64,000 nt of DNA, taken from assembly GCA_028823175.1 (NCBI GenBank), contig JAPKBZ010000016.1, positions 1 through 64,000 of the forward strand, read 5' to 3'. Both the position numbers and the translations under genes were made by a program. Of this stretch, positions 1-64,000 are shown one piece after another. Below the pieces are notes generated by a model. It was not told the DNA's origin and made no database searches. It saw nothing but the letters and a program-made list of their open reading frames with translations. Source of the stretch: Myxococcota bacterium. GTDB taxonomy: Bacteria; Myxococcota_A; UBA9160; UBA4427. Each line of letters begins with the position of its first letter. The first letter of the stretch is position 1.

Positions 1-73
1 CCGGGCGACGACCCGGGCGACCAGAGCCAAGCCAGGACTTGCCTCAGCGCTTGTCTTAGCCCTTGTCCTAGCC

Positions 74-364
74 CTAGCCCTTGGGAAAGACCGCGAGGCT
101 GCCGTGGACGGCGACCGAGGCGAATACGCCCTCGGCCGTGTAGGGGTCGCTCTGGGCGACGGCCTCGGCACTGGCGAAGTCGTCGGCTTCGAAAACGATC
201 ACGCTGCCGCAGGGTTCCTCGTCCCTGTCCCGCAGGGGGCCAGCGAAGACGATGCGTCCCGCGGCATCGAGTTTTTCGATGTGGCCGATGTGCCGTTCGC
301 GTACGGTTTTTCGGAGCTCGCTGCCCTGGGGGCCATCCTTGCCGATGTAGATGAAAAGGCTCAT
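74..364 (-). CDS. YciI-like protein
   Basis: A 96-residue protein of the YciI/YCII family, a small dimeric ferredoxin-like fold found alone or beside enzymes; its biochemical role is usually unknown. The conserved opening (a short hydrophobic strand followed by a region ending R-x-x-H-x-x-H), the G-x-L pattern (residues AGPLRD) and the central ADDFASAEA stretch before a DPY motif are typical of the family. The start at 364 is preferred to an upstream ATG at 487 because a GGAG-type ribosome site lies just ahead of it and the extra 41 residues look non-coding. It lies upstream of the convergent window edge and downstream of the amt terminator, so it probably has its own promoter. Family call is good; function is not assigned. 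Confidence 0.85.
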   Translation of the reverse strand: MSLFIYIGKDGPQGSELRKTVRERHIGHIEKLDAAGRIVFAGPLRDRDEEPCGSVIVFEADDFASAEAVAQSDPYTAEGVFASVAVHGSLAVFPKG

Positions 365-480
365 GAGGTGTGTCTCTCCTCTGGCGGCCTCGAGGCTTCG
401 AGGGCTAGGCGGAAGGGTGAAGGCGCTCGCGGGTCTGGAGATTCGCATCCCTTGGGCGGGATCACAAATCGAAAAGCGAA

Positions 481-511
481 GGGGCACCCCCCGACGTGCG
501 GAGGGTGCCCC
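481..511 (-). terminator. Probable terminator of amt
   Basis: A perfect 9-bp inverted repeat (GGGGCACCC at 481-489, GGGTGCCCC at 503-511) with a further 3 bp possible inside the loop lies 49 bases past the amt stop codon. On the minus strand it is followed by a T-rich but interrupted stretch (TTCGCTTTT). The strong stem supports intrinsic termination; the imperfect T-tract makes the efficiency uncertain. Confidence 0.6.
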
Positions 512-559
512 GACAAGAGAGCGGGCGAAGCCTCGGAAGGGCTTGCCCTGTCGCCTCGC

Positions 560-1870
560 CTAGGAAGGCGGACCGTATGCGGTTTCCGAGTGCTCGGAGA
601 GATCGAGACCTTGATGTTCGCTCTCGGCGCTGACGCGGAGGTCGCCCATGACGATCTTCAGGAACTTGAGAATGATGAACGAGAGGCCCATGGCATAGAC
701 CGCCGTGAAGGCAACGCTGATGACCTGCTTCCAGATTTGCGCTCCCCAGCTGACGCCATCTTGAACCCCCCAGGTGGCGATGAAGAGGCCGGTCGCGATG
801 GCTCCCCAGGCGCCGCCGATTCCGTGGACGCCGAAGACGTCGAGGGAATCGTCATAGCCGAGCTTGGGCTTGATCAGGGTGACGGTCGCGTAGCAGAAGA
901 CCGAAGCGCCGATTCCGATTCCGATGGCGCCGCCCGGCCCGACGAATGCGCAGGCGGGTGTGATGGCGACGAGACCCGCGACAGCACCCGTCGCGGCGCC
1001 GAGCTGGGTGGGCTTGCCCCGGTGAACCCATTCGATGAGGACCCAGAAAATCACGGCGGTGGCCGCTGCGGTCTGGGTGGTGAGGAAGGCGAGGGCCGCC
1101 GTGCCGTCGGCCGCCAGGGCGCTGCCCGCGTTGAAACCAAACCAGCCCACCCAGAGCAGGGACGCACCGATCATTGTGTAGGGCAGGCTATTGGGCGGCA
1201 TCGATTCCTTGCCGTAGCCAAGGCGAGGGCCGAGTACGAGGCAGGCGACTAGGGCCGAGAAACCGCTGGACATGTGGACCACCAGCCCACCGGCGAAATC
1301 GAGCGCGCCGAGCTGGCTGCCGATCCAGCCGCCGCCCCAGACCATGTGGGCGAGGGGGATATAGACGAGGAAAAGCCAGATGGTGATGAAGGCGAGGTAG
1401 GCGCTGAAGCGCATTCGCTCGGCAAACGCGCCGAGCATCAGGGCCGGCGTGATGATGGCGAACATGCCCTGGAATATTACGAAGGCATAGGTCGGGATGG
1501 TTCCCTCGACCGAGTCGGGTCCCATGCCCGATAGCATCACCATGCTGAGATCACCGATGAAGCGGTTGCCTTCGCCGAAGGCCAAGCTGTAGCCGCAGGC
1601 GACCCAGAGCACGCCGACGAGGCCAGCGGCCATCATGCACTGCATGAGAACTGAGAGAATATTCTTGACCCGGACCAGGCCACCGTAGAAGAGGGCGAGC
1701 CCGGGAAGGGTCATGAGCAGGACGAGGGCGGAAGATATCATGACCCATGCTGTGTCCCCTCCGTCGATCACGCCCTCGGCGAGGGCGGCCTTGGGCAATG
1801 CCGTCAAGGCAAGGGCCAAGGTGGCGGCGAAGGGGGTGGACCGGAGTCGGCGGCGCAGTCCAGTATTCAT
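560..1870 (-). CDS. amt: Ammonium transporter, Amt/MEP/Rh family
   Basis: A 436-residue Amt channel that moves ammonium across the inner membrane. An N-terminal signal-like segment (about residues 8-30, ending ALA-EG) is followed by GDTAWVM, then about 11 hydrophobic segments. The two pore histidines are visible in HMVWGGGW and in VFGVHGIGGAWGA. The start at 1870 is fixed by a strong AGGAGGAAAG ribosome site 5 bases ahead; longer in-frame extensions lack one. No glnB/glnK (PII) gene is adjacent, unlike the common glnK-amtB pair, so PII control, if any, comes from elsewhere. A leader with repeats lies upstream and a hairpin terminator downstream, suggesting a single-gene unit. Confidence 0.95.
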   Translation of the reverse strand: MNTGLRRRLRSTPFAATLALALTALPKAALAEGVIDGGDTAWVMISSALVLLMTLPGLALFYGGLVRVKNILSVLMQCMMAAGLVGVLWVACGYSLAFGEGNRFIGDLSMVMLSGMGPDSVEGTIPTYAFVIFQGMFAIITPALMLGAFAERMRFSAYLAFITIWLFLVYIPLAHMVWGGGWIGSQLGALDFAGGLVVHMSSGFSALVACLVLGPRLGYGKESMPPNSLPYTMIGASLLWVGWFGFNAGSALAADGTAALAFLTTQTAAATAVIFWVLIEWVHRGKPTQLGAATGAVAGLVAITPACAFVGPGGAIGIGIGASVFCYATVTLIKPKLGYDDSLDVFGVHGIGGAWGAIATGLFIATWGVQDGVSWGAQIWKQVISVAFTAVYAMGLSFIILKFLKIVMGDLRVSAESEHQGLDLSEHSETAYGPPS

Positions 1871-1893
1871 CGATACTTTCCTCCTGGGGTTCT

Positions 1894-1979
1894 GCATGCG
1901 CGAGGGCATGCACGAGGGCATTCCGTGTGTGGGCGAGGTAGCTCTCGTTCGATGTGGCGGCTGAAGCATACACGTATGC
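1894..1979 (-). promoter_or_regulatory. Repeat-rich leader of amt
   Basis: Upstream of the amt start there are two tandem copies of a 12-mer, GCATGCRCGAGG (1894-1905 and 1906-1917, plus-strand reading), followed by a partial third, and further out a 14-bp palindrome GCATAC-AC-GTATGC at 1966-1979. The half-sites resemble each other (GCATGC / GCATAC). These are direct observations; that they bind a nitrogen regulator is inference. I did not find a convincing sigma-54 -24/-12 element. Confidence 0.4.
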
Positions 1980-2079
1980 GAGCCGTTCCTGAAAGGGCGA
2001 CCCGCCCGGAGAAAGCAGAACCCCGCCGTGGGTGTGCGCATTCACGCACAGGTGAGGGTCGAAGTGTGCGAAAAGCGGC

Positions 2080-2856
2080 TCAGAATATCGTGTAGCCGCC
2101 GTCGATTCGAAGGCTGTCCCCGGTGTGATAGCGAGAGGCATCGGAGGCGAGATAGACCGCGACGCCCGCGAGATCTGCCGGCTCGCCCCAGCGTCGGGCG
2201 GGGATGCGACGAACGACGGTTTCGCTGAAGCGAGCATTCTCGACAGCAGGTGCTGTCGCATCCGTGACGATCCAACCGGGCTGCACGGAGTTGACCTGAA
2301 CGTCGTAGCGGGCGAGTCGCGCCGCGTAGGCACGCACGAGTGCTTCGACGCCTCCCTTGCTTGCCGCGTAGTGCGGTTGCATCGGGGTGCCGAAGATGGC
2401 CGAGATAGAAGAGATGGCTACGAGCTTCCCGCCGCCTTCCCGTTCCGACATGTGCTTTCCCCAACTCTTGAAGCAGAGAAAGACGCCATCGAGGTTGGTG
2501 GCGAGGATGCGACGAAAATCCTTGAGTTCGAGTTTTAATGGGTCAGCAGCATCACCGAAGCCGGCGTTCGCAAAGCCCGCATCGATTTGGCCGAAGCGTT
2601 CGAGGGTTTTCGCGGTCGCCTGGTCGACGTCTTCGGGGGAGGATACGTCGCAGCGAAGGGTTTGAACTTGGCCGCCCGCCTCGGCGAGGGACTCGGCAGC
2701 TTGAGCGTTTGAGACCTCATCCCGGGCCCAGAGGGAGACGCTTGCGCCGGCCTGGGCGAGCCCTCGGGCCAGACCCAAGCCAATGCCACGGTTGCCTCCG
2801 GTGATCACGGCCACCTTGCCGGAGAGATCGAAGAGGTTCTTGGCCTGGGTTGTCAT
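2080..2856 (-). CDS. SDR family oxidoreductase
   Basis: A 258-residue classical short-chain dehydrogenase/reductase. The cofactor motif TGGNRGIG lies near residue 20, the catalytic Ser is in AISSIS and the YxxxK pair in HYAASKGG; the C-terminal GDSLRIDGGYT is the usual end of the family. Such enzymes oxidise or reduce alcohols and ketones with NAD(P)(H); the substrate cannot be read from the sequence. The start at 2856 has a GGGAG ribosome site and begins the conserved FDLSGKVAVITGG block; a longer frame reaching 3060 is not supported. It is divergent from the DUF2161 gene and downstream of, but not clearly co-transcribed with, amt. Confidence 0.92.
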   Translation of the reverse strand: MTTQAKNLFDLSGKVAVITGGNRGIGLGLARGLAQAGASVSLWARDEVSNAQAAESLAEAGGQVQTLRCDVSSPEDVDQATAKTLERFGQIDAGFANAGFGDAADPLKLELKDFRRILATNLDGVFLCFKSWGKHMSEREGGGKLVAISSISAIFGTPMQPHYAASKGGVEALVRAYAARLARYDVQVNSVQPGWIVTDATAPAVENARFSETVVRRIPARRWGEPADLAGVAVYLASDASRYHTGDSLRIDGGYTIF

Positions 2857-3115
2857 GGCAATGTCTCCCTGGTGGTGTTGTGGGTGGTTCAAAAAGAGGA
2901 AATCAATCCTATCACCCCTGAAGGAAGTCGCATCAAGTGAAGGCGTCGGCGCGCCGCGGCGAGGTGGGCTGCCCCTAGGTAAGCGCGCTCGGGCCAACTG
3001 CCGCGAAGGATCCGAATTTTCAGCCCTCAGGTGCGTGCTCTCTCTTTTTGAATATGCCATACGGCCCCGCTGCTCAGCTGTGGTCAGGCGACAAGAGCTT
3101 CGGAGACATCATTCA

Positions 3116-3985
3116 ATGGCGAGTGCGGGGAAAAGGAAGATTGGCTTGCGGAAATCGAAATCGTCGTCTTGTGCACGCGTCAAATCCCCCGTCAAATTTC
3201 CGATCAAAGCCCCCATCAAAGCCCCCAAGGTTCGGGCGTGTTATCCTCATCGTCTCTTCATGCCGGCCAGGAAAACCCTCAAAGAGACCGATCTCTACCC
3301 GCCGCTTCATGACTACCTCGTCGCCCAGGGTTATGCCGTGAGGAGTGAGGTCAATGATTGCGACGTGACCGCGACGAAGGGCGAAGACCTGATCGTCATC
3401 GAGATCAAGCGCTCGCTCAACCTGACTCTTCTCTCCCAAGCGGCCCAGCGGCAACGGATCACGGATTCGGTTTATGTCGCTGTCCCCATGCCGGATGAGG
3501 GAATCTACTCGAAGAAATGGCGAAGCCACACACACCTGGTCAAAAGGCTGGAACTCGGACTAATCCTGATTACGCTGGGAAGCCAACGCACTTCGGTCCA
3601 GGTCGCCTTTCACCCGGTCCCCTTTCAGAGGAGAAAAGACCGAGCCAATCGACGCGCGCTCTTGGAGGAAATCGCGGGGCGCACAGGGGACTATAATACG
3701 GGCGGCAGCGTGCAGCGGAAACTGGTCACGGCCTACCGGGAGCAGGCGATCCACGTTGCTTGTGCCTTAGACCGACTGGGTCCGAGCACTCCAAAAATCC
3801 TGCGTGGGTTGGGGACGAGCAAGAAGACGACCTCCATCCTCTATGGCAATGTGTACGGCTGGTTCGAGCGCGTGGATCGCGGTCTTTATCGTCTCGGGAC
3901 CCAGGGAAAGAATGCTCTGGAGGATTATCCGGATCTGGTCGAGCACTACGAAGGACTGCTCGGCGCGGAGAGGCCAGACGCGTGA
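3116..3985 (+). CDS. DUF2161 family, PD-(D/E)XK nuclease-fold protein
   Basis: The core from the internal Met encoded at 3260 (KETDLYPPLHDYLVAQGY) matches the DUF2161 family, described as putative PD-(D/E)XK-type phosphodiesterases. A candidate metal site is Asp83 followed by Glu96-x-Lys98 in the IEIKRS strand. The C-terminal third is a winged-helix-like segment (STPKILRGLG, then NVYGWFERVDRGLYRLG). The start at 3116 is chosen because GGAGA lies 9 bases ahead, whereas 3260 has no ribosome site; it adds 48 basic residues with a KAP-rich stretch. If 3260 is right the protein has 241 residues. Role unknown; perhaps DNA or RNA metabolism. Confidence 0.8.
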   Translation: MASAGKRKIGLRKSKSSSCARVKSPVKFPIKAPIKAPKVRACYPHRLFMPARKTLKETDLYPPLHDYLVAQGYAVRSEVNDCDVTATKGEDLIVIEIKRSLNLTLLSQAAQRQRITDSVYVAVPMPDEGIYSKKWRSHTHLVKRLELGLILITLGSQRTSVQVAFHPVPFQRRKDRANRRALLEEIAGRTGDYNTGGSVQRKLVTAYREQAIHVACALDRLGPSTPKILRGLGTSKKTTSILYGNVYGWFERVDRGLYRLGTQGKNALEDYPDLVEHYEGLLGAERPDA

Positions 3986-4096
3986 TCGAAATGAGGTCGC
4001 GGCCCGTCAGCTGCTTCCTCTTTGGGATGATTTGCCCAGGGGCTATCGGCGAGGAGATGCGCCCACCCGTCCACCCGCCCGCAGGCTCCTGTCCGA

Positions 4097-5269
4097 TCAG
4101 TCTTCGAGGGTTTCGCTGAACATCCGGCGGCTTGTTTCGACGTGCGTGTCGTCGTGGCTGAACTCCCGGGCGAAGGCTTCGGCACGCTCGCACCATTTTC
4201 GGTGCTCGGTTTCGTCCATCGCCATGCAGCGCTCGATCACTTCGCGAAAGCGTTCTGGCTGGTCGAGGGGTATATCCCAGCCGATCCCCTTATTCGCGAG
4301 ATCGCGCCAGGGTGTCTGGTCGCTTAGGAGGACCGGGCAACCATGGCTGAGGGACTCAAAGATCGCCTGTCCAAAATTTTCCCCGTGTGTCGGCAGGAAG
4401 AGCAGGTCGTGATCACATACGACTTGTGAGATTTCCTCTGGCCTGGCAATGCCGGCATAATTCACTCGGCAGTTGGCGGGCAATCGCGCGATCAGATTCT
4501 CACAACGCTCCCAATACGCCAGATCCTCCTGCGGCCCGAAAATGTTGAGCGTGAAATCTCCATCCAGATCTTGGAGGGTCTCGATGACTTCCAGTGCGCC
4601 CAGCAAGTTCTTGTTGACCGCGATACGACCGAGGAAAAAAGCGCGTAGTTCGCGCGGCTGTTTGCTCCGCCGGACGGCTTGGTCGGCGCTCCCGGGGGGC
4701 GGGGCGAGATTGCTGGCGACGAAAACCCGGGCCCCGGCGCCGAATACGTGCCTGATTTGGTCTTCTTCGTAAGGGCTCGAGGCTTGCCAGAAGATGCCGC
4801 GATAAAGGCCAAGGCGCTTGGCCACTTGGATATAGATCCGCTTCTTGGGCGACTTGACGGCCAGAGCGCCGGGAGCCAATTCGCCGCGAGGGGCGAGCAG
4901 GACGGGCTTTTTGGGAATGAGGCCGAGGCGACGGAGCACGATTGGCGCAATCGAGAAACGCGGATCGAAGAAACTATTGATATAGAGGAGCGCGTGGGAA
5001 GTTTTTCGGATTACGGCGCGGATGCCCAAGGGGGTACGTTCCGAAGGAGGCAGGTAGTAGACGTGCCCGTTGCCGACGGGTTCCCAATTTTCGACGTTAA
5101 TCCCGGGAAAGGCTTCGGTATCGCCCGCGTCCCGATCGGTCGTGACGATTCTAAAGTCGAAGCTTCGTCCGAGATGAGCGACGGCGTTGGCAAGGGTACG
5201 GATGGGGCCGCCATACTTGAATCCTGGGAGGTAATGCTTGGTTAGAACCAGAATTGTAGGACGCGCCAC
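4097..5269 (-). CDS. Glycosyltransferase family 4 protein
   Basis: A 390-residue GT-B glycosyltransferase of the GT4 type. The glycine-rich acceptor loop is near the N-terminus (LPGFKYGGPIRTLANAV), PRGELAPGALAVK is the conserved mid-protein signature, and the nucleotide-sugar site EX7E is seen in ENFGQAIFE near residue 310. It most likely adds a sugar to a growing lipid-linked polysaccharide at the inner face of the inner membrane. The start is GTG with GGGAGGGGG ahead of it. Together with the oxidoreductase at 5374 and the CapK-like gene at 7421 it forms a small cell-surface polysaccharide set. Donor and acceptor are unknown. Confidence 0.9.
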   Translation of the reverse strand: MARPTILVLTKHYLPGFKYGGPIRTLANAVAHLGRSFDFRIVTTDRDAGDTEAFPGINVENWEPVGNGHVYYLPPSERTPLGIRAVIRKTSHALLYINSFFDPRFSIAPIVLRRLGLIPKKPVLLAPRGELAPGALAVKSPKKRIYIQVAKRLGLYRGIFWQASSPYEEDQIRHVFGAGARVFVASNLAPPPGSADQAVRRSKQPRELRAFFLGRIAVNKNLLGALEVIETLQDLDGDFTLNIFGPQEDLAYWERCENLIARLPANCRVNYAGIARPEEISQVVCDHDLLFLPTHGENFGQAIFESLSHGCPVLLSDQTPWRDLANKGIGWDIPLDQPERFREVIERCMAMDETEHRKWCERAEAFAREFSHDDTHVETSRRMFSETLED

Positions 5270-5331
5270 GGAGTGCCCCCTCCCGTGATAGTTGGGCTGC
5301 GAATCAGCGAAAGACTAGCACTCCGAAACAG

Positions 5332-5350
5332 AAAAATGCCGATTCGGCAT
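5332..5350 (-). terminator. Intrinsic terminator after the Gfo/Idh gene
   Basis: On the minus strand a 6-bp stem (ATGCCG / CGGCAT with a 3-base loop) runs straight into five T residues, 24 bases past the stop of the oxidoreductase gene. This is a compact rho-independent terminator. It separates that gene from the glycosyltransferase gene 63 bases further on, so the two may be transcribed separately despite the shared direction. Confidence 0.65.
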
Positions 5351-5373
5351 GCACCAGAGCGCCGACTACACGG

Positions 5374-6975
5374 CTAGGTATTTGTTCTTTCGGCGCGCTC
5401 CAGTTCCAGGAGCCGCTCGAGTTCCAAGACCAGGGCACTCGATATGCGGACGGAGTCTACGGAGTCTCCGATCTCATTATTCCTGATTTTTTTGGCGATG
5501 GACTGGTACATGAGCTTGTAGGGGAGAGTCTTATTGATCTTGGTTCGTCTCAGGATTCGAAAGCGGTTCTCGGAAAGATAGTGCGCGTTGTTGGTGATCT
5601 TGACGGTGACCGCTCCGGCACGCAGCTCGACGTAATCCTGCAAACCGATGCGCTGGCTGCCCACATCTGTCAGCACCATGGTGAAATAGGCGCCGTTTTC
5701 GAGGGTTACCGAGCAGTTGATCGTGCCGTCAGGCGATTCTGCCACCTTGGCCGAGGCGACTTCGTTGTAGTCGTTGAGGAAGAGGAAATGATCGATCCAA
5801 TGACAGCCATTCGAAATCAGCCGACTCTTCGAGTTGGGCCAGCGGTACCAGTGCTTGTCGGGAAGGGGGACTTCGTAGACGATGCAGTTGTAATTGATCG
5901 GGTCTCCGGGCTCTAGGCCCAGATCCTCGAGGGCAAGGTCATTCAGCGGTGAGTAGCGCTTGTGGAAACAGGCGAAGAGTCCGCCCTCGGTCCCTTCCAT
6001 CGCCCTGAGCAGATCCGATAGCTGCTCTTCCTCCACTGCAATCGGTTTTTCGGTCACCGCATAGGCGCCCCTGTCGAGGGCTGTAGAAGCAAGTGGCGCG
6101 TGGGTATGGTGGTATCCGGCGATGAAGTAGACATCGTAGTCTTCTGTTTCGCGGGGAACCGGCGAGGAGTCCCAGCAGGGCACATTCCCCCAGTCCTTGG
6201 GCACCTGGATAGGGTCGATTTCATGGACGGACTCGATGTCCAAAAAATGACTGACATTCGGCAGGATATTGGTCTTGGCATAGTGGCCATATCCGAACAG
6301 GATGGCTTTTTTGCGCTTTCCTCGGGGAGCTACGAACGTACCCAGGGTCGAGTGGATTTCCCGAATGGGAGTGGGGGAGCCGATCGCGAGCCGCTCGGAT
6401 TGGCTCCAATCCATCTCTTTCGCAAAGCTGTGCAGTCCGGAAGCGATCAGAGTGGCATCCCCCTCGCTAAGCCTCGCGCCCGAATACTCGCTCCAAGTGG
6501 TGACGGCTGTCCACCACGAGGCAACGGGTGCGGGAGTTTCCGGCTTCGAGAGGTAGAGCAAGTTTCCCTCTTCCAGTTGACCGATGTCCTCGTCCCGCAG
6601 ACGATCAATCAAGGCTTCAGGGAGCACGATTCGTTCGACGCAGGCAGGGGACCCTGGGGCGAAGAATAAGACCAGTTCGTCGAGTTCGTATTGCCCCCCC
6701 CAACCCGACTCGGTCACTTTGCCGATCCCAAAAGAGTGAAATCGATGATTTCGGTTTCGCTCTTGCAGTCTCGAGGCCACCTTGCGCCAGGTTTCTGCGG
6801 CGCCCACTTCCCGGATATAGTTCCAGATCAGCTTGGTGCTGCGGGGAAGAACGAAGTAGATGCCCTCCAGAATCTCAAGGTTGGCGAAGGCCATGACCTG
6901 AATGCGATAGCTCTTAGCTGGCTTATGGAAGTCAAGGGACGAATCGTCCCAGCTTCCATCGAGCAAGCACCTCAT
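5374..6975 (-). CDS. Gfo/Idh/MocA-type oxidoreductase with N-terminal extension
   Basis: 533 residues. The C-terminal part from about residue 225 (KKAILFGYGHYAKTNI) is a Gfo/Idh/MocA Rossmann domain: the hallmark EKP motif occurs in AVTEKPIAVE, and NGCHWIDHFLFL contains the conserved GxHxxD-like motif of the C-terminal domain. Such enzymes are usually NAD(P)-dependent sugar dehydrogenases or isomerases. The first about 225 residues are not part of that family and I do not recognise them; they include a WGGQYELDELVLFFAPG stretch. The start has GGGAGAG ahead. The neighbours (GT4, CapK-like) suggest nucleotide-sugar or repeat-unit modification for a surface polysaccharide. Substrate unknown. Confidence 0.8.
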   Translation of the reverse strand: MRCLLDGSWDDSSLDFHKPAKSYRIQVMAFANLEILEGIYFVLPRSTKLIWNYIREVGAAETWRKVASRLQERNRNHRFHSFGIGKVTESGWGGQYELDELVLFFAPGSPACVERIVLPEALIDRLRDEDIGQLEEGNLLYLSKPETPAPVASWWTAVTTWSEYSGARLSEGDATLIASGLHSFAKEMDWSQSERLAIGSPTPIREIHSTLGTFVAPRGKRKKAILFGYGHYAKTNILPNVSHFLDIESVHEIDPIQVPKDWGNVPCWDSSPVPRETEDYDVYFIAGYHHTHAPLASTALDRGAYAVTEKPIAVEEEQLSDLLRAMEGTEGGLFACFHKRYSPLNDLALEDLGLEPGDPINYNCIVYEVPLPDKHWYRWPNSKSRLISNGCHWIDHFLFLNDYNEVASAKVAESPDGTINCSVTLENGAYFTMVLTDVGSQRIGLQDYVELRAGAVTVKITNNAHYLSENRFRILRRTKINKTLPYKLMYQSIAKKIRNNEIGDSVDSVRISSALVLELERLLELERAERTNT

Positions 6976-7420
6976 CGTGGTGACTCTCCCAGCCTCATGG
7001 AGCTTCGACTTTCCCGTGGCAGGGCGACGGCATGCCAGCCGCTCCAGCCAAGGGTTGTGCCGAGGACTTTTGGTTTCGAGGTTTCGCTATCGACCATAGC
7101 TCGATATCGATTCATGCGGTGCGGGAAGCTACCGCTCGAACTCACGCAGCCCAGATCCGACATCCCCGGCCGACACTTCCCCTCGGGGCCGAGGCGGGCA
7201 ACGGCCGACGGCGAGAGTGCGGGCGGACTCGAACCCGCGCCGCTCGGGCTTTGCGGATCGGCCGAGCGGTTCGACTTTCGCGTGGGGTGCTAGGATGATC
7301 GCTGCTTATGGAGAGTCCCGGAAAGACCGATCAGAGGGGTGTGCCCGGCCAACTCGGATGCGGTTCGCCGAAGCCCGAGCCAGTCTGTCGCGCCTTTTTT
7401 GATGTACCCGGATCAATCCG
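6976..7420. other. Intergenic region between divergent genes
   Basis: 445 bases with no convincing gene. It holds a 10-bp palindrome TCGATATCGA (7101-7110) next to a GCTAT/ATAGC inverted repeat (7086-7100), and an 8-bp stem CCGCTCGG/CCGAGCGG with a 14-base loop (7240-7269). Both divergent promoters must lie here, but no clean -35/-10 pair stands out. A short T-arm-like string at 7221-7240 is not part of a tRNA. Confidence 0.5.
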
Positions 7421-8791
7421 ATGAATACGCTTTACGACATGCTGCCCGTCGTGGGTCAGAATGCGGCCTGTACCCTCGCCGGGGTCTATAGGGCCTATAC
7501 CCGGCATCCCAGAATTTTCCATCGCCGCCTTGCCGAACTCAAACGCACCCGGGATCTGCCTCTGGATGAGCTGTATCAGCTGCAATGGGAGCAGTTGCAG
7601 AAAATGGTGAGCCGGGCCCAAACTTATGTACCCCACTATCGTGACCTGCCTGAGTGCTCGAGCGCCTCGGACCCCAGCGTCGCGATTCGCGAGACCCTCG
7701 ATCGGATGCCCCTCCTGACCAAGGAGGTCTACAGGGAGAACGCACAGAGTTTTATCTCAGCGGATATACCCAAGCGTTCGATCTTGCGGGGCAGGACGAG
7801 TGGCACGACTGGAACGGCTCTTCCCCTCTACGCATCCGCTCGTACGGTGGCCGAAGAATACGCGACGGTATGGCGGCTGCGTGATGCCCATGGCGTCGAC
7901 CTTCAGGATAGTCACTTGACCTTTAACGGGCAGCTGATTGTTCCCGTCAAGCAGACCAAGCCTCCGTATTGGCGCAATAATATGTACCAGCGCCAGATCC
8001 TTTTCTCCATTTACCACATGACTACGCGCAATCTCGGAGACTATGTCGGCGCGATTCACGATTTGGAATTTTCTTATGTAGATGGCTATCCCTCCGCACT
8101 CTACCAGGCGGCGAGAGCCATGCTTGAACAGGGCCGACCCCTCGAAAAAGGCAGGATGAAGGCGATCTTCACCTCCTCGGAGTCGTTGCTCGCCTACCAG
8201 CGGGAAACCATCGAGGAGGCCTTTGGTGCTTCCGTTTGGGATCGATACGGCACCGCCGAGTTCGCGGTTTCAATGACGGCCTGTTCGGAAAAGAACCTTC
8301 ACGTCGATATGGAATTCGGCATCGTCGAGGTCGATGTTCTCGAGGAGACCGACGAATACGTCAGAGGGCCATTGGTCGTGACTGGGTTCGCCAACGACGT
8401 GACCCCATTCATTCGCTATCGAATCGGCGATTATGGCACTCGCCTCAAGGGAGAGTGTCCGTGTGGGCGCGCTGGCGATGTCTTCTCGGATGTCGATGGC
8501 CGAAGCGACGATTTCGTAATAACCCCGGACGGGCGCAAAATCGGGCGCCTGGATCATATCTTCAAGGATCAGACTACGGTGGTCGAAGCCCAGATACGCC
8601 AGACCACTCGCGAGTCGATCAATATCATCTTTGTGCCCGATCGCAGATTCGGGCCAAAAGAAGAGAAGGGCCTGCTGCAGGAAGTCCGATCGCGGCTGGG
8701 TGACGAAATCGAGATTCGGCTGCTCCCCGTCGAATCGATACCCCGCGAGGCCAACGGCAAATTTCGGGCGGTCAAGTCCGTAGCGACCTAG
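7421..8791 (+). CDS. CapK/PaaK-like adenylate-forming enzyme
   Basis: 456 residues related to phenylacetate-CoA ligase and to CapK proteins of capsule clusters. The ATP/AMP loop is GRTSGTTGTALPLY (about residues 125-138), the adenylate motif is DRYGTAEF (about 272-279) and the hinge region follows RYRIGDYG. Members of this branch activate a carboxylate as an acyl-AMP, and those in capsule loci are thought to help transfer or modify repeat units; this is family knowledge, not shown here. The N-terminus (MLPVVGQNAACTLAG) matches CapK proteins. No strong ribosome site precedes the ATG, so the exact start is uncertain. Confidence 0.85.
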   Translation: MNTLYDMLPVVGQNAACTLAGVYRAYTRHPRIFHRRLAELKRTRDLPLDELYQLQWEQLQKMVSRAQTYVPHYRDLPECSSASDPSVAIRETLDRMPLLTKEVYRENAQSFISADIPKRSILRGRTSGTTGTALPLYASARTVAEEYATVWRLRDAHGVDLQDSHLTFNGQLIVPVKQTKPPYWRNNMYQRQILFSIYHMTTRNLGDYVGAIHDLEFSYVDGYPSALYQAARAMLEQGRPLEKGRMKAIFTSSESLLAYQRETIEEAFGASVWDRYGTAEFAVSMTACSEKNLHVDMEFGIVEVDVLEETDEYVRGPLVVTGFANDVTPFIRYRIGDYGTRLKGECPCGRAGDVFSDVDGRSDDFVITPDGRKIGRLDHIFKDQTTVVEAQIRQTTRESINIIFVPDRRFGPKEEKGLLQEVRSRLGDEIEIRLLPVESIPREANGKFRAVKSVAT

Positions 8792-8816
8792 GACTAAAAT
8801 CGGCCGACTCTGAGTT

Positions 8817-10547
8817 TCAGTGCCGGATCGGGACCACCTTGGCTAGCGAGAGATCTCCGAGGCGTACGTCCGGCGCTCCGAGGCGGGCATCGTCCGCGGT
8901 GTGGTCGTCGGGCTGCTCCTGGGATTCCCGCTCGGCTGCTACCCGAGCATCGTAGTGGGCGAGCTCGCGTAGACGAGTCGATTCCTCCCAACCCAAGACC
9001 TCTCCCATCAGGTTTGCGACGGGTCGCGCGGCGGCAAGACCGCGGTCCGGGGTTTCGATGGAGATTCGGGTACGCCGGGTGAGCACATCCTCGAGGTGAA
9101 GGGCGCCCTCGTGGGAGGCCGCGTAGAAGGCTTCGACGGCTAGATAGTTGGGCGCCCCCTCGAGGGGCCGGGCCAGTTCGGGGCGCTCGCTCATCAGGGT
9201 GATCAGTTCCTCGATGCGGGCGCCGTAGCGTCCGAGCAGGTGCTCGACCTGACTCGTGTGGAGCCCTATCTCCTCGGCGAGTGCCCGACGTCTATTCCAG
9301 AAGGCCTGGAAACCCGGTGCGCCCACCAGGGGTGTGCGATCGGTGCAGCTCTCGGGAACTCGCTGTTCGAGCCCTCGCGCCACCTGGTCGATGGCGTCCT
9401 TGGCCATCACTCGATAAGTCGTGTATTTGCCCCCGGCCACAGTAATCAGGCCGGAAACGGATTGGGAGACCGCGTGCTTTCGCGAAAGCTCGCTGGTCTC
9501 GTCGGTTTCCCCGCGAAGGAGCGGTCGTAGCCCGGCGTAGACCCCTTCGATGTCCTCGAAACGAAGCTGCTGCCCCAATGCGGAGTTGGCCTGCTCCAGC
9601 AGGTATTCGAGATCGCGTCGGCTCGCGGCCGGGTGGGCGAGATCGAGATTCCAGTCGGTGTCCGTGGTGCCGATGATCCAGTGGCTCTTCCACGGAATGA
9701 CGAAGAGAACGCTCTTTTTGGTGCGCAGGATCAGACCGCTGTCGCCGTGAATGCGGTCCCGGGGAACCACCAGGTGAATGCCCTTGGAGGCCCGAACATG
9801 GATCCGCCCACGACCCGCCATATTCTGGACTTCGTCGGTCCAGACGCCGGTGGCGTTCAGAGTACTGTGGCCCCGCACCGTGACTTCGCGGCCGCTCTCG
9901 AGGCAACGGACGCGAACCCCAGTGACGCGATTGCCCGTCAGGATGAACTCTTCGGCCCGGGCGCTGGTGGCCAGGGCGGCGCCGTGGAGCGCCGCCGTGC
10001 GCGCCAGGGCCAGGGTATGCCGGGCATCGTCTACCTGGGCGTCGTAATACTGAATCGCGCCCTTGAGCGCGCTCTTCTTCAGACCGGGGAAGACGCGCAG
10101 GGCGCCTTTCCGGGTCAAGTGCTTGTGCCAGGGGAGGTCGCGCTTAAATCCCGAGAGCAGGTCGTAGATCAGGACCCCGGTCCCGATATAGAGACGCTCC
10201 CAGAAATAGTGGGAGAGGGGATAGAGAAAGGGGATGGGCTGGACGAGATGCGGGCACAGGCGCCCGAGCATGAGGGATTGTTCGCGCTTGGCTTCGAGGA
10301 CCAGATCGAAATCGAATTGTTCGAGGTAGCGGAGCCCGCCGTGGATGAGCTTGCTCGATCGGCTCGAGGTGCCGGCCGCCCAATCGCGTTGCTCGATCAG
10401 GGCGACGGAGAGCCCCCGGGTTGCCGCGTCGAGAGCGGCACCTGCTCCCACCACGCCGCCACCCACGATGACGACGTCGAAGACTTCGTCTTGCATGCGA
10501 TCGAGGGAGTACTGGCGGGCTTCGGGTCCGAGTTGCGTGGCGTCCAT
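8817..10547 (-). CDS. glpD: Aerobic glycerol-3-phosphate dehydrogenase
   Basis: A 576-residue FAD enzyme that oxidises sn-glycerol-3-phosphate to dihydroxyacetone phosphate and passes electrons to quinone at the inner membrane. The FAD site VVIVGGGVVGAGAALDAATRG starts near residue 25; RDWAAGTSSRSSKLIHGGLRYLE, LRTKKSVLFVIPW and GTTDTDW are characteristic GlpD blocks, and the C-terminal DAO_C-type helical domain is present. Length agrees with the family, with a slightly long polar tail. No glpF or glpK is next to it. It is divergent from the flavoprotein gene at 10747 with a 199-base shared spacer. Confidence 0.95.
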   Translation of the reverse strand: MDATQLGPEARQYSLDRMQDEVFDVVIVGGGVVGAGAALDAATRGLSVALIEQRDWAAGTSSRSSKLIHGGLRYLEQFDFDLVLEAKREQSLMLGRLCPHLVQPIPFLYPLSHYFWERLYIGTGVLIYDLLSGFKRDLPWHKHLTRKGALRVFPGLKKSALKGAIQYYDAQVDDARHTLALARTAALHGAALATSARAEEFILTGNRVTGVRVRCLESGREVTVRGHSTLNATGVWTDEVQNMAGRGRIHVRASKGIHLVVPRDRIHGDSGLILRTKKSVLFVIPWKSHWIIGTTDTDWNLDLAHPAASRRDLEYLLEQANSALGQQLRFEDIEGVYAGLRPLLRGETDETSELSRKHAVSQSVSGLITVAGGKYTTYRVMAKDAIDQVARGLEQRVPESCTDRTPLVGAPGFQAFWNRRRALAEEIGLHTSQVEHLLGRYGARIEELITLMSERPELARPLEGAPNYLAVEAFYAASHEGALHLEDVLTRRTRISIETPDRGLAAARPVANLMGEVLGWEESTRLRELAHYDARVAAERESQEQPDDHTADDARLGAPDVRLGDLSLAKVVPIRH

Positions 10548-10746
10548 GGGGTTTTCTCGCTTCGTGGGCTTCGCGTTGGGTTTTCCGGCGTTGGCTGGAC
10601 AGGACTCCCCAGCATAGCGAGCCCGGGTGGAATCTTCTGGCCACTGGCTCTTGAACGAAGGCCTGAGATCCGCTCTCCTCTGGGCTTCGCGGCCCGCCCG
10701 ATCCCCGCGCGGTCCCAGGAGATTGATCGGTGTTCCAGGAGCAAAG

Positions 10747-12420
10747 TTGAGTCATCCGGGCACCCCAACTGCGACCTGGCGGGTGCTGAACCTGTCCCTG
10801 GAGCTCGATGAGCCCGAATCCGTTCTCCGTGCCCGGGCGGCGGCACGAGCGGGGGTATCCGCCGACGAAATCAGGGGCCTGCGATTGGGCCATATGGCCC
10901 TGGATGCTCGGCGCCGGGGCGCGCGAGGACGAGTCCGCTTCGTGGTCCATGTCGACCTTCAGCTGGATGCCGGGCTGGAGAGCCGGGGCAATGCGGCCTT
11001 TGCGAAAGCACTCCGCTCGGGCCGGGTGATCCCTCGCATGCCGCCCGCGCAGTTGGCGGTGAATGCGCCGCATATTTCTCTTCGGGAGGGCTCGGGCTCG
11101 GGGCCCAGGGTGGCGGTCGTTGGATCGGGACCGGCGGGCCTCTTTGCGGCGCTGGCTCTCGCGCGCAGCGGGGTCTTGGTCGACTTGATCGATCGCGGGC
11201 CGGTTCTGACCGAGCGAAGCCGCGCAGTGGCTCAGTTCCTGGGGACACGCAACCTCGACCCCGAGGCGAATCTACTCTACGGGGAGGGCGGTGCGGGGAC
11301 CTACTCCGATGGAAAAATCTATACGCGGGTCGACCATGCCCTCGAGGCTCCGATCCTCGACGAGTGGATTGCTTGCGGAGCGCCGGAGGAGATCGCCTAC
11401 GACGCGCGCGCTCATATCGGTACCGACCGGCTCCACCGCATCCTGCCCCGGATCCGCGAGGGAATGGAGGCCTTGGGCGTGCGCTTTCATTGGCGCACCC
11501 GTCTCGAAGGTCTGGTGGTGGACGGGCTGGCGGGTAGTCAGCGAGTTAGCGCTCTACGTACCTCGGCGGGGGAATTGCCTTGCGCCGCAGTTTTTCTCGC
11601 TCTGGGGCATAGCGCCCGAGATAGCCTGGAGACGCTCGCGGCCCAGGGCTTGATGCTGGCGCCCAAGCCCTTTCAACTCGGTGTTCGGATCGAGCACCCC
11701 CAAGGCTTGATTGACACCGCTCGTTTCGGCGAGGCGGCCCTGGCCCGACGCCTGGGCGCCGCCTATTACAGCCTGACGAGCCGCGCGGGTGCGGGCGCCG
11801 CCGCCGCTCATAGCTTTTGCATGTGCCCGGGAGGGCAGATCGTGGCGAGTGTGAATGAGGCTGGGTTGCTCTGTACCAATGGGATGAGTAATTCCCGCCA
11901 CTCCTCCCCCTACGCGAATGCCGCCCTGGTGACGACCCTGGGCAGTTCTGAGACCGGCCCCGGCGTTTTTGCTGGCATCGACTATCGAGAGCGCCTGGAA
12001 CGAAAATTCTTCGTCGAGGGGGGAGGGGACTGGACCGCGCCCGCCCAGCGGGCCTGCGATTTTCTGGCGGGCCAGGATTCGGAGGAATTGGTTTCGTGCA
12101 GCTACAAGATGGGGATTCGGCCCGGCAGGATCGATGCACTCCTGCCCGAAGCGGTTCGGAGCGCGCTTGGCCGGGCCCTGGAATATTTCGATCGTCAGAT
12201 TCCGGGTTACGCGGGTCCCGAGGCTCTGCTCGTGGGCATCGAGTCACGCAGTTCCGGGGCGATCCGCATGCCCCGGGATGAGGCGACCCGGCGGGCCACC
12301 GGCTTTACGAACCTCTACCCGGTGGGCGAGGGAGCGGGCTATGCGGGAGGGATCATGAGCGCGGCCATCGACGGCGCTCGTTCGGCTCACGCGTTGCTGG
12401 GGCAGGGGACTGGGGGCTAG
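10747..12420 (+). CDS. COG2509-type FAD-dependent oxidoreductase
   Basis: 557 residues. After an N-terminal about 100-residue domain (SLELDEPESVLRARAAARAG, then VRFVVHVDL) comes the FAD motif VAVVGSGPAGLFAALALARSG near residue 120, then NLLYGEGGAGTYSDGKIYTR and a C-terminal PVGEGAGYAGGIMSAAIDG flavin-site ending. This layout is that of the uncharacterised FAD-dependent dehydrogenases of COG2509. The TTG start at 10747 is chosen because AGGAG lies 5 bases ahead; an earlier GTG at 10627 has no ribosome site. The gene ends 3 bases before the convergent MaoC gene. The substrate is unknown. Confidence 0.85.
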   Translation: MSHPGTPTATWRVLNLSLELDEPESVLRARAAARAGVSADEIRGLRLGHMALDARRRGARGRVRFVVHVDLQLDAGLESRGNAAFAKALRSGRVIPRMPPAQLAVNAPHISLREGSGSGPRVAVVGSGPAGLFAALALARSGVLVDLIDRGPVLTERSRAVAQFLGTRNLDPEANLLYGEGGAGTYSDGKIYTRVDHALEAPILDEWIACGAPEEIAYDARAHIGTDRLHRILPRIREGMEALGVRFHWRTRLEGLVVDGLAGSQRVSALRTSAGELPCAAVFLALGHSARDSLETLAAQGLMLAPKPFQLGVRIEHPQGLIDTARFGEAALARRLGAAYYSLTSRAGAGAAAAHSFCMCPGGQIVASVNEAGLLCTNGMSNSRHSSPYANAALVTTLGSSETGPGVFAGIDYRERLERKFFVEGGGDWTAPAQRACDFLAGQDSEELVSCSYKMGIRPGRIDALLPEAVRSALGRALEYFDRQIPGYAGPEALLVGIESRSSGAIRMPRDEATRRATGFTNLYPVGEGAGYAGGIMSAAIDGARSAHALLGQGTGG

Positions 12421-12423
12421 GCG

Positions 12424-12843
12424 CTAGAGGGAGACCAGCGCGGTCCCGAGAACCCGTGTTTCGCCCTCTTCGTTGCAGAGGGTCAGGTCGAGTTCGACGG
12501 TTCCCTTCTCATCGTCCATGTCCGTGACTACACCCCGGCAGGTGGGCCTGCTATCGACGACCACCGGGGCCCGGAAAATGGTGTCGATCTTCAGAACGCT
12601 GGCGTCGGGCGCCCAGCGATGGATCAGGCTGACCAGGATTCCCTGGCTCATGATGCCGGGAACGATGGCCCCGGGCAGCCCCGCTGCTCGGGCTTTCTCG
12701 TGGTCGGTAAAGCGCCAATAGGTCATGCCCGTAGTCTCCCCGAAGCGGCGCACCATGGGCATGCTCACATCGGGCGTCAGCTCGGGGAGCTCGTCCCCAA
12801 AACTCACGTCGCCATAGCTGAGAACCACTTTTCGATCGCTCAT
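12424..12843 (-). CDS. MaoC-fold (hot-dog) protein, catalytic residues replaced
   Basis: 139 residues with the MaoC-like hot-dog fold: the pattern ...TGMTYWRFTDHEKARAAGLPGAIVPGIMSQG aligns with the R-specific enoyl-CoA hydratase motif. In active hydratases that motif reads TGDxNPxHxD; here the catalytic Asp and His are Met and Phe. It is therefore probably the non-catalytic partner of a two-protein hydratase, as in ChsH1/ChsH2-type complexes, with the gene at 12856 (12 bases upstream) as the partner. Last gene of the acyl-CoA/steroid-type operon. Alternative: a binding subunit with another role. Confidence 0.8.
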   Translation of the reverse strand: MSDRKVVLSYGDVSFGDELPELTPDVSMPMVRRFGETTGMTYWRFTDHEKARAAGLPGAIVPGIMSQGILVSLIHRWAPDASVLKIDTIFRAPVVVDSRPTCRGVVTDMDDEKGTVELDLTLCNEEGETRVLGTALVSL

Positions 12844-12855
12844 TCGTGCTCCTCG

Positions 12856-13299
12856 CTAAAGCTTTCGGATCATCTTCCAGTCGACGATGGAGACCCTCTC
12901 GTCGTTCTGGTTGAAAAATTCCATGCGGTGGACAATGAACATCATCCCCCCCGAGCGCCCCGTTTTCTCGAAGATGTCGTGGATATGGGAGCGGGCGGTG
13001 AGGGTGTCCCCTGGGCGGATCGGTGCCTTCCACTCGACAGCTTTCCCGCCATCGAAGCTGGCCTCGCGATCGCTGGGAAAGCCCTCGGGGAGGGCGCGGT
13101 CTCCGTGGAAACGCGCGGCAAAGCTCGGGGCGGCCTGGAAATCGGGATGTTGGGGATCCGTATAGCGGGGCAGTGTCTCGCCGCAGGCGAGGGAGAATTC
13201 GGCCAGGGGCTCCGCTTCGATTTCGAAGCGAACTTCGTCGAAGGTCCAACCCGTCCATTTTTTCTTCAGTTCGGCGATATCCACTCTTCGCTCTCCCAT
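12856..13299 (-). CDS. MaoC-like N-terminal dehydratase domain protein
   Basis: 147 residues of the MaoC_dehydrat_N / FAS1-like dehydratase type. The block ACGETLPRYTDPQHPDFQAAPSFAARFHGD corresponds to the family's G-x-x-x-P-x-Y and APP-like motifs, and RPGDTLTARSHIHDIFEKTGRSGGMMF is the usual second half. Proteins like this pair with a second hot-dog protein to hydrate 2-enoyl-CoAs with bulky side chains. Its first 34 bases overlap the end of the PHP gene, which indicates translational coupling in one operon. Confidence 0.82.
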   Translation of the reverse strand: MGERRVDIAELKKKWTGWTFDEVRFEIEAEPLAEFSLACGETLPRYTDPQHPDFQAAPSFAARFHGDRALPEGFPSDREASFDGGKAVEWKAPIRPGDTLTARSHIHDIFEKTGRSGGMMFIVHRMEFFNQNDERVSIVDWKMIRKL

Positions 13300-13916
13300 G
13301 CGACGGCTTCGCAGCGGCCAGCCTCGAGTTCCGTGATCAGGTCGCCCATAGTGCTGACGGCGGTCGCGAAGCGCGTAGCGCAGCGGCCTATATGGCTGAC
13401 GATATGCGAATCGCTGCCGCCGGTGCTGTGGTAGTTATTTTCTCGGGCCAGCGCCAGGGCGGTGGCGTTTTCCTCGCCCCGACTCCCCCCGTTCAGGGTT
13501 TCGACGATGCGCACGCCCTCCACGAGCCCGCGGGTTTCGATGTGGGCGCACATGCCCACCCGGGTTCGCCCGGGGTGGCAGGGGATGGCCAAGGCGCCGC
13601 AGCGCTGGGCCTGGGCGAGAACCTCCTCGAGGGGCAGGTCGACTCGGCTGAAGTCGAGCGCCGCGCACAGGTCCTCGTTGACCCCAAAGACCAGGACATG
13701 GCCGTAATCGGTTTCAACTTCGCTGGCCTTGAGAATCAGCAGACCAAATTCGTCTTCGAGTGATCGGTAATCCGACTCATCGTCGTAGAGTCGGTGCTCG
13801 GTGAGAACGAAACCATCGAGGGATAGCGCCTTACGGCGGATCCATTGGCAGTAATTCTCGACCTTCGCCCGGCCGTCGTCGGATACGATGGAGTGGCTGT
13901 GGAGATCCAGAATCAT
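13266..13916 (-). CDS. PHP domain protein
   Basis: 216 residues of the PHP superfamily of metal-dependent phosphoesterases. Metal ligands typical of PHP are visible: DLHSHSIVSDD at the N-terminus, a Glu in LKASEVETDYGH, IPCHPGR in the middle and GGSDSHIVSHIGRC at the end. Single-domain PHP proteins may hydrolyse small phosphate esters or act as nucleases; the substrate is unknown. The ATG at 13916 overlaps the stop of the DUF35 gene (ATGA), and its end overlaps the next gene by 34 bases. Its presence inside an acyl-CoA degradation operon is unusual. Confidence 0.85.
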   Translation of the reverse strand: MILDLHSHSIVSDDGRAKVENYCQWIRRKALSLDGFVLTEHRLYDDESDYRSLEDEFGLLILKASEVETDYGHVLVFGVNEDLCAALDFSRVDLPLEEVLAQAQRCGALAIPCHPGRTRVGMCAHIETRGLVEGVRIVETLNGGSRGEENATALALARENNYHSTGGSDSHIVSHIGRCATRFATAVSTMGDLITELEAGRCEAVAWESEEWISPN

Positions 13917-14326
13917 GCGGGAACGAAGCGGGGAATCCCCAAGTCCTTGTCGGTTATGACGAAATCGGCGCGTACGGCCATGTCGATGAAAACGCTTTCG
14001 GGGGCGCAGCCTACGATATGCGTCATCAAACGGGGCCCCTCTTCGAGGTCCACGTAGGCGAGCACGTAGGGGCAGGCGTCGCGAAAAGCCGGCATGCCGT
14101 TCTGGTGGGTGATCGTAAACGTGTGGACTTTTGCCCGGCCGCTGGCGACGAAATGGTCGAGGCTGCTCGACAGGCAGCTGGCACAGAGGCCACGCGGGCG
14201 ATGCTGGACGATGCCGCAGTCCTGGCAGCGCTGGAGAACGAGTTCGCCTCGGCCGCAGCCTTCCCAAAACGCCAGCGTCTGCCAATTCGTCGAGGGGGTC
14301 CTGTATTCAATTTCCTTGGGGCTCAT
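13913..14326 (-). CDS. DUF35 Zn-ribbon/OB-fold acyl-CoA-associated protein
   Basis: 137 residues with the DUF35 layout: a helix with TLAFWEGCGRGELVLQRC, a rubredoxin-type zinc ribbon CQDCG ... CASCL (residues about 33-52), then an OB-fold ending with PRLMTHIVGC. DUF35 proteins bind thiolase-fold partners and acyl-CoA; in mycobacterial cholesterol catabolism the DUF35 part of ChsH2 forms the retro-aldolase with Ltp2. Here the thiolase-like partner is encoded immediately upstream (16 bases), which supports the same partnership. ATGA overlap with the PHP gene. Confidence 0.88.
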   Translation of the reverse strand: MSPKEIEYRTPSTNWQTLAFWEGCGRGELVLQRCQDCGIVQHRPRGLCASCLSSSLDHFVASGRAKVHTFTITHQNGMPAFRDACPYVLAYVDLEEGPRLMTHIVGCAPESVFIDMAVRADFVITDKDLGIPRFVPA

Positions 14327-14342
14327 TTATTCTCCAGACAGG

Positions 14343-15503
14343 CTAATCCCGGGAAAGCAGCAGAGTGGCTCCGCTGTGCAGGCTTCCGAGCGTTCCGCCG
14401 GTTCCGTGGACCAGGGCAACTTCGGCTCCTTCGACCTGGCGCGGTCCTAGGCCACCCCGCAATTGGCGCACCGCCTCGATGACAAGGAAAATTCCCCGCA
14501 TGCCGGGATGATTGGAGGAGAGTCCGCCCCCATCCGGGTTCACGGGAAGCGCGCCTCCCAGCCCGATTCGTCCTCCCCCGACGAACGCCCCCCCTTCTCC
14601 GGGTTTGCAGAATCCGAGATTCTCCAAGGTGACGAGCAGAGTGATGGTGAATGAATCGTAGATCGTGCAGAGGTCGACCTCGTCGTGGCTCATGCCCGCC
14701 ATGGCGAAGGCTTGTTCGCCGGATTGTTTCGCCGCGATGGTCAGCAGGTCCGGGGCGCCGATCTCCTGGTGGCAGACGGCCTCGCCGCAGCCCTGCAATA
14801 CGACAGGTGTTTTGGCGAGGTCTCGGGCGCGCTCGAGGCTCGTGACGATGAGTGCGCCGCCGCCATCGCTGATGATGCAGCAGTCGAGGAGGTGCAGGGG
14901 CGTCGAAATGATCCGGCTCTCGAGGACATCGTCCACGGTGATGAGCTTCTGCATCTTTGCTTCGGGGTTCAGTGAGGCGTGCCGACGCATGGTGACGGCG
15001 ATTTCGGCGAGTTGCTCCGGGCGTGTTCCGTAGAGGTGAGCATGGCGCTGCGCCACCATCGCGTAGCTGCCCACGGTGGTCATTCCGTAGGGGGCGATGA
15101 AAGCTGCTTCCGGATCGCCGCCCCCGCCGCCGAGGCCCGTTCCGATGGCCATGGCATTGGAGGCTGCGGTGCTTCCGTAGAGAACCAGGGCCACTTCGCA
15201 GAGTCCGGCATGGATGGCCGCCGCCGCGTGGCTGACGTGAGCCACGAAGGAAGAGCCGCCGATATTCGTGCCGTCGAGGTAGCGGGGCTTGATATTGAGA
15301 TACTCGGCGAGATTGGCCACGCCCATGATGCCCATGGACATACTCGCGGCGAAGAGGCCATCGACGTCCGAGAGTTCGAGGCCGGCATCCTCCAGCGCAC
15401 CCCGGGCGCACTCCGCCATGATCAGCGACTCGCTCTTGTCCGGGGCCCAGCGGGTTGGGTGCTCGTAGGCCCCGGCGATGGCTACGTTTCCGGAGAGACT
15501 CAT
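14343..15503 (-). CDS. Thiolase-fold protein without nucleophile Cys (Ltp2-like)
   Basis: 386 residues of the SCP2-thiolase group. Where thiolases carry the nucleophilic Cys (C-x-S before a long helix) this protein has GGSSFVAHVSHAAAA (Ser84-Ser85), and the second catalytic CxG near the C-terminus is HGTGG. The His of SSNHPGMRG is kept, as is the tyrosine-containing YDSFT segment. Loss of both cysteines argues against thiolysis or condensation and for a retro-aldolase of the Ltp2 kind working with the adjacent DUF35 protein. Its start overlaps the stop of the alpha/beta hydrolase gene by 4 bases (ATGA). The fold is certain, the reaction is inference. Confidence 0.85.
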   Translation of the reverse strand: MSLSGNVAIAGAYEHPTRWAPDKSESLIMAECARGALEDAGLELSDVDGLFAASMSMGIMGVANLAEYLNIKPRYLDGTNIGGSSFVAHVSHAAAAIHAGLCEVALVLYGSTAASNAMAIGTGLGGGGGDPEAAFIAPYGMTTVGSYAMVAQRHAHLYGTRPEQLAEIAVTMRRHASLNPEAKMQKLITVDDVLESRIISTPLHLLDCCIISDGGGALIVTSLERARDLAKTPVVLQGCGEAVCHQEIGAPDLLTIAAKQSGEQAFAMAGMSHDEVDLCTIYDSFTITLLVTLENLGFCKPGEGGAFVGGGRIGLGGALPVNPDGGGLSSNHPGMRGIFLVIEAVRQLRGGLGPRQVEGAEVALVHGTGGTLGSLHSGATLLLSRD

Positions 15504-16309
15504 GCGGCCTCCCGGGAGATGAATTCGGCGACACGAGCGCCGAGTCTTTCGGGCGTTTCGACGAGCAGGGCGTGGCCCGCCGAAGGAAGAGTCTCGAGCT
15601 GGGCGTTGGGCAGGATCTCGGCCAGGGCTTCGGCACGTTCCTTTACCCAGTCGATCTCGGCCTCGCCGTGGACGATGAATGTCGAGGTCTGGAGGTCTCC
15701 GAGTCGCTCGCCAGGCTGCCAGTCCCGACACGCCTCGAGATCTCCCAGGGTAGCCCTCGGGTCGGTCTTGAGTCCCTCCATGAAGGCGCGCTTCAGGGTA
15801 TCGGGCGGGGTTTCCGGAGCGAAGAGCGAGGGATCGAAGGGCCTGCGCTCTTTGCCCTCGGTGACCCGGCGAGCCTGTTCGAGGGCTGCGTCGGGCAATA
15901 GAAAACGGTCACCTGCGGCGCAGATCACCAGGCCGGCAAAGCGCCCGGGAGCCTTGAGCGCACATTCGAGGGCGACGGCGGCCCCCATGTCGTGGCCGAG
16001 TAGAAAGGCATTTTCGAGGCCGAGTTCCGCCACCAGGGAGAGGGTGAAATCGGCCATACGGCCGATATCTCCGAGGCTATCGAGCTCGCCCGATCTTCCG
16101 TGGCCCGGCTGATCGAAGGCGACCAGGCTGTGCTCGTGGCCCAGGCTGCCGAAGAGCCCGGAGAAGAGGTTGCCGTTGCCGCCGGCTCCGTGAAGGCAGA
16201 GCACCGACTGGCCCTGCACCCTGCGCGGCGGAGAGCCGGGGAGGGTGCAGGGGCCGGTGTGGTGTACGAAGGTCGCGACGTCGTTGATCTGGAGATATTT
16301 GTTCGGCAC
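15500..16309 (-). CDS. Alpha/beta hydrolase with Asp in nucleophile elbow
   Basis: 269 residues with the alpha/beta hydrolase fold: oxyanion region LCLHGAGGNG, DQPGHGRSG, nucleophile elbow LLGHDMGAA, and a C-terminal SAGHALLVETPE containing the catalytic His. The elbow has Asp107 (codon GAC) instead of Ser, as in epoxide hydrolases and haloalkane or fluoroacetate dehalogenases, so an ester intermediate on Asp is possible. It sits between the acyl-CoA dehydrogenases and the thiolase-like gene, so it may act on an oxidised side-chain intermediate. GTG start; no strong ribosome site seen. Confidence 0.85.
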   Translation of the reverse strand: MPNKYLQINDVATFVHHTGPCTLPGSPPRRVQGQSVLCLHGAGGNGNLFSGLFGSLGHEHSLVAFDQPGHGRSGELDSLGDIGRMADFTLSLVAELGLENAFLLGHDMGAAVALECALKAPGRFAGLVICAAGDRFLLPDAALEQARRVTEGKERRPFDPSLFAPETPPDTLKRAFMEGLKTDPRATLGDLEACRDWQPGERLGDLQTSTFIVHGEAEIDWVKERAEALAEILPNAQLETLPSAGHALLVETPERLGARVAEFISREAA

Positions 16310-16339
16310 GAGTCGCGGCGAGCGCCGCCCCCCCTTCCT

Positions 16340-17584
16340 TTAGTTGGAGGGCGGACCCGTGGGAATGTCCTTGAAGGCGATCCCCTTGTCTGCCCGCGCT
16401 TCCGGGGGCAGACCGAGAACCCGCTCGGAGATGATATTGCGCAGGATTTCGTCGGTGCCTCCCGCGATCCGCAGACCGGGAATCGAGAGGTAGCGATCCT
16501 GCCACTCGGCCGCTTGGGGCAATTGGCTCGGGTCGTTCAGCGCTCCTGCCGGTCCCTGGAGATCCATGGCGAAGGCCGCCATTTCCTGGGTGAGGCGGCC
16601 GCCCACGAGCTTGCCCAGGCTGGATTCGGGGCCTGGGGTTTTGCCCTGGGAGATGGCCGAGAGAGTGCGGTAGCCCGTGAGCTTCAACCCCTTCGTGCGG
16701 GTGTAGAAGGTCGCGATCTTCTCGCGCACGGAGGACTGCTCGAGGGCCGACTGGCCGTCGACCTCGATGCCTCGGGCGAGTTCGATCAGTTCATGAACGC
16801 TGCTCCCGCCTCCGCCCCCGATGGATGCTCGCTCGTTCATGAGGGTGGTGATGGCCACGGCCCAGCCGTTGCCGATCTCGGAAAGCCGCTGGGCATCCGG
16901 AATCCGGACATCGGTGAAGAAAACCTCATTGAAGCCCTGACCGCCGTTGATCTGGGTGATGGGGCGAACCTCGATCCCCGGCGAGTGCATGTCGACGACG
17001 AAATAGGTGAGCCCAGAGTGCTTGGCGACCGTTGCATCCGAGCGAACGACCAGAATTCCCCAATCGCAGAATTGGGCTCCCGTCGTCCAGATCTTCTGGC
17101 CGTTGATCACCCAGTCATCACCGTCACGGACCGCGGTGCTGCGCAAGCCCGCGAGATCCGACCCGGCGGAAGGTTCGCTGAAGAGCTGACACCAGACCTT
17201 CTGTCCCATTCGCATCTCGGGGAGCCAGCGTTCGCGCTGGGCGTCGGTGCCATGGGTCATGATCGTGGGGCCACACATGCCCAGGCCGATGCCGTAGATA
17301 TTCGGGGGCGTCTTGTAGCGAGCTTCCTCCTGGTTCCAGATCACATTCTGGATCGAGGTGGCGCCTTGTCCTCCGTATTCCTTGGGCCAGGTCAGGCAGG
17401 CCCAGCCGTCATCGGCCTTTTTCTGCTGCCATTTTTTAGCCGACTGGATCGAGGCGGGGTCGTCTCGTTCGTCGAGAGGGCCGGCGGAAAAATCACCGGG
17501 CTTCATGGTCTCGGCGTTGGCGTCGAGCCAGGTTCGCGCCTTGGCGCGGAAAGCAGCTTCTTCGGGGGTGTCGTTGAAATCCAT
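16340..17584 (-). CDS. Acyl-CoA dehydrogenase, large-type subunit
   Basis: 414 residues of the acyl-CoA dehydrogenase family: N-terminal helical domain, CQLFSEPSAGSDLAGL in the middle beta domain, and a C-terminal helical domain with PGLRIAGGTDEILRNIISERVLGL. FAD-dependent alpha,beta-dehydrogenation of an acyl-CoA in the cytoplasm is expected. It resembles the FadE subunits that work as unequal pairs (alpha2beta2) in steroid catabolism; the upstream gene at 17638 is the natural partner. The start at 17584 has AAGAGGCGAAT ahead. The substrate is unknown, but the neighbourhood suggests a branched or steroid side-chain CoA ester. Confidence 0.92.
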   Translation of the reverse strand: MDFNDTPEEAAFRAKARTWLDANAETMKPGDFSAGPLDERDDPASIQSAKKWQQKKADDGWACLTWPKEYGGQGATSIQNVIWNQEEARYKTPPNIYGIGLGMCGPTIMTHGTDAQRERWLPEMRMGQKVWCQLFSEPSAGSDLAGLRSTAVRDGDDWVINGQKIWTTGAQFCDWGILVVRSDATVAKHSGLTYFVVDMHSPGIEVRPITQINGGQGFNEVFFTDVRIPDAQRLSEIGNGWAVAITTLMNERASIGGGGGSSVHELIELARGIEVDGQSALEQSSVREKIATFYTRTKGLKLTGYRTLSAISQGKTPGPESSLGKLVGGRLTQEMAAFAMDLQGPAGALNDPSQLPQAAEWQDRYLSIPGLRIAGGTDEILRNIISERVLGLPPEARADKGIAFKDIPTGPPSN

Positions 17585-17637
17585 ATTCGCCTCTTTTGCT
17601 TGGGGATCAGAGAGATTGAATGAGCGTGGGTTGTGGT

Positions 17638-18750
17638 TCAGCTGGGCTCGCCGGCCTCGATACGATCGACCAGCTTGTCTTTCCACTGAGCCGAGCTGCC
17701 GAGGACCGCGCCGAGCAACTTCGCTCGCCTGTAAAAGAGGTGGCAGTCGTATTCCCAGGTATATCCCACGCCACCGTGCATCTGGACCATCTCCACCGAA
17801 ACCTGCTCGAGCGCATCGCCTGCCTGGATGCGGGCGATGCAGGCCGCCACGTTGAGTTCGTCCTCTTCGTTGGAGAGCGCCCAGGCGCCGTAGTAGGCGT
17901 TGCTTCGGGCGAGCTCGATTTCGCACCACATGTCCGCCAGCCGATGCTTGATGGCCTGGAAGGACGCAACCGGGCGACCAAACGCGTAGCGGCCCGTCGT
18001 GAACTCCTTGGTGATATCGAAGCAGGCTTGGGCAGAGCCGAGCTGTTCGAAGGCCATCAGTGCGGCCGCTCGATCTAGGAGATGGCTTGCCAGAGAAGCT
18101 CCCTGGCCGGCTTCGCCGAGCAGATCCGCCGGGGCGCCATCGAACTCGATGCGGGCCATCGAGCGACTCGGGTCGAACGATGTCACGGATTCGCGCTGGA
18201 CTCCTTCGCCTTCGAGATCCACGAGGTAGAGCGAGAGGCCGCCGTCGCCCTGGGCTGCGACCACGGCGAAATTGGCGACATCGCCGTCAGCGACGGGGAA
18301 TTTCGTGCCGCTCAGCTTTCCATCGCTCACCTTGGCCTGAACGTTTTCGATATCGTTCTGCCCTGTCTTTTCGGTGAGAGCGAAGGTGCCGATGGTGGTT
18401 CCTGCGGCGAGTGCAGGCAGATACTTCTTCTTCTGCGCCTCGCTTCCGGCCTGAAGAATCGCCTCGGTGGCGAAGTAGACACTGGAAGAAAAGGGAATCG
18501 GCGCCAGGGCACGACCGATCTCTTCGGCGATCATGGCGAGTTCGAGGTGACCGAAGCCGGCGCCACCATATTCCTCGGGGATCACGGCCCCCTGCCAGCC
18601 CATCTCCGCCGCCCCTTTCCAGAGGTCATCGGCGTAGGGCTTGTCGGTTTCGAGCACTTCTCGACAAACCGAGAGGGGGGAGTGTTCGGCCAGATAATCG
18701 CGAGCAGTCTGCTGCAAGAATTTCTGGTCGTCAGAAAAATCAAAATTCAT
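17638..18750 (-). CDS. Acyl-CoA dehydrogenase, partner subunit
   Basis: 370 residues with the same fold but a degenerate middle signature (FALTEKTGQNDIENV in place of the usual EPxxGSD block) and a C-terminal QMHGGVGYTWEYDCHLFYRRA. This is the pattern of the second subunit in heteromeric FadE pairs. First acyl-CoA gene of the operon; a perfect inverted repeat lies about 40 bases upstream. Gap to the following dehydrogenase gene is 53 bases. Confidence 0.92.
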   Translation of the reverse strand: MNFDFSDDQKFLQQTARDYLAEHSPLSVCREVLETDKPYADDLWKGAAEMGWQGAVIPEEYGGAGFGHLELAMIAEEIGRALAPIPFSSSVYFATEAILQAGSEAQKKKYLPALAAGTTIGTFALTEKTGQNDIENVQAKVSDGKLSGTKFPVADGDVANFAVVAAQGDGGLSLYLVDLEGEGVQRESVTSFDPSRSMARIEFDGAPADLLGEAGQGASLASHLLDRAAALMAFEQLGSAQACFDITKEFTTGRYAFGRPVASFQAIKHRLADMWCEIELARSNAYYGAWALSNEEDELNVAACIARIQAGDALEQVSVEMVQMHGGVGYTWEYDCHLFYRRAKLLGAVLGSSAQWKDKLVDRIEAGEPS

Positions 18751-18790
18751 GGGGGTCTCCGAAGGTTCGTGGGCCCTATAGAATCAGCCA

Positions 18791-18808
18791 ATTGACAGGG
18801 ATGTCAAT
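18791..18808. promoter_or_regulatory. Inverted repeat, candidate operator of the acyl-CoA operon
   Basis: ATTGACA (18791-18797) and TGTCAAT (18802-18808) form a perfect 7-bp inverted repeat with a 4-base centre, 40 bases upstream of the first acyl-CoA dehydrogenase gene and overlapping the surE stop codon. Size and symmetry suit a TetR-type repressor of fatty-acid or steroid catabolism. No regulator gene is in the window. Confidence 0.5.
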
Positions 18809-19580
18809 CGCTCAAAATCGGGTTTCTGGGGGCGTCCGGGTCGTCGCTGAAGAGCCCGATTTCGCTGATGGCAACCCGGCCTGCCAGGCAGGTGTCGATA
18901 TCGAGCCCCTTTCTGCGGGGGCGGGCGTGATAGTCGCCGGAGTAGCGGAAGGATTCTCCCCGGCGTTCGTAGGCGACGGCCTGGGGACTCGGGTCGGGCG
19001 GGCAGAAGACCGTTTCGAGCTCGGCCATGGGCCGGATAGGGTGCGGGAGGTTCACGTTCCAGAACGCCCCGGCCGCGGGAGGGCGTTCGAGCAGGGCGCG
19101 CAGAACCGGCCGGGCATGCCGGCGCGCCTCGGCCCAGTCGATGGTCCGGTGCCGGCCGACGTAGTGGGAGATCGCGATGGCCGGAAAACCAAGAATCGCC
19201 GCTTCCCGGGCGGCGGCGGCGGTGCCCGAGACGTAGGTGTCGACGCCCAGATTGGCGCCGTGGTTGATGCCCGCGACCAGCCAGCAGGAGCGATCCACCA
19301 GGGAGTGCTTCCACTCCGGGGCCAGGGAGGTGCTGGGGGAAAGGGCGAGCCGGGCGCAATCTGCGGGAGTACCCGAGACCGCGATGCGGCCTGCCGCCAT
19401 CTGCTGGGTACGCAGTTCGCCGGCATCACTCAGGGCATGCCCGACGCCGCTGCGGGGTCCGTCCGGCGCCACCACGAGACAGTCCGCCCACTCGCTCAAG
19501 ATCTCGGTCAATACCTGGATGCCGGGTGCTTCGATGCCGTCGTCGTTGCTAACGATTACTCGGATCGGCTGCTTGCTCAT
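18804..19580 (-). CDS. surE: 5'/3'-nucleotidase SurE
   Basis: 258 residues of the SurE family, metal-dependent phosphatases of nucleoside monophosphates linked to stationary-phase survival. The metal motif NDDGIEAPGI is at residues 12-21; APDGPRSGVGHALS, the Asn-containing GINHGANLG and DTYVSGTAAAAREA are the remaining family blocks. The usual pcm or rpoS neighbours are absent. It is upstream of, and in the same direction as, the acyl-CoA operon, 53 bases apart, but the operator-like repeat between them suggests separate control. Confidence 0.93.
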   Translation of the reverse strand: MSKQPIRVIVSNDDGIEAPGIQVLTEILSEWADCLVVAPDGPRSGVGHALSDAGELRTQQMAAGRIAVSGTPADCARLALSPSTSLAPEWKHSLVDRSCWLVAGINHGANLGVDTYVSGTAAAAREAAILGFPAIAISHYVGRHRTIDWAEARRHARPVLRALLERPPAAGAFWNVNLPHPIRPMAELETVFCPPDPSPQAVAYERRGESFRYSGDYHARPRRKGLDIDTCLAGRVAISEIGLFSDDPDAPRNPILSD

Positions 19581-19831
19581 ATTCGGAGTCTAGCCGCATG
19601 TGATGGGCTGGAAAGCGGAGTCGGGGCGGCAACTCGGTCGACTCCTGGAAGCGAGATCAAGAGGTTGGAGGGAGGCGAAGGAATATTGACTCGTCGTGTT
19701 GATTTGACTCCGGCAAACGCGAGGGCTGGCCGATCAGTCTTCCATCACCCGTTAGGTGAGTGTTTTTTGCAAACCCCACCGCTTCATTTGTTGGATGTGC
19801 TGGTGTCTGCTGCAACGGATTGGAGCTTGTC

Positions 19832-20410
19832 TTGAGAACGTCGCTCGAGCAGTCGATGGCCATCCAGGTCTGGGTCGCGGAGGGAATGGACCGGGCCGCT
19901 TCGGCGATTCGCGAGATCCATGCATTCGATACCGACCTGGCCATCGAACAGACGCGCTGCGATAGCCTCTCCGAGATGAGCTCGGTTGCCTCGGAGGGCA
20001 GCGATGAATTCTGGCGAGCCTGCGTGCTGAAGCCCCTGACCGGGGAATTCCGAGGCGTCGTGTTGTTTTCCATGGATTCGGAAGACGCCCTGGCCTGGGT
20101 CGTCTCCGACGGCGCAAAGCGGGATATCGTCGAGAGCTTTCTCCAGCTCGGAGAACGGGTTGTTGACGGTCTCGTGGAAGCCGCGATCAGCCTGGTGGAT
20201 TTTCAGATGGGAACAGGCGGCTCTCGCTATCGTGAGGACTCGATCACCGGCTGCCTTCTTAGCACCCACGCCCCCCCGGATACCGTGGCCATTGGCAACT
20301 CGGTTAAAATCCGTTCGGGTGGACGCGAGCTGACCGGATATTTGCACATTTTGATGGAGCCCAAATCCATGAACCAGCTGCTGCGCGGTTTGAGCGTGTC
20401 CTTTCACTGA
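19832..20410 (+). CDS. CheC/CheX-like protein (orphan)
   Basis: 192 residues. The pattern GEFRGVVLFSMDSEDALAWV, then LGERVVDGLVEAAIS, then ELTGYLHILMEPKSMNQLL resembles the CheC/CheX phosphatase fold of chemotaxis, which removes phosphate from CheY. The canonical E-x-x-N pair of the active helix reads E-x-x-D here, so activity is uncertain. No chemotaxis genes are near. The TTG start at 19832 is favoured by a GGAG 6 bases ahead; an in-frame ATG at 19856 is the alternative. The assignment rests on weak similarity. Confidence 0.55.
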   Translation: MRTSLEQSMAIQVWVAEGMDRAASAIREIHAFDTDLAIEQTRCDSLSEMSSVASEGSDEFWRACVLKPLTGEFRGVVLFSMDSEDALAWVVSDGAKRDIVESFLQLGERVVDGLVEAAISLVDFQMGTGGSRYREDSITGCLLSTHAPPDTVAIGNSVKIRSGGRELTGYLHILMEPKSMNQLLRGLSVSFH

Positions 20411-20487
20411 TCTCGTGCATGAGGGTCGAAGTGCTGAAAACCTGTTCGCGGGTTCAGATGAGTCATCGGTAACGCTAGGATCTCCGC

Positions 20488-21153
20488 ATGGCTATCTATC
20501 TGATTCGTCACGGTGAGACCGCGGGCAATCGGGACAGGATCGTGCAAGTCCCCCAGACCCCTCTCAGTACGGAAGGACTCGAGCAGGCGGAACGCCTGGC
20601 CGACAGGCTTGTGGACCATCCGGTTCGACGCATCCTGGCCAGCGACCTGGCCCGGGCGCACATGACGGCGGGCGCGATTTCGAGGAAGCTGGGTCTCGAG
20701 GTCGAGTCTGATGCGCTTTTGCAGGAGAGAAATTTTGGTGACCTGCGCGGGACACCCTACGACGAACTCGAAGAGGATCTTTTCGGCCCTAAATTCTCTC
20801 CGCCCGGAGGCGAGACCTGGGAAGAGTTTCACCGCCGAGTGGACAGCGCCTGGGAACGAGTTTGTGCTCTGGCCTCGGGGCTCGAGGGTCACCTTGCGGT
20901 GGTGACCCATGGGTTGGTGCTTCATTCCCTGGCGGAACGTCACCTGAGTCTTCCTTCAGAGACCGACACAGGGACAGAAAGAGGGGCGGGCGCTCCGAGT
21001 TCAGCACCCAGAGCCATTGGCAATACGGCTTTGAGCATCGCGGAAGAATGCCCCGGCGAGAACGGATCGAGTTGGCGAGTCGTTCTGGACAGTTGCACCG
21101 CGCACCTGGCGCCGGGAACGCCCGATGGCCGCCGAGGGATCACTGGGATCTGA
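20488..21153 (+). CDS. Histidine phosphatase (phosphoglycerate mutase-like)
   Basis: 221 residues of histidine phosphatase branch 1. The catalytic RHGETAGNRD is at residues 7-16, the acid residue is in LLQERNFGDLRG (Glu), and the second His is in VVTHGLVLHSL. The spacing is that of GpmB/CobC-type phosphatases. The last about 60 residues (TGTERGAGAP onward) are long and polar and then return to a beta strand, an insertion not typical of the family. Substrate not predictable. It is preceded by the CheC-like gene with a 77-base gap. Confidence 0.88.
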   Translation: MAIYLIRHGETAGNRDRIVQVPQTPLSTEGLEQAERLADRLVDHPVRRILASDLARAHMTAGAISRKLGLEVESDALLQERNFGDLRGTPYDELEEDLFGPKFSPPGGETWEEFHRRVDSAWERVCALASGLEGHLAVVTHGLVLHSLAERHLSLPSETDTGTERGAGAPSSAPRAIGNTALSIAEECPGENGSSWRVVLDSCTAHLAPGTPDGRRGITGI

Positions 21154-21183
21154 CGATGGTCTGAGTTGGAGCGTGTTGGTCGC

Positions 21184-22344
21184 TCAGGCCGAGGGCGGCA
21201 AGTCTCGGCGAGTAAAGAGCATGAAGGTCACTTCGTCCTCGACGTCGCTGTCTTCCCACTCCTCGTCCACCGATGTGAACTCGTGAGTTTCCGAGTGGAA
21301 GTAGAATGCATTGAGGTCGAGAACGCGAGCCATGGCGACCAGGGTGGGCTGGGACCAGACGGTCCAGTCTCTGTACTCGAAGAGTCGCCGGCGCCCGGTC
21401 TTGTCGCTAGCGCCCAGGTGGAAATGCATCAGGTTGGTGAAGGGGTTGGGTTCGCCGTCCGGATCTTCGATGAGTTCGACTTCGAGACCCGCATCTTCCA
21501 TCTCGGTGCGGCTGACATCGTCGGTTCCGCCCATTTCCGTAACCGGGGCGAGTTGCGGAGTCTCGAGCATCAAATAGTCCACGCGTTGGGTAGCCACCTC
21601 CAACAAGCGGAAGATCTCCTTCGCGCCAAAGAGGTGATGGCTCTGTTTACCCACGTAGGCGAGACTCTCACCGGTGGTGATGCTCTTGACCTGATCCCAG
21701 ACGGACTCGTCAAGAATGTTGGCGATCAGGTAGTGCTTTTCGGTCATCTCGAGCCACCGTTGGGCGAGGACCCGCTCCTGTGCCTCAGCGTCGAGGTCGA
21801 TCATGACGTAGCGAAAATCAGGCCGGTGAAAATGGCTGTGGTAGGCGAACTCGGCGGTTCCCGCCATGGGTTCGACGATTGTGCGAACTCCGGGGCATAG
21901 CTCGGTGTTGACGAAATCCTCTACGGTGAAATCGAAGGTGCCAAGAACCGCGGTGTAGGCCGCGTAGGCATCGAGCTTGGAGAGGCCACCGTCGAGATAG
22001 GGGCCGATATAGTCGTAGTCCTCTCGGAACGGAGAGTCGTAGGATTTCATCCACCCCTGCTCGGAAAAGTCGTGGAAGCCTTTCCTGGCCACGCTTCGCC
22101 AATAAGCGAGCCGGGTCTCTTCATCGTCGAAGTCGACATTATTCGCCCTGAAGCCTCGCAGCACGCAGCCGTGAAGGCGATCCAGGATGCTCTCGCGCTG
22201 GTCCCTTCCCATTTTGTCCAGGCGACATTTCCCCTGGAGTTTGATCCAGTCGGGCTTTGCCAGCCGTCCGCTCGAGATGCGCTCGAGTAGCTTCTCCAGG
22301 ACCTCAAGGGAATTCGCGACCTTTGTGGTCGTTTCGATGTGCAT
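21184..22344 (-). CDS. Class I SAM methyltransferase-like protein
   Basis: 386 residues, not assigned to a known enzyme. A SAM-binding motif I is seen in TIVEPMAGTAEFAYH (about residue 160), followed by a motif II-like acidic strand end YVMIDLDAEAQE and a later YVGKQSHHLFGAKEI. The N-terminal about 150 residues are helical and unfamiliar; the C-terminus is rich in acidic residues (VDEEWEDSDVEDEV). The start at 22344 has GAGGAAAGC ahead. It is convergent with the phosphatase gene and divergent from the PfpI gene, so it stands alone. Substrate unknown. Confidence 0.7.
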   Translation of the reverse strand: MHIETTTKVANSLEVLEKLLERISSGRLAKPDWIKLQGKCRLDKMGRDQRESILDRLHGCVLRGFRANNVDFDDEETRLAYWRSVARKGFHDFSEQGWMKSYDSPFREDYDYIGPYLDGGLSKLDAYAAYTAVLGTFDFTVEDFVNTELCPGVRTIVEPMAGTAEFAYHSHFHRPDFRYVMIDLDAEAQERVLAQRWLEMTEKHYLIANILDESVWDQVKSITTGESLAYVGKQSHHLFGAKEIFRLLEVATQRVDYLMLETPQLAPVTEMGGTDDVSRTEMEDAGLEVELIEDPDGEPNPFTNLMHFHLGASDKTGRRRLFEYRDWTVWSQPTLVAMARVLDLNAFYFHSETHEFTSVDEEWEDSDVEDEVTFMLFTRRDLPPSA

Positions 22345-22504
22345 GCTTTCCTCGGGCGTCTTCTCGATTTGTTGGCATCGACAGGGTGGCGAGACCGATG
22401 AAGGGAGAGGCGCCGGCCAACCATATCGCATGCTGGAGTTGAGTGCGTCTTGTACGATGGGATGATCGATACACGGTGAGGTCCCGTTAACCAAGAGGGG
22501 AGAT

Positions 22505-23095
22505 ATGACGATGGCTGATCTGAGGGTAGGAATTCTTCTTTATCCCGATGCGGAGGAACTCGATTGGGCCGGGCCTTTCGAGGTGTTCAGCATGGCGGCC
22601 ATGGATAAGAGCCTCGATGTCGTCACCATCGCCCAGACAACAGAGCCCGTTCGCTGTGCCAAGGGCCTCCGGGTGTTGCCCGATTATGATTTTGAAGGCG
22701 CACCGGCGCTGGATGTCATCGTTGTGCCCGGCGGTGCGGGCAGCCGTGTAGAGATGGACAATCCGGTTCTACTGGGATGGCTCGAGGCTGCTGCAGCGCC
22801 TTGCCAGTGGGTGACGAGCGTTTGTACCGGGTCGATCCTTCTTTGCCGAGCGGGCCTCGCGACGGGATGCGAGGTGACGACCCATTGGGGGTACCTCGAA
22901 ACCCTCCAGAAGTTGGCGCCCGAGGTCAGGGTTCGCAGTGATCAGCGCTACATCCAGGATGGCCGCATCGTGACTTCGGCAGGGGTTTCGGCTGGGATTG
23001 ATATGGCTCTCTGGCTCGTGGGCGAACTCTATGGGGCCGAGCACGCCCGGCTCACGCGCCGCTGGATGCAATATGACCCCGAGCCGCCCTACTGA
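22505..23095 (+). CDS. DJ-1/PfpI family protein (isonitrile hydratase-like)
   Basis: 196 residues of the DJ-1/PfpI superfamily. The N-terminal ILLYPDAEELDWAGPFEVF and the nucleophile elbow WVTSVCTGSILLCRAGL (Cys about residue 106) are those of the isonitrile hydratase InhA / AraC-type amidase-like branch; TTHWGYLE and SAGVSAGIDMAL follow as expected. It may hydrate an isonitrile or act on another small nitrogen compound. It lacks a DNA-binding domain, so it is not a full GATase-AraC regulator. Single gene, divergent from the methyltransferase gene. Confidence 0.85.
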   Translation: MTMADLRVGILLYPDAEELDWAGPFEVFSMAAMDKSLDVVTIAQTTEPVRCAKGLRVLPDYDFEGAPALDVIVVPGGAGSRVEMDNPVLLGWLEAAAAPCQWVTSVCTGSILLCRAGLATGCEVTTHWGYLETLQKLAPEVRVRSDQRYIQDGRIVTSAGVSAGIDMALWLVGELYGAEHARLTRRWMQYDPEPPY

Positions 23096-23149
23096 GCACC
23101 TCGTAACCAGCTCGATTTTCCGAGCGTGGCGGTGGGCCGACTGAGCCGG

Positions 23150-24151
23150 CTACATCCAGGGGGGGACGGGTAGCTCCTTGCTGCGTAGGAATTCGGGGTT
23201 GAACATCTTGGATTGGTAGCGGGTCCCGCTATCGCAGAGCAGGGTAACGATGGTCTTCCCGGGGCCGAGTTCGCGGGCAAGGCGGATGGCACCGGCCACG
23301 TTGATTCCGGCGGAGCCCCCAACGCAGAGCCCCTGGTGTTGAAGCAGGTCGTAGGCGACGGGGAGCCATTCGGTGTCGGGGATTTTGTAGGGGATATCGA
23401 CGGGTGTGCCTTCGATATTACCCGTGATTCTTCCCTGGCCGATCCCCTCGGTAATGGATTTTCCCTCGCTGCCCTTGGCTTCGCCGTTCTTGAAAAAGTT
23501 GTAGATGGCCGCGCCCTCGGGATCGGCAAGGCCGATGACAATATCCTTATTGCGTTCTTTGAGCGCGGTACTCACGCCCCAGAGCGAGCCGCCGGTGCCG
23601 ACCGCACAGATGAATGCGTCGAGCTGGCCATCGGTCTGCTCCCAGATCTCGGGCCCGGTGGTTTCGTAATGCCCCTGGCGATTGGCGGTATTGTCGAATT
23701 GGTTGGCCCAAATGGCCCCGTTCTCTTCTTTCTCGGCGTACTCTTCGGCCAGGCGGCGGGAGACGTGAACATAGTTTTCGGGGTTTTTATAGGGGACAGC
23801 GGGGACTTCTATCAGCTCCGCCCCGCAGAGCCGGATCATGTCCTTCTTCTCCTGACTCTGGGTATCGGGGATCACGATGACGGTTCGATAGCCCAGGGCG
23901 TTACCGACCAAGGCGAGCCCGATCCCCGTATTGCCGGCGGTTCCTTCCACCACCACTCCCCCGGGCCGCAGGTTCCCTTTTTTTTCGGCATCGCGAACGA
24001 TGGCGAGGGCTGCTCGGTCCTTCACCGATCCGCCCGGGTTCAGAAACTCGGCCTTGCCCAGAATCTCGCAACCCGTCTCTTCAGAGATCTTGTTTAGGCG
24101 AATCAGCGGCGTGTGGCCGATCGTGTCGGCGAAGCCGTTGCGGATATCCAT
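23150..24151 (-). CDS. cysK: Cysteine synthase A (O-acetylserine sulfhydrylase)
   Basis: 333 residues of the PLP fold-type II family. The PLP lysine is Lys44 in NPGGSVKDRAA, and the phosphate loop is GTAGNTGIGLA; AVGTGGSLWGVS and GGSAGINVAGA complete the site. It joins sulfide to O-acetylserine to give cysteine. It lies just downstream of the DUF934 gene with a 61-base gap, in the same direction as the sulfite reductase operon, so sulfide made there can be used directly. The start has GGAGG about 10 bases ahead. Confidence 0.95.
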   Translation of the reverse strand: MDIRNGFADTIGHTPLIRLNKISEETGCEILGKAEFLNPGGSVKDRAALAIVRDAEKKGNLRPGGVVVEGTAGNTGIGLALVGNALGYRTVIVIPDTQSQEKKDMIRLCGAELIEVPAVPYKNPENYVHVSRRLAEEYAEKEENGAIWANQFDNTANRQGHYETTGPEIWEQTDGQLDAFICAVGTGGSLWGVSTALKERNKDIVIGLADPEGAAIYNFFKNGEAKGSEGKSITEGIGQGRITGNIEGTPVDIPYKIPDTEWLPVAYDLLQHQGLCVGGSAGINVAGAIRLARELGPGKTIVTLLCDSGTRYQSKMFNPEFLRSKELPVPPWM

Positions 24152-24212
24152 CGGGTTGATCCTCCGGGCAAGACTCCCGGGACCCGCCCGGAGATGATCA
24201 GTGATGAGCTTT

Positions 24213-24701
24213 TCAGCTCCGGCGCAGCCGAGTCGCGGTGGCGCGCTCGTCGCCGGTGGGCTGGTACCAGACGCTCATGTCGGCCTGGGCAGTTTTCCAT
24301 TCTTCAGCGGCTTCGGCGCTCTTCATGTCGAAGCTGTCGAAGCCGACGCGGTCCATGAAGTGGAGCTGCTCGATGAGTACGTCCCCCACGGCGCGAAGCT
24401 CGCCCTCGAAGCGATGCCGTTCCCGGAGCAGTCTCGCGTAGCTGTAGGCGCGTCCATCGGTAAAGGCGGGGAACTCCAGGGCGACAAGGGCGATGTGTTC
24501 TAGGTCGAGGGCGATGGCCGCAGGAGATTCGTCTGCCGCCAGTTGGACACCGACCTCTGAGCCCCAGGCCACAAGCGCATCGCGTTCGGCCTGCCAGCGA
24601 GAGAGATCGACGAGGATCGGCCCTTCGCCGGGCAATTCGTCGCTCCCAACGACTCGGGTATAGGGGTCTTCGGTAATTTTTCCGTCTCTAAGCAGGGGCA
24701 C
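24213..24701 (-). CDS. DUF934 protein of sulfite reduction operon
   Basis: 162 residues of DUF934, a small family encoded with nitrite/sulfite reductases in many proteobacteria. The signatures are DLSRWQAERDAL, VALEFPAFTDGRAYSYARLLRER and the C-terminal VLIEQLHFMDRVGFDSFDM. Its role is unknown; an accessory or electron-transfer function in assimilatory sulfite reduction has been proposed for the family. GTG start with AAGGAGAAGG ahead; the first 14 bases overlap the end of the reductase gene. Confidence 0.9.
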   Translation of the reverse strand: MPLLRDGKITEDPYTRVVGSDELPGEGPILVDLSRWQAERDALVAWGSEVGVQLAADESPAAIALDLEHIALVALEFPAFTDGRAYSYARLLRERHRFEGELRAVGDVLIEQLHFMDRVGFDSFDMKSAEAAEEWKTAQADMSVWYQPTGDERATATRLRRS

Positions 24702-26334
24702 TGTAAACCTTCTCCTTGAAGGGGTCGGGCCCGACGCGGCGATAGGTCTCGATGAACTTCTCTCCCGCTTCGCGCAGCTCGATATAGGTGTTGATCACAC
24801 ACTCCACCGCATCGACGATGCCATCCTCGTCGAATCCCCGTCCCAGGATCTTGCCAAGGGACGCGTCTTCTTCGGCCGATCCGCCCAGCATGAGCTGATA
24901 GAGTTCACTGTTCTTTTTGTCGACGCCGACGATCCCAATATTGCCGATATGGTGATGGCCGCAGGCATTGATGCAGCCCGACATATTCAGGTAGATCTCG
25001 CCGATATCCTTCTGTTTCTGCTGGTCCGCGAAGCGCTCCGAGAGCTTTTCGGCCAGGGGGATCGAGCGGGCGTTGGCCAGGGCGCAGTAGTCGAGGCCCG
25101 GGCAGCAGATGGTGTCGCTGATCAGGCCGTGGTTCGGCGTGGCCAGGCCGAGAGTCACCAGTTTCTGCCAGAGCGGCAAAAGGTCTTTCTTGCGAACGTC
25201 GGTGAGCACCAGGTTCTGGTTGTGGGTGACCCGCATCTCCCCAAAATTGTAGGTATCCGCGAGGTCGGCAAAACCGTCCATCTGGGCCGCTGATATGTCG
25301 CCGGGGGGCTTGCCCACTGGAGAGCAGGAGACGTTGACGATGGTGTAGCCCGGTTTTTTGTGGCCGGCGGTTTGTTGTTCGACCCAGGTTGCGAAGGCGG
25401 GATCGCCCGCCAGGTCGGAGTCGTCATCGTCCAGCTTTTCATGGGCTGGCGGCGCGAAAAAACCGCGAATCCGTGCCGTCTCCGAATCGGCCAATTCGAG
25501 GGCAGTCTCGCGAATCTCGGCCCACTCCTTTTCGACCTTCTCGCCGAAGACATCGGCCCCCATCTCATGGACAAGGATCTTGATTCTTGCCTTGTACTTG
25601 TTGTCTCGTCGCCCCAGCTGGTTGTAGACCCTGAGGATCGCCTCGCAGTAGGAAAGAACGTGCTGGGTCGGGAGGAAATCGCGGATCGACTTGCCGATGA
25701 AGGGGGTTCGGCCAAGCCCACCGCCCACGAAGACCTCGAAGCCTGCTTCTCCCGCTTCGTTTTTGTGGAGCCGCAGCCCGATATCGTGGGCCTTGATGAC
25801 GGCACGATCGCGGTCTGAGCCGCTGACCGCGATCTTGAATTTGCGGGGCAGGAAGCTGAATTCGGGGTGGAGGCTCGACCACTGGCGGAGGATTTCGCAA
25901 TAGACGCGCGGATCCTCGATTTCGTCGGCGGCGGATCCTGCGTACTCGTCGGCCGTAATATTCCGAATGCAGTTGCCGCTGCTCTGGATGCCGTGCATCT
26001 CGACGGAAGCGAGCTCGAGGAGGATGGCGGGCATATCCGAGAGCTTGATCCAGTTGAATTGCATGTTCTGGCGAGTCGTCAGGTGGCCGTAGCCCTTGTC
26101 AAATACCCGGGCGATATGGGCGAGCTTACGCATCTGGGTGGAATTGAGACATCCGTAGGGGACGTTGATTCGCAACATGTAGGCGTGCAGTTGCAAGTAC
26201 AGGCCATTCATCAACCGCAGGGGGCGGAACTGCTCCTCGGTGATCTTGCCGGCAAGCCGGTCCTCGACCTGGCGGCCGAATTGAACCGCTCGCTCCTGAA
26301 CGAAATCTGCGTCGAATTCATCATATTGATACAC
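24688..26334 (-). CDS. Nitrite/sulfite reductase, siroheme protein
   Basis: 548 residues of the ferredoxin-type nitrite/sulfite reductase family, reducing sulfite to sulfide (or nitrite to ammonia). Repeated reductase domains are seen; HLTTRQNMQFNWI and HGIQSSGNCIRN lie in the first half. The 4Fe-4S/siroheme cysteines are in the C-terminal half: ICCPGLDYCALANARS and NMSGCINACGHHHIGNIG. The gene order with DUF2849, DUF934 and cysK argues for sulfite over nitrite. The GTG start at 26334 is given by GGAGA 6 bases ahead; it follows the DUF2849 stop by 1 base. Confidence 0.93.
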   Translation of the reverse strand: MYQYDEFDADFVQERAVQFGRQVEDRLAGKITEEQFRPLRLMNGLYLQLHAYMLRINVPYGCLNSTQMRKLAHIARVFDKGYGHLTTRQNMQFNWIKLSDMPAILLELASVEMHGIQSSGNCIRNITADEYAGSAADEIEDPRVYCEILRQWSSLHPEFSFLPRKFKIAVSGSDRDRAVIKAHDIGLRLHKNEAGEAGFEVFVGGGLGRTPFIGKSIRDFLPTQHVLSYCEAILRVYNQLGRRDNKYKARIKILVHEMGADVFGEKVEKEWAEIRETALELADSETARIRGFFAPPAHEKLDDDDSDLAGDPAFATWVEQQTAGHKKPGYTIVNVSCSPVGKPPGDISAAQMDGFADLADTYNFGEMRVTHNQNLVLTDVRKKDLLPLWQKLVTLGLATPNHGLISDTICCPGLDYCALANARSIPLAEKLSERFADQQKQKDIGEIYLNMSGCINACGHHHIGNIGIVGVDKKNSELYQLMLGGSAEEDASLGKILGRGFDEDGIVDAVECVINTYIELREAGEKFIETYRRVGPDPFKEKVYSAPA

Positions 26335-26335
26335 G

Positions 26336-26629
26336 TCAGTTCTCCGCCTGTTTGCCGAGGTCGCTTCGAACACTCGGTCCTCGCGATCGCATCGCTTCCC
26401 GCATCTTGACGGGCACCCAAACTCCCTCGCGGAGTTCCACCTCGATGAGTTCCGGGCCCACAACGAATTGTTCGGCCTCGGCCGCGGCTCCCCGAGCCAG
26501 AAGGGCCTCGGCCTGGGCGGCATCCTGAGCGGGCTGGCAGTTCTCCAGGCCCTCGAGCCATTCCGGCTCGCGGCCCAAAAAAACGACGATCCCATCTGTG
26601 AGCCGATTGGCGATTACGACCTGATGCAT
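26336..26629 (-). CDS. DUF2849 protein
   Basis: 97 residues of DUF2849, a short family found before sulfite reductase genes in proteobacteria. The N-terminal VVIANRLTDGIVVFL with its IxNRLxDG pattern and the C-terminal GVWVPVKMREAMR are the recognisable parts. The function is unknown. It is the first gene of the operon (DUF2849 - reductase - DUF934) and is preceded by a structured leader. Confidence 0.85.
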   Translation of the reverse strand: MHQVVIANRLTDGIVVFLGREPEWLEGLENCQPAQDAAQAEALLARGAAAEAEQFVVGPELIEVELREGVWVPVKMREAMRSRGPSVRSDLGKQAEN

Positions 26630-26640
26630 GGTTCTTCTGT

Positions 26641-26700
26641 CTCCATCGGAGATCGGCTTCTCCCGAGTCGACTGCGGAGCCGGACGAGATCGGCTCCGAT
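26641..26700 (-). promoter_or_regulatory. Structured leader with competing stems
   Basis: On the minus strand, reading towards the DUF2849 start: ATCGGAG (26700-26694) can pair with CTCCGAT (26651-26645), or its GGAG plus CCG can pair with CGGCTCC (26682-26676, 7 bp, 8-base loop). CTCC of the CTCCGAT segment can also pair with GGAG (26644-26641), a possible ribosome site 11 bases ahead of the ATG. The three pairings are mutually exclusive. No known riboswitch class is recognised; regulation is inferred only. Confidence 0.35.
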
Positions 26701-26849
26701 TTCCTGGCCTGGGCCGAGGGCAGTCGGAGGGAACCGGATTAATTCCCGACTCTAGCGGTAGGTATTCCGACCGCGTTTTCCGGGTCGCACAGAGTAGGTA
26801 GGGGTCGCTCTCTTGGCAACGGCCTGCCGGCGCTTCGGCTTGAGGGCGC

Positions 26850-29800
26850 TCAGCGCTTCGCTCCGGGCTCGTAGCCCAGGTTGGAGGCGAGCCACCGTTC
26901 CGCTTCAACAAGGGGCATGTCGCAGCGCTTCGCATAGTCGACGAGTTGGTCGCGCCCGAGTCTTCCGACCGAGAAATAGCGTGCCTCGGGGTGAGCAAAG
27001 TAGAGCCCGCTGACGCTCGCCCCGGGTTGCATCATGAAGCTCTCCGTGAGCGAAAGCCCGACGGGCTCGGCGTCGAGCAATTCGAAGAGGGTTTTCTTCG
27101 GGGTGTGGTCGGGACAGGCCGGGTAGCCGAAGGCCGGCCGGATGCCACGGTATTTTTCGTCGATCAACTGGTCGTTGGAGAAACTGCCCTGGGTCTCGTA
27201 GCCCCATTCGGTGCGGACCCGCTGGTGAAGCCATTCGGCGCCCGCTTCGGCCAGGCGGTCGGCGAGGGCCTTGACGAGAATCGACGTGTAGTCATCGTGC
27301 TTCTTCTCGTACTGGGTGGCCAGAGCGTCGGCGCCAAGCCCGGCGGTGATCGCAAAGGCGCCCACATGGTCGGCCAGCCCGCTACTCCTGGGGGCGACGA
27401 AATCGGCGAGAGAGCGGCTCGGGACCCCAGCTCGGGAAGGGGCTTGTTGTCGCAGCATGGGGAAGCGTGCGGCCTCCGCTTGGCGGAGTTCGTCCTGGTA
27501 GAGGACGATGTCCTCCCCCTCTGAGTTCGCCGGCCACAGACCGTAGACCGCTCGGGCCTCGATCTCTTCGCGATCGATCATCTCGCCCAGAAGTTTGACG
27601 CCGTCATCGTAGAGTGAGCGCGCTTGGCTACCGACCTTGGGGTCGTCGAAGATCGCCGGGAAACGCCCCTTGAGCTCCCAGGCAGAGAAGAAGAAGGTCC
27701 AATCGATGAATTGCGAGAGTTCCCGCAGGTCGATCGGGGCGAGTACGCGTCGGCCAATGGAGCTGGGTTGGCTGATGTCTTCTTCTTTCCAGTCGATTGG
27801 CGTCGAGTTGGCCACGGCCTGGCCGAGGCTGAGCAGGGGCTTTTTCATGCGGCCGGCGTGCAGGGCACGGAGCTTTTCCTGTTCGATACGATTCCTATTA
27901 TCGAGTTCCTTTTTACGGTCGGCATCAAGAAGTTCGGAGACGGTGTTCACGGCGCGGGAAGCGTCCTTAACGTGAACCACGCTCTCGCTGTAGACAGGGG
28001 CGATCTTGACCGCCGTGTGTTGTCGACTCGTCGTGGCGCCCCCGATGAGCAGCGGGAGCTTCATGCCACGGCGTTCCATCTCGGAGGCAACCGAGGTCAT
28101 TTCCTCGAGGGAAGGGGTGATTAATCCCGAGAGCCCGATGATGTCGGCCCCGACCTCGATGGCGGTGTCCAGGATCTTTTTTGCCGGCACCATGACACCG
28201 AGGTCGATGATCTCATAGCTATTGCAGCCGAGAACTACGCCCACAATGTTCTTGCCGATATCGTGAACGTCGCCCTTGACTGTCGCCATGACAATCTTGC
28301 CGTGGCTGGTGCCCTCTTCCCGCTCTGCTTCAAGGAAGGGTTCCAGATGGGCAACGGCTTGTTTCATGACTCGGGCACTCTTGACGACCTGGGGAAGGAA
28401 CATTTTCCCCGCTCCGAAGAGATCGCCTACGATTTTCATCCCGTCCATCAGGGGCCCTTCGATCACATCGATCGGCCGGCCGAGTTCCTGGCGTGCGGTT
28501 TCGGTGTCCTCGACGATGAAATCCGTGATGCCTTGAACTAGGGAATGAGAGAGGCGAGATCGCGTGTCGGTCTCGCGCCACGAGAGGTCGGCAACTTTCT
28601 TTTTGCCCCCTCCGGTGACGCCTTCGGCGAAGGTAACCATGCGCTCGGTGGCGTCGGGGCGGCGATTAAAGAGGATGTCCTCGACGTGCTCGAGAAGGTC
28701 CGGGGGGATGTCTTTGTAGACCTCGAGCTGGCCCGCGTTCACGATTCCCATGGTCATTCCGGCACGAATCGCGTGGTAGAGGAAGGACGAGTGGATGGCT
28801 TCGCGAACGCGATCATTCCCCCGGAAGGCGAAAGAGATATTGGAAACCCCACCGGAGACGTGGGCACCGGGGCAGCGCTCGCGGATGATCGTCGTTGCCT
28901 TGATAAAAGACTTGGCGTAGTCGGCATGCTCTTCCATGCCCGTCGCGACGGCGAGGATATTGGGATCGAAGATGATGTCCTGGGCGGGGAAACCCGCTTT
29001 TTCCACAAGCAGTCTGTAGGCCCTTTCGCAAATTTCGACCTTGCGCTGGCTGGTGTCGGCCTGTCCCTCTTCGTCGAAGGCCATCACGACGACGCCGGCT
29101 CCGTAGCGGCGGACAAGCCGGGCCTTGGCGAGAAAATCCTCTTCGCCTTCCTTGAGGGAAATCGAGTTTACGATGCTCTTGCCCTGGACACACTTGAGGC
29201 CTGCCTCGATGACCCGCCAGTCGGAGCTGTCGATCATGATGGGAATTCGGGTGATCTCGGGCTCGGAGGCGATCAGGTTGAGGAAATGGGTCATGCAGGC
29301 TGGGGAGTCGAGAAGTCCCTCATCCATGTTGACGTCGAGAATGTTGGCCCCAGAGCGGACTTGGTCGAGGGCGACGGTGAGGGCCGACTCGTAATCCTCC
29401 GACTTGATGAGCCTTCGGAAGAGCGCCGAGCCGCTGACATTGGTGCGTTCGCCGACGATCTGAAAATTCGATTCGGGTCCGAAGGTCAGGGTTTCGAGCC
29501 CGCTAAAATGGGTCAGGGCATCACCGGCCTCGGGATAGGGCCGGCCTTCGACCGAGCGAACTCCCTCGGCGATGCAGCGAATATGCTCTGGCGTCGTACC
29601 ACAGCAACCGCCGACGATATTGACCAGGCCGCTGGTTGCAAATTCGGTGAGGAGCTCACCCGTGGTTTCCGGGCTTTCGTCGTATTCGCCAAAAGCGTTG
29701 GGTAGCCCCGCGTTGGGGTAGGCGGAGACCCGGCAGGGAACTATGCGCGCGAGGTCCGCCACGTAGGGGCGCATATCGGTGGCGCCGAGGGAGCAGTTGA

Positions 29801-30527
29801 CGCCCACAGAGATGGGGTTCGCATGGGCCACCGAGTGCCAGAACGCATCGATGGTCTGGCCCGAGAGGACCCGGCCACTCGCGTCGGTGATGGCGACGGA
29901 AATCATCAGGGGGAGTTTCTGGCCCCGTTCTTCAAAAACCTCGTCGATCGCGACCAGAGCCGCCTTGGCATTGAGGGTGTCGAATATCGTCTCTACTAGG
30001 AGAAGATCGACGCCCCCGTCGATCAAGGCTTCCACGGCTTCGCGGTAGACCACCCTCAAGGCGTCGAAGGTGATATTTCGTGCCGCCGGGTCGCTGACGT
30101 CGGGCGAAAGGGAAAGGGTTCGGGGGGTGGGCCCGAGCGCCCCGGCCACCCAACGCGGCCGGTCGGGGGTGCGTTCGGTAAAGGCATCCGCAGCGCGTCG
30201 GGCAAGGCGAGCGGATTCGATATTGAGTTCTCGGCAGAGGGTTTCGAGGCCGTAATCCGCCTGGGCGATGGCGTTGGCTCCGAAGGTGTTGGTTTCGATG
30301 ATGTCTGCGCCGGCCTCGAGAAAGGCGTGATGGATGGATTCGATGATCTCCGGGCGGGTCAGGGAGAGCAATTCGTTGTTGCCGGCCAGGTCGGAGGCAT
30401 GGTCGCCGAAGCGGTCTCCCCGAAAATCCGATTCGGTGAGGCCTTGATTTTGGATCATGGTTCCCATGGCGCCGTCGAGGACGAGAATGCGCTCTTCGAG
30501 GAGTGATTGGATGTCGTGGGCAGGCAT
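26850..30527 (-). CDS. metH: Cobalamin-dependent methionine synthase
   Basis: 1225 residues, full-length MetH: transfers a methyl group from methyl-tetrahydrofolate to homocysteine through cobalamin. Homocysteine domain at the N-terminus ([15 protein letters not shown], zinc cysteines in [14 protein letters not shown]), folate domain from about residue 350 ([17 protein letters not shown]), B12 cap and B12 domain with [17 protein letters not shown] (the DxHxxG ligand, about residue 750), and the SAM-reactivation domain with [17 protein letters not shown] near the C-terminus. A B12 supply and a flavodoxin-type reductant are therefore needed. Divergent from htpG across a 261-base AT-richer spacer. 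Weak ribosome site. Confidence 0.97.
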
Positions 30528-30598
30528 GGGGTCTCGGGTCGGCCTCCGGGGGGTTTGAAAGGAGCGTAAGCGCTTGATCCTGTTTCGAAAGTCGGTCG

Positions 30599-30633
30599 AG
30601 CATACGATATAAATCAGCTTATCTCAATATAAA
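30599..30633 (-). promoter_or_regulatory. Candidate metH promoter in AT-rich spacer
   Basis: On the minus strand TTGAGA (30627-30622) and TATGCT (30604-30599) are separated by 17 bases, a plausible sigma-70-type pair for metH, placed about 72 bases before its start. Two ATATAAA copies (30607-30613 and 30627-30633) lie 20 bases apart, two helical turns, which would suit a regulator. The region stands out as AT-rich against its surroundings. No SAM or cobalamin riboswitch core was recognised. Confidence 0.4.
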
Positions 30634-30788
30634 GGTGCAAAGCTAATCTCGGCCGGGACAGCGTCCACCGAGCCTTCCCCGTGGGAAAATTGATCCCGGG
30701 CGCCGGATGCCTGTTGCCATTCGCGTCTTGGTGCCCATAAATGCAGCTCCCCAACGCCTCATCGGCGTTCTATCCAGGAGCAGGCACG

Positions 30789-32696
30789 ATGGCGACCGAG
30801 ACCCACGAATTCCAAGCCGAGGTCAAGAAACTACTCGACTTGATGATCCATTCCCTTTATTCGAACAAGGATGTCTTCCTTCGTGAGTTGATTTCCAATG
30901 CTTCGGACGCCCTGGATCGCCTGCGCTTCGAGGGGCTCACCCAGGCCGAGCTCCTCCCCGACGAGGAGCTTGCGATTCGGCTCTTCGCCGACTCCGAAGC
31001 CCGGACCTTGATCCTTGAGGATAATGGGATCGGGATGAGCCGGGCGGACCTGGTCGAAAACCTCGGGACCATCGCGCGTTCGGGGACCCTTGAGTTCCTC
31101 CGCGACGCCGCTGCCTCGGGCGAGACCTCCCCCGATCTGATCGGGCAATTTGGTGTCGGATTCTACTCGAGCTTCATGGTGGCCGATCAGGTGTCGGTGT
31201 TGAGTCGGCGCGCTGGAGAGGAGACCGCCACGCTGTGGTCAACCGACGGCAGCGGAGAATACTCGCTCGAAGAGGCCAAGCGAGACTCCGCGGGTACCAC
31301 CATCACGCTCCACCTCAAGCCCGCGGATGGCGAGGACGGGATCTCGGACTACTCCGAGGAATGGACCCTTCGCCAGATTGTCACCCGCTACTCGGATTTC
31401 GTCTCCTACCCGATTCGCCTGACGACCATGAAGCAAGAGGAGGGCGATGATCTCGCGAAGGCAGTCGAGATCGAGGAGCCGCTGAACTCCATGAAGGCGA
31501 TCTGGACGCGTCCGGCTTCGGAGGTCAGTGACGAAGAGTACAAGGAGTTCTACAGCCACATCACCCACGACCACGAGGAACCTCTGCTGCACCTTGCGAC
31601 GGCCCTCGAAGGCACCTTCGAGGCCCGGGCTCTCCTCTATCTGCCCTCTAGGGCGCCGATGGATCTCTACCACCGGGAGATGGCCCATCGCGGAATCCAG
31701 CTCTACGTCCGGCGGGTTTTCATCATGGACGAGTGCCGTGACTTGATGCCCGAGTACCTTCGTTTCGTGAAGGGCGTGGTGGATGCCGAGGATCTTTCGC
31801 TCAATGTCTCACGGGAAATGCTCCAGCAAGACCGTCAGATCCAGGCGATTCGCAAGCACCTGGTCAAGAAGGTGCTCGAATCGCTCAAGGCCCTGAAAGA
31901 AGAGGATGAGGAGAAGTACCTGGGTTTCTGGGCGCAATTCGGCCCTGTCCTCAAGGAGGGACTCTTGCCCTTCGACGAGAAGAAGGAGCGTATTCTCGAA
32001 CTGGTCTACGCGGCGACGACCGGCGACCAGGCTCAGTTGACCTCGCTGTCCGATTACGTCGACCGCATGGGGGAGGATCAGGAGGCGATCTATTACATGA
32101 CGGGTTCGTCTCGGGAGGTCTTGGCGGGCTCTCCCCACTTGGAGGCTTTTGCCGAGAAGGGTCTGGAAGTCCTGCTCTTTACCGACCCCGTCGACGAGGT
32201 GTGGCTCGAGCAGATGCCGCCGGACTACAGGGAAAAGAAATTCCAGTCGGTGGGTCGGGGCGAAATCGATCTGGGCTCGAAGGACGAAAAGGACGGCGAG
32301 GAGAGCAACCAGGAGGCCGAGGCCTACAAGGACTTGATCCAGTGCATGGGCAACGCCCTGCAGGAGGAGGTGAAGGAGGTTCGCCTTTCCAACCGGCTCA
32401 AACAATCGCCCTCGTGCCTGGTGGTCGATGAGGGTGATCTCTCCCCCCAACTCGAGGCCATGTTGCGCCAGGCGGGCCAGGATGTTCCCGATCGCAAACC
32501 GATCCTCGAAGTCAATCCAGACCACGCGATCCTGAAGCGTTTGCAAGCGATCTTCGAGAAGGATGGGACCGACGCGAGGCTCTCCGAGTTCTCCGAACTT
32601 CTCTTCGGCCAAGCCGTGCTGGCGGGCGGGGGCCAACTCACGGACCCCGGCACCTTCACCCGCAAGCTCTCGGGCCTGATGGAAAAAGCCCTGTAG
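30789..32696 (+). CDS. htpG: Chaperone HtpG (Hsp90)
   Basis: 635 residues of bacterial Hsp90. The GHKL ATPase domain shows LRELISNASDALDRLR, DNGIGMS and GQFGVGFYSSFMVAD; the middle domain has LYVRRVFIMDECRDLMPEYLRFVKGVVDAEDLSLNVSRE (family block split here by reading), and the C-terminal dimerisation domain is complete. ATP-dependent folding helper in the cytoplasm. The ATG at 30789 has AGGAG 8 bases ahead; an earlier in-frame ATG at 30741 adds 16 non-conserved residues. The long spacer to metH may hold its promoter. Confidence 0.97.
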   Translation: MATETHEFQAEVKKLLDLMIHSLYSNKDVFLRELISNASDALDRLRFEGLTQAELLPDEELAIRLFADSEARTLILEDNGIGMSRADLVENLGTIARSGTLEFLRDAAASGETSPDLIGQFGVGFYSSFMVADQVSVLSRRAGEETATLWSTDGSGEYSLEEAKRDSAGTTITLHLKPADGEDGISDYSEEWTLRQIVTRYSDFVSYPIRLTTMKQEEGDDLAKAVEIEEPLNSMKAIWTRPASEVSDEEYKEFYSHITHDHEEPLLHLATALEGTFEARALLYLPSRAPMDLYHREMAHRGIQLYVRRVFIMDECRDLMPEYLRFVKGVVDAEDLSLNVSREMLQQDRQIQAIRKHLVKKVLESLKALKEEDEEKYLGFWAQFGPVLKEGLLPFDEKKERILELVYAATTGDQAQLTSLSDYVDRMGEDQEAIYYMTGSSREVLAGSPHLEAFAEKGLEVLLFTDPVDEVWLEQMPPDYREKKFQSVGRGEIDLGSKDEKDGEESNQEAEAYKDLIQCMGNALQEEVKEVRLSNRLKQSPSCLVVDEGDLSPQLEAMLRQAGQDVPDRKPILEVNPDHAILKRLQAIFEKDGTDARLSEFSELLFGQAVLAGGGQLTDPGTFTRKLSGLMEKAL

Positions 32697-32724
32697 AGCC
32701 AAGCATCTATCCGAGTCGGGAGGC

Positions 32725-33546
32725 TCAGGCGGGGCGCGGACGCGCCTCGTTGAGCCCCTCGATCAGGCTTCTGAATTCCTTGGCCGTCGTATATCGGCCA
32801 CCCGCGACGAAGCGGGTGACCCCGATTTCGGCCAGGGCCGCCAGGAGGTCCGCGTTGCCTTGGCCGGCGCCGGGCGCGAGGCCGCCGAGCACGGCCACCT
32901 CGGGGCAGGGGTGGCCGGCCCCGTCGCAGAGCTCGACCAGGCGCGCGATTTCCGGCCCCAGGCTCTTGGGGTCTGTACTCATGGGCATCCAACCCGCCCC
33001 GTGCCGGGCCGCTCGCTCCAGGGCGTGCGGCGCCGAGCCGCCGATGAAGAGCGGCGGGGCAGGGGGCCTGGGTTCGAAGAGGAAGGGCTGGCCGTTTTCT
33101 TCCACGACGTTGGTTTCGCCTCGAAAACAGCGGTTCATGAGCTCGAGAAAACGGTCGGTTTCCGCGCCTCGCTGCCCGCGATCAAGGCCCAGGGCTCGAA
33201 ACTCCGAGCCCATCCAGCCCACCCCGACGCCCAGCAGCACTCGCCCCCCGGAGAGTTCCTGGATCGTGGCAACGCTCTTCGCCGTGGGCAGCGGGCGCCG
33301 GTAGGGTGCGACCAGGACGCCCGTTCCCAGGCCAATTTGGTGCGTCGCTCCGGCGAGCCAGGCAAGGGTGGCCAGGGGGTCGAGATAGCGCCCCCCGGAA
33401 CCCTCGGCGTCATCCGGCGGAATCGCGATATGGTCCTGCACCCAGAGGTCGTCGATTCCCGATTGATCGGCAGCTTGCGCGCATTCGAGCAGGGTTCCCG
33501 CTTGGGAAGCTTCCCCCATCACCCTCAGCGCGAGTCCGAGTTTCAT
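32725..33546 (-). CDS. LLM class (F420-type) oxidoreductase
   Basis: 273 residues of the luciferase-like monooxygenase superfamily. MKLGLALRVMGEA is the first beta strand; LGTGVLVAPYRRPLPTAKSVATI and GVGVGWMGSEFRALGLD are typical of the TIGR03619-like F420-dependent branch. Cofactor is probably F420 or FMN; the substrate is unknown. Convergent with htpG and divergent from the mla operon, so it is transcribed alone. Confidence 0.88.
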   Translation of the reverse strand: MKLGLALRVMGEASQAGTLLECAQAADQSGIDDLWVQDHIAIPPDDAEGSGGRYLDPLATLAWLAGATHQIGLGTGVLVAPYRRPLPTAKSVATIQELSGGRVLLGVGVGWMGSEFRALGLDRGQRGAETDRFLELMNRCFRGETNVVEENGQPFLFEPRPPAPPLFIGGSAPHALERAARHGAGWMPMSTDPKSLGPEIARLVELCDGAGHPCPEVAVLGGLAPGAGQGNADLLAALAEIGVTRFVAGGRYTTAKEFRSLIEGLNEARPRPA

Positions 33547-33725
33547 GTTTGAGTCGCCTTTTCGTTGCCCTCGGGTTGTTGGCCCTGGATCAGAGCTGAG
33601 GGCCAAGCCTACAACGACCATGAACCCTCACGCGAGGGCAGGGGATTGCTAAGCTCTTAGAAAGGGTACGGGGCCGCGAGGAAATGCGACCTCGGTGCGA
33701 GGCGCCGACAGGAGGAGCAGGGCAC

Positions 33726-34523
33726 GTGACCAAAGTCAGTCGAGAATCCGGTCACGTGGAAGCGCGGGGCGTGGCTCTGGCATTCGGAAGGCGCCAGATT
33801 TTCCGAGGGCTCGATTGCCGCTTCGCCGAGGGACGCATCAGCGTTTTGATGGGCGGTAGCGGCACCGGCAAGAGCACTCTGTTGCGAATGATCGGCGGGT
33901 TGCAGGTTCCGGATGAGGGGAGCCTGCAGGTGGCGGGGCAAGAGCTCGTGGGTCTCGACGAAGCCCAACTCAAGGCGGTACGAGGGCGCCTGGGCATGCT
34001 CTTCCAGAATGGCGCGCTACTCGATTCCATGAGCGTTTTCGAGAACGTGGCGCTCCCCCTTCGCGAACACACCCACCTGTCCGAGACGGAAATCGCCGAG
34101 CGCGTCCACGGCCGGCTGTCGGCGGTCGGCCTCTCGGATATCGACGAATTGCTCCCCGGTGAGCTCTCGGGCGGCATGCTTCGCAGGGCCGCTCTGGCCC
34201 GGGCGATCGTGATGGAGCCCGAGATCCTGCTCTGTGACGAGCCTTTTTCGGGCCTGGATCCGCCGAATGTTTCGCGGATCGAGGCGTTGCTTACTCACCT
34301 CAATCGTGACCGCGGGCTGACCGTGATCATTACATCGCACCACATGGCCACCAGCCTGCGGATGGCCCACCGGATTCTGCTCTTGCGCAATTTGGGTTGC
34401 GTCGACGGTTCGCCCGCCCAGCTGGCTTCCAGCCGCGACTCGGCGATTCGGGAATTCCTGGGCCAGGATGGTGCCGAGTACCTGGCGCATCACGGCCACG
34501 AATTGGAAGGGGCCGAGGGATGA
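33726..34523 (+). CDS. mlaF: Mla phospholipid transport ATPase
   Basis: 265-residue ABC ATPase of the Mla system, which moves phospholipids between the outer and inner membranes. Walker A is GGSGTGKST, the signature is LSGGMLRRAALARA, Walker B is ILLCDEPFSGLDP and the H-loop TSHH; LFQNGALLDSMSVFENVALPL is the MlaF-specific Q-loop region. The GTG start at 33726 has AGGAGGAG ahead. First gene of the operon mlaF-E-D-A-C; it overlaps mlaE by 4 bases. Confidence 0.94.
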   Translation: MTKVSRESGHVEARGVALAFGRRQIFRGLDCRFAEGRISVLMGGSGTGKSTLLRMIGGLQVPDEGSLQVAGQELVGLDEAQLKAVRGRLGMLFQNGALLDSMSVFENVALPLREHTHLSETEIAERVHGRLSAVGLSDIDELLPGELSGGMLRRAALARAIVMEPEILLCDEPFSGLDPPNVSRIEALLTHLNRDRGLTVIITSHHMATSLRMAHRILLLRNLGCVDGSPAQLASSRDSAIREFLGQDGAEYLAHHGHELEGAEG

Positions 34524-35296
34524 GGCGCGGCCTGAGCAATCTCGGAGCCGCGACGCTTCGTCAGATCGAAGAGCTAGGCAGAATGATTCGTTTCGGTGGA
34601 AGAATTGTCATGGCCGCTGGCCGTCCGCCCTTTCGCTGGCGTTCTTTCATGGCAGCGGTCTACGATTCGGGCTTGCTCTCGGTGGCGCTTATCTGCGCCG
34701 CGGGGCTGACCGTGGGCTTCGTCCTGGGCCTCCAGCTCTATAATACCCTCGTTCGTTTCGGGGCGGAGGATTCCCTGGGCACCGCCGTAGGCCTCTCCTT
34801 GATTCGCGAACTGGGGCCTGTATTGACGGGTCTTCTGGTCACCGGACGTGCCGGCTCGGCGATTACAGCGGAGATTGGGGCGATGCGGACCGGGCAGCAA
34901 TTGGACGGCCTTCGGATGATGGCGATCGATCCGATCCATTTCGTCGTGATGCCCCGGGCCATGGCGGTCTTTTTCGTCTTGCCGCTCCTTTCTGCCCTCT
35001 TCGTTGCACTCGGCATCTTCGGCGCCTACCTGATGGGAGTGGAAGTTCTCGGTCTCGATGGGGGAACCTACTTGGCGAGCCTAGAGGCCGCGGTGGAGTT
35101 CGATACCGATGTCCTGCAGAGTCTCGTGAAGTCCGTTGTCTTCGGCGTTCTCCTCGCTTTGATCGCGACTTGGCGGGGCTACTCGTGTGAACCCCATTCG
35201 GCGGGGGTAAGCCGGGCGACGACTTCGACTGTAGTGACAGCTTCAATCGCCATCCTTTTGGCCGACTATCTGCTTACGGCGCTCTGGAGCCTTTGA
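34520..35296 (+). CDS. mlaE: Mla permease
   Basis: 258-residue inner-membrane permease of the MlaE family. The hallmark ELGPVLTGLLVTGRAGSAITAEIGAMR is near residue 95, with five to six hydrophobic segments and the conserved DPIHFVVMPR. Its ATG sits in the mlaF stop (ATGA), so translation is coupled. No STAS-domain mlaB gene follows or precedes it. Confidence 0.95.
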   Translation: MRRGLSNLGAATLRQIEELGRMIRFGGRIVMAAGRPPFRWRSFMAAVYDSGLLSVALICAAGLTVGFVLGLQLYNTLVRFGAEDSLGTAVGLSLIRELGPVLTGLLVTGRAGSAITAEIGAMRTGQQLDGLRMMAIDPIHFVVMPRAMAVFFVLPLLSALFVALGIFGAYLMGVEVLGLDGGTYLASLEAAVEFDTDVLQSLVKSVVFGVLLALIATWRGYSCEPHSAGVSRATTSTVVTASIAILLADYLLTALWSL

Positions 35297-35311
35297 GCGC
35301 GGAGGAATACC

Positions 35312-35773
35312 ATGCAATCCAATTCGAATCGTGATCTCGCGGTGGGCGTCTTTGTCTTGCTTGGGCTCGGCGTGATCGCCTACCTGTCGCTGCAGGTAGG
35401 CGGGCTCTCGCTGCGCGAGCCCGGTGGCCTCGTTCTGTTCGCCACTTTCGATGATATCGGCGGGCTTTCGCCGCGATCCTCGGTGCGGATAGGCGGGGTC
35501 AAGGTCGGCCGGGTAGAGTCCATCGATCTCGACGACGATTTGCGCGCTCGGGTGCGCTTGAATCTCGCCCGAGATCTGGAGCTCTCCGTCGATACGGCAG
35601 CAGCGATTCGCACCTCCGGCCTTCTGGGCGACCAATTCGTCGCGTTGGAGCCGGGAGCCGAGGATGAACTCCTGGTGACAGGCGAAGATTTCGCCTTCAC
35701 GGAAAGCGCTATCAACCTGGATAAGTTAATCGGGAGCGTCGTTCACGGAGAGGGCCTGGGCGGGGGAGATTGA
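35312..35773 (+). CDS. mlaD: MCE-domain substrate-binding protein
   Basis: 153 residues: an N-terminal membrane anchor (about residues 8-27), then one MCE domain starting at VLFATFDDIGGLSPRSSVRIGGVKVGRV with the expected IRTSGLLGDQFVAL. MlaD forms a hexameric ring in the periplasm that holds the lipid channel on MlaFE. The length and single MCE domain agree with the family. A GGAGGAATACC ribosome site precedes the ATG, 15 bases after mlaE. Confidence 0.94.
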   Translation: MQSNSNRDLAVGVFVLLGLGVIAYLSLQVGGLSLREPGGLVLFATFDDIGGLSPRSSVRIGGVKVGRVESIDLDDDLRARVRLNLARDLELSVDTAAAIRTSGLLGDQFVALEPGAEDELLVTGEDFAFTESAINLDKLIGSVVHGEGLGGGD

Positions 35774-35818
35774 TGGCAGGAACGGGGCAAGCGGGGCCGG
35801 GACTATCGTGGGTGCAGG

Positions 35819-36862
35819 GTGACTGAACGCGTGACCACAAGACCAGGGAAGATGGCCGCCCGCGGGTTGAGAGCGACCGGTGCAGTCGGGGCTTGGTTGC
35901 TGGGCTGGGGGCTTTTGCTCGTCCTCGTCACGCCCTCCCTGGCGGCAGAAAATCAGTCGTCGCCTGGGGATTCGTCGAGTGCCGGATCCCCCGTGGCAGC
36001 GGTCGAAGCAGCGGCTTCGGTGCCCTCCTCGGCTTCGGTGCCCTTCTCTGCTTCGGTGCCCTCCTCTGCTTCGGTGCCCTCCTCGGGAGAGAAGAGCCCC
36101 GACCCCTGGCAGAAGATGAACCGCGCGATCTTCAATTTTAACGAGGTTACGGATGTCTATGTGTTGGCCCCCACCGCCCGGGGCTGGGCCTTCATTACCC
36201 CTCATTTTTTCCACGTGGCCATCCGGAACTTCAATGACTTGATCTTGATGCCCACGATCCTGTTCAACGACGTGCTCCAACTCGAGGGGGAGCATGCGAT
36301 GCAGGACCTGGGCAGGCTCATGTTCAACGCGAGCTTTGGTCTCCTAGGCCTGATCGACGTTGCGACCTATATGGGAATCCCGCAGAACGACGCCGATTTT
36401 GGACAGACCCTGGGTTATTGGGGTGTCCCGTCGGGTCCCTACCTGGTTCTGCCGCTCTTCGGTCCCTCGACGGTACGCGGGGGTGTTGGCCGTCTCGGTG
36501 ATGGCGCGGGGACTTTCTATTTCAGCTATCTGCCGATCTGGGCCACCTTCCTGGTACGTGGGGTGGACATCATCAGCTGGCGTTCGGAACACCTGGAGGA
36601 TGTCGATCTCTCCAGGCGAGAGTCCCTCGATTATTATGTTTTCATGCGGGATGCGTATCTGCAATTGCGGCGGATCAAGGTCGACGAAGCGCGCGGGGTT
36701 TCGAGCGAGGCGACAGGGGAGGATGATGACCTCTACTTCTACGATGAATTCGATGATGATGAGCCCGAGGAGGATGACCTTGAGACGGAAGGACAGGGGA
36801 GCGAGTCGCGAGGCGAGCCCTCTCCGGCCTCCTCCGAGAGTGCGGGCAAGCATGGGAGCTGA
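35819..36862 (+). CDS. mlaA: MlaA/VacJ protein, lipobox not seen
   Basis: 347 residues. The VacJ domain starts at PDPWQKMNRAIFNFNEVTDVYVL and continues through TLGYWGVPSGPYLVLPLFGPSTVRGG, the central MlaA signature. MlaA is an outer-membrane partner that removes lipids from the outer leaflet. It is usually a lipoprotein, but the N-terminal signal (WLLGWGLLLVLVTPSLA-AE) has no Cys at the cleavage site, so lipidation is not expected. Between signal and domain is a Ser/Ala/Val/Pro linker from an 18-base tandem repeat; the C-terminus is very acidic. The GTG start has a weak ribosome site; an internal ATG is possible. Confidence 0.88.
   Translation: MTERVTTRPGKMAARGLRATGAVGAWLLGWGLLLVLVTPSLAAENQSSPGDSSSAGSPVAAVEAAASVPSSASVPFSASVPSSASVPSSGEKSPDPWQKMNRAIFNFNEVTDVYVLAPTARGWAFITPHFFHVAIRNFNDLILMPTILFNDVLQLEGEHAMQDLGRLMFNASFGLLGLIDVATYMGIPQNDADFGQTLGYWGVPSGPYLVLPLFGPSTVRGGVGRLGDGAGTFYFSYLPIWATFLVRGVDIISWRSEHLEDVDLSRRESLDYYVFMRDAYLQLRRIKVDEARGVSSEATGEDDDLYFYDEFDDDEPEEDDLETEGQGSESRGEPSPASSESAGKHGS
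36014..36085 (+). repeat. 18-base tandem repeat in mlaA
   Basis: Four copies in a row of an 18-base unit (GCTTCGGTGCCCTCCTCG and close variants) encode four ASVPSS-like repeats in the linker between the signal peptide and the VacJ domain. Because the unit is a multiple of three, slippage would change linker length without breaking the frame. Confidence 0.9.
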
Positions 36863-37532
36863 GCCGTTGGCCTCTCGGGTTCATGGCGGCGATCTCCGCC
36901 GCTCTCTCCAGCGGGGAATCTTTGTTTCCCTGGTGGTCTGTTGGATGGCCCCGGCTGGCCTGGCTCAAGTCGCGGACGATTTGACGGCGCGTCCTCTGGA
37001 AGTCGTGGAGACGACCGTTGGCGAGGTCATTGAAATCCTCGGAACCCCCGGCCTGACCAATGCCGAACGGCGAGCGCGTATCGAGAAAATTGCTTTCGGG
37101 GTTTTCGACTTCACCACCCTCAGCAAGCTCGTACTGGCACGCAATTGGAAGAGGTTGGATAAGACCCAGCGCCAGGAGTTCATTGTCGAGTTCAAGAAAT
37201 ATCTCTCGCGCAATTACGGAAGTCGGCTGGGGCGCTATGAGAAGGCCGATGTCGAGGTTCTCGGCGCGCGAGTCGAGCCACGCAAGGACGTGACCGTATT
37301 TACTCAGGTTGCTGGAAGCGAGTTCAATGGCATCGAGATGAATTATCGAATGCGCCTGGGTAAAAGCGATTGGAAGGTGATCGATATCGTGATCGAGGGC
37401 GTGAGCATGTTGGCAAATTTCCGCGCCCAATTTTCCGAGGTGATCGGCCGGGAAGGTCCGGAGGGCCTGCTCGAAGCGATCCGTAAGCGAAATTCAGAGC
37501 CCGTAAATTCAGAGCCCGTAGAAGAAAGCTGA
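36852..37532 (+). CDS. mlaC: MlaC periplasmic lipid carrier
   Basis: 226 residues. A signal peptide (about residues 17-37, ending GLA-QV) precedes an MlaC/Ttg2D domain with RARIEKIAFGVFDFTTLSKLVL and the conserved RYEKADVEVLG and DWKVIDIVIEGVSMLANFRAQF. It ferries phospholipid between MlaA and MlaFED. Its start overlaps the end of mlaA by 11 bases; an in-frame TTG at 36867 with GGGAG ahead is an alternative. A short NSEPV duplication closes the protein. Confidence 0.92.
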   Translation: MGAEPLASRVHGGDLRRSLQRGIFVSLVVCWMAPAGLAQVADDLTARPLEVVETTVGEVIEILGTPGLTNAERRARIEKIAFGVFDFTTLSKLVLARNWKRLDKTQRQEFIVEFKKYLSRNYGSRLGRYEKADVEVLGARVEPRKDVTVFTQVAGSEFNGIEMNYRMRLGKSDWKVIDIVIEGVSMLANFRAQFSEVIGREGPEGLLEAIRKRNSEPVNSEPVEES

Positions 37533-37574
37533 CCCAGTTCGCCCGGGCCCGTCCCGGTGGAAGCGAGGGAAGAG

Positions 37575-38462
37575 TTGACTGCGGAAGTTCTTTCCATCAT
37601 CGCGCCGGTCTATCTATGCGCAGGGGTGGGGTTTCTCTGGGTTCGCCTGGGACGTTCTTTCGATACCGCGCTCTTCACGGATCTCATCATGGGCATCGGC
37701 GCCCCGTGTCTGGTCTTCTCGAGCCTCGTTAGCTACGAGATCGAATTCGCCAAAGCGGCACAGATGGTTCTCGCCACAGCGGTCGCGGTATTTATGATGG
37801 CGGGGTTGGCCGCCGCCTTTCTGACCTGGGCGAAGCTGCCCCTGAATACATTCCTGGCCCCCATGGCCTTCGGAAATACCGGGAATATGGGGATCCCCCT
37901 CTGCTATTTCGCTTTCGGTGAAGCGGGGCTCGCCCTGGCCGTCTGCGTCTTCGCTGCGACGTCGATGCTCCATTTTACCTTCGGCCAGGTCATCTGGAGT
38001 GGCCGTACTGCCTGGACTGATGTTCTTCGAACCCCCCTTGTCTGGTCGTGTGTCCTCGCCCTGGCGGTGATGGTCGGGGGCTGGGATTTGCCTGCTTGGC
38101 TGACGCGAACGACCTCCCTGCTCGGCAGCTTCACCGTTCCGCTGATGCAGTTGACCCTTGGAGTTTCCCTGGCGCAGCTCGGAGTGACGCGCTTCTGGCG
38201 AAGCCTTGGGCTCGCCTTTCTGAAACTCGGCATAGGGCTGGCGGTGGGTTCTTTCGTGGCCAATTTATTTGGTTTCGAGGGTGTAGAGGCCGGGGTTCTG
38301 GTTCTGGGCTGCGCGATGCCGGTGGCGGTGTTCAACTACATGTTTGCCGTTCGCTACAAGCGATCGCCTGAAGAGGTGGCGAGCGTTGTCGTTGTTTCCA
38401 CCCTGCTCGCGGCGAGTGTGCTCCCCTTCCTGCTTTCCTTTTTTCTACCTACGGTGCCCTAG
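37575..38462 (+). CDS. AEC family transporter (auxin efflux carrier type)
   Basis: 295 residues with 9-10 hydrophobic segments and the bacterial AEC pattern: IIAPVYLCAGVGFLWVR at the N-terminus, FGNTGNMGIPL in the middle and a C-terminal GVSLAQLG. It should export or import a small organic acid. The TTG start at 37575 has GAGGGAAGAG ahead; a GTG at 37557 is the alternative. It follows mlaC by 42 bases and may be co-transcribed, but no functional link to lipid transport is known. Confidence 0.82.
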   Translation: MTAEVLSIIAPVYLCAGVGFLWVRLGRSFDTALFTDLIMGIGAPCLVFSSLVSYEIEFAKAAQMVLATAVAVFMMAGLAAAFLTWAKLPLNTFLAPMAFGNTGNMGIPLCYFAFGEAGLALAVCVFAATSMLHFTFGQVIWSGRTAWTDVLRTPLVWSCVLALAVMVGGWDLPAWLTRTTSLLGSFTVPLMQLTLGVSLAQLGVTRFWRSLGLAFLKLGIGLAVGSFVANLFGFEGVEAGVLVLGCAMPVAVFNYMFAVRYKRSPEEVASVVVVSTLLAASVLPFLLSFFLPTVP

Positions 38463-38494
38463 GCGCTCTCCGGGGCCGCAGCGGGGTCTCAAGC

Positions 38495-39886
38495 GTGGTA
38501 GACCTTTGGGGCATGGGGGCGAAGGAAAAAACCGGGAGATTCCTGGGTGTACTCGGGTGGGTGCTTTTGGCAACCGGGGTGGCAATCCGTGTCAACAACG
38601 CCCTGCGTTTTCGGGCCGAGTTGGGCTTCGATGCCGCCGGCAACCTCGAATACCTCCAGCACTTGCAGACTTCTTGGGCCCTGCCGTCGCCCGAGGCCAT
38701 GTGGTCTGCCTCGCACCCCCCCCTCTTTTATTACGCCGTGGCTCCGATCTGGCGCGGGCTGAGCGCGATCGGGTTGGACGACCGGCTTCTTCCCTTGTTG
38801 GCGCTGACACTCAGTGGCGTGGGGTTGTTGACAGTGGTCGCGGTGGTCGCGCTGGCAAGGCGGATATCTCCCGAGGATGATCTGAGAACCTGGTTGGCGG
38901 GCGGGTTGATTCTCTTTCTGCCTGTTCATCTCTATATGAGCCCGATGATAGGCGAAGAAATTCTACTCTCGCTCCTCGTTTCCCTGATCCTGGTTTGGAC
39001 TGCTTGGCGTATGCCGGAGCCTCCTCAGCTGAGGGATGGCGTGGGCATAGGGCTGCTCTGCGGGCTGGCCCTGCTCACGAAATTATCGGGTCTCCTGGTG
39101 GTAGGGGCGGTCGCGATGACCTGGTTGCTTGCGGCCTATCGTCGGGGAGCCCTGGGGAGCGCGGTGCTCCCCATCGCTTCGATGATTTGCCTGACCTTGA
39201 CGGTTGGGGGGTGGTTCTACCTCCATAATTGGTTCAGCTACGGATATTTCTATCCACAGGATCTGGCGATTCACCAGACGATGTTCGAATTGCCCCCCGG
39301 AGAACGCGGACTTCTCGACTATCTACGCATCCCCCTGGCGACCTGGACGGATCCCCAAGTTCTGAACCCGGATCTGCTTCGATCGGTCTGGGGGTCGACC
39401 TACGCCACGGTCTATTTTGATGGGCATCGGCATTTCCTGCCGAATTCCGTGGGGGCGAGTCGCCTCGGAAGTGCTCTACTGGTCCTGGCACTGCTCCCCG
39501 TCGCGGCGTTCGTCGTCGGCCTTTGGCGGGGATTCCGTCGCGCTCTCAGCAACCCCGGCGGGCGCGATAGCCTGTGGCTCGCGATGGTGGCGATCACCTT
39601 GGCGGGCTACGCCGCCTTCACCTGGTCCAACCCCTGGTTCGTCACCTTGAAGGGCAGCTACCTCCTGGTGCTCTGTGTCCCCTTCGCCGTCTATGCGAGC
39701 GAGGTCTTGGCGGATTGGCTTCGAAGACCCGGAATGACGGGAAAGGCGCTCGCCGCTTCTCTCCTGGCTGGAGTGGTCCTCGTGAGCGCCGGCTTCAGTC
39801 TGGGCCTCGTCTTCGAAAAACAGGATCGCGGAGTTCGCAAGCACAAGCAGACCACGGAACAAGTTCGTCCCCCGATTTCTCCGTGA
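38495..39886 (+). CDS. Membrane glycosyltransferase, GT39/ArnT-like
   Basis: 463 residues with about 10 membrane segments. The periplasmic loop near the N-terminus carries DAAGNLEYLQHLQ and SASHPPLFYYAVAPIW, the acidic-residue and H-P-P-L-Y features of the GT-C superfamily (ArnT/PMT-like), which transfer sugars from polyprenyl phosphates. The acceptor is unknown. A GTG at 38495 starts the frame; an ATG at 38513 is possible. The stretch up to 39975 beyond it contains nothing recognised. Confidence 0.75.
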   Translation: MVDLWGMGAKEKTGRFLGVLGWVLLATGVAIRVNNALRFRAELGFDAAGNLEYLQHLQTSWALPSPEAMWSASHPPLFYYAVAPIWRGLSAIGLDDRLLPLLALTLSGVGLLTVVAVVALARRISPEDDLRTWLAGGLILFLPVHLYMSPMIGEEILLSLLVSLILVWTAWRMPEPPQLRDGVGIGLLCGLALLTKLSGLLVVGAVAMTWLLAAYRRGALGSAVLPIASMICLTLTVGGWFYLHNWFSYGYFYPQDLAIHQTMFELPPGERGLLDYLRIPLATWTDPQVLNPDLLRSVWGSTYATVYFDGHRHFLPNSVGASRLGSALLVLALLPVAAFVVGLWRGFRRALSNPGGRDSLWLAMVAITLAGYAAFTWSNPWFVTLKGSYLLVLCVPFAVYASEVLADWLRRPGMTGKALAASLLAGVVLVSAGFSLGLVFEKQDRGVRKHKQTTEQVRPPISP

Positions 39887-39975
39887 GCAGGCGCGCTGGG
39901 ACGAGCTTGGGTCGGAGCCGGGCATTCCGCTGACGGGGGGCCAGTGGAGGTGTGTGGCGGCCTGGGATCGGGGGG

Positions 39976-40812
39976 TCAGGGCAACTGGGGGATGGGCGAT
40001 CTGGATTCGAGGGTACGGACGGAGAAGATTCGGTCCGGGATCTCGTGGTCGGCGCTCATCTTCGTGAGCAGCACCTCTGTCCGGGTTCCGCGTACATGAT
40101 TCTCCACGTTTATCCGGGTTGGAAGGACGTGTCCTCCAAGAACAACCATGTCTTCTCGAGGTGCATCGATGATTCGGAAGGCCTCGTTGGACCCGCGCTT
40201 GTAGTATTGGATATTCAATAAGGCGGCGTCTTTCTGTGCCACGGCGAAGATCACCTGCTCGTAATTTTCTCTGCGGCTGGGCCGAGCCTTGATTCGGTAG
40301 ATGGCCTCGCCCCTGAATATTTCTTCTTTCATTGAATCGATTTCGAAGTCGTCAGCCCGTTGCTGTTCGATGTCCTCGTAGGTGACGTCGGAGCCAAAGA
40401 AGGCGTCGCTTCGTTGGGCTGTGGTAATCCGTCGCACCTTGTCTAGGGAAGGAAAAAAGATAAAGGCGTCTCCGCCGCGATCGCTTCGCTCCATCATCAA
40501 AACCGTCATGTCGCGTAGATACGCGGGCGACACCAGACGGCCGATGGAGTAGACGCGGCCGTTCACGACCTTGCTTGCCGCCACTAGGGTTCGCTCCCGC
40601 TGCTGCCCCCGCCGCCCATACATGACGAGCTTGATTCGTGAGACAAGATCGACCGAGTAGCGGTTGCTGAACGCGGCGGTCAGGATCTCTCGAGGTGAGG
40701 CCTCAGCGAGTGCCGATGGACGCCCCGTCGCCCCCCCGGCGAGAAGCATGGGTGGGGAATGAAGCAAGCAGAAGCAGGCTCCCGCGGCGATGAGTCCTCG
40801 CTGCCATTGCAT
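39976..40812 (-). CDS. LolA-like outer membrane lipoprotein-sorting protein
   Basis: 278 residues with a signal peptide (about residues 6-27) and the LolA-like beta fold of 'outer membrane lipoprotein-sorting protein' families: MLLVS-type block DRGGDAFIFFPSLDKVRRITTAQRSDAFFGSDVTYEDIEQQ (split family pattern), then a repeated beta-strand region ending RTEVLLTKMSADHEIPDRIFSVRTLE. Members often accompany RND/MMPL exporters; the one in this window (50189) is 10 kb away. The start has GAGGG ahead. It probably binds a lipid or lipoprotein in the periplasm. Confidence 0.8.
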   Translation of the reverse strand: MQWQRGLIAAGACFCLLHSPPMLLAGGATGRPSALAEASPREILTAAFSNRYSVDLVSRIKLVMYGRRGQQRERTLVAASKVVNGRVYSIGRLVSPAYLRDMTVLMMERSDRGGDAFIFFPSLDKVRRITTAQRSDAFFGSDVTYEDIEQQRADDFEIDSMKEEIFRGEAIYRIKARPSRRENYEQVIFAVAQKDAALLNIQYYKRGSNEAFRIIDAPREDMVVLGGHVLPTRINVENHVRGTRTEVLLTKMSADHEIPDRIFSVRTLESRSPIPQLP

Positions 40813-41161
40813 CCCTCGTTGCCCTCCGGTCGCGCGCTTTGGCCGGTCGCTTCGGACGCGGCGCCGCAGCCGATTGCGCGTGTTTCGTTTGGTCGATCTC
40901 GCGGAGCCCTATCTGGTTGAATTTACGAGATAATCGCTTGGAGAACCCCGTCAGGAGGTGACTTTTCTCCCGCCGGTGCCGCGGCCGGAGCCGGCTTTCG
41001 GCGCGGCTGGGCGCTGAATGGCTGGTATTGGGGGGAATCATCATCGATCCAGAGTCGAGAAGTTCGGGGGGGGGGGCCGGTACCCCGCCGGGGGAGCGGC
41101 CTGCTAGACTCGCGCCGCATCGGATCCGCCCCTGTGGGTTGGCATCATCGTGAGGGTTTCC
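40813..41161. other. Intergenic region with a run of 11 G
   Basis: A spacer of about 350 bases between divergent genes. No coding frame is convincing. It contains a homopolymer of 11 G at 41065-41075, followed by GC-rich inverted-repeat-like sequence, about 85-95 bases before the SDR start. No clear -35/-10 pair was found. Confidence 0.6.
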
Positions 41162-41932
41162 TTGAAAGATCTGTTCTCCATTGAAGGTAAGGTCGCGCTC
41201 GTTACGGGCGGAAGCAGTGGTATCGGTGCCATGATCGCTCGGGGCTACGTGGAAGCCGGAGCGAAGGTTTATATCGCATCGCGAAAAAAGGATGTCTGCG
41301 AGCAGGTGGCTGCCGAGCTTTCGGAAAAGGGTACCTGCATTGCGCTCTCCGCCAATCTCCAGGAAGAGTCCGAGTGTATCCGTCTTGCCGACGAGATCGC
41401 CGATCGCGAGGGCAAGCTCGATATCCTGGTCAATAATGCGGGTGCCAACTGGGGCGAACCCATTGAGAGCTTTCCCGATGCGGCCTGGGATCGGGTGCTC
41501 GGATTGAATGTCAAGGCGGTCTTCAACCTGACCCGTGCCTTGATCCCCAGCCTCACCAAGGCCGGCTCGCCCGAAGATCCGGCCCGGGTGATCAATATCG
41601 GTTCAATCGATGGCTTGAAGCCCCCGGTCCTCGATACGTTTTCGTACTCGGCCAGCAAGGCCGCCGTGCATCATATGAGCCGGGTGTTGGCCGCCAAGCT
41701 GGCGCCCAGCCACATTACCGTCAACGCCGTCGCGCCGGGTCCCTTTCAGAGCAAGATGATGAAAGCCACCCTCGAAAAATTCGGCGACGGTATCGCGAAT
41801 TCCAATCCGCTTGGGCGAATAGGGGAGCCGGAGGATATGGCGGGGATCGCTATCTATCTTGCTTCCAGAGCGGGTGCCTACGTGACCGGAGCCGTCATCC
41901 CTGTCGACGGTGGCGTCTCTACAACGACTTGA
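41162..41932 (+). CDS. SDR family oxidoreductase
   Basis: 256 residues of a classical SDR with TGGSSGIG near the N-terminus, NNAG, the catalytic Ser in INIGSIDG, YSASKAAVHH and the ending VTGAVIPVDGGV. NAD(P)(H)-dependent alcohol/ketone chemistry; the pattern resembles gluconate 5-dehydrogenase and rhamnolipid-type reductases. The TTG start at 41162 has TGAGGG ahead; a GTG at 41150 adds four residues. It is only 7 bases upstream of the NYN gene, so the two are probably one transcript. Confidence 0.9.
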   Translation: MKDLFSIEGKVALVTGGSSGIGAMIARGYVEAGAKVYIASRKKDVCEQVAAELSEKGTCIALSANLQEESECIRLADEIADREGKLDILVNNAGANWGEPIESFPDAAWDRVLGLNVKAVFNLTRALIPSLTKAGSPEDPARVINIGSIDGLKPPVLDTFSYSASKAAVHHMSRVLAAKLAPSHITVNAVAPGPFQSKMMKATLEKFGDGIANSNPLGRIGEPEDMAGIAIYLASRAGAYVTGAVIPVDGGVSTTT

Positions 41933-41939
41933 GGTTACT

Positions 41940-42806
41940 ATGGCTGATGAACCGCTGATTGCGGTCTTTGTTGATTTCGAGAATCTCGCCCTAGGCGTGC
42001 GTGATATGAAGGGGGGCAGGTTCAAGATCGACCTGATCCTCAAGCGCCTGCTTGAGAAGGGGCGAATCGTCGTGAAGCGTGCCTATTGCGATTGGAGCAA
42101 TTACCGCGAGGACGTACGCGATTTTCATGGGCACGGGATCGAATTGATCGATATCCCGAGGAGCAAGGCCAGCGGGAAGAACAGTGCTGATATTCACATG
42201 GTGGTGGATGCCTTGGACCTCTGTTACTCAAAGACGCATATCGACTTTTTTGCTTTGTTGACGGGTGACTCGGATTTCTCCCCCCTGGTTTCGAAGCTGA
42301 AGGAAAACGACAAGCGTGTGCTGGGCTGTGGCGTCAAACAGTCGACTTCGAATCTCCTGATATCGGGTTGCGACGAATTCATCTATTACGATGACCTTAT
42401 TCGCGCCCACCAAAAGGGTGGTTCGGGGCGCGAACGCAAGACGAGCAAGCCCGAGGGCGAAGCGAAGCCCCGTGCGAATTCGGGCTCAGGCGCCTCCGCC
42501 AAGGTGGCTGCACGGCCCGAAAAACCCGAGCGGCGCGGCGGTGCTGAAAAGGGCGGAGCGGTTGACCGCAAACCCGAAGCCGTCGATCAGTTGATGGAGA
42601 TCATTGAATCCTTGTCCCAAGACTACGACCAGATCTGGGGATCAATGATCAAGCAGACAATTCGTAGGGTCTACCCGAGCTTCAACGAGGCTTATTTGGG
42701 CTATCGCAACTTTGCCGAACTCCTCGAGCATGCCGAGGACGAGGGGTGTGTCGAGCTCGACTACGACGAGCGGCGCGGAAATTATAAAGTGCGCCTGATC
42801 GGTTAG
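41940..42806 (+). CDS. NYN domain / OST-HTH (LOTUS) protein
   Basis: 288 residues. The N-terminal about 150 residues form a NYN (PIN-like) nuclease domain of the LabA type: VFVDFENLA, KNSADIHMVVDAL and LLTGDSDFSPLV supply the acidic metal-site residues. A basic, Lys/Ala-rich linker (about 165-220) leads to a C-terminal OST-HTH/LOTUS domain (LMEIIESLSQ ... FNEAYLGYRNFAELLEHAEDEGCVEL). The family is linked to RNA cleavage or binding. The start has GAGGT 5 bases ahead. It follows an SDR gene by 7 bases, with no obvious functional link. Confidence 0.9.
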   Translation: MADEPLIAVFVDFENLALGVRDMKGGRFKIDLILKRLLEKGRIVVKRAYCDWSNYREDVRDFHGHGIELIDIPRSKASGKNSADIHMVVDALDLCYSKTHIDFFALLTGDSDFSPLVSKLKENDKRVLGCGVKQSTSNLLISGCDEFIYYDDLIRAHQKGGSGRERKTSKPEGEAKPRANSGSGASAKVAARPEKPERRGGAEKGGAVDRKPEAVDQLMEIIESLSQDYDQIWGSMIKQTIRRVYPSFNEAYLGYRNFAELLEHAEDEGCVELDYDERRGNYKVRLIG

Positions 42807-42824
42807 TCGTCCAATTCGGGTGCT

Positions 42825-45542
42825 CTAGGGCCGCCGCCGGCCTTGGCGTCGTTTGAGCACCAGAAGGGCCACTGCGCCGGCGCCGAGAACGGCGATGGCA
42901 GCGGGCTCGGGGACGCTGATCGGGGCTCCGATGACCGTGAGCGGAGGCGCGTAGAGGCTCGTCGTCAGTTGTACGCCCATGGGTTGCCCCGGCACGCTCA
43001 AATCGTAGGTGCCATCCTCCCGGGTTTCGTAGATGGGCGTTGAGATGACGTCACCATCGGTTGCCAGTGTATTGGCGACATAGACCCCGGGTGAAGTTTC
43101 GGTCACCGCCATTAGCGTGGCGGTTCGGCTTACCACCTGTCCGATATACGCGGGTGAGTGGATCGGGTTCTCGAGAAATACGTTGGAGCCGGTGATTCCG
43201 CCCGGTACCGAAGCCGGGTCGACGGTCGAAGCGGTTATCTTCAGACCACTGGACTCAGGGATCAGGATTTGTAGCGCGTTGATGTCGTCGAGCGCGATGG
43301 AGGGGTAGAAGTGGCGAACTATTTCTCCGTCTCCGGGTAGGACCTCGATGATGCTGACGTCGTAGAGTTCGAGAACGCCACAGCCTCCAGCGCAGGCAAA
43401 ATCGAAATCCATTAGCCAGGTTACGAGCGGATCACTCTCGAGATCCCACCCTCCAGGTGTGAGGGCGGCCGCGGCGAGGTCGGCTGTGGAATCACCGATT
43501 AGGAAATGGAGGAAATGGTAGAGCGGGTTGTGGGTCTCCCCTGTCTCCAGGCCGTTGCAATCGGGTGTTTCGGCGATGGGGCAGGCGCTGCCCAGGGAAA
43601 CCGTGCAGTCCGCGAGCTGTGTAGATTCGTCATCGTCAAAACCGTCCATGATGGCAGGAGTGGGGCCCGGTACTTGCCCAGAACAAGCGGCGACTCCGTC
43701 CTGAAGGATATGGCGAAGGCCGTAGAGATGGCCGGCCTGGTGGGCGATATCTTCGGCAAGGTCCAGCACGGCGAGTTCGAAGTTGGGGGCGGCTTCCGGG
43801 GGTAGGGATACGATCACCGCCGCTTGGCCTCCCACACAGCCGCTCGTGAAGCGATTGAGCTTCGACCATGTGAAACCCTTGAGTGGGCCGAAGTCGGGGT
43901 TGCTGGCCAGCAGGGCATCACCATCGATGAGATAGATTAGGGATGGGCTCCCTTCAGCGGCCGTTCCCGGGACAGGGTCGGTATCTCCGAGCACACCCAA
44001 CTCAAGAGCCCGGAGGGTCGCGGGCAACTCGGCGGGGCGAGCCTTGTTGAAAAGTTCGTCAACGATACCGCTCAGGGTCTCCATCAAGCTCTGGAGTTCC
44101 GTTGGGTTGCTCCCCGAGTACCCGGGAAGGCTCAGGGCGGGGTCTTCGTCGAGGAGGTAGATGTCTCCGATGCCTGGATCGTTTCGGTGAACGAGGCCAA
44201 AGGGGGTTGGGTGGCCCCAGACGAGTTTGAGTTGGGGGTTTACGCTGGGGCAGAGGCTGATGTTATTCGGGGCAATATCGTTGCCATCCGGTATCCCATC
44301 GCCATCGCTGTCCGAGTTCGACGGGTCGGTCCCGGTATCATTCGAGTCGATATAGATCCCCGTATTGGTTTCGGCGCTGTCCGGGAGCCCGTCGTTGTCG
44401 TCATCGGTATCGCAGACGTCGCCTTCGGCGTCGCCGTCGTAGTTTGCTTGATCGGTATTGGCGACCATGGGGCAGTTGTCGCTGGTATTGGGGATGGTGT
44501 CCCCATCCCAATCGGAATTTTCGTCGGGTGAGTTTGACGATGCACAGCCTGGGTCCGCCGGGAAGTCGATCAGGCCGTCGAGATCATTGTCCAGGCCGTC
44601 ATCGCAGACGAGAAGAGGGCTCTGTTCCGAGGCGTCGCTTGCGTTATCGCAGCCCGGGTCTGCGGCTGAATCGATTTGACCATCGAGGTCGTCATCGAGC
44701 CCATTGCTGCACGCGGGCACTCCGATAATCGCGAGAATCTCGTCTCTGTAGGCAGAGACGTTGGCGGCGGCGCTCGCGTTACCGTAGAGAGAAGTATTAT
44801 TCGGCTGTCCAACGGTCGTGAGGGCGACGAAGAGCGTCCCCGCGAGGTACCACGTTCCCCCTGATTTCCAGTAGAGGCCGCCTCCCGAGTCGCCCACAGC
44901 GACTGCCCCTTCGTGGGTCACGGCCGAGGGCCCTGGGGGGTCGAAGGTCAGGGTGAGGCTTTCGGTATTGAGGATGAGGGCGTTGGCCAAAGTGACGCGG
45001 TTCTTCCCCCAGCGCTTCACTCGGGGCTGGGTCCAATTCCAGCCGTCGTTTCCGCCCCAGTTGAGCGCGGTGCCCCGGCTGAGTCCCCGCCCGATCATCA
45101 CCACCTCGCTCCCGGGCGGGGGAGCGCCCGTGGCGATTGCGGTGACCGGTAGGCCCGGGTCGCCAGCCATTCGCAACAGCGCGAGGTCGGGCGGGCTGGC
45201 GCCCGTCCCGGCGAGTCGCTGCCAGGAGCCGGGGACGGGTTCGAAGCTAAGTCCTCCGAACTCCAGGGTTCCTTGGCCCACGTGGTTCGCCGTCAGAACC
45301 CATCCGTTTCCGAGGTAGACCCCGGACAGTCCGTTGACCGATCCGACGCTAGCGAACCCGGGGTCATCGGAGGGCGCGGTCGTATTTCCGCTTCCGTCGC
45401 CCGACGCGATGATGACTCCCTGGGCCTCGAGGACGGGAAAAACCAGCATCAGCAGGAGCCCAAGTGCTCGGGCTATGTGCGTGGTGTGCTGGATGCGTCC
45501 GCGGTCGAGTGCATCCCCTTTGGGTTGGCGAGATCTGAGCAT
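42825..45542 (-). CDS. Secreted trypsin-like protease, TSP3 repeats, PEP-CTERM
   Basis: 905 residues. A signal/TM segment (about 24-42) precedes a trypsin-like domain whose triad is readable: His87 in VLTANHV, Asp119 in PPDLALLRM, Ser219 in GDSGGGLYW. Two 30-residue repeats, CSNGLDDDLDGQID and CDDGLDNDLDGLID type (278-307, 313-342), and thrombospondin type 3-like DxDxDGxxD repeats (about 344-420) should bind calcium. A C-terminal region has HQAGHLYGLRH (601-611), the metzincin zinc motif with the catalytic Glu changed to Gln. The tail VPEPAAIAVLGAGAVALLVL plus RRQGRRRP is a PEP-CTERM signal, so exosortase-dependent sorting is expected. No exosortase is in the window. Confidence 0.9.
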   Translation of the reverse strand: MLRSRQPKGDALDRGRIQHTTHIARALGLLLMLVFPVLEAQGVIIASGDGSGNTTAPSDDPGFASVGSVNGLSGVYLGNGWVLTANHVGQGTLEFGGLSFEPVPGSWQRLAGTGASPPDLALLRMAGDPGLPVTAIATGAPPPGSEVVMIGRGLSRGTALNWGGNDGWNWTQPRVKRWGKNRVTLANALILNTESLTLTFDPPGPSAVTHEGAVAVGDSGGGLYWKSGGTWYLAGTLFVALTTVGQPNNTSLYGNASAAANVSAYRDEILAIIGVPACSNGLDDDLDGQIDSAADPGCDNASDASEQSPLLVCDDGLDNDLDGLIDFPADPGCASSNSPDENSDWDGDTIPNTSDNCPMVANTDQANYDGDAEGDVCDTDDDNDGLPDSAETNTGIYIDSNDTGTDPSNSDSDGDGIPDGNDIAPNNISLCPSVNPQLKLVWGHPTPFGLVHRNDPGIGDIYLLDEDPALSLPGYSGSNPTELQSLMETLSGIVDELFNKARPAELPATLRALELGVLGDTDPVPGTAAEGSPSLIYLIDGDALLASNPDFGPLKGFTWSKLNRFTSGCVGGQAAVIVSLPPEAAPNFELAVLDLAEDIAHQAGHLYGLRHILQDGVAACSGQVPGPTPAIMDGFDDDESTQLADCTVSLGSACPIAETPDCNGLETGETHNPLYHFLHFLIGDSTADLAAAALTPGGWDLESDPLVTWLMDFDFACAGGCGVLELYDVSIIEVLPGDGEIVRHFYPSIALDDINALQILIPESSGLKITASTVDPASVPGGITGSNVFLENPIHSPAYIGQVVSRTATLMAVTETSPGVYVANTLATDGDVISTPIYETREDGTYDLSVPGQPMGVQLTTSLYAPPLTVIGAPISVPEPAAIAVLGAGAVALLVLKRRQGRRRP

Positions 45543-45628
45543 ATTCCTCTCGTGTGTTTTCCGGGGCGGGATCTTGGCACCGAGTTGTCCCCATGACTCG
45601 GGCGACCCTGCTCCTGCCTATCGGCGCT

Positions 45629-45946
45629 TTAGTTGCTTCTCCCGAGAATGATTCGACTGATTCCGACAAGATCTCGGACACTTAGTTGGGTCTTCTGCAG
45701 TAGGTGCGCAGGATAGAGGCAGGGAGCCTGCTCACTGGCGCTCCAATCGTGCGCGTCGAGGGCTTTTAGGGCCCTGCCGGCGGACTCGGAAATCGGCGTT
45801 GTGGGTTCGGGGCGTGCTCCTTCGAGTTCTTCGCGTAGAGTTACCAGGCAGGGATCGCTGGTTCCCTCCTCGGCCTCTTGGCCGAGGCTGTCCAAGTGAT
45901 CCAGGGTGACTTCAAGGTAGCGCTGAAACTCACCTGTCACGGACAT
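45629..45946 (-). CDS. Hypothetical protein
   Basis: 105 residues, not recognised. It is mostly helical and acidic (LDHLDSLGQEAEEGTSD, LREELEGARPEP), with two cysteines, and no signal peptide or membrane segment. A GAGGG ribosome site 6 bases before the ATG supports it as a real gene. It lies alone between the protease gene and the divergent oxidoreductase gene. No function can be proposed. Confidence 0.55.
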   Translation of the reverse strand: MSVTGEFQRYLEVTLDHLDSLGQEAEEGTSDPCLVTLREELEGARPEPTTPISESAGRALKALDAHDWSASEQAPCLYPAHLLQKTQLSVRDLVGISRIILGRSN

Positions 45947-46167
45947 ATCCGGCCCTCGCGATTTCCGGCAGAGGCGCCGGGGTCGGCGCTATGGAACTTT
46001 TTCATTATCGAGGAAACTGAGACTTTGAGGTAGCGAAAAATTTCCCGTCGCGCGGGCAAGGGATCAAATAGTAAAGGGTTCGGCGACTTCAGCACTTCTG
46101 TTGCTCCTTTTTGTAGGCGCCTTGCGCTCGGCGGCACGACTCCGATGGCTGGGGTAAGACTAGGGGA

Positions 46168-47049
46168 ATGAAATTCGGAATCTCCGCAGCCTTCAGTGAC
46201 GTATCCCATCTTGGAGCCATGGCCCAGGCCGCCGAGGCCGCCGGTTTTGAGCGGGTGACGGTCTCGGACCATGTGATCCAGCCTGAAAAGCTCGCGACTC
46301 CCTATCCCTACACCGAGGATGGTATGCCCCGCTGGCCGCCCTTTACCGATTGGCCCGATCCCTGGGTCGTGATCGGAGCGATGTCCGCCCTGACCCGTCG
46401 TATCCGCTTCTTTACCAGTGTCTTTGTGCTTGGGATGCGGAATCCGTTCTTGGTGGCAAAGACCGTCGGTACGGCAGCGGTGATGTCGGGGGATCGCGTC
46501 GAGCTCGGGATTGGGGCGGGCTGGATGCGCGAAGAGTTCGAATTATTGGGCCAGGCATTCGACGGGCGGGGGCAGCGTATCGACGAGATGATGGATGTCT
46601 TGCGCTTGATCTGGGGAGGTGGCTTCGTGGAGCACCATGGAGAGCATTACGATTTTTCTCCCCTGGAGATGAGCCCTGTTCCCCGACAGCCAATTCCGAT
46701 CTACGTGGGAGGCTTCTCCGCTCCCGCGCTGCGTCGGGCGGCGACTCGAGGTGACGGCTGGATCTCTGATTTACACAGCACCGCCGAATTGGCTGAGTTG
46801 ATTCCCAGGGTTCTGTCCATTCGTTCCCAGGGCGAGCGGGCTGAGGAGCCCTTTGAAATTCTCGTCACCTGCAACGACGCCTACGACCTTGATGGCTATA
46901 AGCGAGTGGCGGACCTGGGGGCGACCCATCTAACCACCATGCCCTGGCTCTTCTACGGAGCCAGCGCGGAAAATCTCCAGCAGAAAATCGACGGGATCGC
47001 GCGTTTCGGGGACGAGATTATCGGCCCGATGGCGAATCACGCTGCTTGA
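46168..47049 (+). CDS. LLM class (F420-type) oxidoreductase
   Basis: 293 residues of the luciferase-like family. MKFGISAAFSDVSHLGAMAQAAEAAGFERVTVSDHV (family start block) is followed by FFTSVFVLGMRNPFLVAKTVGTAAVMSGDRVELGIGAGWMREEF, typical of TIGR03619-type F420-dependent enzymes. The substrate is unknown. The spacer of about 220 bases to the hypothetical gene has an AT-rich stretch that could hold both promoters. It is the second such enzyme in the window and only distantly similar to the first. Confidence 0.88.
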   Translation: MKFGISAAFSDVSHLGAMAQAAEAAGFERVTVSDHVIQPEKLATPYPYTEDGMPRWPPFTDWPDPWVVIGAMSALTRRIRFFTSVFVLGMRNPFLVAKTVGTAAVMSGDRVELGIGAGWMREEFELLGQAFDGRGQRIDEMMDVLRLIWGGGFVEHHGEHYDFSPLEMSPVPRQPIPIYVGGFSAPALRRAATRGDGWISDLHSTAELAELIPRVLSIRSQGERAEEPFEILVTCNDAYDLDGYKRVADLGATHLTTMPWLFYGASAENLQQKIDGIARFGDEIIGPMANHAA

Positions 47050-47079
47050 AGCTTGGGAGCCTTCCGAGTCGAGGCCCTC

Positions 47080-47835
47080 TTAGGCGGCGTGGGTGCCGAA
47101 ATCAATGGGCAGAGCGACCCCGCTGATGGAGCGCGCGGCGGGTGAAGAGAGATAGGCGATGGCTTCGGCGACCTCGTCGGGGGTGGTCACCTTGGGAACC
47201 AGACTCAACCGGTTGATCAAATCGGGGTCGAAGCCCTCGGGTGGCGCGAAGCCCGCGATTAGGGGCGTATCGACGGCACCGGGGCACACGCAATTCACGC
47301 GTAGACCCTGCTGGGCATATTCCACGGCCATTACTCGCGTCAGCCCGACGACCCCCGCCTTCGAGGCGCAGTAGGCCGCCCCATAGGCCTGGCCTTTGAG
47401 TCCGGCGAGGGATGAAACGTTGACGATGGAGCCTTTCTCTTCGAGCAGGTGCGGAATGGCGGCCCGGCTCATGAAGAAGGTCCCACTCAGGTTGACCCCA
47501 AGCACACGGTTCCAGTCTTCATCGCTCAACTGGTGAGTCTGTTCGAGCTTGAGAATTCCGGCCACGTTCGCGAGGATCTGCAATCCGCCGAAATTTTGGA
47601 TGCATTCTTCAACCGCAGCACTCGCCGAGGCGGAATCGGCGACGTTGAGCTCGATTGCGATGGCCGTGCCGCCGTCCTGGCGGATCTCTGAAACCGTCTC
47701 AGCCAGCTTTTCCTTGCTGATATCCGCGCAGGCGACTCGGGCGCCCTCACGGGCGAAAGCCTTTGCGCTTGCTTTTCCAATGCCTGAAGCCGCACCGGTG
47801 ACGAGTGCGATCCTGTCTTGGAATCGGTGTTCCAT
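47080..47835 (-). CDS. SDR family oxidoreductase
   Basis: 251 residues with TGAASGIGKA, the Ser in VNVSSLAG, YCASKAGVVGL and the C-terminal SGVALPIDFGTH. Its closest feel is to 3-oxoacyl-ACP reductase/3-alpha-hydroxysteroid dehydrogenase-like SDRs. The start at 47835 has AGGAG ahead. Third gene of a minus-strand set with the epimerase and NTF2-like genes (gaps 76 and 23 bases), which probably modify one small-molecule substrate. Confidence 0.9.
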   Translation of the reverse strand: MEHRFQDRIALVTGAASGIGKASAKAFAREGARVACADISKEKLAETVSEIRQDGGTAIAIELNVADSASASAAVEECIQNFGGLQILANVAGILKLEQTHQLSDEDWNRVLGVNLSGTFFMSRAAIPHLLEEKGSIVNVSSLAGLKGQAYGAAYCASKAGVVGLTRVMAVEYAQQGLRVNCVCPGAVDTPLIAGFAPPEGFDPDLINRLSLVPKVTTPDEVAEAIAYLSSPAARSISGVALPIDFGTHAA

Positions 47836-47911
47836 AGTTTTCTCCTCATTCTCGGTCTCGAGGAATCCAGCGAAGCCCGGCAGCTTGAGCCGAGCTCCGA
47901 GAGTGGCGAGG

Positions 47912-48835
47912 TCAGGGCTTAAGGAGTTCGGGGTTGCGCGCTTCGACCATTCGCCGAATGCCGTCTCGCCAGGCGACTTCGGTTTTTCCCACTCGTTCGT
48001 GCATCTGGGCTGGATCCAGCTGGATGCCCTTGAGCGTTTTTTGGGTGGGCGCCAGCTTGGCGTCAAGACCCGTTAGTTGGCCCAGGTAGGCGCACCATTC
48101 CTCGATGCTGGTGGGCTCGCTTCCGCCCCAGTTGAGGGTTGTTGCGGGAGTACTCGCGGCGCCCAGCAAGGCCGGAATCATTCGGATGTAGTCGTCTTCA
48201 TGGATCAAGTTGTAGAAGCTTGGCCCGTCGGAGTGGACCGGGATGGAAACGCCGGCCTTCATCATCATCAGGTGGTACCAGGGCCAGCCACCATTATTTC
48301 CGTAGGGTACGCTGAACCGGGCGATGATCGTAGGGAGGTCGAAGAGCCGGGCCGAGGTTCGGACGACGGATTCCGCAGCGATTTTAGAAATGCTGTAGGT
48401 GGGCATCATGACTCGGTGATTGTCGCCCAGGGGGTCGGTCTCCTTGAGGGCCTCGCTGCCCTCGTCGTGATAGACCCCGGCTGTTGAACAATGAAGGAAG
48501 GCCCGCGCCGCCCGGCAATGAGCCATGAGGAGGCCCACTCCCTCGGCATTGGCCCGCAGGTCGTACTCAAAATCGCCGCTCTTGACCACGGCGAAGTGGA
48601 GGACGTAGTCGAAGTTCTGGGGGATCCCGTCAAATTCCCCCGAAGCCAGATCCACAGCGAGGGTTGAGGCGCCGAGAGCCTCGACTTTCTCCCGGCTCCC
48701 TTCGCCTGTGAAGCGAGCAAGGCCGTGGACCTCGTTGTTCTGAGAGAGTCTTTCGATCACCGGGAGCGCGACCTGGCTGGTGGCTCCCGTAACGAGTATT
48801 CGCTGGCCTGAGAGTTCGGCCACAGTCGCGTTCAT
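47912..48835 (-). CDS. NAD-dependent epimerase/dehydratase family protein
   Basis: 307 residues, extended SDR fold: ILVTGATSQVALPVIERL at the N-terminus (an unusual Gly-poor dinucleotide loop), LHCSTAGVYHD, YSISKIAAESVVR with the YxxxK pair, and ARFSVPYG. Members act on nucleotide sugars or on hydroxysteroid-like compounds. The start has GAGGAAAAT ahead. It is between an SDR and an NTF2-like gene. Confidence 0.88.
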   Translation of the reverse strand: MNATVAELSGQRILVTGATSQVALPVIERLSQNNEVHGLARFTGEGSREKVEALGASTLAVDLASGEFDGIPQNFDYVLHFAVVKSGDFEYDLRANAEGVGLLMAHCRAARAFLHCSTAGVYHDEGSEALKETDPLGDNHRVMMPTYSISKIAAESVVRTSARLFDLPTIIARFSVPYGNNGGWPWYHLMMMKAGVSIPVHSDGPSFYNLIHEDDYIRMIPALLGAASTPATTLNWGGSEPTSIEEWCAYLGQLTGLDAKLAPTQKTLKGIQLDPAQMHERVGKTEVAWRDGIRRMVEARNPELLKP

Positions 48836-48858
48836 TATTTTCCTCGGGTTTCGCTGGG

Positions 48859-49344
48859 CTATTGGCCGGGATTCTGCATTTTTACTTTTTCCCGGCTGGC
48901 GAAGCTGCCACCCGCCTGAATCCATGCCTTGATGGTGGGACCCGCATCCTTGGTTGGGTTGTATATATCCTCTTCACTGGAGAAGCGGCCGTTCCCTGCA
49001 TAGACCAAGCGGGTCCAGGTGGGAAACGAAAAGGGAGCGCCCTCCGGGTCCTTGGGGTGAGGCAGACGGTTTTGGCACTGAAAGACTATGGCCGATTTCT
49101 CATCGTCGAAGGCGATCCAATCCTGGGGAAAGGTCATTTCCGGAAAGGGGGCCATCACATCGCATATCCATTCTGCGATGGCTTTGCGACCACGAAACTC
49201 GCCGTAGGCATGCTCGATATAGTGTGCATCCTCGGTGAAGGATTCGGCCCAGATATTCCAGTCCCCGCTTTGTTGGGATTCGAGCCGTCGCTCGTTGTAT
49301 TTTTCGAATGCCTCGACGAGTTCCTCGCGTGAAAAACCTTGCAC
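48859..49344 (-). CDS. SnoaL-like (NTF2 fold) protein
   Basis: 161 residues of the NTF2-like superfamily, SnoaL type: FEKYNERRLESQQSGDWNIWAESFTEDAHYIEHAYGEFRGR (family opening) with WICDVMAPFPEMTF. Such proteins are small isomerases, cyclases or dehydratases, some acting on steroid or polyketide rings. The GTG start is preceded by a near-perfect AAAGGAGGTGA ribosome site, suggesting strong translation. First gene of the three-gene set. Confidence 0.85.
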   Translation of the reverse strand: MQGFSREELVEAFEKYNERRLESQQSGDWNIWAESFTEDAHYIEHAYGEFRGRKAIAEWICDVMAPFPEMTFPQDWIAFDDEKSAIVFQCQNRLPHPKDPEGAPFSFPTWTRLVYAGNGRFSSEEDIYNPTKDAGPTIKAWIQAGGSFASREKVKMQNPGQ

Positions 49345-49435
49345 GAGTTCACCTCCTTTGGGTTGGGAGATTGATGGCTCCGGAGTCAGTGGCTTCAGCC
49401 TAGTTCAGGCGCTGGTTCTCGGCTCGGCCTGAGAA

Positions 49436-50161
49436 TCAAAGAGCGGTACCGACCAACCGGCCGAGCATCCAGGTGAGTCCCGCTGCGGTTGCGCCGAAGA
49501 GCAGTTGGCGAATTGCCCCCCATAAAGCACTGCGGTGGGTAATGGTGGTCACCGCTCCTCCTATCACCATCAATGCGAATGCTGATACAAGAATGGATTC
49601 GATCAGCGCAGACGGAAAGATGAGCCATGGGACCAGGGGGACCAGCGCTCCGAGAACGAAGGCGAAAAAAGAGGCGGTGGCCGCTTTCTCGGGCGATCCC
49701 ATCTGGTGGGGGACGATGCCCAATTCGAGGAGAGCATGGAAACCCACTGCGGGCTCGATGTTCTGATGAAGTTTTTGGGCGATGTCCTGAGCATGATCGG
49801 GTTCGATGCCGCTTTGAATCAGCAACTGGCTAAGGTGGGCCTGTTCTTCCTCGGGAAAATCGCGAATGTGCTCGCGCTCGAGCTCGATTTGCCTCTCCAT
49901 GCTCTCGCGCTGAGTTTTCATCGAGATGTATTCGCCCGCGGCCATCGAGAATGCTCCCGCGAGCAGGCCGACCGAGCCGGCCATGACCACGGCGCTGGCG
50001 CTCCCACCGGTCCCACCAGCGACGCCCATTACCAGGGCAAGATTTGAAACCAGCCCGTCGGAGATCCCGAAGACCCCCGCGCGTATCGTCCCACTTCCGG
50101 TGTTGTCGAGGTGCTCGCTTTCGACGTGGGAGTGGCCCATGGGTTGGCTCTTGATTGTCAT
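49436..50161 (-). CDS. VIT1/CCC1-type metal transporter
   Basis: 241 residues of the VIT1/CCC1 family that export or store iron and manganese. The family opening AGVFGISDGLVSNLALVMGVAGG is followed by GEYISMKTQRE and a charged cytoplasmic loop rich in Glu (about 95-150), then two or three membrane segments. There is no N-terminal ferritin-like domain. It ends a run of minus-strand genes; no Fur-box was identified. Confidence 0.9.
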   Translation of the reverse strand: MTIKSQPMGHSHVESEHLDNTGSGTIRAGVFGISDGLVSNLALVMGVAGGTGGSASAVVMAGSVGLLAGAFSMAAGEYISMKTQRESMERQIELEREHIRDFPEEEQAHLSQLLIQSGIEPDHAQDIAQKLHQNIEPAVGFHALLELGIVPHQMGSPEKAATASFFAFVLGALVPLVPWLIFPSALIESILVSAFALMVIGGAVTTITHRSALWGAIRQLLFGATAAGLTWMLGRLVGTAL

Positions 50162-50188
50162 AGAGGGAATATAGCCGCCTCTCGTGCT

Positions 50189-52468
50189 TCAGGTGTCAGA
50201 GCCAGGGCTTCTTCGAACGAGAAGGGCGGGCAACAGGCTGGTATCGGCCAGGAAGCACAGAATCATAATGCCCGAAGTGAGGAGCCCGAGGTTTCGGGTG
50301 ATGGAGAACTCGGAGAAGCCCAGGACGAGGAAGGCTCCCGCAATCATCGCTGTGGTGCTCGCGATGGCGGGCAGCACCTCTTTGAAGGTTTCGTCGAGGG
50401 CCCGGCGGGCAGAGGCCCCCGACTCGGTTCGCGTATGGAAACCGTTGACGACATGAATCGTATCATCGACGGCGACTCCAAGGGCGAGGCAGCCAATCAG
50501 CGCGGTACCCGCGTCGAGGGGAATTCGGAACAAGCCCAGAGCGCCAAATATCAGCCACAACGGGATCGCGTTGGGAATCAGAGCGAGAAGGGCGAGGCGA
50601 GGCGAGCGGAAAATGAGGAGAAGCACGGCGGAAATGGCGAGCAGGGCCACGACCAGACCTCGAAGTTGCCCGTAGGCAATTTCGTCCTCCGCCCGGGCGA
50701 ATTCGTACATGATGCCCGTGGTCGCGAGTCGGTGATCTTCGGGCCCGTGGCGGGCCCACCAGGTTTCGGCCGAATCTCGGATTCCGGTCAGGTGGGCGGA
50801 GCCATTATTGTCTGCCCGGATCATGATATTCGTCGCCGATCGATCGAAGAGCAGCAGATCGTCCAATTGCTCAAGGGATTCGAGAAGCAGCAGATACTGT
50901 TCGGCCAGGGCTATAGAGCCGGGTAGAGGCTGAGAGGGATCCCCCTGAAAGCCTCCGTGGATTTGCCGAAGCGGATCGGCGACCGATAGGGCCTTGCCCA
51001 CTTCGGGGAGGGATTCGAGGTGGCGGGTGAGTCCGTCGACAGCCGAGAGCGTTTGAGGCTCGAGGACACTTTGGCCAACGGGTGCTGTCACGATGATATT
51101 CATCGGGCTGATGCCCGAGAGGTTCTGACGGATCTCCTCGTAGGCATCCCGGACGGGATTTCCGGTGGGAAGCCAACGGGTCGCATCGGTTTCGACGTCG
51201 ACCCGGGCGATGCCGGGCATCGCCAGGAGGAGGATCCCGGCCCAGAGGGCCAGAACCGCACCGGGCCGGCGTCCAATCGGGCCGAGCAGGGCGGGAGCCA
51301 GCCGGGTCTGGACCCATAAAAACCCCCTCGGCTGGCCGCGTAGACCCGGGCTGAGCGCCAGGCCCGCTGGAAGCAGGGTCAGGCAAAGAGCGGTGACGAT
51401 CAGGACGCCCAGGGCTCCAAAGCCCCCGGTCATGCGAACCGCTTCGATGCGGACGAAGGTAATCGCCAGCAGGCCAAGCGCTGTGGTGAGTCCAGAGAGG
51501 GCGACGGGCAGGCTCACCCGGGCGAGGGCATCGGCCAGGGGCGCCGAGGCCGCGGGGTTGTCATCGTCTCCCGCAGCCCCGGCTGCGACTAGGAAATGCA
51601 TCGAGTAGGCGCAGCCCAGGGCCAGAATGATCGAGGGAAGGACCATCGTGGTGATGCCGAGGGGCGCGCCGAGATAACCCATGGCGGCGAGGAGGAAGAG
51701 CGATCCAAGGGTGCCCGGCATTAATCCGAGAACGATCGCGACGGCCGAGCGAAAGAGGACAAAGAGAAAGAGGGCGATCAGAAGCCCCGTAATGGGAGCG
51801 AAGTAGACGATCTCTGTGCGCGTGCGGTCGTTGGCCGCGACGCGAAAGACGGGCACCCCGGACAAAATGCCGCCTACGGGGTCGACCAGCTCGTGGACTT
51901 CCGCGAGTAATTCGGCGTGACGACTCTCGGCCCCGCGTTCCAAGACGAGGTTGATGGCGAGGATACGACCATCGCCGGCCACCAGGCTGCGGGGGGCAAT
52001 GCGATCGGTGGCCAGGCGTTCGCGGACCCGGTGGGATCGCTCCTCTGGGTTCTCGATCGAGTCCTCGAGGGCGGGCTCGAGTTCAAGGTCGCCCTGGGTG
52101 TTGACGAAAACAACGGGGACTGTTCCGATGCTGTCGACCCGCCGGATCCCCTCGAGATCCTCGAAGCGCTCGCCGAGCCTGCTCACTTCGTTCAACAACT
52201 CCGGGTCGAACGGCTGCTCGGCCTCGAGGGCGACGACGATGATTTCGTCGCCTCCGAAATCCTCCTGACTCTGCTGATAGACCTGCCACGCGGGGTGATG
52301 GCGATCGAGCACACTGTCTGTCGAGGTGTCGACCTCGAGTTGCAGCAGGCCGGGGAGGGCAAGCAGTGTGAGCAGAGCCCAGACCGCGATGGTCGCCCCA
52401 GGTCGCCGGAGACCGAGGGCCGTCAGGGCCAGCGGGATGCGTGAGCGCCGCGCCGTGTTTTTTGCCAA
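50189..52468 (-). CDS. RND/MMPL family exporter
   Basis: 759 residues with two homologous halves, each with one leading TM segment, a periplasmic loop (TDSVLDRHHPAWQVYQQSQEDFGGDEI, and TDATRWLPTGNPVRDAYEEI in the second) and a six-TM block. Sterol-sensing/MMPL signatures appear in both halves (GITTMVLPSIILALGCAYSMHFL; GVAVDDTIHVVNGFH). Exporters of this kind move lipids, hopanoids or signals; LolA-like proteins are frequent partners. The TTG start has AAGGAG ahead. No outer-membrane channel or membrane fusion gene is adjacent. Confidence 0.9.
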   Translation of the reverse strand: MAKNTARRSRIPLALTALGLRRPGATIAVWALLTLLALPGLLQLEVDTSTDSVLDRHHPAWQVYQQSQEDFGGDEIIVVALEAEQPFDPELLNEVSRLGERFEDLEGIRRVDSIGTVPVVFVNTQGDLELEPALEDSIENPEERSHRVRERLATDRIAPRSLVAGDGRILAINLVLERGAESRHAELLAEVHELVDPVGGILSGVPVFRVAANDRTRTEIVYFAPITGLLIALFLFVLFRSAVAIVLGLMPGTLGSLFLLAAMGYLGAPLGITTMVLPSIILALGCAYSMHFLVAAGAAGDDDNPAASAPLADALARVSLPVALSGLTTALGLLAITFVRIEAVRMTGGFGALGVLIVTALCLTLLPAGLALSPGLRGQPRGFLWVQTRLAPALLGPIGRRPGAVLALWAGILLLAMPGIARVDVETDATRWLPTGNPVRDAYEEIRQNLSGISPMNIIVTAPVGQSVLEPQTLSAVDGLTRHLESLPEVGKALSVADPLRQIHGGFQGDPSQPLPGSIALAEQYLLLLESLEQLDDLLLFDRSATNIMIRADNNGSAHLTGIRDSAETWWARHGPEDHRLATTGIMYEFARAEDEIAYGQLRGLVVALLAISAVLLLIFRSPRLALLALIPNAIPLWLIFGALGLFRIPLDAGTALIGCLALGVAVDDTIHVVNGFHTRTESGASARRALDETFKEVLPAIASTTAMIAGAFLVLGFSEFSITRNLGLLTSGIMILCFLADTSLLPALLVRRSPGSDT

Positions 52469-52708
52469 TTGAGTCCCGCTCCTTCGACCGATTCAGCGCG
52501 CGTTCGCCGGATCCCGCCCCGCTCGGGCCGGAGGGATGGGCGAACTCCCCCGAGGTGGCGCGGGCGGGAGAATAGAACACGCCAGGCCTGGGTCGGAGTT
52601 GCCCGGCCAACTGCCTATTCCCCCCTGGCGAGGGTAGGCCATGACTTGGCCGAGAGGCGGCCCCGGCACGGTTCTAAGGGTGGAAATGCCCGCATCCTAT
52701 GGCATATT

Positions 52709-52734
52709 CTTGGGGCTTCGTATTACCCCCCAAG
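52709..52734. promoter_or_regulatory. Inverted repeat before the PilZ fusion gene
   Basis: CTTGGGG (52709-52715) and CCCCAAG (52728-52734) form a 7-bp inverted repeat with a 12-base AT-rich centre, 45 bases before the chosen start at 52779. It may be an operator or a leader hairpin. No regulator is identified. Confidence 0.4.
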
Positions 52735-52778
52735 CTTTACGTTGCCAGGCGGTCAGGGCCGCCGGCTTGGAAGGGTCC

Positions 52779-55208
52779 ATGTTAAGCAGGTCGACGCCCA
52801 TCCATGAGGGTGCCCTTCGCCGTCTGCACCCCGACACCCTCGAGGACGCCGCCCGGATTCGGGCGCTCTTCGTTCGCGCTCGTGACGAGGGTACGGATTT
52901 TCATCGCGGGCTCAACAGCCGAGCAGACCTCGAAGTGGCCGTGCTCGAAGAAGTCCTGGACGACGAGCTCGTCTTCCGGACTAAGAATTTCGATCGCGCG
53001 TCCATTGGGGAACAGGTTTTCCTGAATTTTACCAGTGCCGGGCGCCCCTATTTTTTCGCCACGCGCCCCTTGTCGAACCTCCACGAGGGAAGGCTTCGGG
53101 TAAAGCTTCCGGCGGCGATCTTCTACGGTGAGCGTAGAGATCGGGCTCGCCGTCCCCCCGACGGAGGGGCCGGCGATCCGAGCCGGGTAGAGGTCGAGGA
53201 TGGCCAGGGCGGCTATCACAAGGCCTGGGTCGAGGACGTTTCGCCTTCGGGCCTCGGCCTGCTGATCGAGACCGATGCAATTCCTGAGCAGCCGGTCAAG
53301 GTGCGCTTCCTGGACGGGCAGAATTCTGGGGCCGAGCTCCAGCTTGAATTGCGAAATCACCAGCCCGCCGAAGGCCGACAGGGCTGGACCCGCTACGGCC
53401 TCTCTCGCCATCTGCCAGCCCCGGTGAACCCGGTCGAGGTCGAGGAGTTCGACGAGTTGGCCTTGGAGGTCGCCCCCGATCCCGCATACCCTGGAGTCGA
53501 AGATCCGAGAGTCGTGCGCATCAGGAACGGTTCGGGCGAAGAGATCGTGGGGCTCGTGGATGCCTGGGGCGACTCGGGCGCTCGAACCGCAGTCGTGATG
53601 CCCAATGGGTGGGGGCAGACCAAGGAGGTCCTGCTGCCGCTGGCGCGGACCCTGGTCACCACCTTTCGGGGGAACGAGGAGGACGTGGTCGTCCTCCGCT
53701 ATGACGGCACCCAGCGCCGGGGAGAATCCCACAAGGGGCCCGAGCCCCAAGCGCCCGGGCTGGAAAGCCGCGATTTCGTTTTCTCCCAGGGCGTTCGCGA
53801 TCTCGAGGCTGTGGTGGCCTATATGCGGGATTCAGAGGAATGGGGAGTTTCCAGACTGATTGTGGTGAGCTTCAGCGCTGCGGCCATCGAGGTTCGAAAA
53901 ACCGTTGCTCGGGACGGGGGCCGGACCATCGACGGCTGGGTGAGTGTGGTGGGCTCGCCGGATCTCCAGAGCATGTCCCGATCGATTTCAGGAGGCATCG
54001 ACTTCATTGCTGGCCATGAACTCGGCCTCGAGTTCGGGCTCCAGGAATTGCTCGGCGTCACACTGGATGTCGACAAGGTGGTGAAGGATGCCAAGTCGCA
54101 CGGCATGGCCTTTGTCGAGGATGCGGGTCGGGATTTCGCAGCCACCGATATTCCCATTACCTGGTACCACGGTCGTCACGACGCCTGGGTCGATTTGGCC
54201 CGGGTTCAGAGCGTGCTCTCGCACGGAGACACGAGTCGTCGCCGCCTGGTGGTCGTCCCCACCGGGCACCAGCTGCGGAGCAGCAAGCAAGCAAGCCAAG
54301 TCTTTCAGTGCATCGCTCGAGAAGTCGGTCGTATGGCCCTTGGCCGGGATTTCTCGCCGCAGTCGCCTTCGGCGCGCGAGGTCCGGCGATTGCGAGCGGC
54401 AGAGCGACGCCGTCTGCCGAGCGAGGAGACGGACCTTCACGCGTTTTGGGTGGATTATCTCGTCGGGCGCGATCGGTCCGTGGGCATCGAATTACTGACC
54501 GCCAGCAACGCCTATCGGAATTTGATGGCCGAACAGATCGCAGCCCTCGAGCTCGGGCCGGACCAGCGGGTCGTCGACCTCGGCTCGGGAACGGGGAGCT
54601 TTGCCCTGGGGTTGGCGGCCTGGCCCGAGCGGCCTTCCGGACTTCGGGTCACTGCCTTCGACTACGTCGAGGACGCCCTGCGACGCTCCCGGAGTCGGGT
54701 GGCTGCCCGTCCGGGCGGCGCTGATTTCGTTTTCGAGTGTGCCGAGGCCAACTTGAATTTGCTCGCCCGGGGCCAGCATATTCCGGTCGCCGACGGGGGG
54801 GCGGACCGCGTTCTGGCCTCCCTGCTGCTCTCCTACCTCGAAGTGCCCACCCGGCTCCTCGAGGAGGCCTTCCGAATCCTGCGGCCGGGCGGACGTCTGG
54901 TGATCTCCTCCCTTTGCCGAGATGCCGACATCAGCGGCCTCTACGTGGAGGCCTACGCCGAACTCCAGGCCGGGGACGCGGTGGCGGCCCTGCCCGAATT
55001 ACAGGCCCTGGAGCTCGGCGACCTGGCGCGAAATTTCCTCAACGACGCGGCGAAGATCCTCGAGTTCGAGGACTCCGGGGCTTTTCATTTCTGGGAGCCC
55101 GACGAGCTCGCTGACATCGTCCGGGCGTGCGGTTTTCAGGACGTGCGGACCCTCCGCAGCCTCGGTACTCCCCCCCAGGCGGTGGTGTTGGCTGCCCTTA
55201 GACCCTGA
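52779..55208 (+). CDS. PilZ - LuxD-like acyltransferase - methyltransferase fusion
   Basis: 809 residues with three modules. (1) Residues 1 to about 215: a YcgR-N/PilZ-like part; the c-di-GMP motifs RRxxxR (RRDRAR, 119-124) and DxSxxG (DVSPSG, 153-158) are both complete. (2) About 220-520: an alpha/beta hydrolase like LuxD myristoyl-acyltransferase/thioesterase: VVVLRYDGTQRRGES, nucleophile region VVSFSAAAIEV (Ser366), HGRHDAW (Asp468) and PTGHQL (His497). (3) About 555-809: class I SAM methyltransferase with VVDLGSGTGSF (598-608) and RILRPGGRLVIS. A c-di-GMP-controlled enzyme acting on an acyl substrate is inferred. The start at 52779 has GAAGGG ahead; longer in-frame starts reach 52641. The histidine kinase gene follows by 90 bases. 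Confidence 0.85.
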   Translation: MLSRSTPIHEGALRRLHPDTLEDAARIRALFVRARDEGTDFHRGLNSRADLEVAVLEEVLDDELVFRTKNFDRASIGEQVFLNFTSAGRPYFFATRPLSNLHEGRLRVKLPAAIFYGERRDRARRPPDGGAGDPSRVEVEDGQGGYHKAWVEDVSPSGLGLLIETDAIPEQPVKVRFLDGQNSGAELQLELRNHQPAEGRQGWTRYGLSRHLPAPVNPVEVEEFDELALEVAPDPAYPGVEDPRVVRIRNGSGEEIVGLVDAWGDSGARTAVVMPNGWGQTKEVLLPLARTLVTTFRGNEEDVVVLRYDGTQRRGESHKGPEPQAPGLESRDFVFSQGVRDLEAVVAYMRDSEEWGVSRLIVVSFSAAAIEVRKTVARDGGRTIDGWVSVVGSPDLQSMSRSISGGIDFIAGHELGLEFGLQELLGVTLDVDKVVKDAKSHGMAFVEDAGRDFAATDIPITWYHGRHDAWVDLARVQSVLSHGDTSRRRLVVVPTGHQLRSSKQASQVFQCIAREVGRMALGRDFSPQSPSAREVRRLRAAERRRLPSEETDLHAFWVDYLVGRDRSVGIELLTASNAYRNLMAEQIAALELGPDQRVVDLGSGTGSFALGLAAWPERPSGLRVTAFDYVEDALRRSRSRVAARPGGADFVFECAEANLNLLARGQHIPVADGGADRVLASLLLSYLEVPTRLLEEAFRILRPGGRLVISSLCRDADISGLYVEAYAELQAGDAVAALPELQALELGDLARNFLNDAAKILEFEDSGAFHFWEPDELADIVRACGFQDVRTLRSLGTPPQAVVLAALRP

Positions 55209-55298
55209 GGGACCGCCCCGGTCTCCGAGAGCGCGAAAAACCCGGCAAGTGGTTGGCTTTTTTAAAGTTTCGGGGGCTCTTGCCGATCATTTGAGGGC

Positions 55299-58073
55299 AT
55301 GGACACGCTTGCCCAACCCCGTTACCGAGAATACCGGGCGCAGGTCGAAGGCGAACTGCTCGCCCCGGCCCTGCGCAACGCGATCCTGATTTTCTTCCTG
55401 CTCCAGACCTTTGTCTTCATTCCGGCGGATTGGCTGCTGCATCCCGACGATTTCGCCTTTTTCCTCGGCTCCCGTCTGGCGATGAACTTCCTGCTCTGGG
55501 TCATCTACTCCTGGGCGGCCCTTCGCTGGCCGGTCGCCTCGGTGGCCGCGGTTTGTGGGCTTGGTTCGCTCCTCTTTATGACGATGGTCGTCCAGACCGG
55601 CGGCGTGACCAGCGGCTATTACGTGGGCATGATTCTGCTGGTTGTTGGGATGGGCGTGATTACCCCGATGGACGCTCGCCAATCCGCGGGCATCGGTGCG
55701 ATGATGTTCGCGAGTTATGCGGCGTTGCCGCTCTATACCTCGGCCGCCGTGTCCTGGGGAGCCTTCGGTGAAAATCTCTTCTTTCTCGGGGCCGCCTGCG
55801 CCGAAGCTTGCTGGGCCGCCATGCACATGGATCGCATGCGCTATGCGGATTATTGCCAGAAGCGTGCGCTCGAAGAGGCCAGGGATGAACTCGCCCAACT
55901 CGATCGAGCCAAGTCGCGCTTCAGTGCAAATGTTCACCACGAACTGCGGACTCCGCTGACCCTGATCCTCGCGCCTCTCGACGCCCTGAGAACGGGCGAA
56001 TTTGGGAGACTCCCCGTCGAGGTTCAGAAAACGATCGACATGATGCTCAGCAACGGTCGCCGGCTCCACCGGATGATCAATAATCTGCTGGATCTTGCCA
56101 AGCTCGAGAATGAGCAGTTTGCCATTCAACGCCAGCCGTTTCAGCTCGGCCCCATGGTGGGTGAATTGCTTTCTAGTGCCCGGCCCCTGGCGGATCGCAA
56201 GGCGATCGAGCTCAGTATGGAGGGTTTTGATTCGCTGCCGGAAATCAACGCCGACGCCGTTGCGATCGACAAGGTTTTGGTGAATCTCCTGGGGAATGCC
56301 CTGAAGTTCACCGAGGCTCATGGTCAGGTCAAGATTTCTGCGCGAGCCGACTCGGATGGAATCAAGCTCGCTGTTGCGGACACCGGGGTCGGCATTCCCG
56401 TGACTAAGCTCTCGGCGGTTTTTGATCGTTTCGCGCAGGTGGACGATTCTGCGACCCGTCGTCACGAAGGGACGGGAATCGGCCTCGCGCTGACCCGGGA
56501 AATGGTAGAGCTTCATGGTGGCCAGATTTGGGCGGCCAGCGCGGGTGAAGGGCAGGGAACAACGATTCACTTCACACTGCCTTGGGGCGAGCCCGACGTG
56601 GGGCTCGACGAAGAGATCCTTCGCGATGATCGAGGCGCTACCGCTCATCTGGAAGATTCGCCCGCTCTCTTGGCCAGAGAACCGCAGCAGGGGGGCGAGG
56701 GCGAGCCGGCTTCGCCGCCGCGCGCGCTGCCCGATATCGATCGATCGCTCCTCCGCTGGGCCGACCAGGAGGAGGACGAACCCGAGAGTCGGGTGCCCGC
56801 TCTTCCTCGGAGTTCAGCGAGTCGGGGCCAGGTACTGATCGCCGAAGACAACCCGGATATGCGCTCGTTGCTCGCTGCTCTGGTCGGGCGGGAGTTTGAG
56901 GTCCGCACCGCGCGCAACGGGAGAGAAGCGCTCGAAGCTGTGCGCGAGTCGCCTCCCGATCTCGTTCTCTCGGATGTGATGATGCCCGAGGTTTCCGGCT
57001 TGGAACTTTGCCAAGCCATAAAGGGCGACCCGGAGCTGCGTCGAATCCCCGTAGTGCTTGTCACATCCAAGGCCGAGCGTGATGTGAAGATCGAAGGTCT
57101 TGAACTTGGGGCCGACGACTATGTGACGAAACCCTTTCATCCCAGGGAGCTTCTCGCCCGGGTTCGGTCTCTCGTTCGGGTGACCAGCCTCCAAAGAGAG
57201 CTCGCTGGCCGAAATAGTGAACTCGAATCGGCACTAGGGGAACTGAAGCAGGCCGAAGTCCAACTGGTTCAGTCCGAACGCCTTGCGGCGGTGGGCGAGT
57301 TGGCTGCGGGCCTGGCGCACGAAGTCAATAATCCCGTCAATTTCGCTCTTAATGCGGTGCGCGCCCTGGAAGTCACGGTGCGCGAGTTGAGGGAGTTCGC
57401 CGAGGGTATGATGTCGCTGGATGCATCGGACGCCGATGGACTCGCTCGCCGCCTGGAAGAGTTTCAGCGGGATATGGGCGGACAACACGCCGGCGAGTTG
57501 GCCGAGACCGTTTTGGAGTTGTCGGGAATCGTAGGCGAAGGGCTCAAACGAACTTCTGCTCTAGTGGGCGATCTGCGCGAATTTGCTCGGCCCGGGAGCC
57601 GGGGCGAGACCCAGACGGACGTCAATGTCGAGGCCGGCCTGCGTTCGACCCTGACCCTCGTCGGTCACGCCATCGCCGCCGCCAATGCCGAACTCGATGT
57701 TCAGATCGAGCCGGGGTTGCCAGGATTGGCTGGAGATCCGGGAGGCCTGAATCAGGTTTACCTGAATCTCCTGAAGAACGCCGTCGAGGCCCTCGGTCCG
57801 AGGGGGGGGACTATCCGAGTGAGGGCGGCTCGGGAGGCGGAGCACGTTTCGATCCGCATCGGCGACGACGGCCAGGGAATCGCTCCCGAGATCAGGGAGC
57901 GGCTCTTCGAGCCCTTCTTTACCACCAAGGACGCGGCGGGAGGAACCGGGCTGGGGCTCGCGATCTGCCAGCGCATCGTGGATGACCACGGAGGTACCCT
58001 GACCCTAGAGAGTGAGGAGGGCCGGGGCGCTGAATTCATCGTTCGCCTCCCGGTTCCGGAAGCCTCGGAATGA
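55299..58073 (+). CDS. Hybrid sensor histidine kinase, kinase-receiver-kinase
   Basis: 924 residues. Six hydrophobic segments (about residues 24-175) form a membrane sensor; a short coiled coil leads to a first kinase with His214 in HHELRTPL, N box LLGNALKF, G boxes DTGVGIP and GTGIGLAL. After an acidic linker (about 430-505) comes a receiver domain with Asp559 in LSDVMMP and Lys611 in TKPF. A coiled coil (632-662) leads to a second kinase of NtrB/ZraS type with His674 in GLAHEVNNP, LLKNAVEAL, and GTGLGLAI. Two kinases around one receiver allow internal phosphate flow. No separate output regulator is adjacent. Ribosome site weak. Confidence 0.93.
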   Translation: MDTLAQPRYREYRAQVEGELLAPALRNAILIFFLLQTFVFIPADWLLHPDDFAFFLGSRLAMNFLLWVIYSWAALRWPVASVAAVCGLGSLLFMTMVVQTGGVTSGYYVGMILLVVGMGVITPMDARQSAGIGAMMFASYAALPLYTSAAVSWGAFGENLFFLGAACAEACWAAMHMDRMRYADYCQKRALEEARDELAQLDRAKSRFSANVHHELRTPLTLILAPLDALRTGEFGRLPVEVQKTIDMMLSNGRRLHRMINNLLDLAKLENEQFAIQRQPFQLGPMVGELLSSARPLADRKAIELSMEGFDSLPEINADAVAIDKVLVNLLGNALKFTEAHGQVKISARADSDGIKLAVADTGVGIPVTKLSAVFDRFAQVDDSATRRHEGTGIGLALTREMVELHGGQIWAASAGEGQGTTIHFTLPWGEPDVGLDEEILRDDRGATAHLEDSPALLAREPQQGGEGEPASPPRALPDIDRSLLRWADQEEDEPESRVPALPRSSASRGQVLIAEDNPDMRSLLAALVGREFEVRTARNGREALEAVRESPPDLVLSDVMMPEVSGLELCQAIKGDPELRRIPVVLVTSKAERDVKIEGLELGADDYVTKPFHPRELLARVRSLVRVTSLQRELAGRNSELESALGELKQAEVQLVQSERLAAVGELAAGLAHEVNNPVNFALNAVRALEVTVRELREFAEGMMSLDASDADGLARRLEEFQRDMGGQHAGELAETVLELSGIVGEGLKRTSALVGDLREFARPGSRGETQTDVNVEAGLRSTLTLVGHAIAAANAELDVQIEPGLPGLAGDPGGLNQVYLNLLKNAVEALGPRGGTIRVRAAREAEHVSIRIGDDGQGIAPEIRERLFEPFFTTKDAAGGTGLGLAICQRIVDDHGGTLTLESEEGRGAEFIVRLPVPEASE

Positions 58074-58263
58074 GTGGCAATTCTGACGAAACGGTGGAGT
58101 CGCCGCCGAGGGTCGCTAGACTCTCGCTGAGCTCCCCAGTTGAGCGGTGCGGATATATGCGTACATGGCCTGAAAAAGCACTGCGAACCACGGCGCTCTG
58201 GGGTGGCCTCGCCGGTCGCCCGAGGCACGAGCCGGGGGTCATATTGAGTCGGTCGAGGTCTCG

Positions 58264-58773
58264 ATGAAGACTCGTATGCTGACCTTGATTAGGCATGCTG
58301 AAGCCGGGTCGCTCCATGGATCCCGGATCACGGACCACAACCGCCCGCTGACCGAGAGGGGCCGGCATGACGCTCGCCGGCTCGCCACTCGCCTAGAGGC
58401 AGCGGGCTTTTTGCCCGATTTGATGTGGACGAGTGACGCCGAACGGGCGGAGACGACAGCCAGGCTGATCCAGGCAGGGATCGGGCTGTCGGACGCGGCC
58501 GTGGCTGTTCGACCGGGTCTTTATCTGGCGCACACGAAAACCCTCGTCGATCTGATTGGGAACGCCGACGATGATTTCTCTGCGCTCGCTGTGGTCGGCC
58601 ACAATCCCGGTCTGAGCGAGCTCTGGGATTGGCTGTGCGACAAGCCGGGCTGCGGGCTTCCGACCTGCGGCATCGTCAGCCTGGAACTCGCGATCTCGCG
58701 CTGGAGCGACCTGCAGCCGGGTTGTGCAAATCTTTGCGATTTCACTCGCCCGGAGCTGACTTTCTCGTTCTAG
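58264..58773 (+). CDS. sixA: SixA-type phosphohistidine phosphatase
   Basis: 169 residues of the SixA branch of histidine phosphatases: TLIRHAEAGS (catalytic RHG-type motif with Ala), LTERGRHDARRLATRL and VVGHNPGLSEL (second His). SixA removes phosphate from phosphohistidines of HPt domains in hybrid kinase relays. Its place directly after a hybrid kinase gene (190 bases) supports such a role here, though co-transcription is not shown. The last third is longer and Cys-rich (CDKPGCGLPTCG) compared with the family. Confidence 0.88.
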   Translation: MKTRMLTLIRHAEAGSLHGSRITDHNRPLTERGRHDARRLATRLEAAGFLPDLMWTSDAERAETTARLIQAGIGLSDAAVAVRPGLYLAHTKTLVDLIGNADDDFSALAVVGHNPGLSELWDWLCDKPGCGLPTCGIVSLELAISRWSDLQPGCANLCDFTRPELTFSF

Positions 58774-58863
58774 TCCCTGGGTTGGCGATCCGGCCACCGA
58801 TCGGCTTTCTTCCTTCCCCTGGCCCCGGGTACATCGTTTGGGCGCCGGGAAGGAGGGAAAGGC

Positions 58864-59454
58864 TTGTCTTCTGAGGTGGAGTTTTTCTACGATTACGGCA
58901 GCCCCTACAGCTATATCGCCAACTCCCAATTATCCGGGTTGATCGAGAGAGCGGGCTGCACGATTCGCTATCGACCCATGCTCCTGGGGGGGGTCTTCAA
59001 GGCTACTGGCAATCGCTCGCCCGCCGAGGAGACCGTGAAGGCGAAGCGCCTCTACTCTGGAAGCGAAATGAAGCGATGGGTCGAATATTTGGGGTTGAGT
59101 CTCCGGAGCAACCCTCATTTTCCGGTCAACACTCTCCTTCTCATGCGCTGCGCCCACGCTGCTCTGGTTCGGGGCGAGTTCGACACCTTTCATGCGGCGG
59201 CGTTCTCCGCGCTCTGGGAGCAGGAGAAGAATTTGGCCGACCCCAGCGTCCTCGGGGAGGTGCTGTCTGGGGCAGGCCTCGACCCGGGAAGCTTGCTGGA
59301 GAATGCCTCGGATCCCGCCGTCAAGGGCGCTTTGCGGGAAACCACAGAGGAAGCCGTGGCCCGGGGCGTTTTTGGCGCGCCCTCTTTTTTCGTCGACGGG
59401 GAACTCTTCTTCGGGAATGATCGCCTGGGCTTCGTTGAGCGCGCTCTGAGCTAG
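58864..59454 (+). CDS. DsbA-fold protein, HCCA isomerase/GST-kappa type
   Basis: 196 residues of the thioredoxin-like DsbA fold without the CxxC pair. The opening VEFFYDYGSPYSYIANSQL has the DYxSPxSY motif of 2-hydroxychromene-2-carboxylate isomerases, which use glutathione; GVFGAPSFFVDGELFFGNDRL is the family's cis-Pro end. A role in aromatic or polycyclic degradation fits but is not proven. TTG start with GGAGGGAAAGG ahead. Confidence 0.88.
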   Translation: MSSEVEFFYDYGSPYSYIANSQLSGLIERAGCTIRYRPMLLGGVFKATGNRSPAEETVKAKRLYSGSEMKRWVEYLGLSLRSNPHFPVNTLLLMRCAHAALVRGEFDTFHAAAFSALWEQEKNLADPSVLGEVLSGAGLDPGSLLENASDPAVKGALRETTEEAVARGVFGAPSFFVDGELFFGNDRLGFVERALS

Positions 59455-59528
59455 GGGTGACCCGCCGGGCCGTTTGTTATTGAAGACGAGCCCGCTCGCC
59501 CCTCTGTTAAGTCGAAAGGATCCACTTC

Positions 59529-60686
59529 GTGACACAAGCCGAAGTCTACGAGTTCGACAATGCGCCTCTCCTGTCGGCGGCCCGGACGGCCACGGGGCTC
59601 GAGAATTTCGGTGATCCCCGATTCGAGGAGGGCTTGGCGGCGCTTTGCCAAATGTTGGACACCACCGGGGGTCTCGACGAACGGGGTCGGCGATCCAACT
59701 GGAAACGCCTGGTCCGGCTGCTGTCCACCCGGCTCCGGGTGGAGGCCGCCTTCGGGACACATCCGGAGATTCGCGAACGCGAAATTCGCCGTCCGATGTT
59801 TTTGACGGGCCTGCCGCGAACCGGGACCTCGGCCACCTTCAACCTACTTGGGCAGGATCCGGCCGCCCGGCCGCTTCTCCTCTGGGAGGGCACCTTCCCG
59901 GAGCCCCTAGACGGGCTTTCCGAGGGAGCAGAGGACCCCCGGCATAAGGCCATGAAGGAAACATTTGCCAAGTTGCGCGAGCGAAACCCCGATTTTACCC
60001 GGATTCATTTCGCCGATGCAGATACTCCCGAAGAGTGCGTGATCCCCATGGCGATCACGTTCGAGAACGTCCAGCAGGGCATCGAAGTCCTGATGGAACC
60101 CTATGCCTCGTTCTTTCGAGACGCGGACCTGCGCCCACAATACGCCTATTACCGGGATCTCCTCAAGATGGTCGACTGGCAGCGTCCGGGCGAGCGCTGG
60201 CTTCTGAAGTCTCCAGCGCACCTCTGGGCGCTGGATGCGATTGTCGAGACTTTTCCGGACTGTTGCATTGTCCTCACCCATCGTGATCCGCTGGAGGCCA
60301 TCGCCTCCTATTGCAGCATGATGGAGACGCTGCTCGAGAGCCAGGGGTTTTCTCCCCAGCCCGATCTCGGGAAGACGGTTCTGGATTTTTGCGCCACTTC
60401 CCTTGAGCGGGGCTACTCGGTGCGCGATCGGTCCGATCCCCGACGCTTTATCGATATTCGTTTCGCGGATTTCGTTGACGACTCCATGAGCGTGATCCGC
60501 AAAATCTACGATCATTTCGAACTCGGCCTGGATCCGTCCGCGGAGACCTCCATGGCGGATTACCTCGCTGCCAACCCGAAAGGAAAACACGGCGCTCACG
60601 AGTACGATCTCGGGCGTTACGGCCTGACCGAGGCGGATATTCAGGCGCGCCTGGGTTGGTATATCGATCGCTTCGAGCTGGGCTAG
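59529..60686 (+). CDS. Sulfotransferase family protein
   Basis: 385 residues. The PAPS 5'-phosphosulfate loop FLTGLPRTGTSATFNLL is near residue 92 and the 3'-phosphate strand is in WLLKSPAHLWALDAIVETFPD; IVLTHRDPLEAIAS follows. This is the bacterial Sulfotransfer_3/Stf type found in large numbers in mycobacteria and related lipid-rich bacteria, acting on hydroxylated lipids or steroids. GTG start with AAAGGA ahead. Cytoplasmic; the acceptor is unknown. Confidence 0.9.
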   Translation: MTQAEVYEFDNAPLLSAARTATGLENFGDPRFEEGLAALCQMLDTTGGLDERGRRSNWKRLVRLLSTRLRVEAAFGTHPEIREREIRRPMFLTGLPRTGTSATFNLLGQDPAARPLLLWEGTFPEPLDGLSEGAEDPRHKAMKETFAKLRERNPDFTRIHFADADTPEECVIPMAITFENVQQGIEVLMEPYASFFRDADLRPQYAYYRDLLKMVDWQRPGERWLLKSPAHLWALDAIVETFPDCCIVLTHRDPLEAIASYCSMMETLLESQGFSPQPDLGKTVLDFCATSLERGYSVRDRSDPRRFIDIRFADFVDDSMSVIRKIYDHFELGLDPSAETSMADYLAANPKGKHGAHEYDLGRYGLTEADIQARLGWYIDRFELG

Positions 60687-60804
60687 GCCCATCTGCCAAA
60701 GAGTCGCCCCGGTTTTATGGCCGAGCACCGAGATCCCCAGACAATCGGCAAATCTGACCGGGGGTGGTGGGCTCGGCGGTTGACTCGCTCTAGTATCTGC
60801 CTCA

Positions 60805-61659
60805 GTGGGAACGCTTCTCCTCATCCTCGCAGCTCTCATCGTTTGGCTCCTGATCCGGGTCCAGCCCCTGCTGGGGCAGGCCCATCTCGAGCGCCTCGAC
60901 CGTTTTCACTCCTCTCTCGCGGCGGATAGAGAGAAAGTGGTGATTTGTCTGGGGGATAGTCTCACCCACGGCAACGCGAGTTTTGACTACGTTCACGCCC
61001 TTGCGCTCCGACTGGAGCCCTGGGGATATACGGTCCTCAACGCCGGGGCCAACGGTGAGCTGGCTTGGAATGTGCTGCAGCGCGCCGAGGAGGTTGTTGC
61101 GGTCGAGCCTGCATTTGTTGTGCTCCTGGTGGGAACCAACGACGCGCGCGGGAGCGAGGACGAGCGGGCCGGGGCGAGGTACGTCCGGAGGCAGGAGCTG
61201 CCGCAACCGCCCAATGAAGACTTCTTCTTCGACAATTATCGTCTTCTCCTCGACAAGTTGGAGGCCTGCGAGACCGCCCGTACCGTTCTCGTGACTTTGC
61301 CCCCCCTCGGCGAGCGAAGGGGAGAACCGATCGATGAGGTTCTTGACGGGTTCAATAAGTTTATAGAGGCCGAAGCCCAAGCACGGGAGATGGTGTGCCT
61401 ACCACTGGGTCGAGTACTGCACGAGCGGTTGCTCGCCGATGCCTTTGAGGATACGCCGGCCTACGAGGCGCAGCGGGCAGAGCGATTGGTCTCGAAATCC
61501 CTCTTTCGTCATTACCTCCTGGGTTGGAGCTGGGACCGGATCTCGAGTCATTTTCGGATGAAGCTACTCACCGATATGATTCACCTCAATGAGGCTTCGG
61601 GGTCGACGCTGGTCGATCTCATCGAAGCCGAAATCAAGGTAGAATCCGAGTCGGAGTAG
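60805..61659 (+). CDS. SGNH/GDSL hydrolase
   Basis: 284 residues. An N-terminal hydrophobic helix (about 3-22) anchors the protein, probably facing the periplasm. SGNH blocks are present: GDSLTHGN with the Ser, NAGANGE, VGTNDARG, and the Asp-x-x-His pair in DMIHLN at the C-terminus. It should hydrolyse an ester or deacylate a lipid. The insertion LFRHYLLGWSWDRISSHFRM before the DxxH is longer than usual. GTG start without an obvious ribosome site. Confidence 0.85.
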   Translation: MGTLLLILAALIVWLLIRVQPLLGQAHLERLDRFHSSLAADREKVVICLGDSLTHGNASFDYVHALALRLEPWGYTVLNAGANGELAWNVLQRAEEVVAVEPAFVVLLVGTNDARGSEDERAGARYVRRQELPQPPNEDFFFDNYRLLLDKLEACETARTVLVTLPPLGERRGEPIDEVLDGFNKFIEAEAQAREMVCLPLGRVLHERLLADAFEDTPAYEAQRAERLVSKSLFRHYLLGWSWDRISSHFRMKLLTDMIHLNEASGSTLVDLIEAEIKVESESE

Positions 61660-61743
61660 CGAAGCCCGGCGACGCTGGGCGCGAATCGATTCTCCGTGGT
61701 CGAAGCTCGCCGAGGGGAGAGTTCTTGGCCCGCATGACCATGC

Positions 61744-61771
61744 TTTACATTCGCTTGTCCAGTTCTAGAAT
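61744..61771 (+). promoter_or_regulatory. Sigma-70-type promoter for the acyl-CoA dehydrogenase pair
   Basis: TTTACA (61744-61749) and TAGAAT (61766-61771), each one base off consensus, are 16 bases apart. The predicted start site is about 40 bases before the ATG at 61819. The -10 region overlaps the palindrome TTCTAGAA, a possible repressor site. Confidence 0.55.
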
Positions 61772-61818
61772 AAACGGGCTAGACCCGGAGGAGTGGCGTC
61801 CGGAAACCAGGGGGTAGT

Positions 61819-62994
61819 ATGGAACTCGATTTCACGACCGAGCAGAAGAAATTTCGCGACGAGCTGCGAATCTATTTCAAGGAGATGATGAGCGAGTCGC
61901 TTTTTGCCGAGCTTCGGAGCGATGGCGAAGGCGGCGGTCCGCTCTTTCGGGCCGCGATGAAGCAGATGGGGCGCGATGGTCTCCTGGGTGTTGGTTGGCC
62001 GGAAGAATATGGAGGTCAAGGCCGGACCCAGATGGAGCAATTTATTTTTGCCGACGAGATTCAGGCCACGGGCTTTCCTCTGCCTTTCCTGACCTTGAAC
62101 ACCGTGGGTCCCACGATCATGCACTATGGCACCGAAGAGCAAAAGGCCGAGATCTTGCCGAAGGTTCTGGCGGGAGAAGTCTTCTTTGCCATCGGTTATT
62201 CCGAGCCGGGAGCGGGGACAGATCTGGGTTCTCTCAAGACCTCCGCGAAGCGCGAAGGGGACGAGTGGGTGATTAACGGTCAGAAGATGTGGACGAGTCT
62301 GGCGGGCTATTCCGACTTCATCTGGCTCGCAGCCCGAACTGATCCCGAGGCGCCCAAGCATCGCGGTCTTTCGATGTTTCTCGTGCCCACAACGAGCGAT
62401 GGCTACTCGCGCCAGAAGATAATGACGGTCGGCGGAGTGACGACGAATGCGACTTTCTACGACGATGTTCGGGTCCCGGCCGACGCATTGATAGGCGGAG
62501 AGAATAACGGTTGGTCCCTGATTACCGGGCAACTCAACCACGAGAGGATCTCGTTGACAAGCGTGGGTCCTATTCGGCGAACCCTACGCGATGTTGTGGA
62601 GTGGGCGAGGGAGACAAAAGTCGATGGTGAACGCGTGATCGACAAGGCATGGGTCCGTCAAAACCTTGCGCGTGTTTACGCAAAGGTCCAAGTCGTCCGC
62701 CTGATGAATTGGAAACAGGCGTGGGCGGCTCAGCAGGGGAGCCCACACCCGGCCGCCGCATCTGCTGTCAAGGTATTTGGGAGTGAGCTGAATATCGAGG
62801 CTTATAGAGCGATGATGGAGATCACGAACAGTCGGGCAAATATTGGCGGTGATGATACAGGTTCAGTTATTCAGGGCCGAATCGAATCGGCCTATCGCAA
62901 CGGTTTGATCTTGACCTTTGGGGGTGGGACGAACGAAGTCCAGCGCGACATCATCGCCATGGCCGGAATGGGGCTGCCGCACTACAAGCGTTGA
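61819..62994 (+). CDS. Acyl-CoA dehydrogenase
   Basis: 391 residues, full acyl-CoA dehydrogenase fold: GYSEPGAGTDLGSLKTSAKREGDEW in the middle domain and LTFGGGTNEVQRDIIAMAGMGLP at the C-terminus, with the FAD-binding helix region NSRANIGGDDTG. It resembles the regular subunit of paired FadE enzymes; the partner is probably the next gene (83 bases). It mirrors the pair at 16340-18750, here in the opposite order. Confidence 0.92.
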   Translation: MELDFTTEQKKFRDELRIYFKEMMSESLFAELRSDGEGGGPLFRAAMKQMGRDGLLGVGWPEEYGGQGRTQMEQFIFADEIQATGFPLPFLTLNTVGPTIMHYGTEEQKAEILPKVLAGEVFFAIGYSEPGAGTDLGSLKTSAKREGDEWVINGQKMWTSLAGYSDFIWLAARTDPEAPKHRGLSMFLVPTTSDGYSRQKIMTVGGVTTNATFYDDVRVPADALIGGENNGWSLITGQLNHERISLTSVGPIRRTLRDVVEWARETKVDGERVIDKAWVRQNLARVYAKVQVVRLMNWKQAWAAQQGSPHPAAASAVKVFGSELNIEAYRAMMEITNSRANIGGDDTGSVIQGRIESAYRNGLILTFGGGTNEVQRDIIAMAGMGLPHYKR

Positions 62995-63077
62995 TGAAGA
63001 GGTGTGGGTGGACGGCGGAGTCGCGGTCCTTGGTGCCAGTCACGTAATTCGGAGAGGGCTTTCCCGGGAGAAGATGA

Positions 63078-64000
63078 ATGGATTTTGACTTTGCGGAAGA
63101 AGATCGGGAAGTCGCGGCACTGGCGCGAAAAATTCTCGAGGACAAATTGGGGAATGAGCGTCTCAAGGAGGTCGAGTCGCAGCCGCTCATGACCGACGAC
63201 GAAGCCTGGCGGGCCCTCGCTGAGAGTAATCTATTGGGGGTGGCGATCCCCGAGGAATTCGGAGGGATGGACCTGGGTTTCTTCGCCCTCTGTTTGCTCT
63301 GTCAAGAGGTCGGTCGGAGCGTCGCTCCGGTTCCGGTCTACGCGTCTCTCGTGCTCGGCGCGCTGCCTTTGGCTCGATTTGGCACGGCGGAGCAGAAACA
63401 GAAATGGCTGCCCAAGGTCGCGGCCGGCGAACTGATTCTGACCGCGGCATTGGCCGAGCTGGATTCGTCTGACCCGATGGTCCCCAGTACCCGAGCCCAG
63501 CGCACCCATGAGGGGTATCGACTTTCAGGGGAGAAGTCGCTGGTGCCTGCTGGAGGCCAGGCGAGTCATATTCTTGTTCCCGCGACAACCGACGAGGGCG
63601 GCGTTGTGTTGGCATGGGTGAACGTCGAAGCTTCGGGCGTCCGGCGAGAAAGCCAGACCTGTTCGGATCGCCAGCCCCACGTTTTCCTGGCGCTCGATGG
63701 TGTTGAGGTCGTAGAATCGGATCTGCTGAGCGCCGGGGCAGGGCGGGAGGCCCTTGGGTGGCTAGTTGAACACGCCACCGCGGCACGTTGTGCCATGCAA
63801 TTGGGCGTCTGCGAGCGCGCACTGGAGATGACGTCGGAATACGGCCGCGAGCGTATCCAATTCGATCGTCCCATCGGGAGCTTTCAGGCCTTTCACCAAA
63901 GGGCAGCGGATGCGTATATCATGCTTGAAGCGTTGCGTCTCACTGCCTGGGAGGCCGCCTGGTTACTGGCCCAGGCGAAGCATGCATCGGATGCCGTGGC
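63078..64000 (+). CDS. Acyl-CoA dehydrogenase, partial at window end
   Basis: The reading frame is open from ATG 63078 to the window end (307 codons seen). It begins MDFDFAEEDREVAALARKIL and shows PEEFGGMDLG and, towards the end, YGRERIQFDRPIGSFQAFHQRAAD, the FAD/dimer contact of the C-terminal domain. The middle region has AALAELDSSDPMVPSTRAQ where catalytic subunits have the EPxxGSD block, as in partner subunits of unequal pairs. GGGAG lies 7 bases ahead of the start. About 60-80 residues are missing beyond the edge. Confidence 0.9.
   Translation, partial: MDFDFAEEDREVAALARKILEDKLGNERLKEVESQPLMTDDEAWRALAESNLLGVAIPEEFGGMDLGFFALCLLCQEVGRSVAPVPVYASLVLGALPLARFGTAEQKQKWLPKVAAGELILTAALAELDSSDPMVPSTRAQRTHEGYRLSGEKSLVPAGGQASHILVPATTDEGGVVLAWVNVEASGVRRESQTCSDRQPHVFLALDGVEVVESDLLSAGAGREALGWLVEHATAARCAMQLGVCERALEMTSEYGRERIQFDRPIGSFQAFHQRAADAYIMLEALRLTAWEAAWLLAQAKHASDAV

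Follow-up and report, generated by a model that had tools for sequence, protein, structure and literature searches.

A PilZ–LuxD-like hydrolase–methyltransferase protein and its neighbouring membrane kinase suggest a c-di-GMP-controlled lipid system in a little-known group of Myxococcota

Results

Organization of the locus and integrity of the three-part protein

The window analysed in the current work, a stretch of 64,000 nucleotides, contains a gene whose product combines a YcgR-type PilZ module, a LuxD-like alpha/beta hydrolase domain and a class I SAM-dependent methyltransferase domain, and which is flanked by genes for an MMPL-type transporter and a membrane hybrid histidine kinase (Table 1). 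The architecture of this protein, the conservation of its motifs, its fused state and its gene neighbourhood are firm observations. The reading frame is open from position 52641 and the ORF is intact, while the assigned ATG start is supported by an upstream GGAAGG resembling a ribosome-binding site and by the N-terminal sequence MLSRSTPI, which is identical in four relatives placed in the same genus.

Table 1 Features of the locus and of the replacement cassettes found in other genomes
Feature	Position	Strand	Basis or remark
Three-part protein (YcgR-N + PilZ, LuxD-like alpha/beta hydrolase, class I SAM methyltransferase)	52779..55208	+	809 aa, one ORF
YcgR-N-like N-terminal domain	52806..53114	+	~residues 10-112; Foldseek matches over the full length to YcgR, PP4397, MrkH and VCA0042, and a match to isolated YcgR-N (5y6h)
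PilZ domain	53115..53423	+	~residues 113-215; Pfam in relatives, fold match, dN/dS 0.04
PilZ c-di-GMP motif RRxxxR	53133..53150	+	residues 119-124; R120/R124 invariant in the ~800-aa clade
PilZ c-di-GMP motif DxSxxG (DVSPSG)	53235..53252	+	residues 153-158; as D/NxSxxG, lacking from a single member of the ~800-aa clade
LuxD-like acyl thioesterase/transferase domain	53508..54413	+	~residues 244-545; profile, and Foldseek against 1THT
Nucleophile Ser366 codon	53874..53876	+	invariant in 43/43; opposite the LuxD nucleophile region in the alignment; predicted catalytic
Asp468 codon	54180..54182	+	invariant in 43/43; predicted catalytic
His497 codon	54267..54269	+	invariant in 43/43; predicted catalytic
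Class I SAM-dependent methyltransferase domain	54414..55205	+	residues 546-809; Pfam Methyltransf_11, 4e-13; found in 43/43 relatives
Membrane hybrid histidine kinase (TM sensor, HisKA/HATPase, REC, second HATPase region)	55299..58073	+	beside the enzyme in 39/40 loci
MMPL/RND (HAE3-like) transporter, divergent neighbour	50189..52468	-	follows the enzyme gene within its operon in 13 loci of the order
Intergenic region common to the divergent transporter and enzyme genes	52469..52778	.	no sigma-70-type site found
Replacement cassettes (PilZ-type methyltransferase + CMAS homologue)	L125:8461-10853, L126:7776-10135, L134:3000-6500		other genomes

Relatives were retrieved by a whole-genome search within the phylum, which yielded full-length proteins of about 800-900 residues and 34-92% identity in the same genus, family and order, together with longer forms of about 910-1170 residues in other families. 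Those close relatives that have named records are Myxococcota metagenome-assembled genomes; three loci came from one contig scan beyond the phylum set, a scan sensitive to close relatives only, and no plasmid homologue of the full protein was found. Twelve residues (P111, E118, R119, R120, R124, G158, S366, D468, H497, D600, G602 and G604) are invariant in the 27 full-length members aligned, and seven of these (R124, G158, S366, D468, H497, G602 and G604) remain invariant when the alignment is extended to 43 members including the long forms.

As judged from a comparison with a relative of 92% identity, all three domains are under purifying selection, with a dN/dS of ~0.10 for the whole protein and of 0.04, 0.11 and 0.12 for the PilZ, hydrolase and methyltransferase parts, respectively, and 0.18 for a 22-residue linker. 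A fusion generated by misassembly or by a frameshift was ruled out because the 27 full-length homologues are collinear across the range of identities given above and because purifying selection is uniform along the protein. The gene appears split in one genome (G346, loci L030 and L055), which was dismissed as a scaffolding or masking gap because both ORFs run into X stretches. A structural model of the full protein attained a pLDDT of 87 and a pTM of 0.84. Pfam applied to the window protein by itself returned methyltransferase matches only, and assignment of the PilZ and LuxD-like domains therefore required the relatives.

The N-terminal module resembles YcgR-type c-di-GMP receptors

PF07238 (PilZ) scores in 29 of the 43 relatives, and a profile of residues 1-222 searched against the PDB retrieved mainly PilZ proteins, with weak E-values. 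An AlphaFold2 model of the same residues (pLDDT 86) gave c-di-GMP receptors as its first 18 Foldseek matches in the PDB (YcgR, PP4397, MrkH, MotI/DgrA, PlzA and VCA0042), with BcsA and Alg44 also among the fold matches. Whole-module TM-scores are low (~0.4), as expected when two domains differ in orientation, and the assignment as YcgR-type rests on the E-values and on the uniform identity of the Foldseek matches rather than on TM. A fold like that of the YcgR-type receptors was thus confirmed for the model of residues 1-222, and ligand binding is predicted. The module shares with YcgR, PP4397, VCA0042 and MrkH the combination of YcgR-N and PilZ and the presence of both c-di-GMP motifs, whereas those receptors act on motility or transcription and the module studied here is fused to two enzyme domains.

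The long forms carry additional N-terminal sequence, which in one of them (L039) is a second PilZ domain, PF07238 being matched twice. In several long forms the internal PilZ domain is partly degenerate, and an N-terminal copy with RxxxR and D/NxSxxG is present in most, according to a regular-expression test that may be off in individual cases. These patterns suggest that ligand binding is kept under selection in the long forms even where it has been relocated. A PilZ part that serves only as structure or no longer binds its ligand, leaving the enzyme outside c-di-GMP control, is in our judgement quite improbable: although Pfam makes no PilZ call in the window protein and some internal PilZ domains of the long forms have decayed, nearly every member of the ~800-aa clade has both ligand motifs intact, the PilZ part is the most constrained of the protein, most long forms possess the added motif-bearing copy, and c-di-GMP enzymes are encoded both by the window's genome (two GGDEF genes, in addition to seven other PilZ matches elsewhere) and adjacent to the enzyme in 12 loci (see below). 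The enzyme is likely to be c-di-GMP responsive; c-di-GMP would bind the module and either activate or inhibit the enzyme.

The central domain is LuxD-like

When a profile of the middle domain was compared with the PDB, LuxD (1THT), the myristoyl-ACP thioesterase of Vibrio harveyi, ranked first (1.2e-8) with its triad aligned, and the same structure was the first Foldseek match of the full model (1.3e-14, TM 0.79 on the LuxD length). Within the aligned stretches, the Ser-Asp-His triad S366, D468 and H497 occupies positions equivalent to those of LuxD, and the core fold is the same. The domain differs from LuxD in being set between a PilZ and a methyltransferase domain, in being only ~17% identical to it and in lying outside a lux operon. 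PF02273 (Acyl_transf_2, the LuxD family) gave no match in the window protein and matched two of the 43 relatives, with a best E-value of 0.002. The enzyme is likely to act on acyl groups.

Membership of a lux operon was rejected, lux genes not being among the recurrent neighbours of 40 loci. Elsewhere in the genome, at G000:C7:17603-18790, the LuxC family (acyl reductase) is matched with 160 bits, unlinked to the locus. Across 360 Myxococcota genomes, the LuxD-like domain profile matched 56, nearly all with a single copy, and the strong matches lie within a long fused ORF; weak partial matches were obtained in G075 and G079, two pieces at contig ends in G201, and no clear stand-alone LuxD-like domain protein was found in this set.

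The C-terminal methyltransferase

Methyltransf_11 is matched by the window protein with 50 bits, against a cut-off of 21, and the SAM motif DLGSGTG occupies residues 600-606, of which D600, G602 and G604 are the invariant positions in the ~800-aa clade. No substrate-specific signature was found in this domain, the best PDB relatives of which are N- and O-methyltransferases of various kinds.

A fusion of an alpha/beta hydrolase to a SAM methyltransferase that acts on acyl-ACP is known from BioG-BioC of Bacteroides fragilis (PMC3494674), which differs from the present protein in the absence of PilZ, in its hydrolase family and in serving the biotin pathway. This precedent and a weak BioC match are what favour a BioH/BioC-like pair, in which a dicarboxylic acyl-ACP would be masked and unmasked as its methyl ester, a reading that we consider very improbable, as the BioC equivalog reaches 27 bits where its cut-off is 185, the hydrolase matches LuxD and not BioH or BioG, and no biotin genes were recognised among the recurrent neighbours of the 40 loci. 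Identity with BioC/BioH was accordingly rejected.

The first-pass annotation had proposed these three domains in this order, with intact c-di-GMP motifs, from the window sequence by itself. The residues it named (R119-R120-x-x-x-R124, D153-x-S155-x-x-G158, S366, D468, H497 and the SAM motif) are all found at the positions given, and the domain identities, their order and the intactness of the motifs were borne out by profile searches, predicted folds and conservation in relatives. The PilZ fold that it expected in residues 60-215 is present in the model of residues 1-222, the same architecture recurs in the 27 collinear homologues aligned, which are fused rather than separate, and the frameshift or assembly error that it had considered does not occur. 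Its interpretation is supported in part; as a prediction, direct switching of acyl transfer or lipid methylation by c-di-GMP fits all the evidence. It had missed the conserved neighbours, which hold most of the functional information.

Conserved neighbouring genes

Of the 40 loci compared, 39 encode a hybrid histidine kinase, mostly of 830-950 residues, on the same strand as the enzyme, directly after it or one gene further on, and all 39 kinases possess HisKA, HATPase and REC domains. Where the kinase gene follows directly, the gap is about 75-160 bp in the window's own family and in locus L101, and in several long-form loci the two genes overlap by 4 bp. The sensor region of the kinase contains multiple helices, and no large periplasmic domain was apparent in it. 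Its sensor domain (55332-55886 in the window) has no Pfam match in the window protein and represents a conserved single-copy family present in half of the genomes of the order (once each in 39 of 80), and 29 of the 30 genomes matching the enzyme also contain it, the exception being at a contig edge. A PDB search with this domain retrieved no known sensor, and one weak match to a diguanylate cyclase.

The MMPL transporter is present in 20 of the 21 loci of the order. It is encoded between enzyme and kinase in 13 of these, starting 0-7 bp past the enzyme stop codon in nine of the 13, and is divergent in seven, including the window, where a sigma-70 promoter scan of the intergenic region retrieved nothing. 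These genes are often followed by one for a REC-GAF-histidine kinase, which is present in many of the order's loci. In the long forms the kinase is retained and no MMPL gene is adjacent. In view of the operon, a lipid substrate becomes more likely.

Twelve loci of distant lineages (10 of which were checked with Pfam) encode a GGDEF-EAL or EAL protein near the enzyme, in eight cases on the same strand after the kinase, and an HD-GYP domain is fused to two neighbouring kinases; no adjacent GGDEF/EAL gene is present in the loci of the order. The two kinases that end in HD-GYP (L109:11150-14005 and L110:10018-12729), from two distant lineages, resemble an RpfC-RpfG fusion.

Apparent replacement of the enzyme by a PilZ-type methyltransferase and a CMAS homologue

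For genomes that possess the kinase and the transporter and are without the full enzyme, we looked at what occupies its slot, upstream of the transporter. In L125 (G094), L126 (G299) and L134 (G187), this slot encodes a protein that combines a PilZ-type motif with a methyltransferase-like domain, and after it a CMAS homologue (PF02353, E-values of ~1e-52 to 1e-57); PilZ passed in Pfam for L125 only and was assigned from the motif in the translation for L126 and L134, the first gene of L134 having been identified in the reading frames and not by a Pfam call. A fragment resembling the N-terminus of the enzyme lies on another contig of G187. The slot of L127 (G197) encodes a methyltransferase-like protein only, and six further genomes, which break off at a contig end, are uninformative.

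Enzymes of the cyclopropane-fatty-acid-synthase (CMAS) type methylate acyl chains, and this apparent non-orthologous replacement is therefore the best evidence for an acyl-chain substrate, the swap pointing to a fatty-acyl compound. It also bears on the possibility that the enzyme tailors a non-lipid small molecule or polyketide-like metabolite under c-di-GMP control, the hydrolase serving as thioesterase and the methyltransferase as tailoring enzyme. Relatives of the methyltransferase do include the secondary-metabolite enzymes RebM and MitM, but PKS/NRPS synthase genes are not recurrent near the 40 loci and the PilZ and CMAS replacement indicates acyl chains, so that we regard such tailoring as improbable.

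No PhcB match was found for the replacement methyltransferases in NCBIfam, only weak matches including one to a fatty-acid O-methyltransferase at 0.003. Homologues of the replacement methyltransferases were observed in L138 (Rhizobium johnstonii pRL12) and L139 (a Pseudanabaena plasmid), one beside a GGDEF phosphodiesterase gene and the other beside genes for a histidine kinase and a response regulator.

Discussion

The reading that we favour, tentatively and at rather less than even confidence, is that c-di-GMP gates the release and methylation of a fatty-acyl product, which is exported and sensed in a Phc-like manner. The YcgR-type PilZ module would bind c-di-GMP and control the enzyme half, in which the LuxD-like domain would use Ser366-Asp468-His497 to cleave off or transfer the fatty-acyl group of an acyl-ACP, an acyl-CoA or an ester, and the C-terminal methyltransferase would methylate the acyl product, for example by making a fatty-acid methyl ester. 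Export of the methylated product would fall to the MMPL transporter, and its monitoring to the adjacent membrane hybrid histidine kinase. With a methyltransferase-made fatty-acid methyl ester and a sensor kinase, the locus would thus work like phcBSR of Ralstonia with a c-di-GMP input on the synthase. The methylated fatty-acyl product, its export, its sensing by the adjacent kinase and the order of the two reactions are presumed steps of this scheme. Three results count against it, namely that the methyltransferase showed no signature of a particular substrate, that the sensor domain bears no recognisable resemblance to known fatty-acid sensors, and that GGDEF/EAL genes are not adjacent in the loci of the order.

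The phc operon consists of phcB (methyltransferase), phcS (sensor kinase), phcR (receiver-kinase) and phcQ, and makes and senses methyl 3-hydroxymyristate (PMC8578825). In gene content, compared by description, both systems place a SAM methyltransferase gene beside genes for a membrane sensor kinase and a receiver-kinase, whereas PhcB is described without PilZ or hydrolase and phcBSRQ without MMPL.

Possible too, if on the doubtful side, is a c-di-GMP-controlled remodelling of membrane or envelope lipids by deacylation or transacylation together with methylation, where the MMPL protein would flip or export lipids and the kinase would sense the membrane, with no cell-cell signal involved. Such remodelling accounts for MMPL and CMAS no less well than signalling does: MMPL/HpnN-like transporters, by family matches, handle lipids, the CMAS homologues of the replacement cassette belong to a family acting on the acyl chains of membrane phospholipids, and the kinase sensor is all-membrane. 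However, the closest solved relative of the hydrolase is an acyl-ACP thioesterase (LuxD) and not a phospholipase, and the retention of the kinase in long forms without adjacent MMPL fits signalling better than export.

If the signalling scheme is taken further, the locus may represent a novel type of autoinducer circuit, a rather doubtful proposal as a whole, in which a one-protein synthase, switched through its PilZ module by c-di-GMP, would release and methylate a fatty-acyl signal that is read by the co-encoded membrane kinase, in some lineages linked to GGDEF-EAL or HD-GYP proteins, thereby coupling c-di-GMP and lipid signalling in a closed loop.

A PilZ domain within, or coupled to, an enzyme, through which c-di-GMP exerts direct post-translational control, is known from BcsA and Alg44, which act in polysaccharide synthesis, as opposed to the acyl hydrolysis and methylation predicted here. 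That a PilZ protein can bring a methyltransferase under c-di-GMP control is known from MapZ, which with c-di-GMP inhibits CheR1 of Pseudomonas aeruginosa (PMC6370697), but there two separate proteins are involved and CheR1 methylates chemoreceptors. In the open-access literature, no description was found of PilZ combined with LuxD, or with an acyltransferase or thioesterase and a methyltransferase, and a 2025 review of c-di-GMP effectors names no acyltransferase or thioesterase (PMC12564702).

The locus is rich in functions for lineages known here mostly from metagenome-assembled genomes, and its content suggests that a lipid modification or a lipid-signal system is under c-di-GMP control in a little-known Myxococcota group. 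The outputs of c-di-GMP are known mostly as motility, polysaccharide synthesis and transcription; an acyl-chain enzyme with a built-in c-di-GMP sensor, its own kinase and often a transporter would, if this is true, link c-di-GMP directly to lipid chemistry or lipid signalling.
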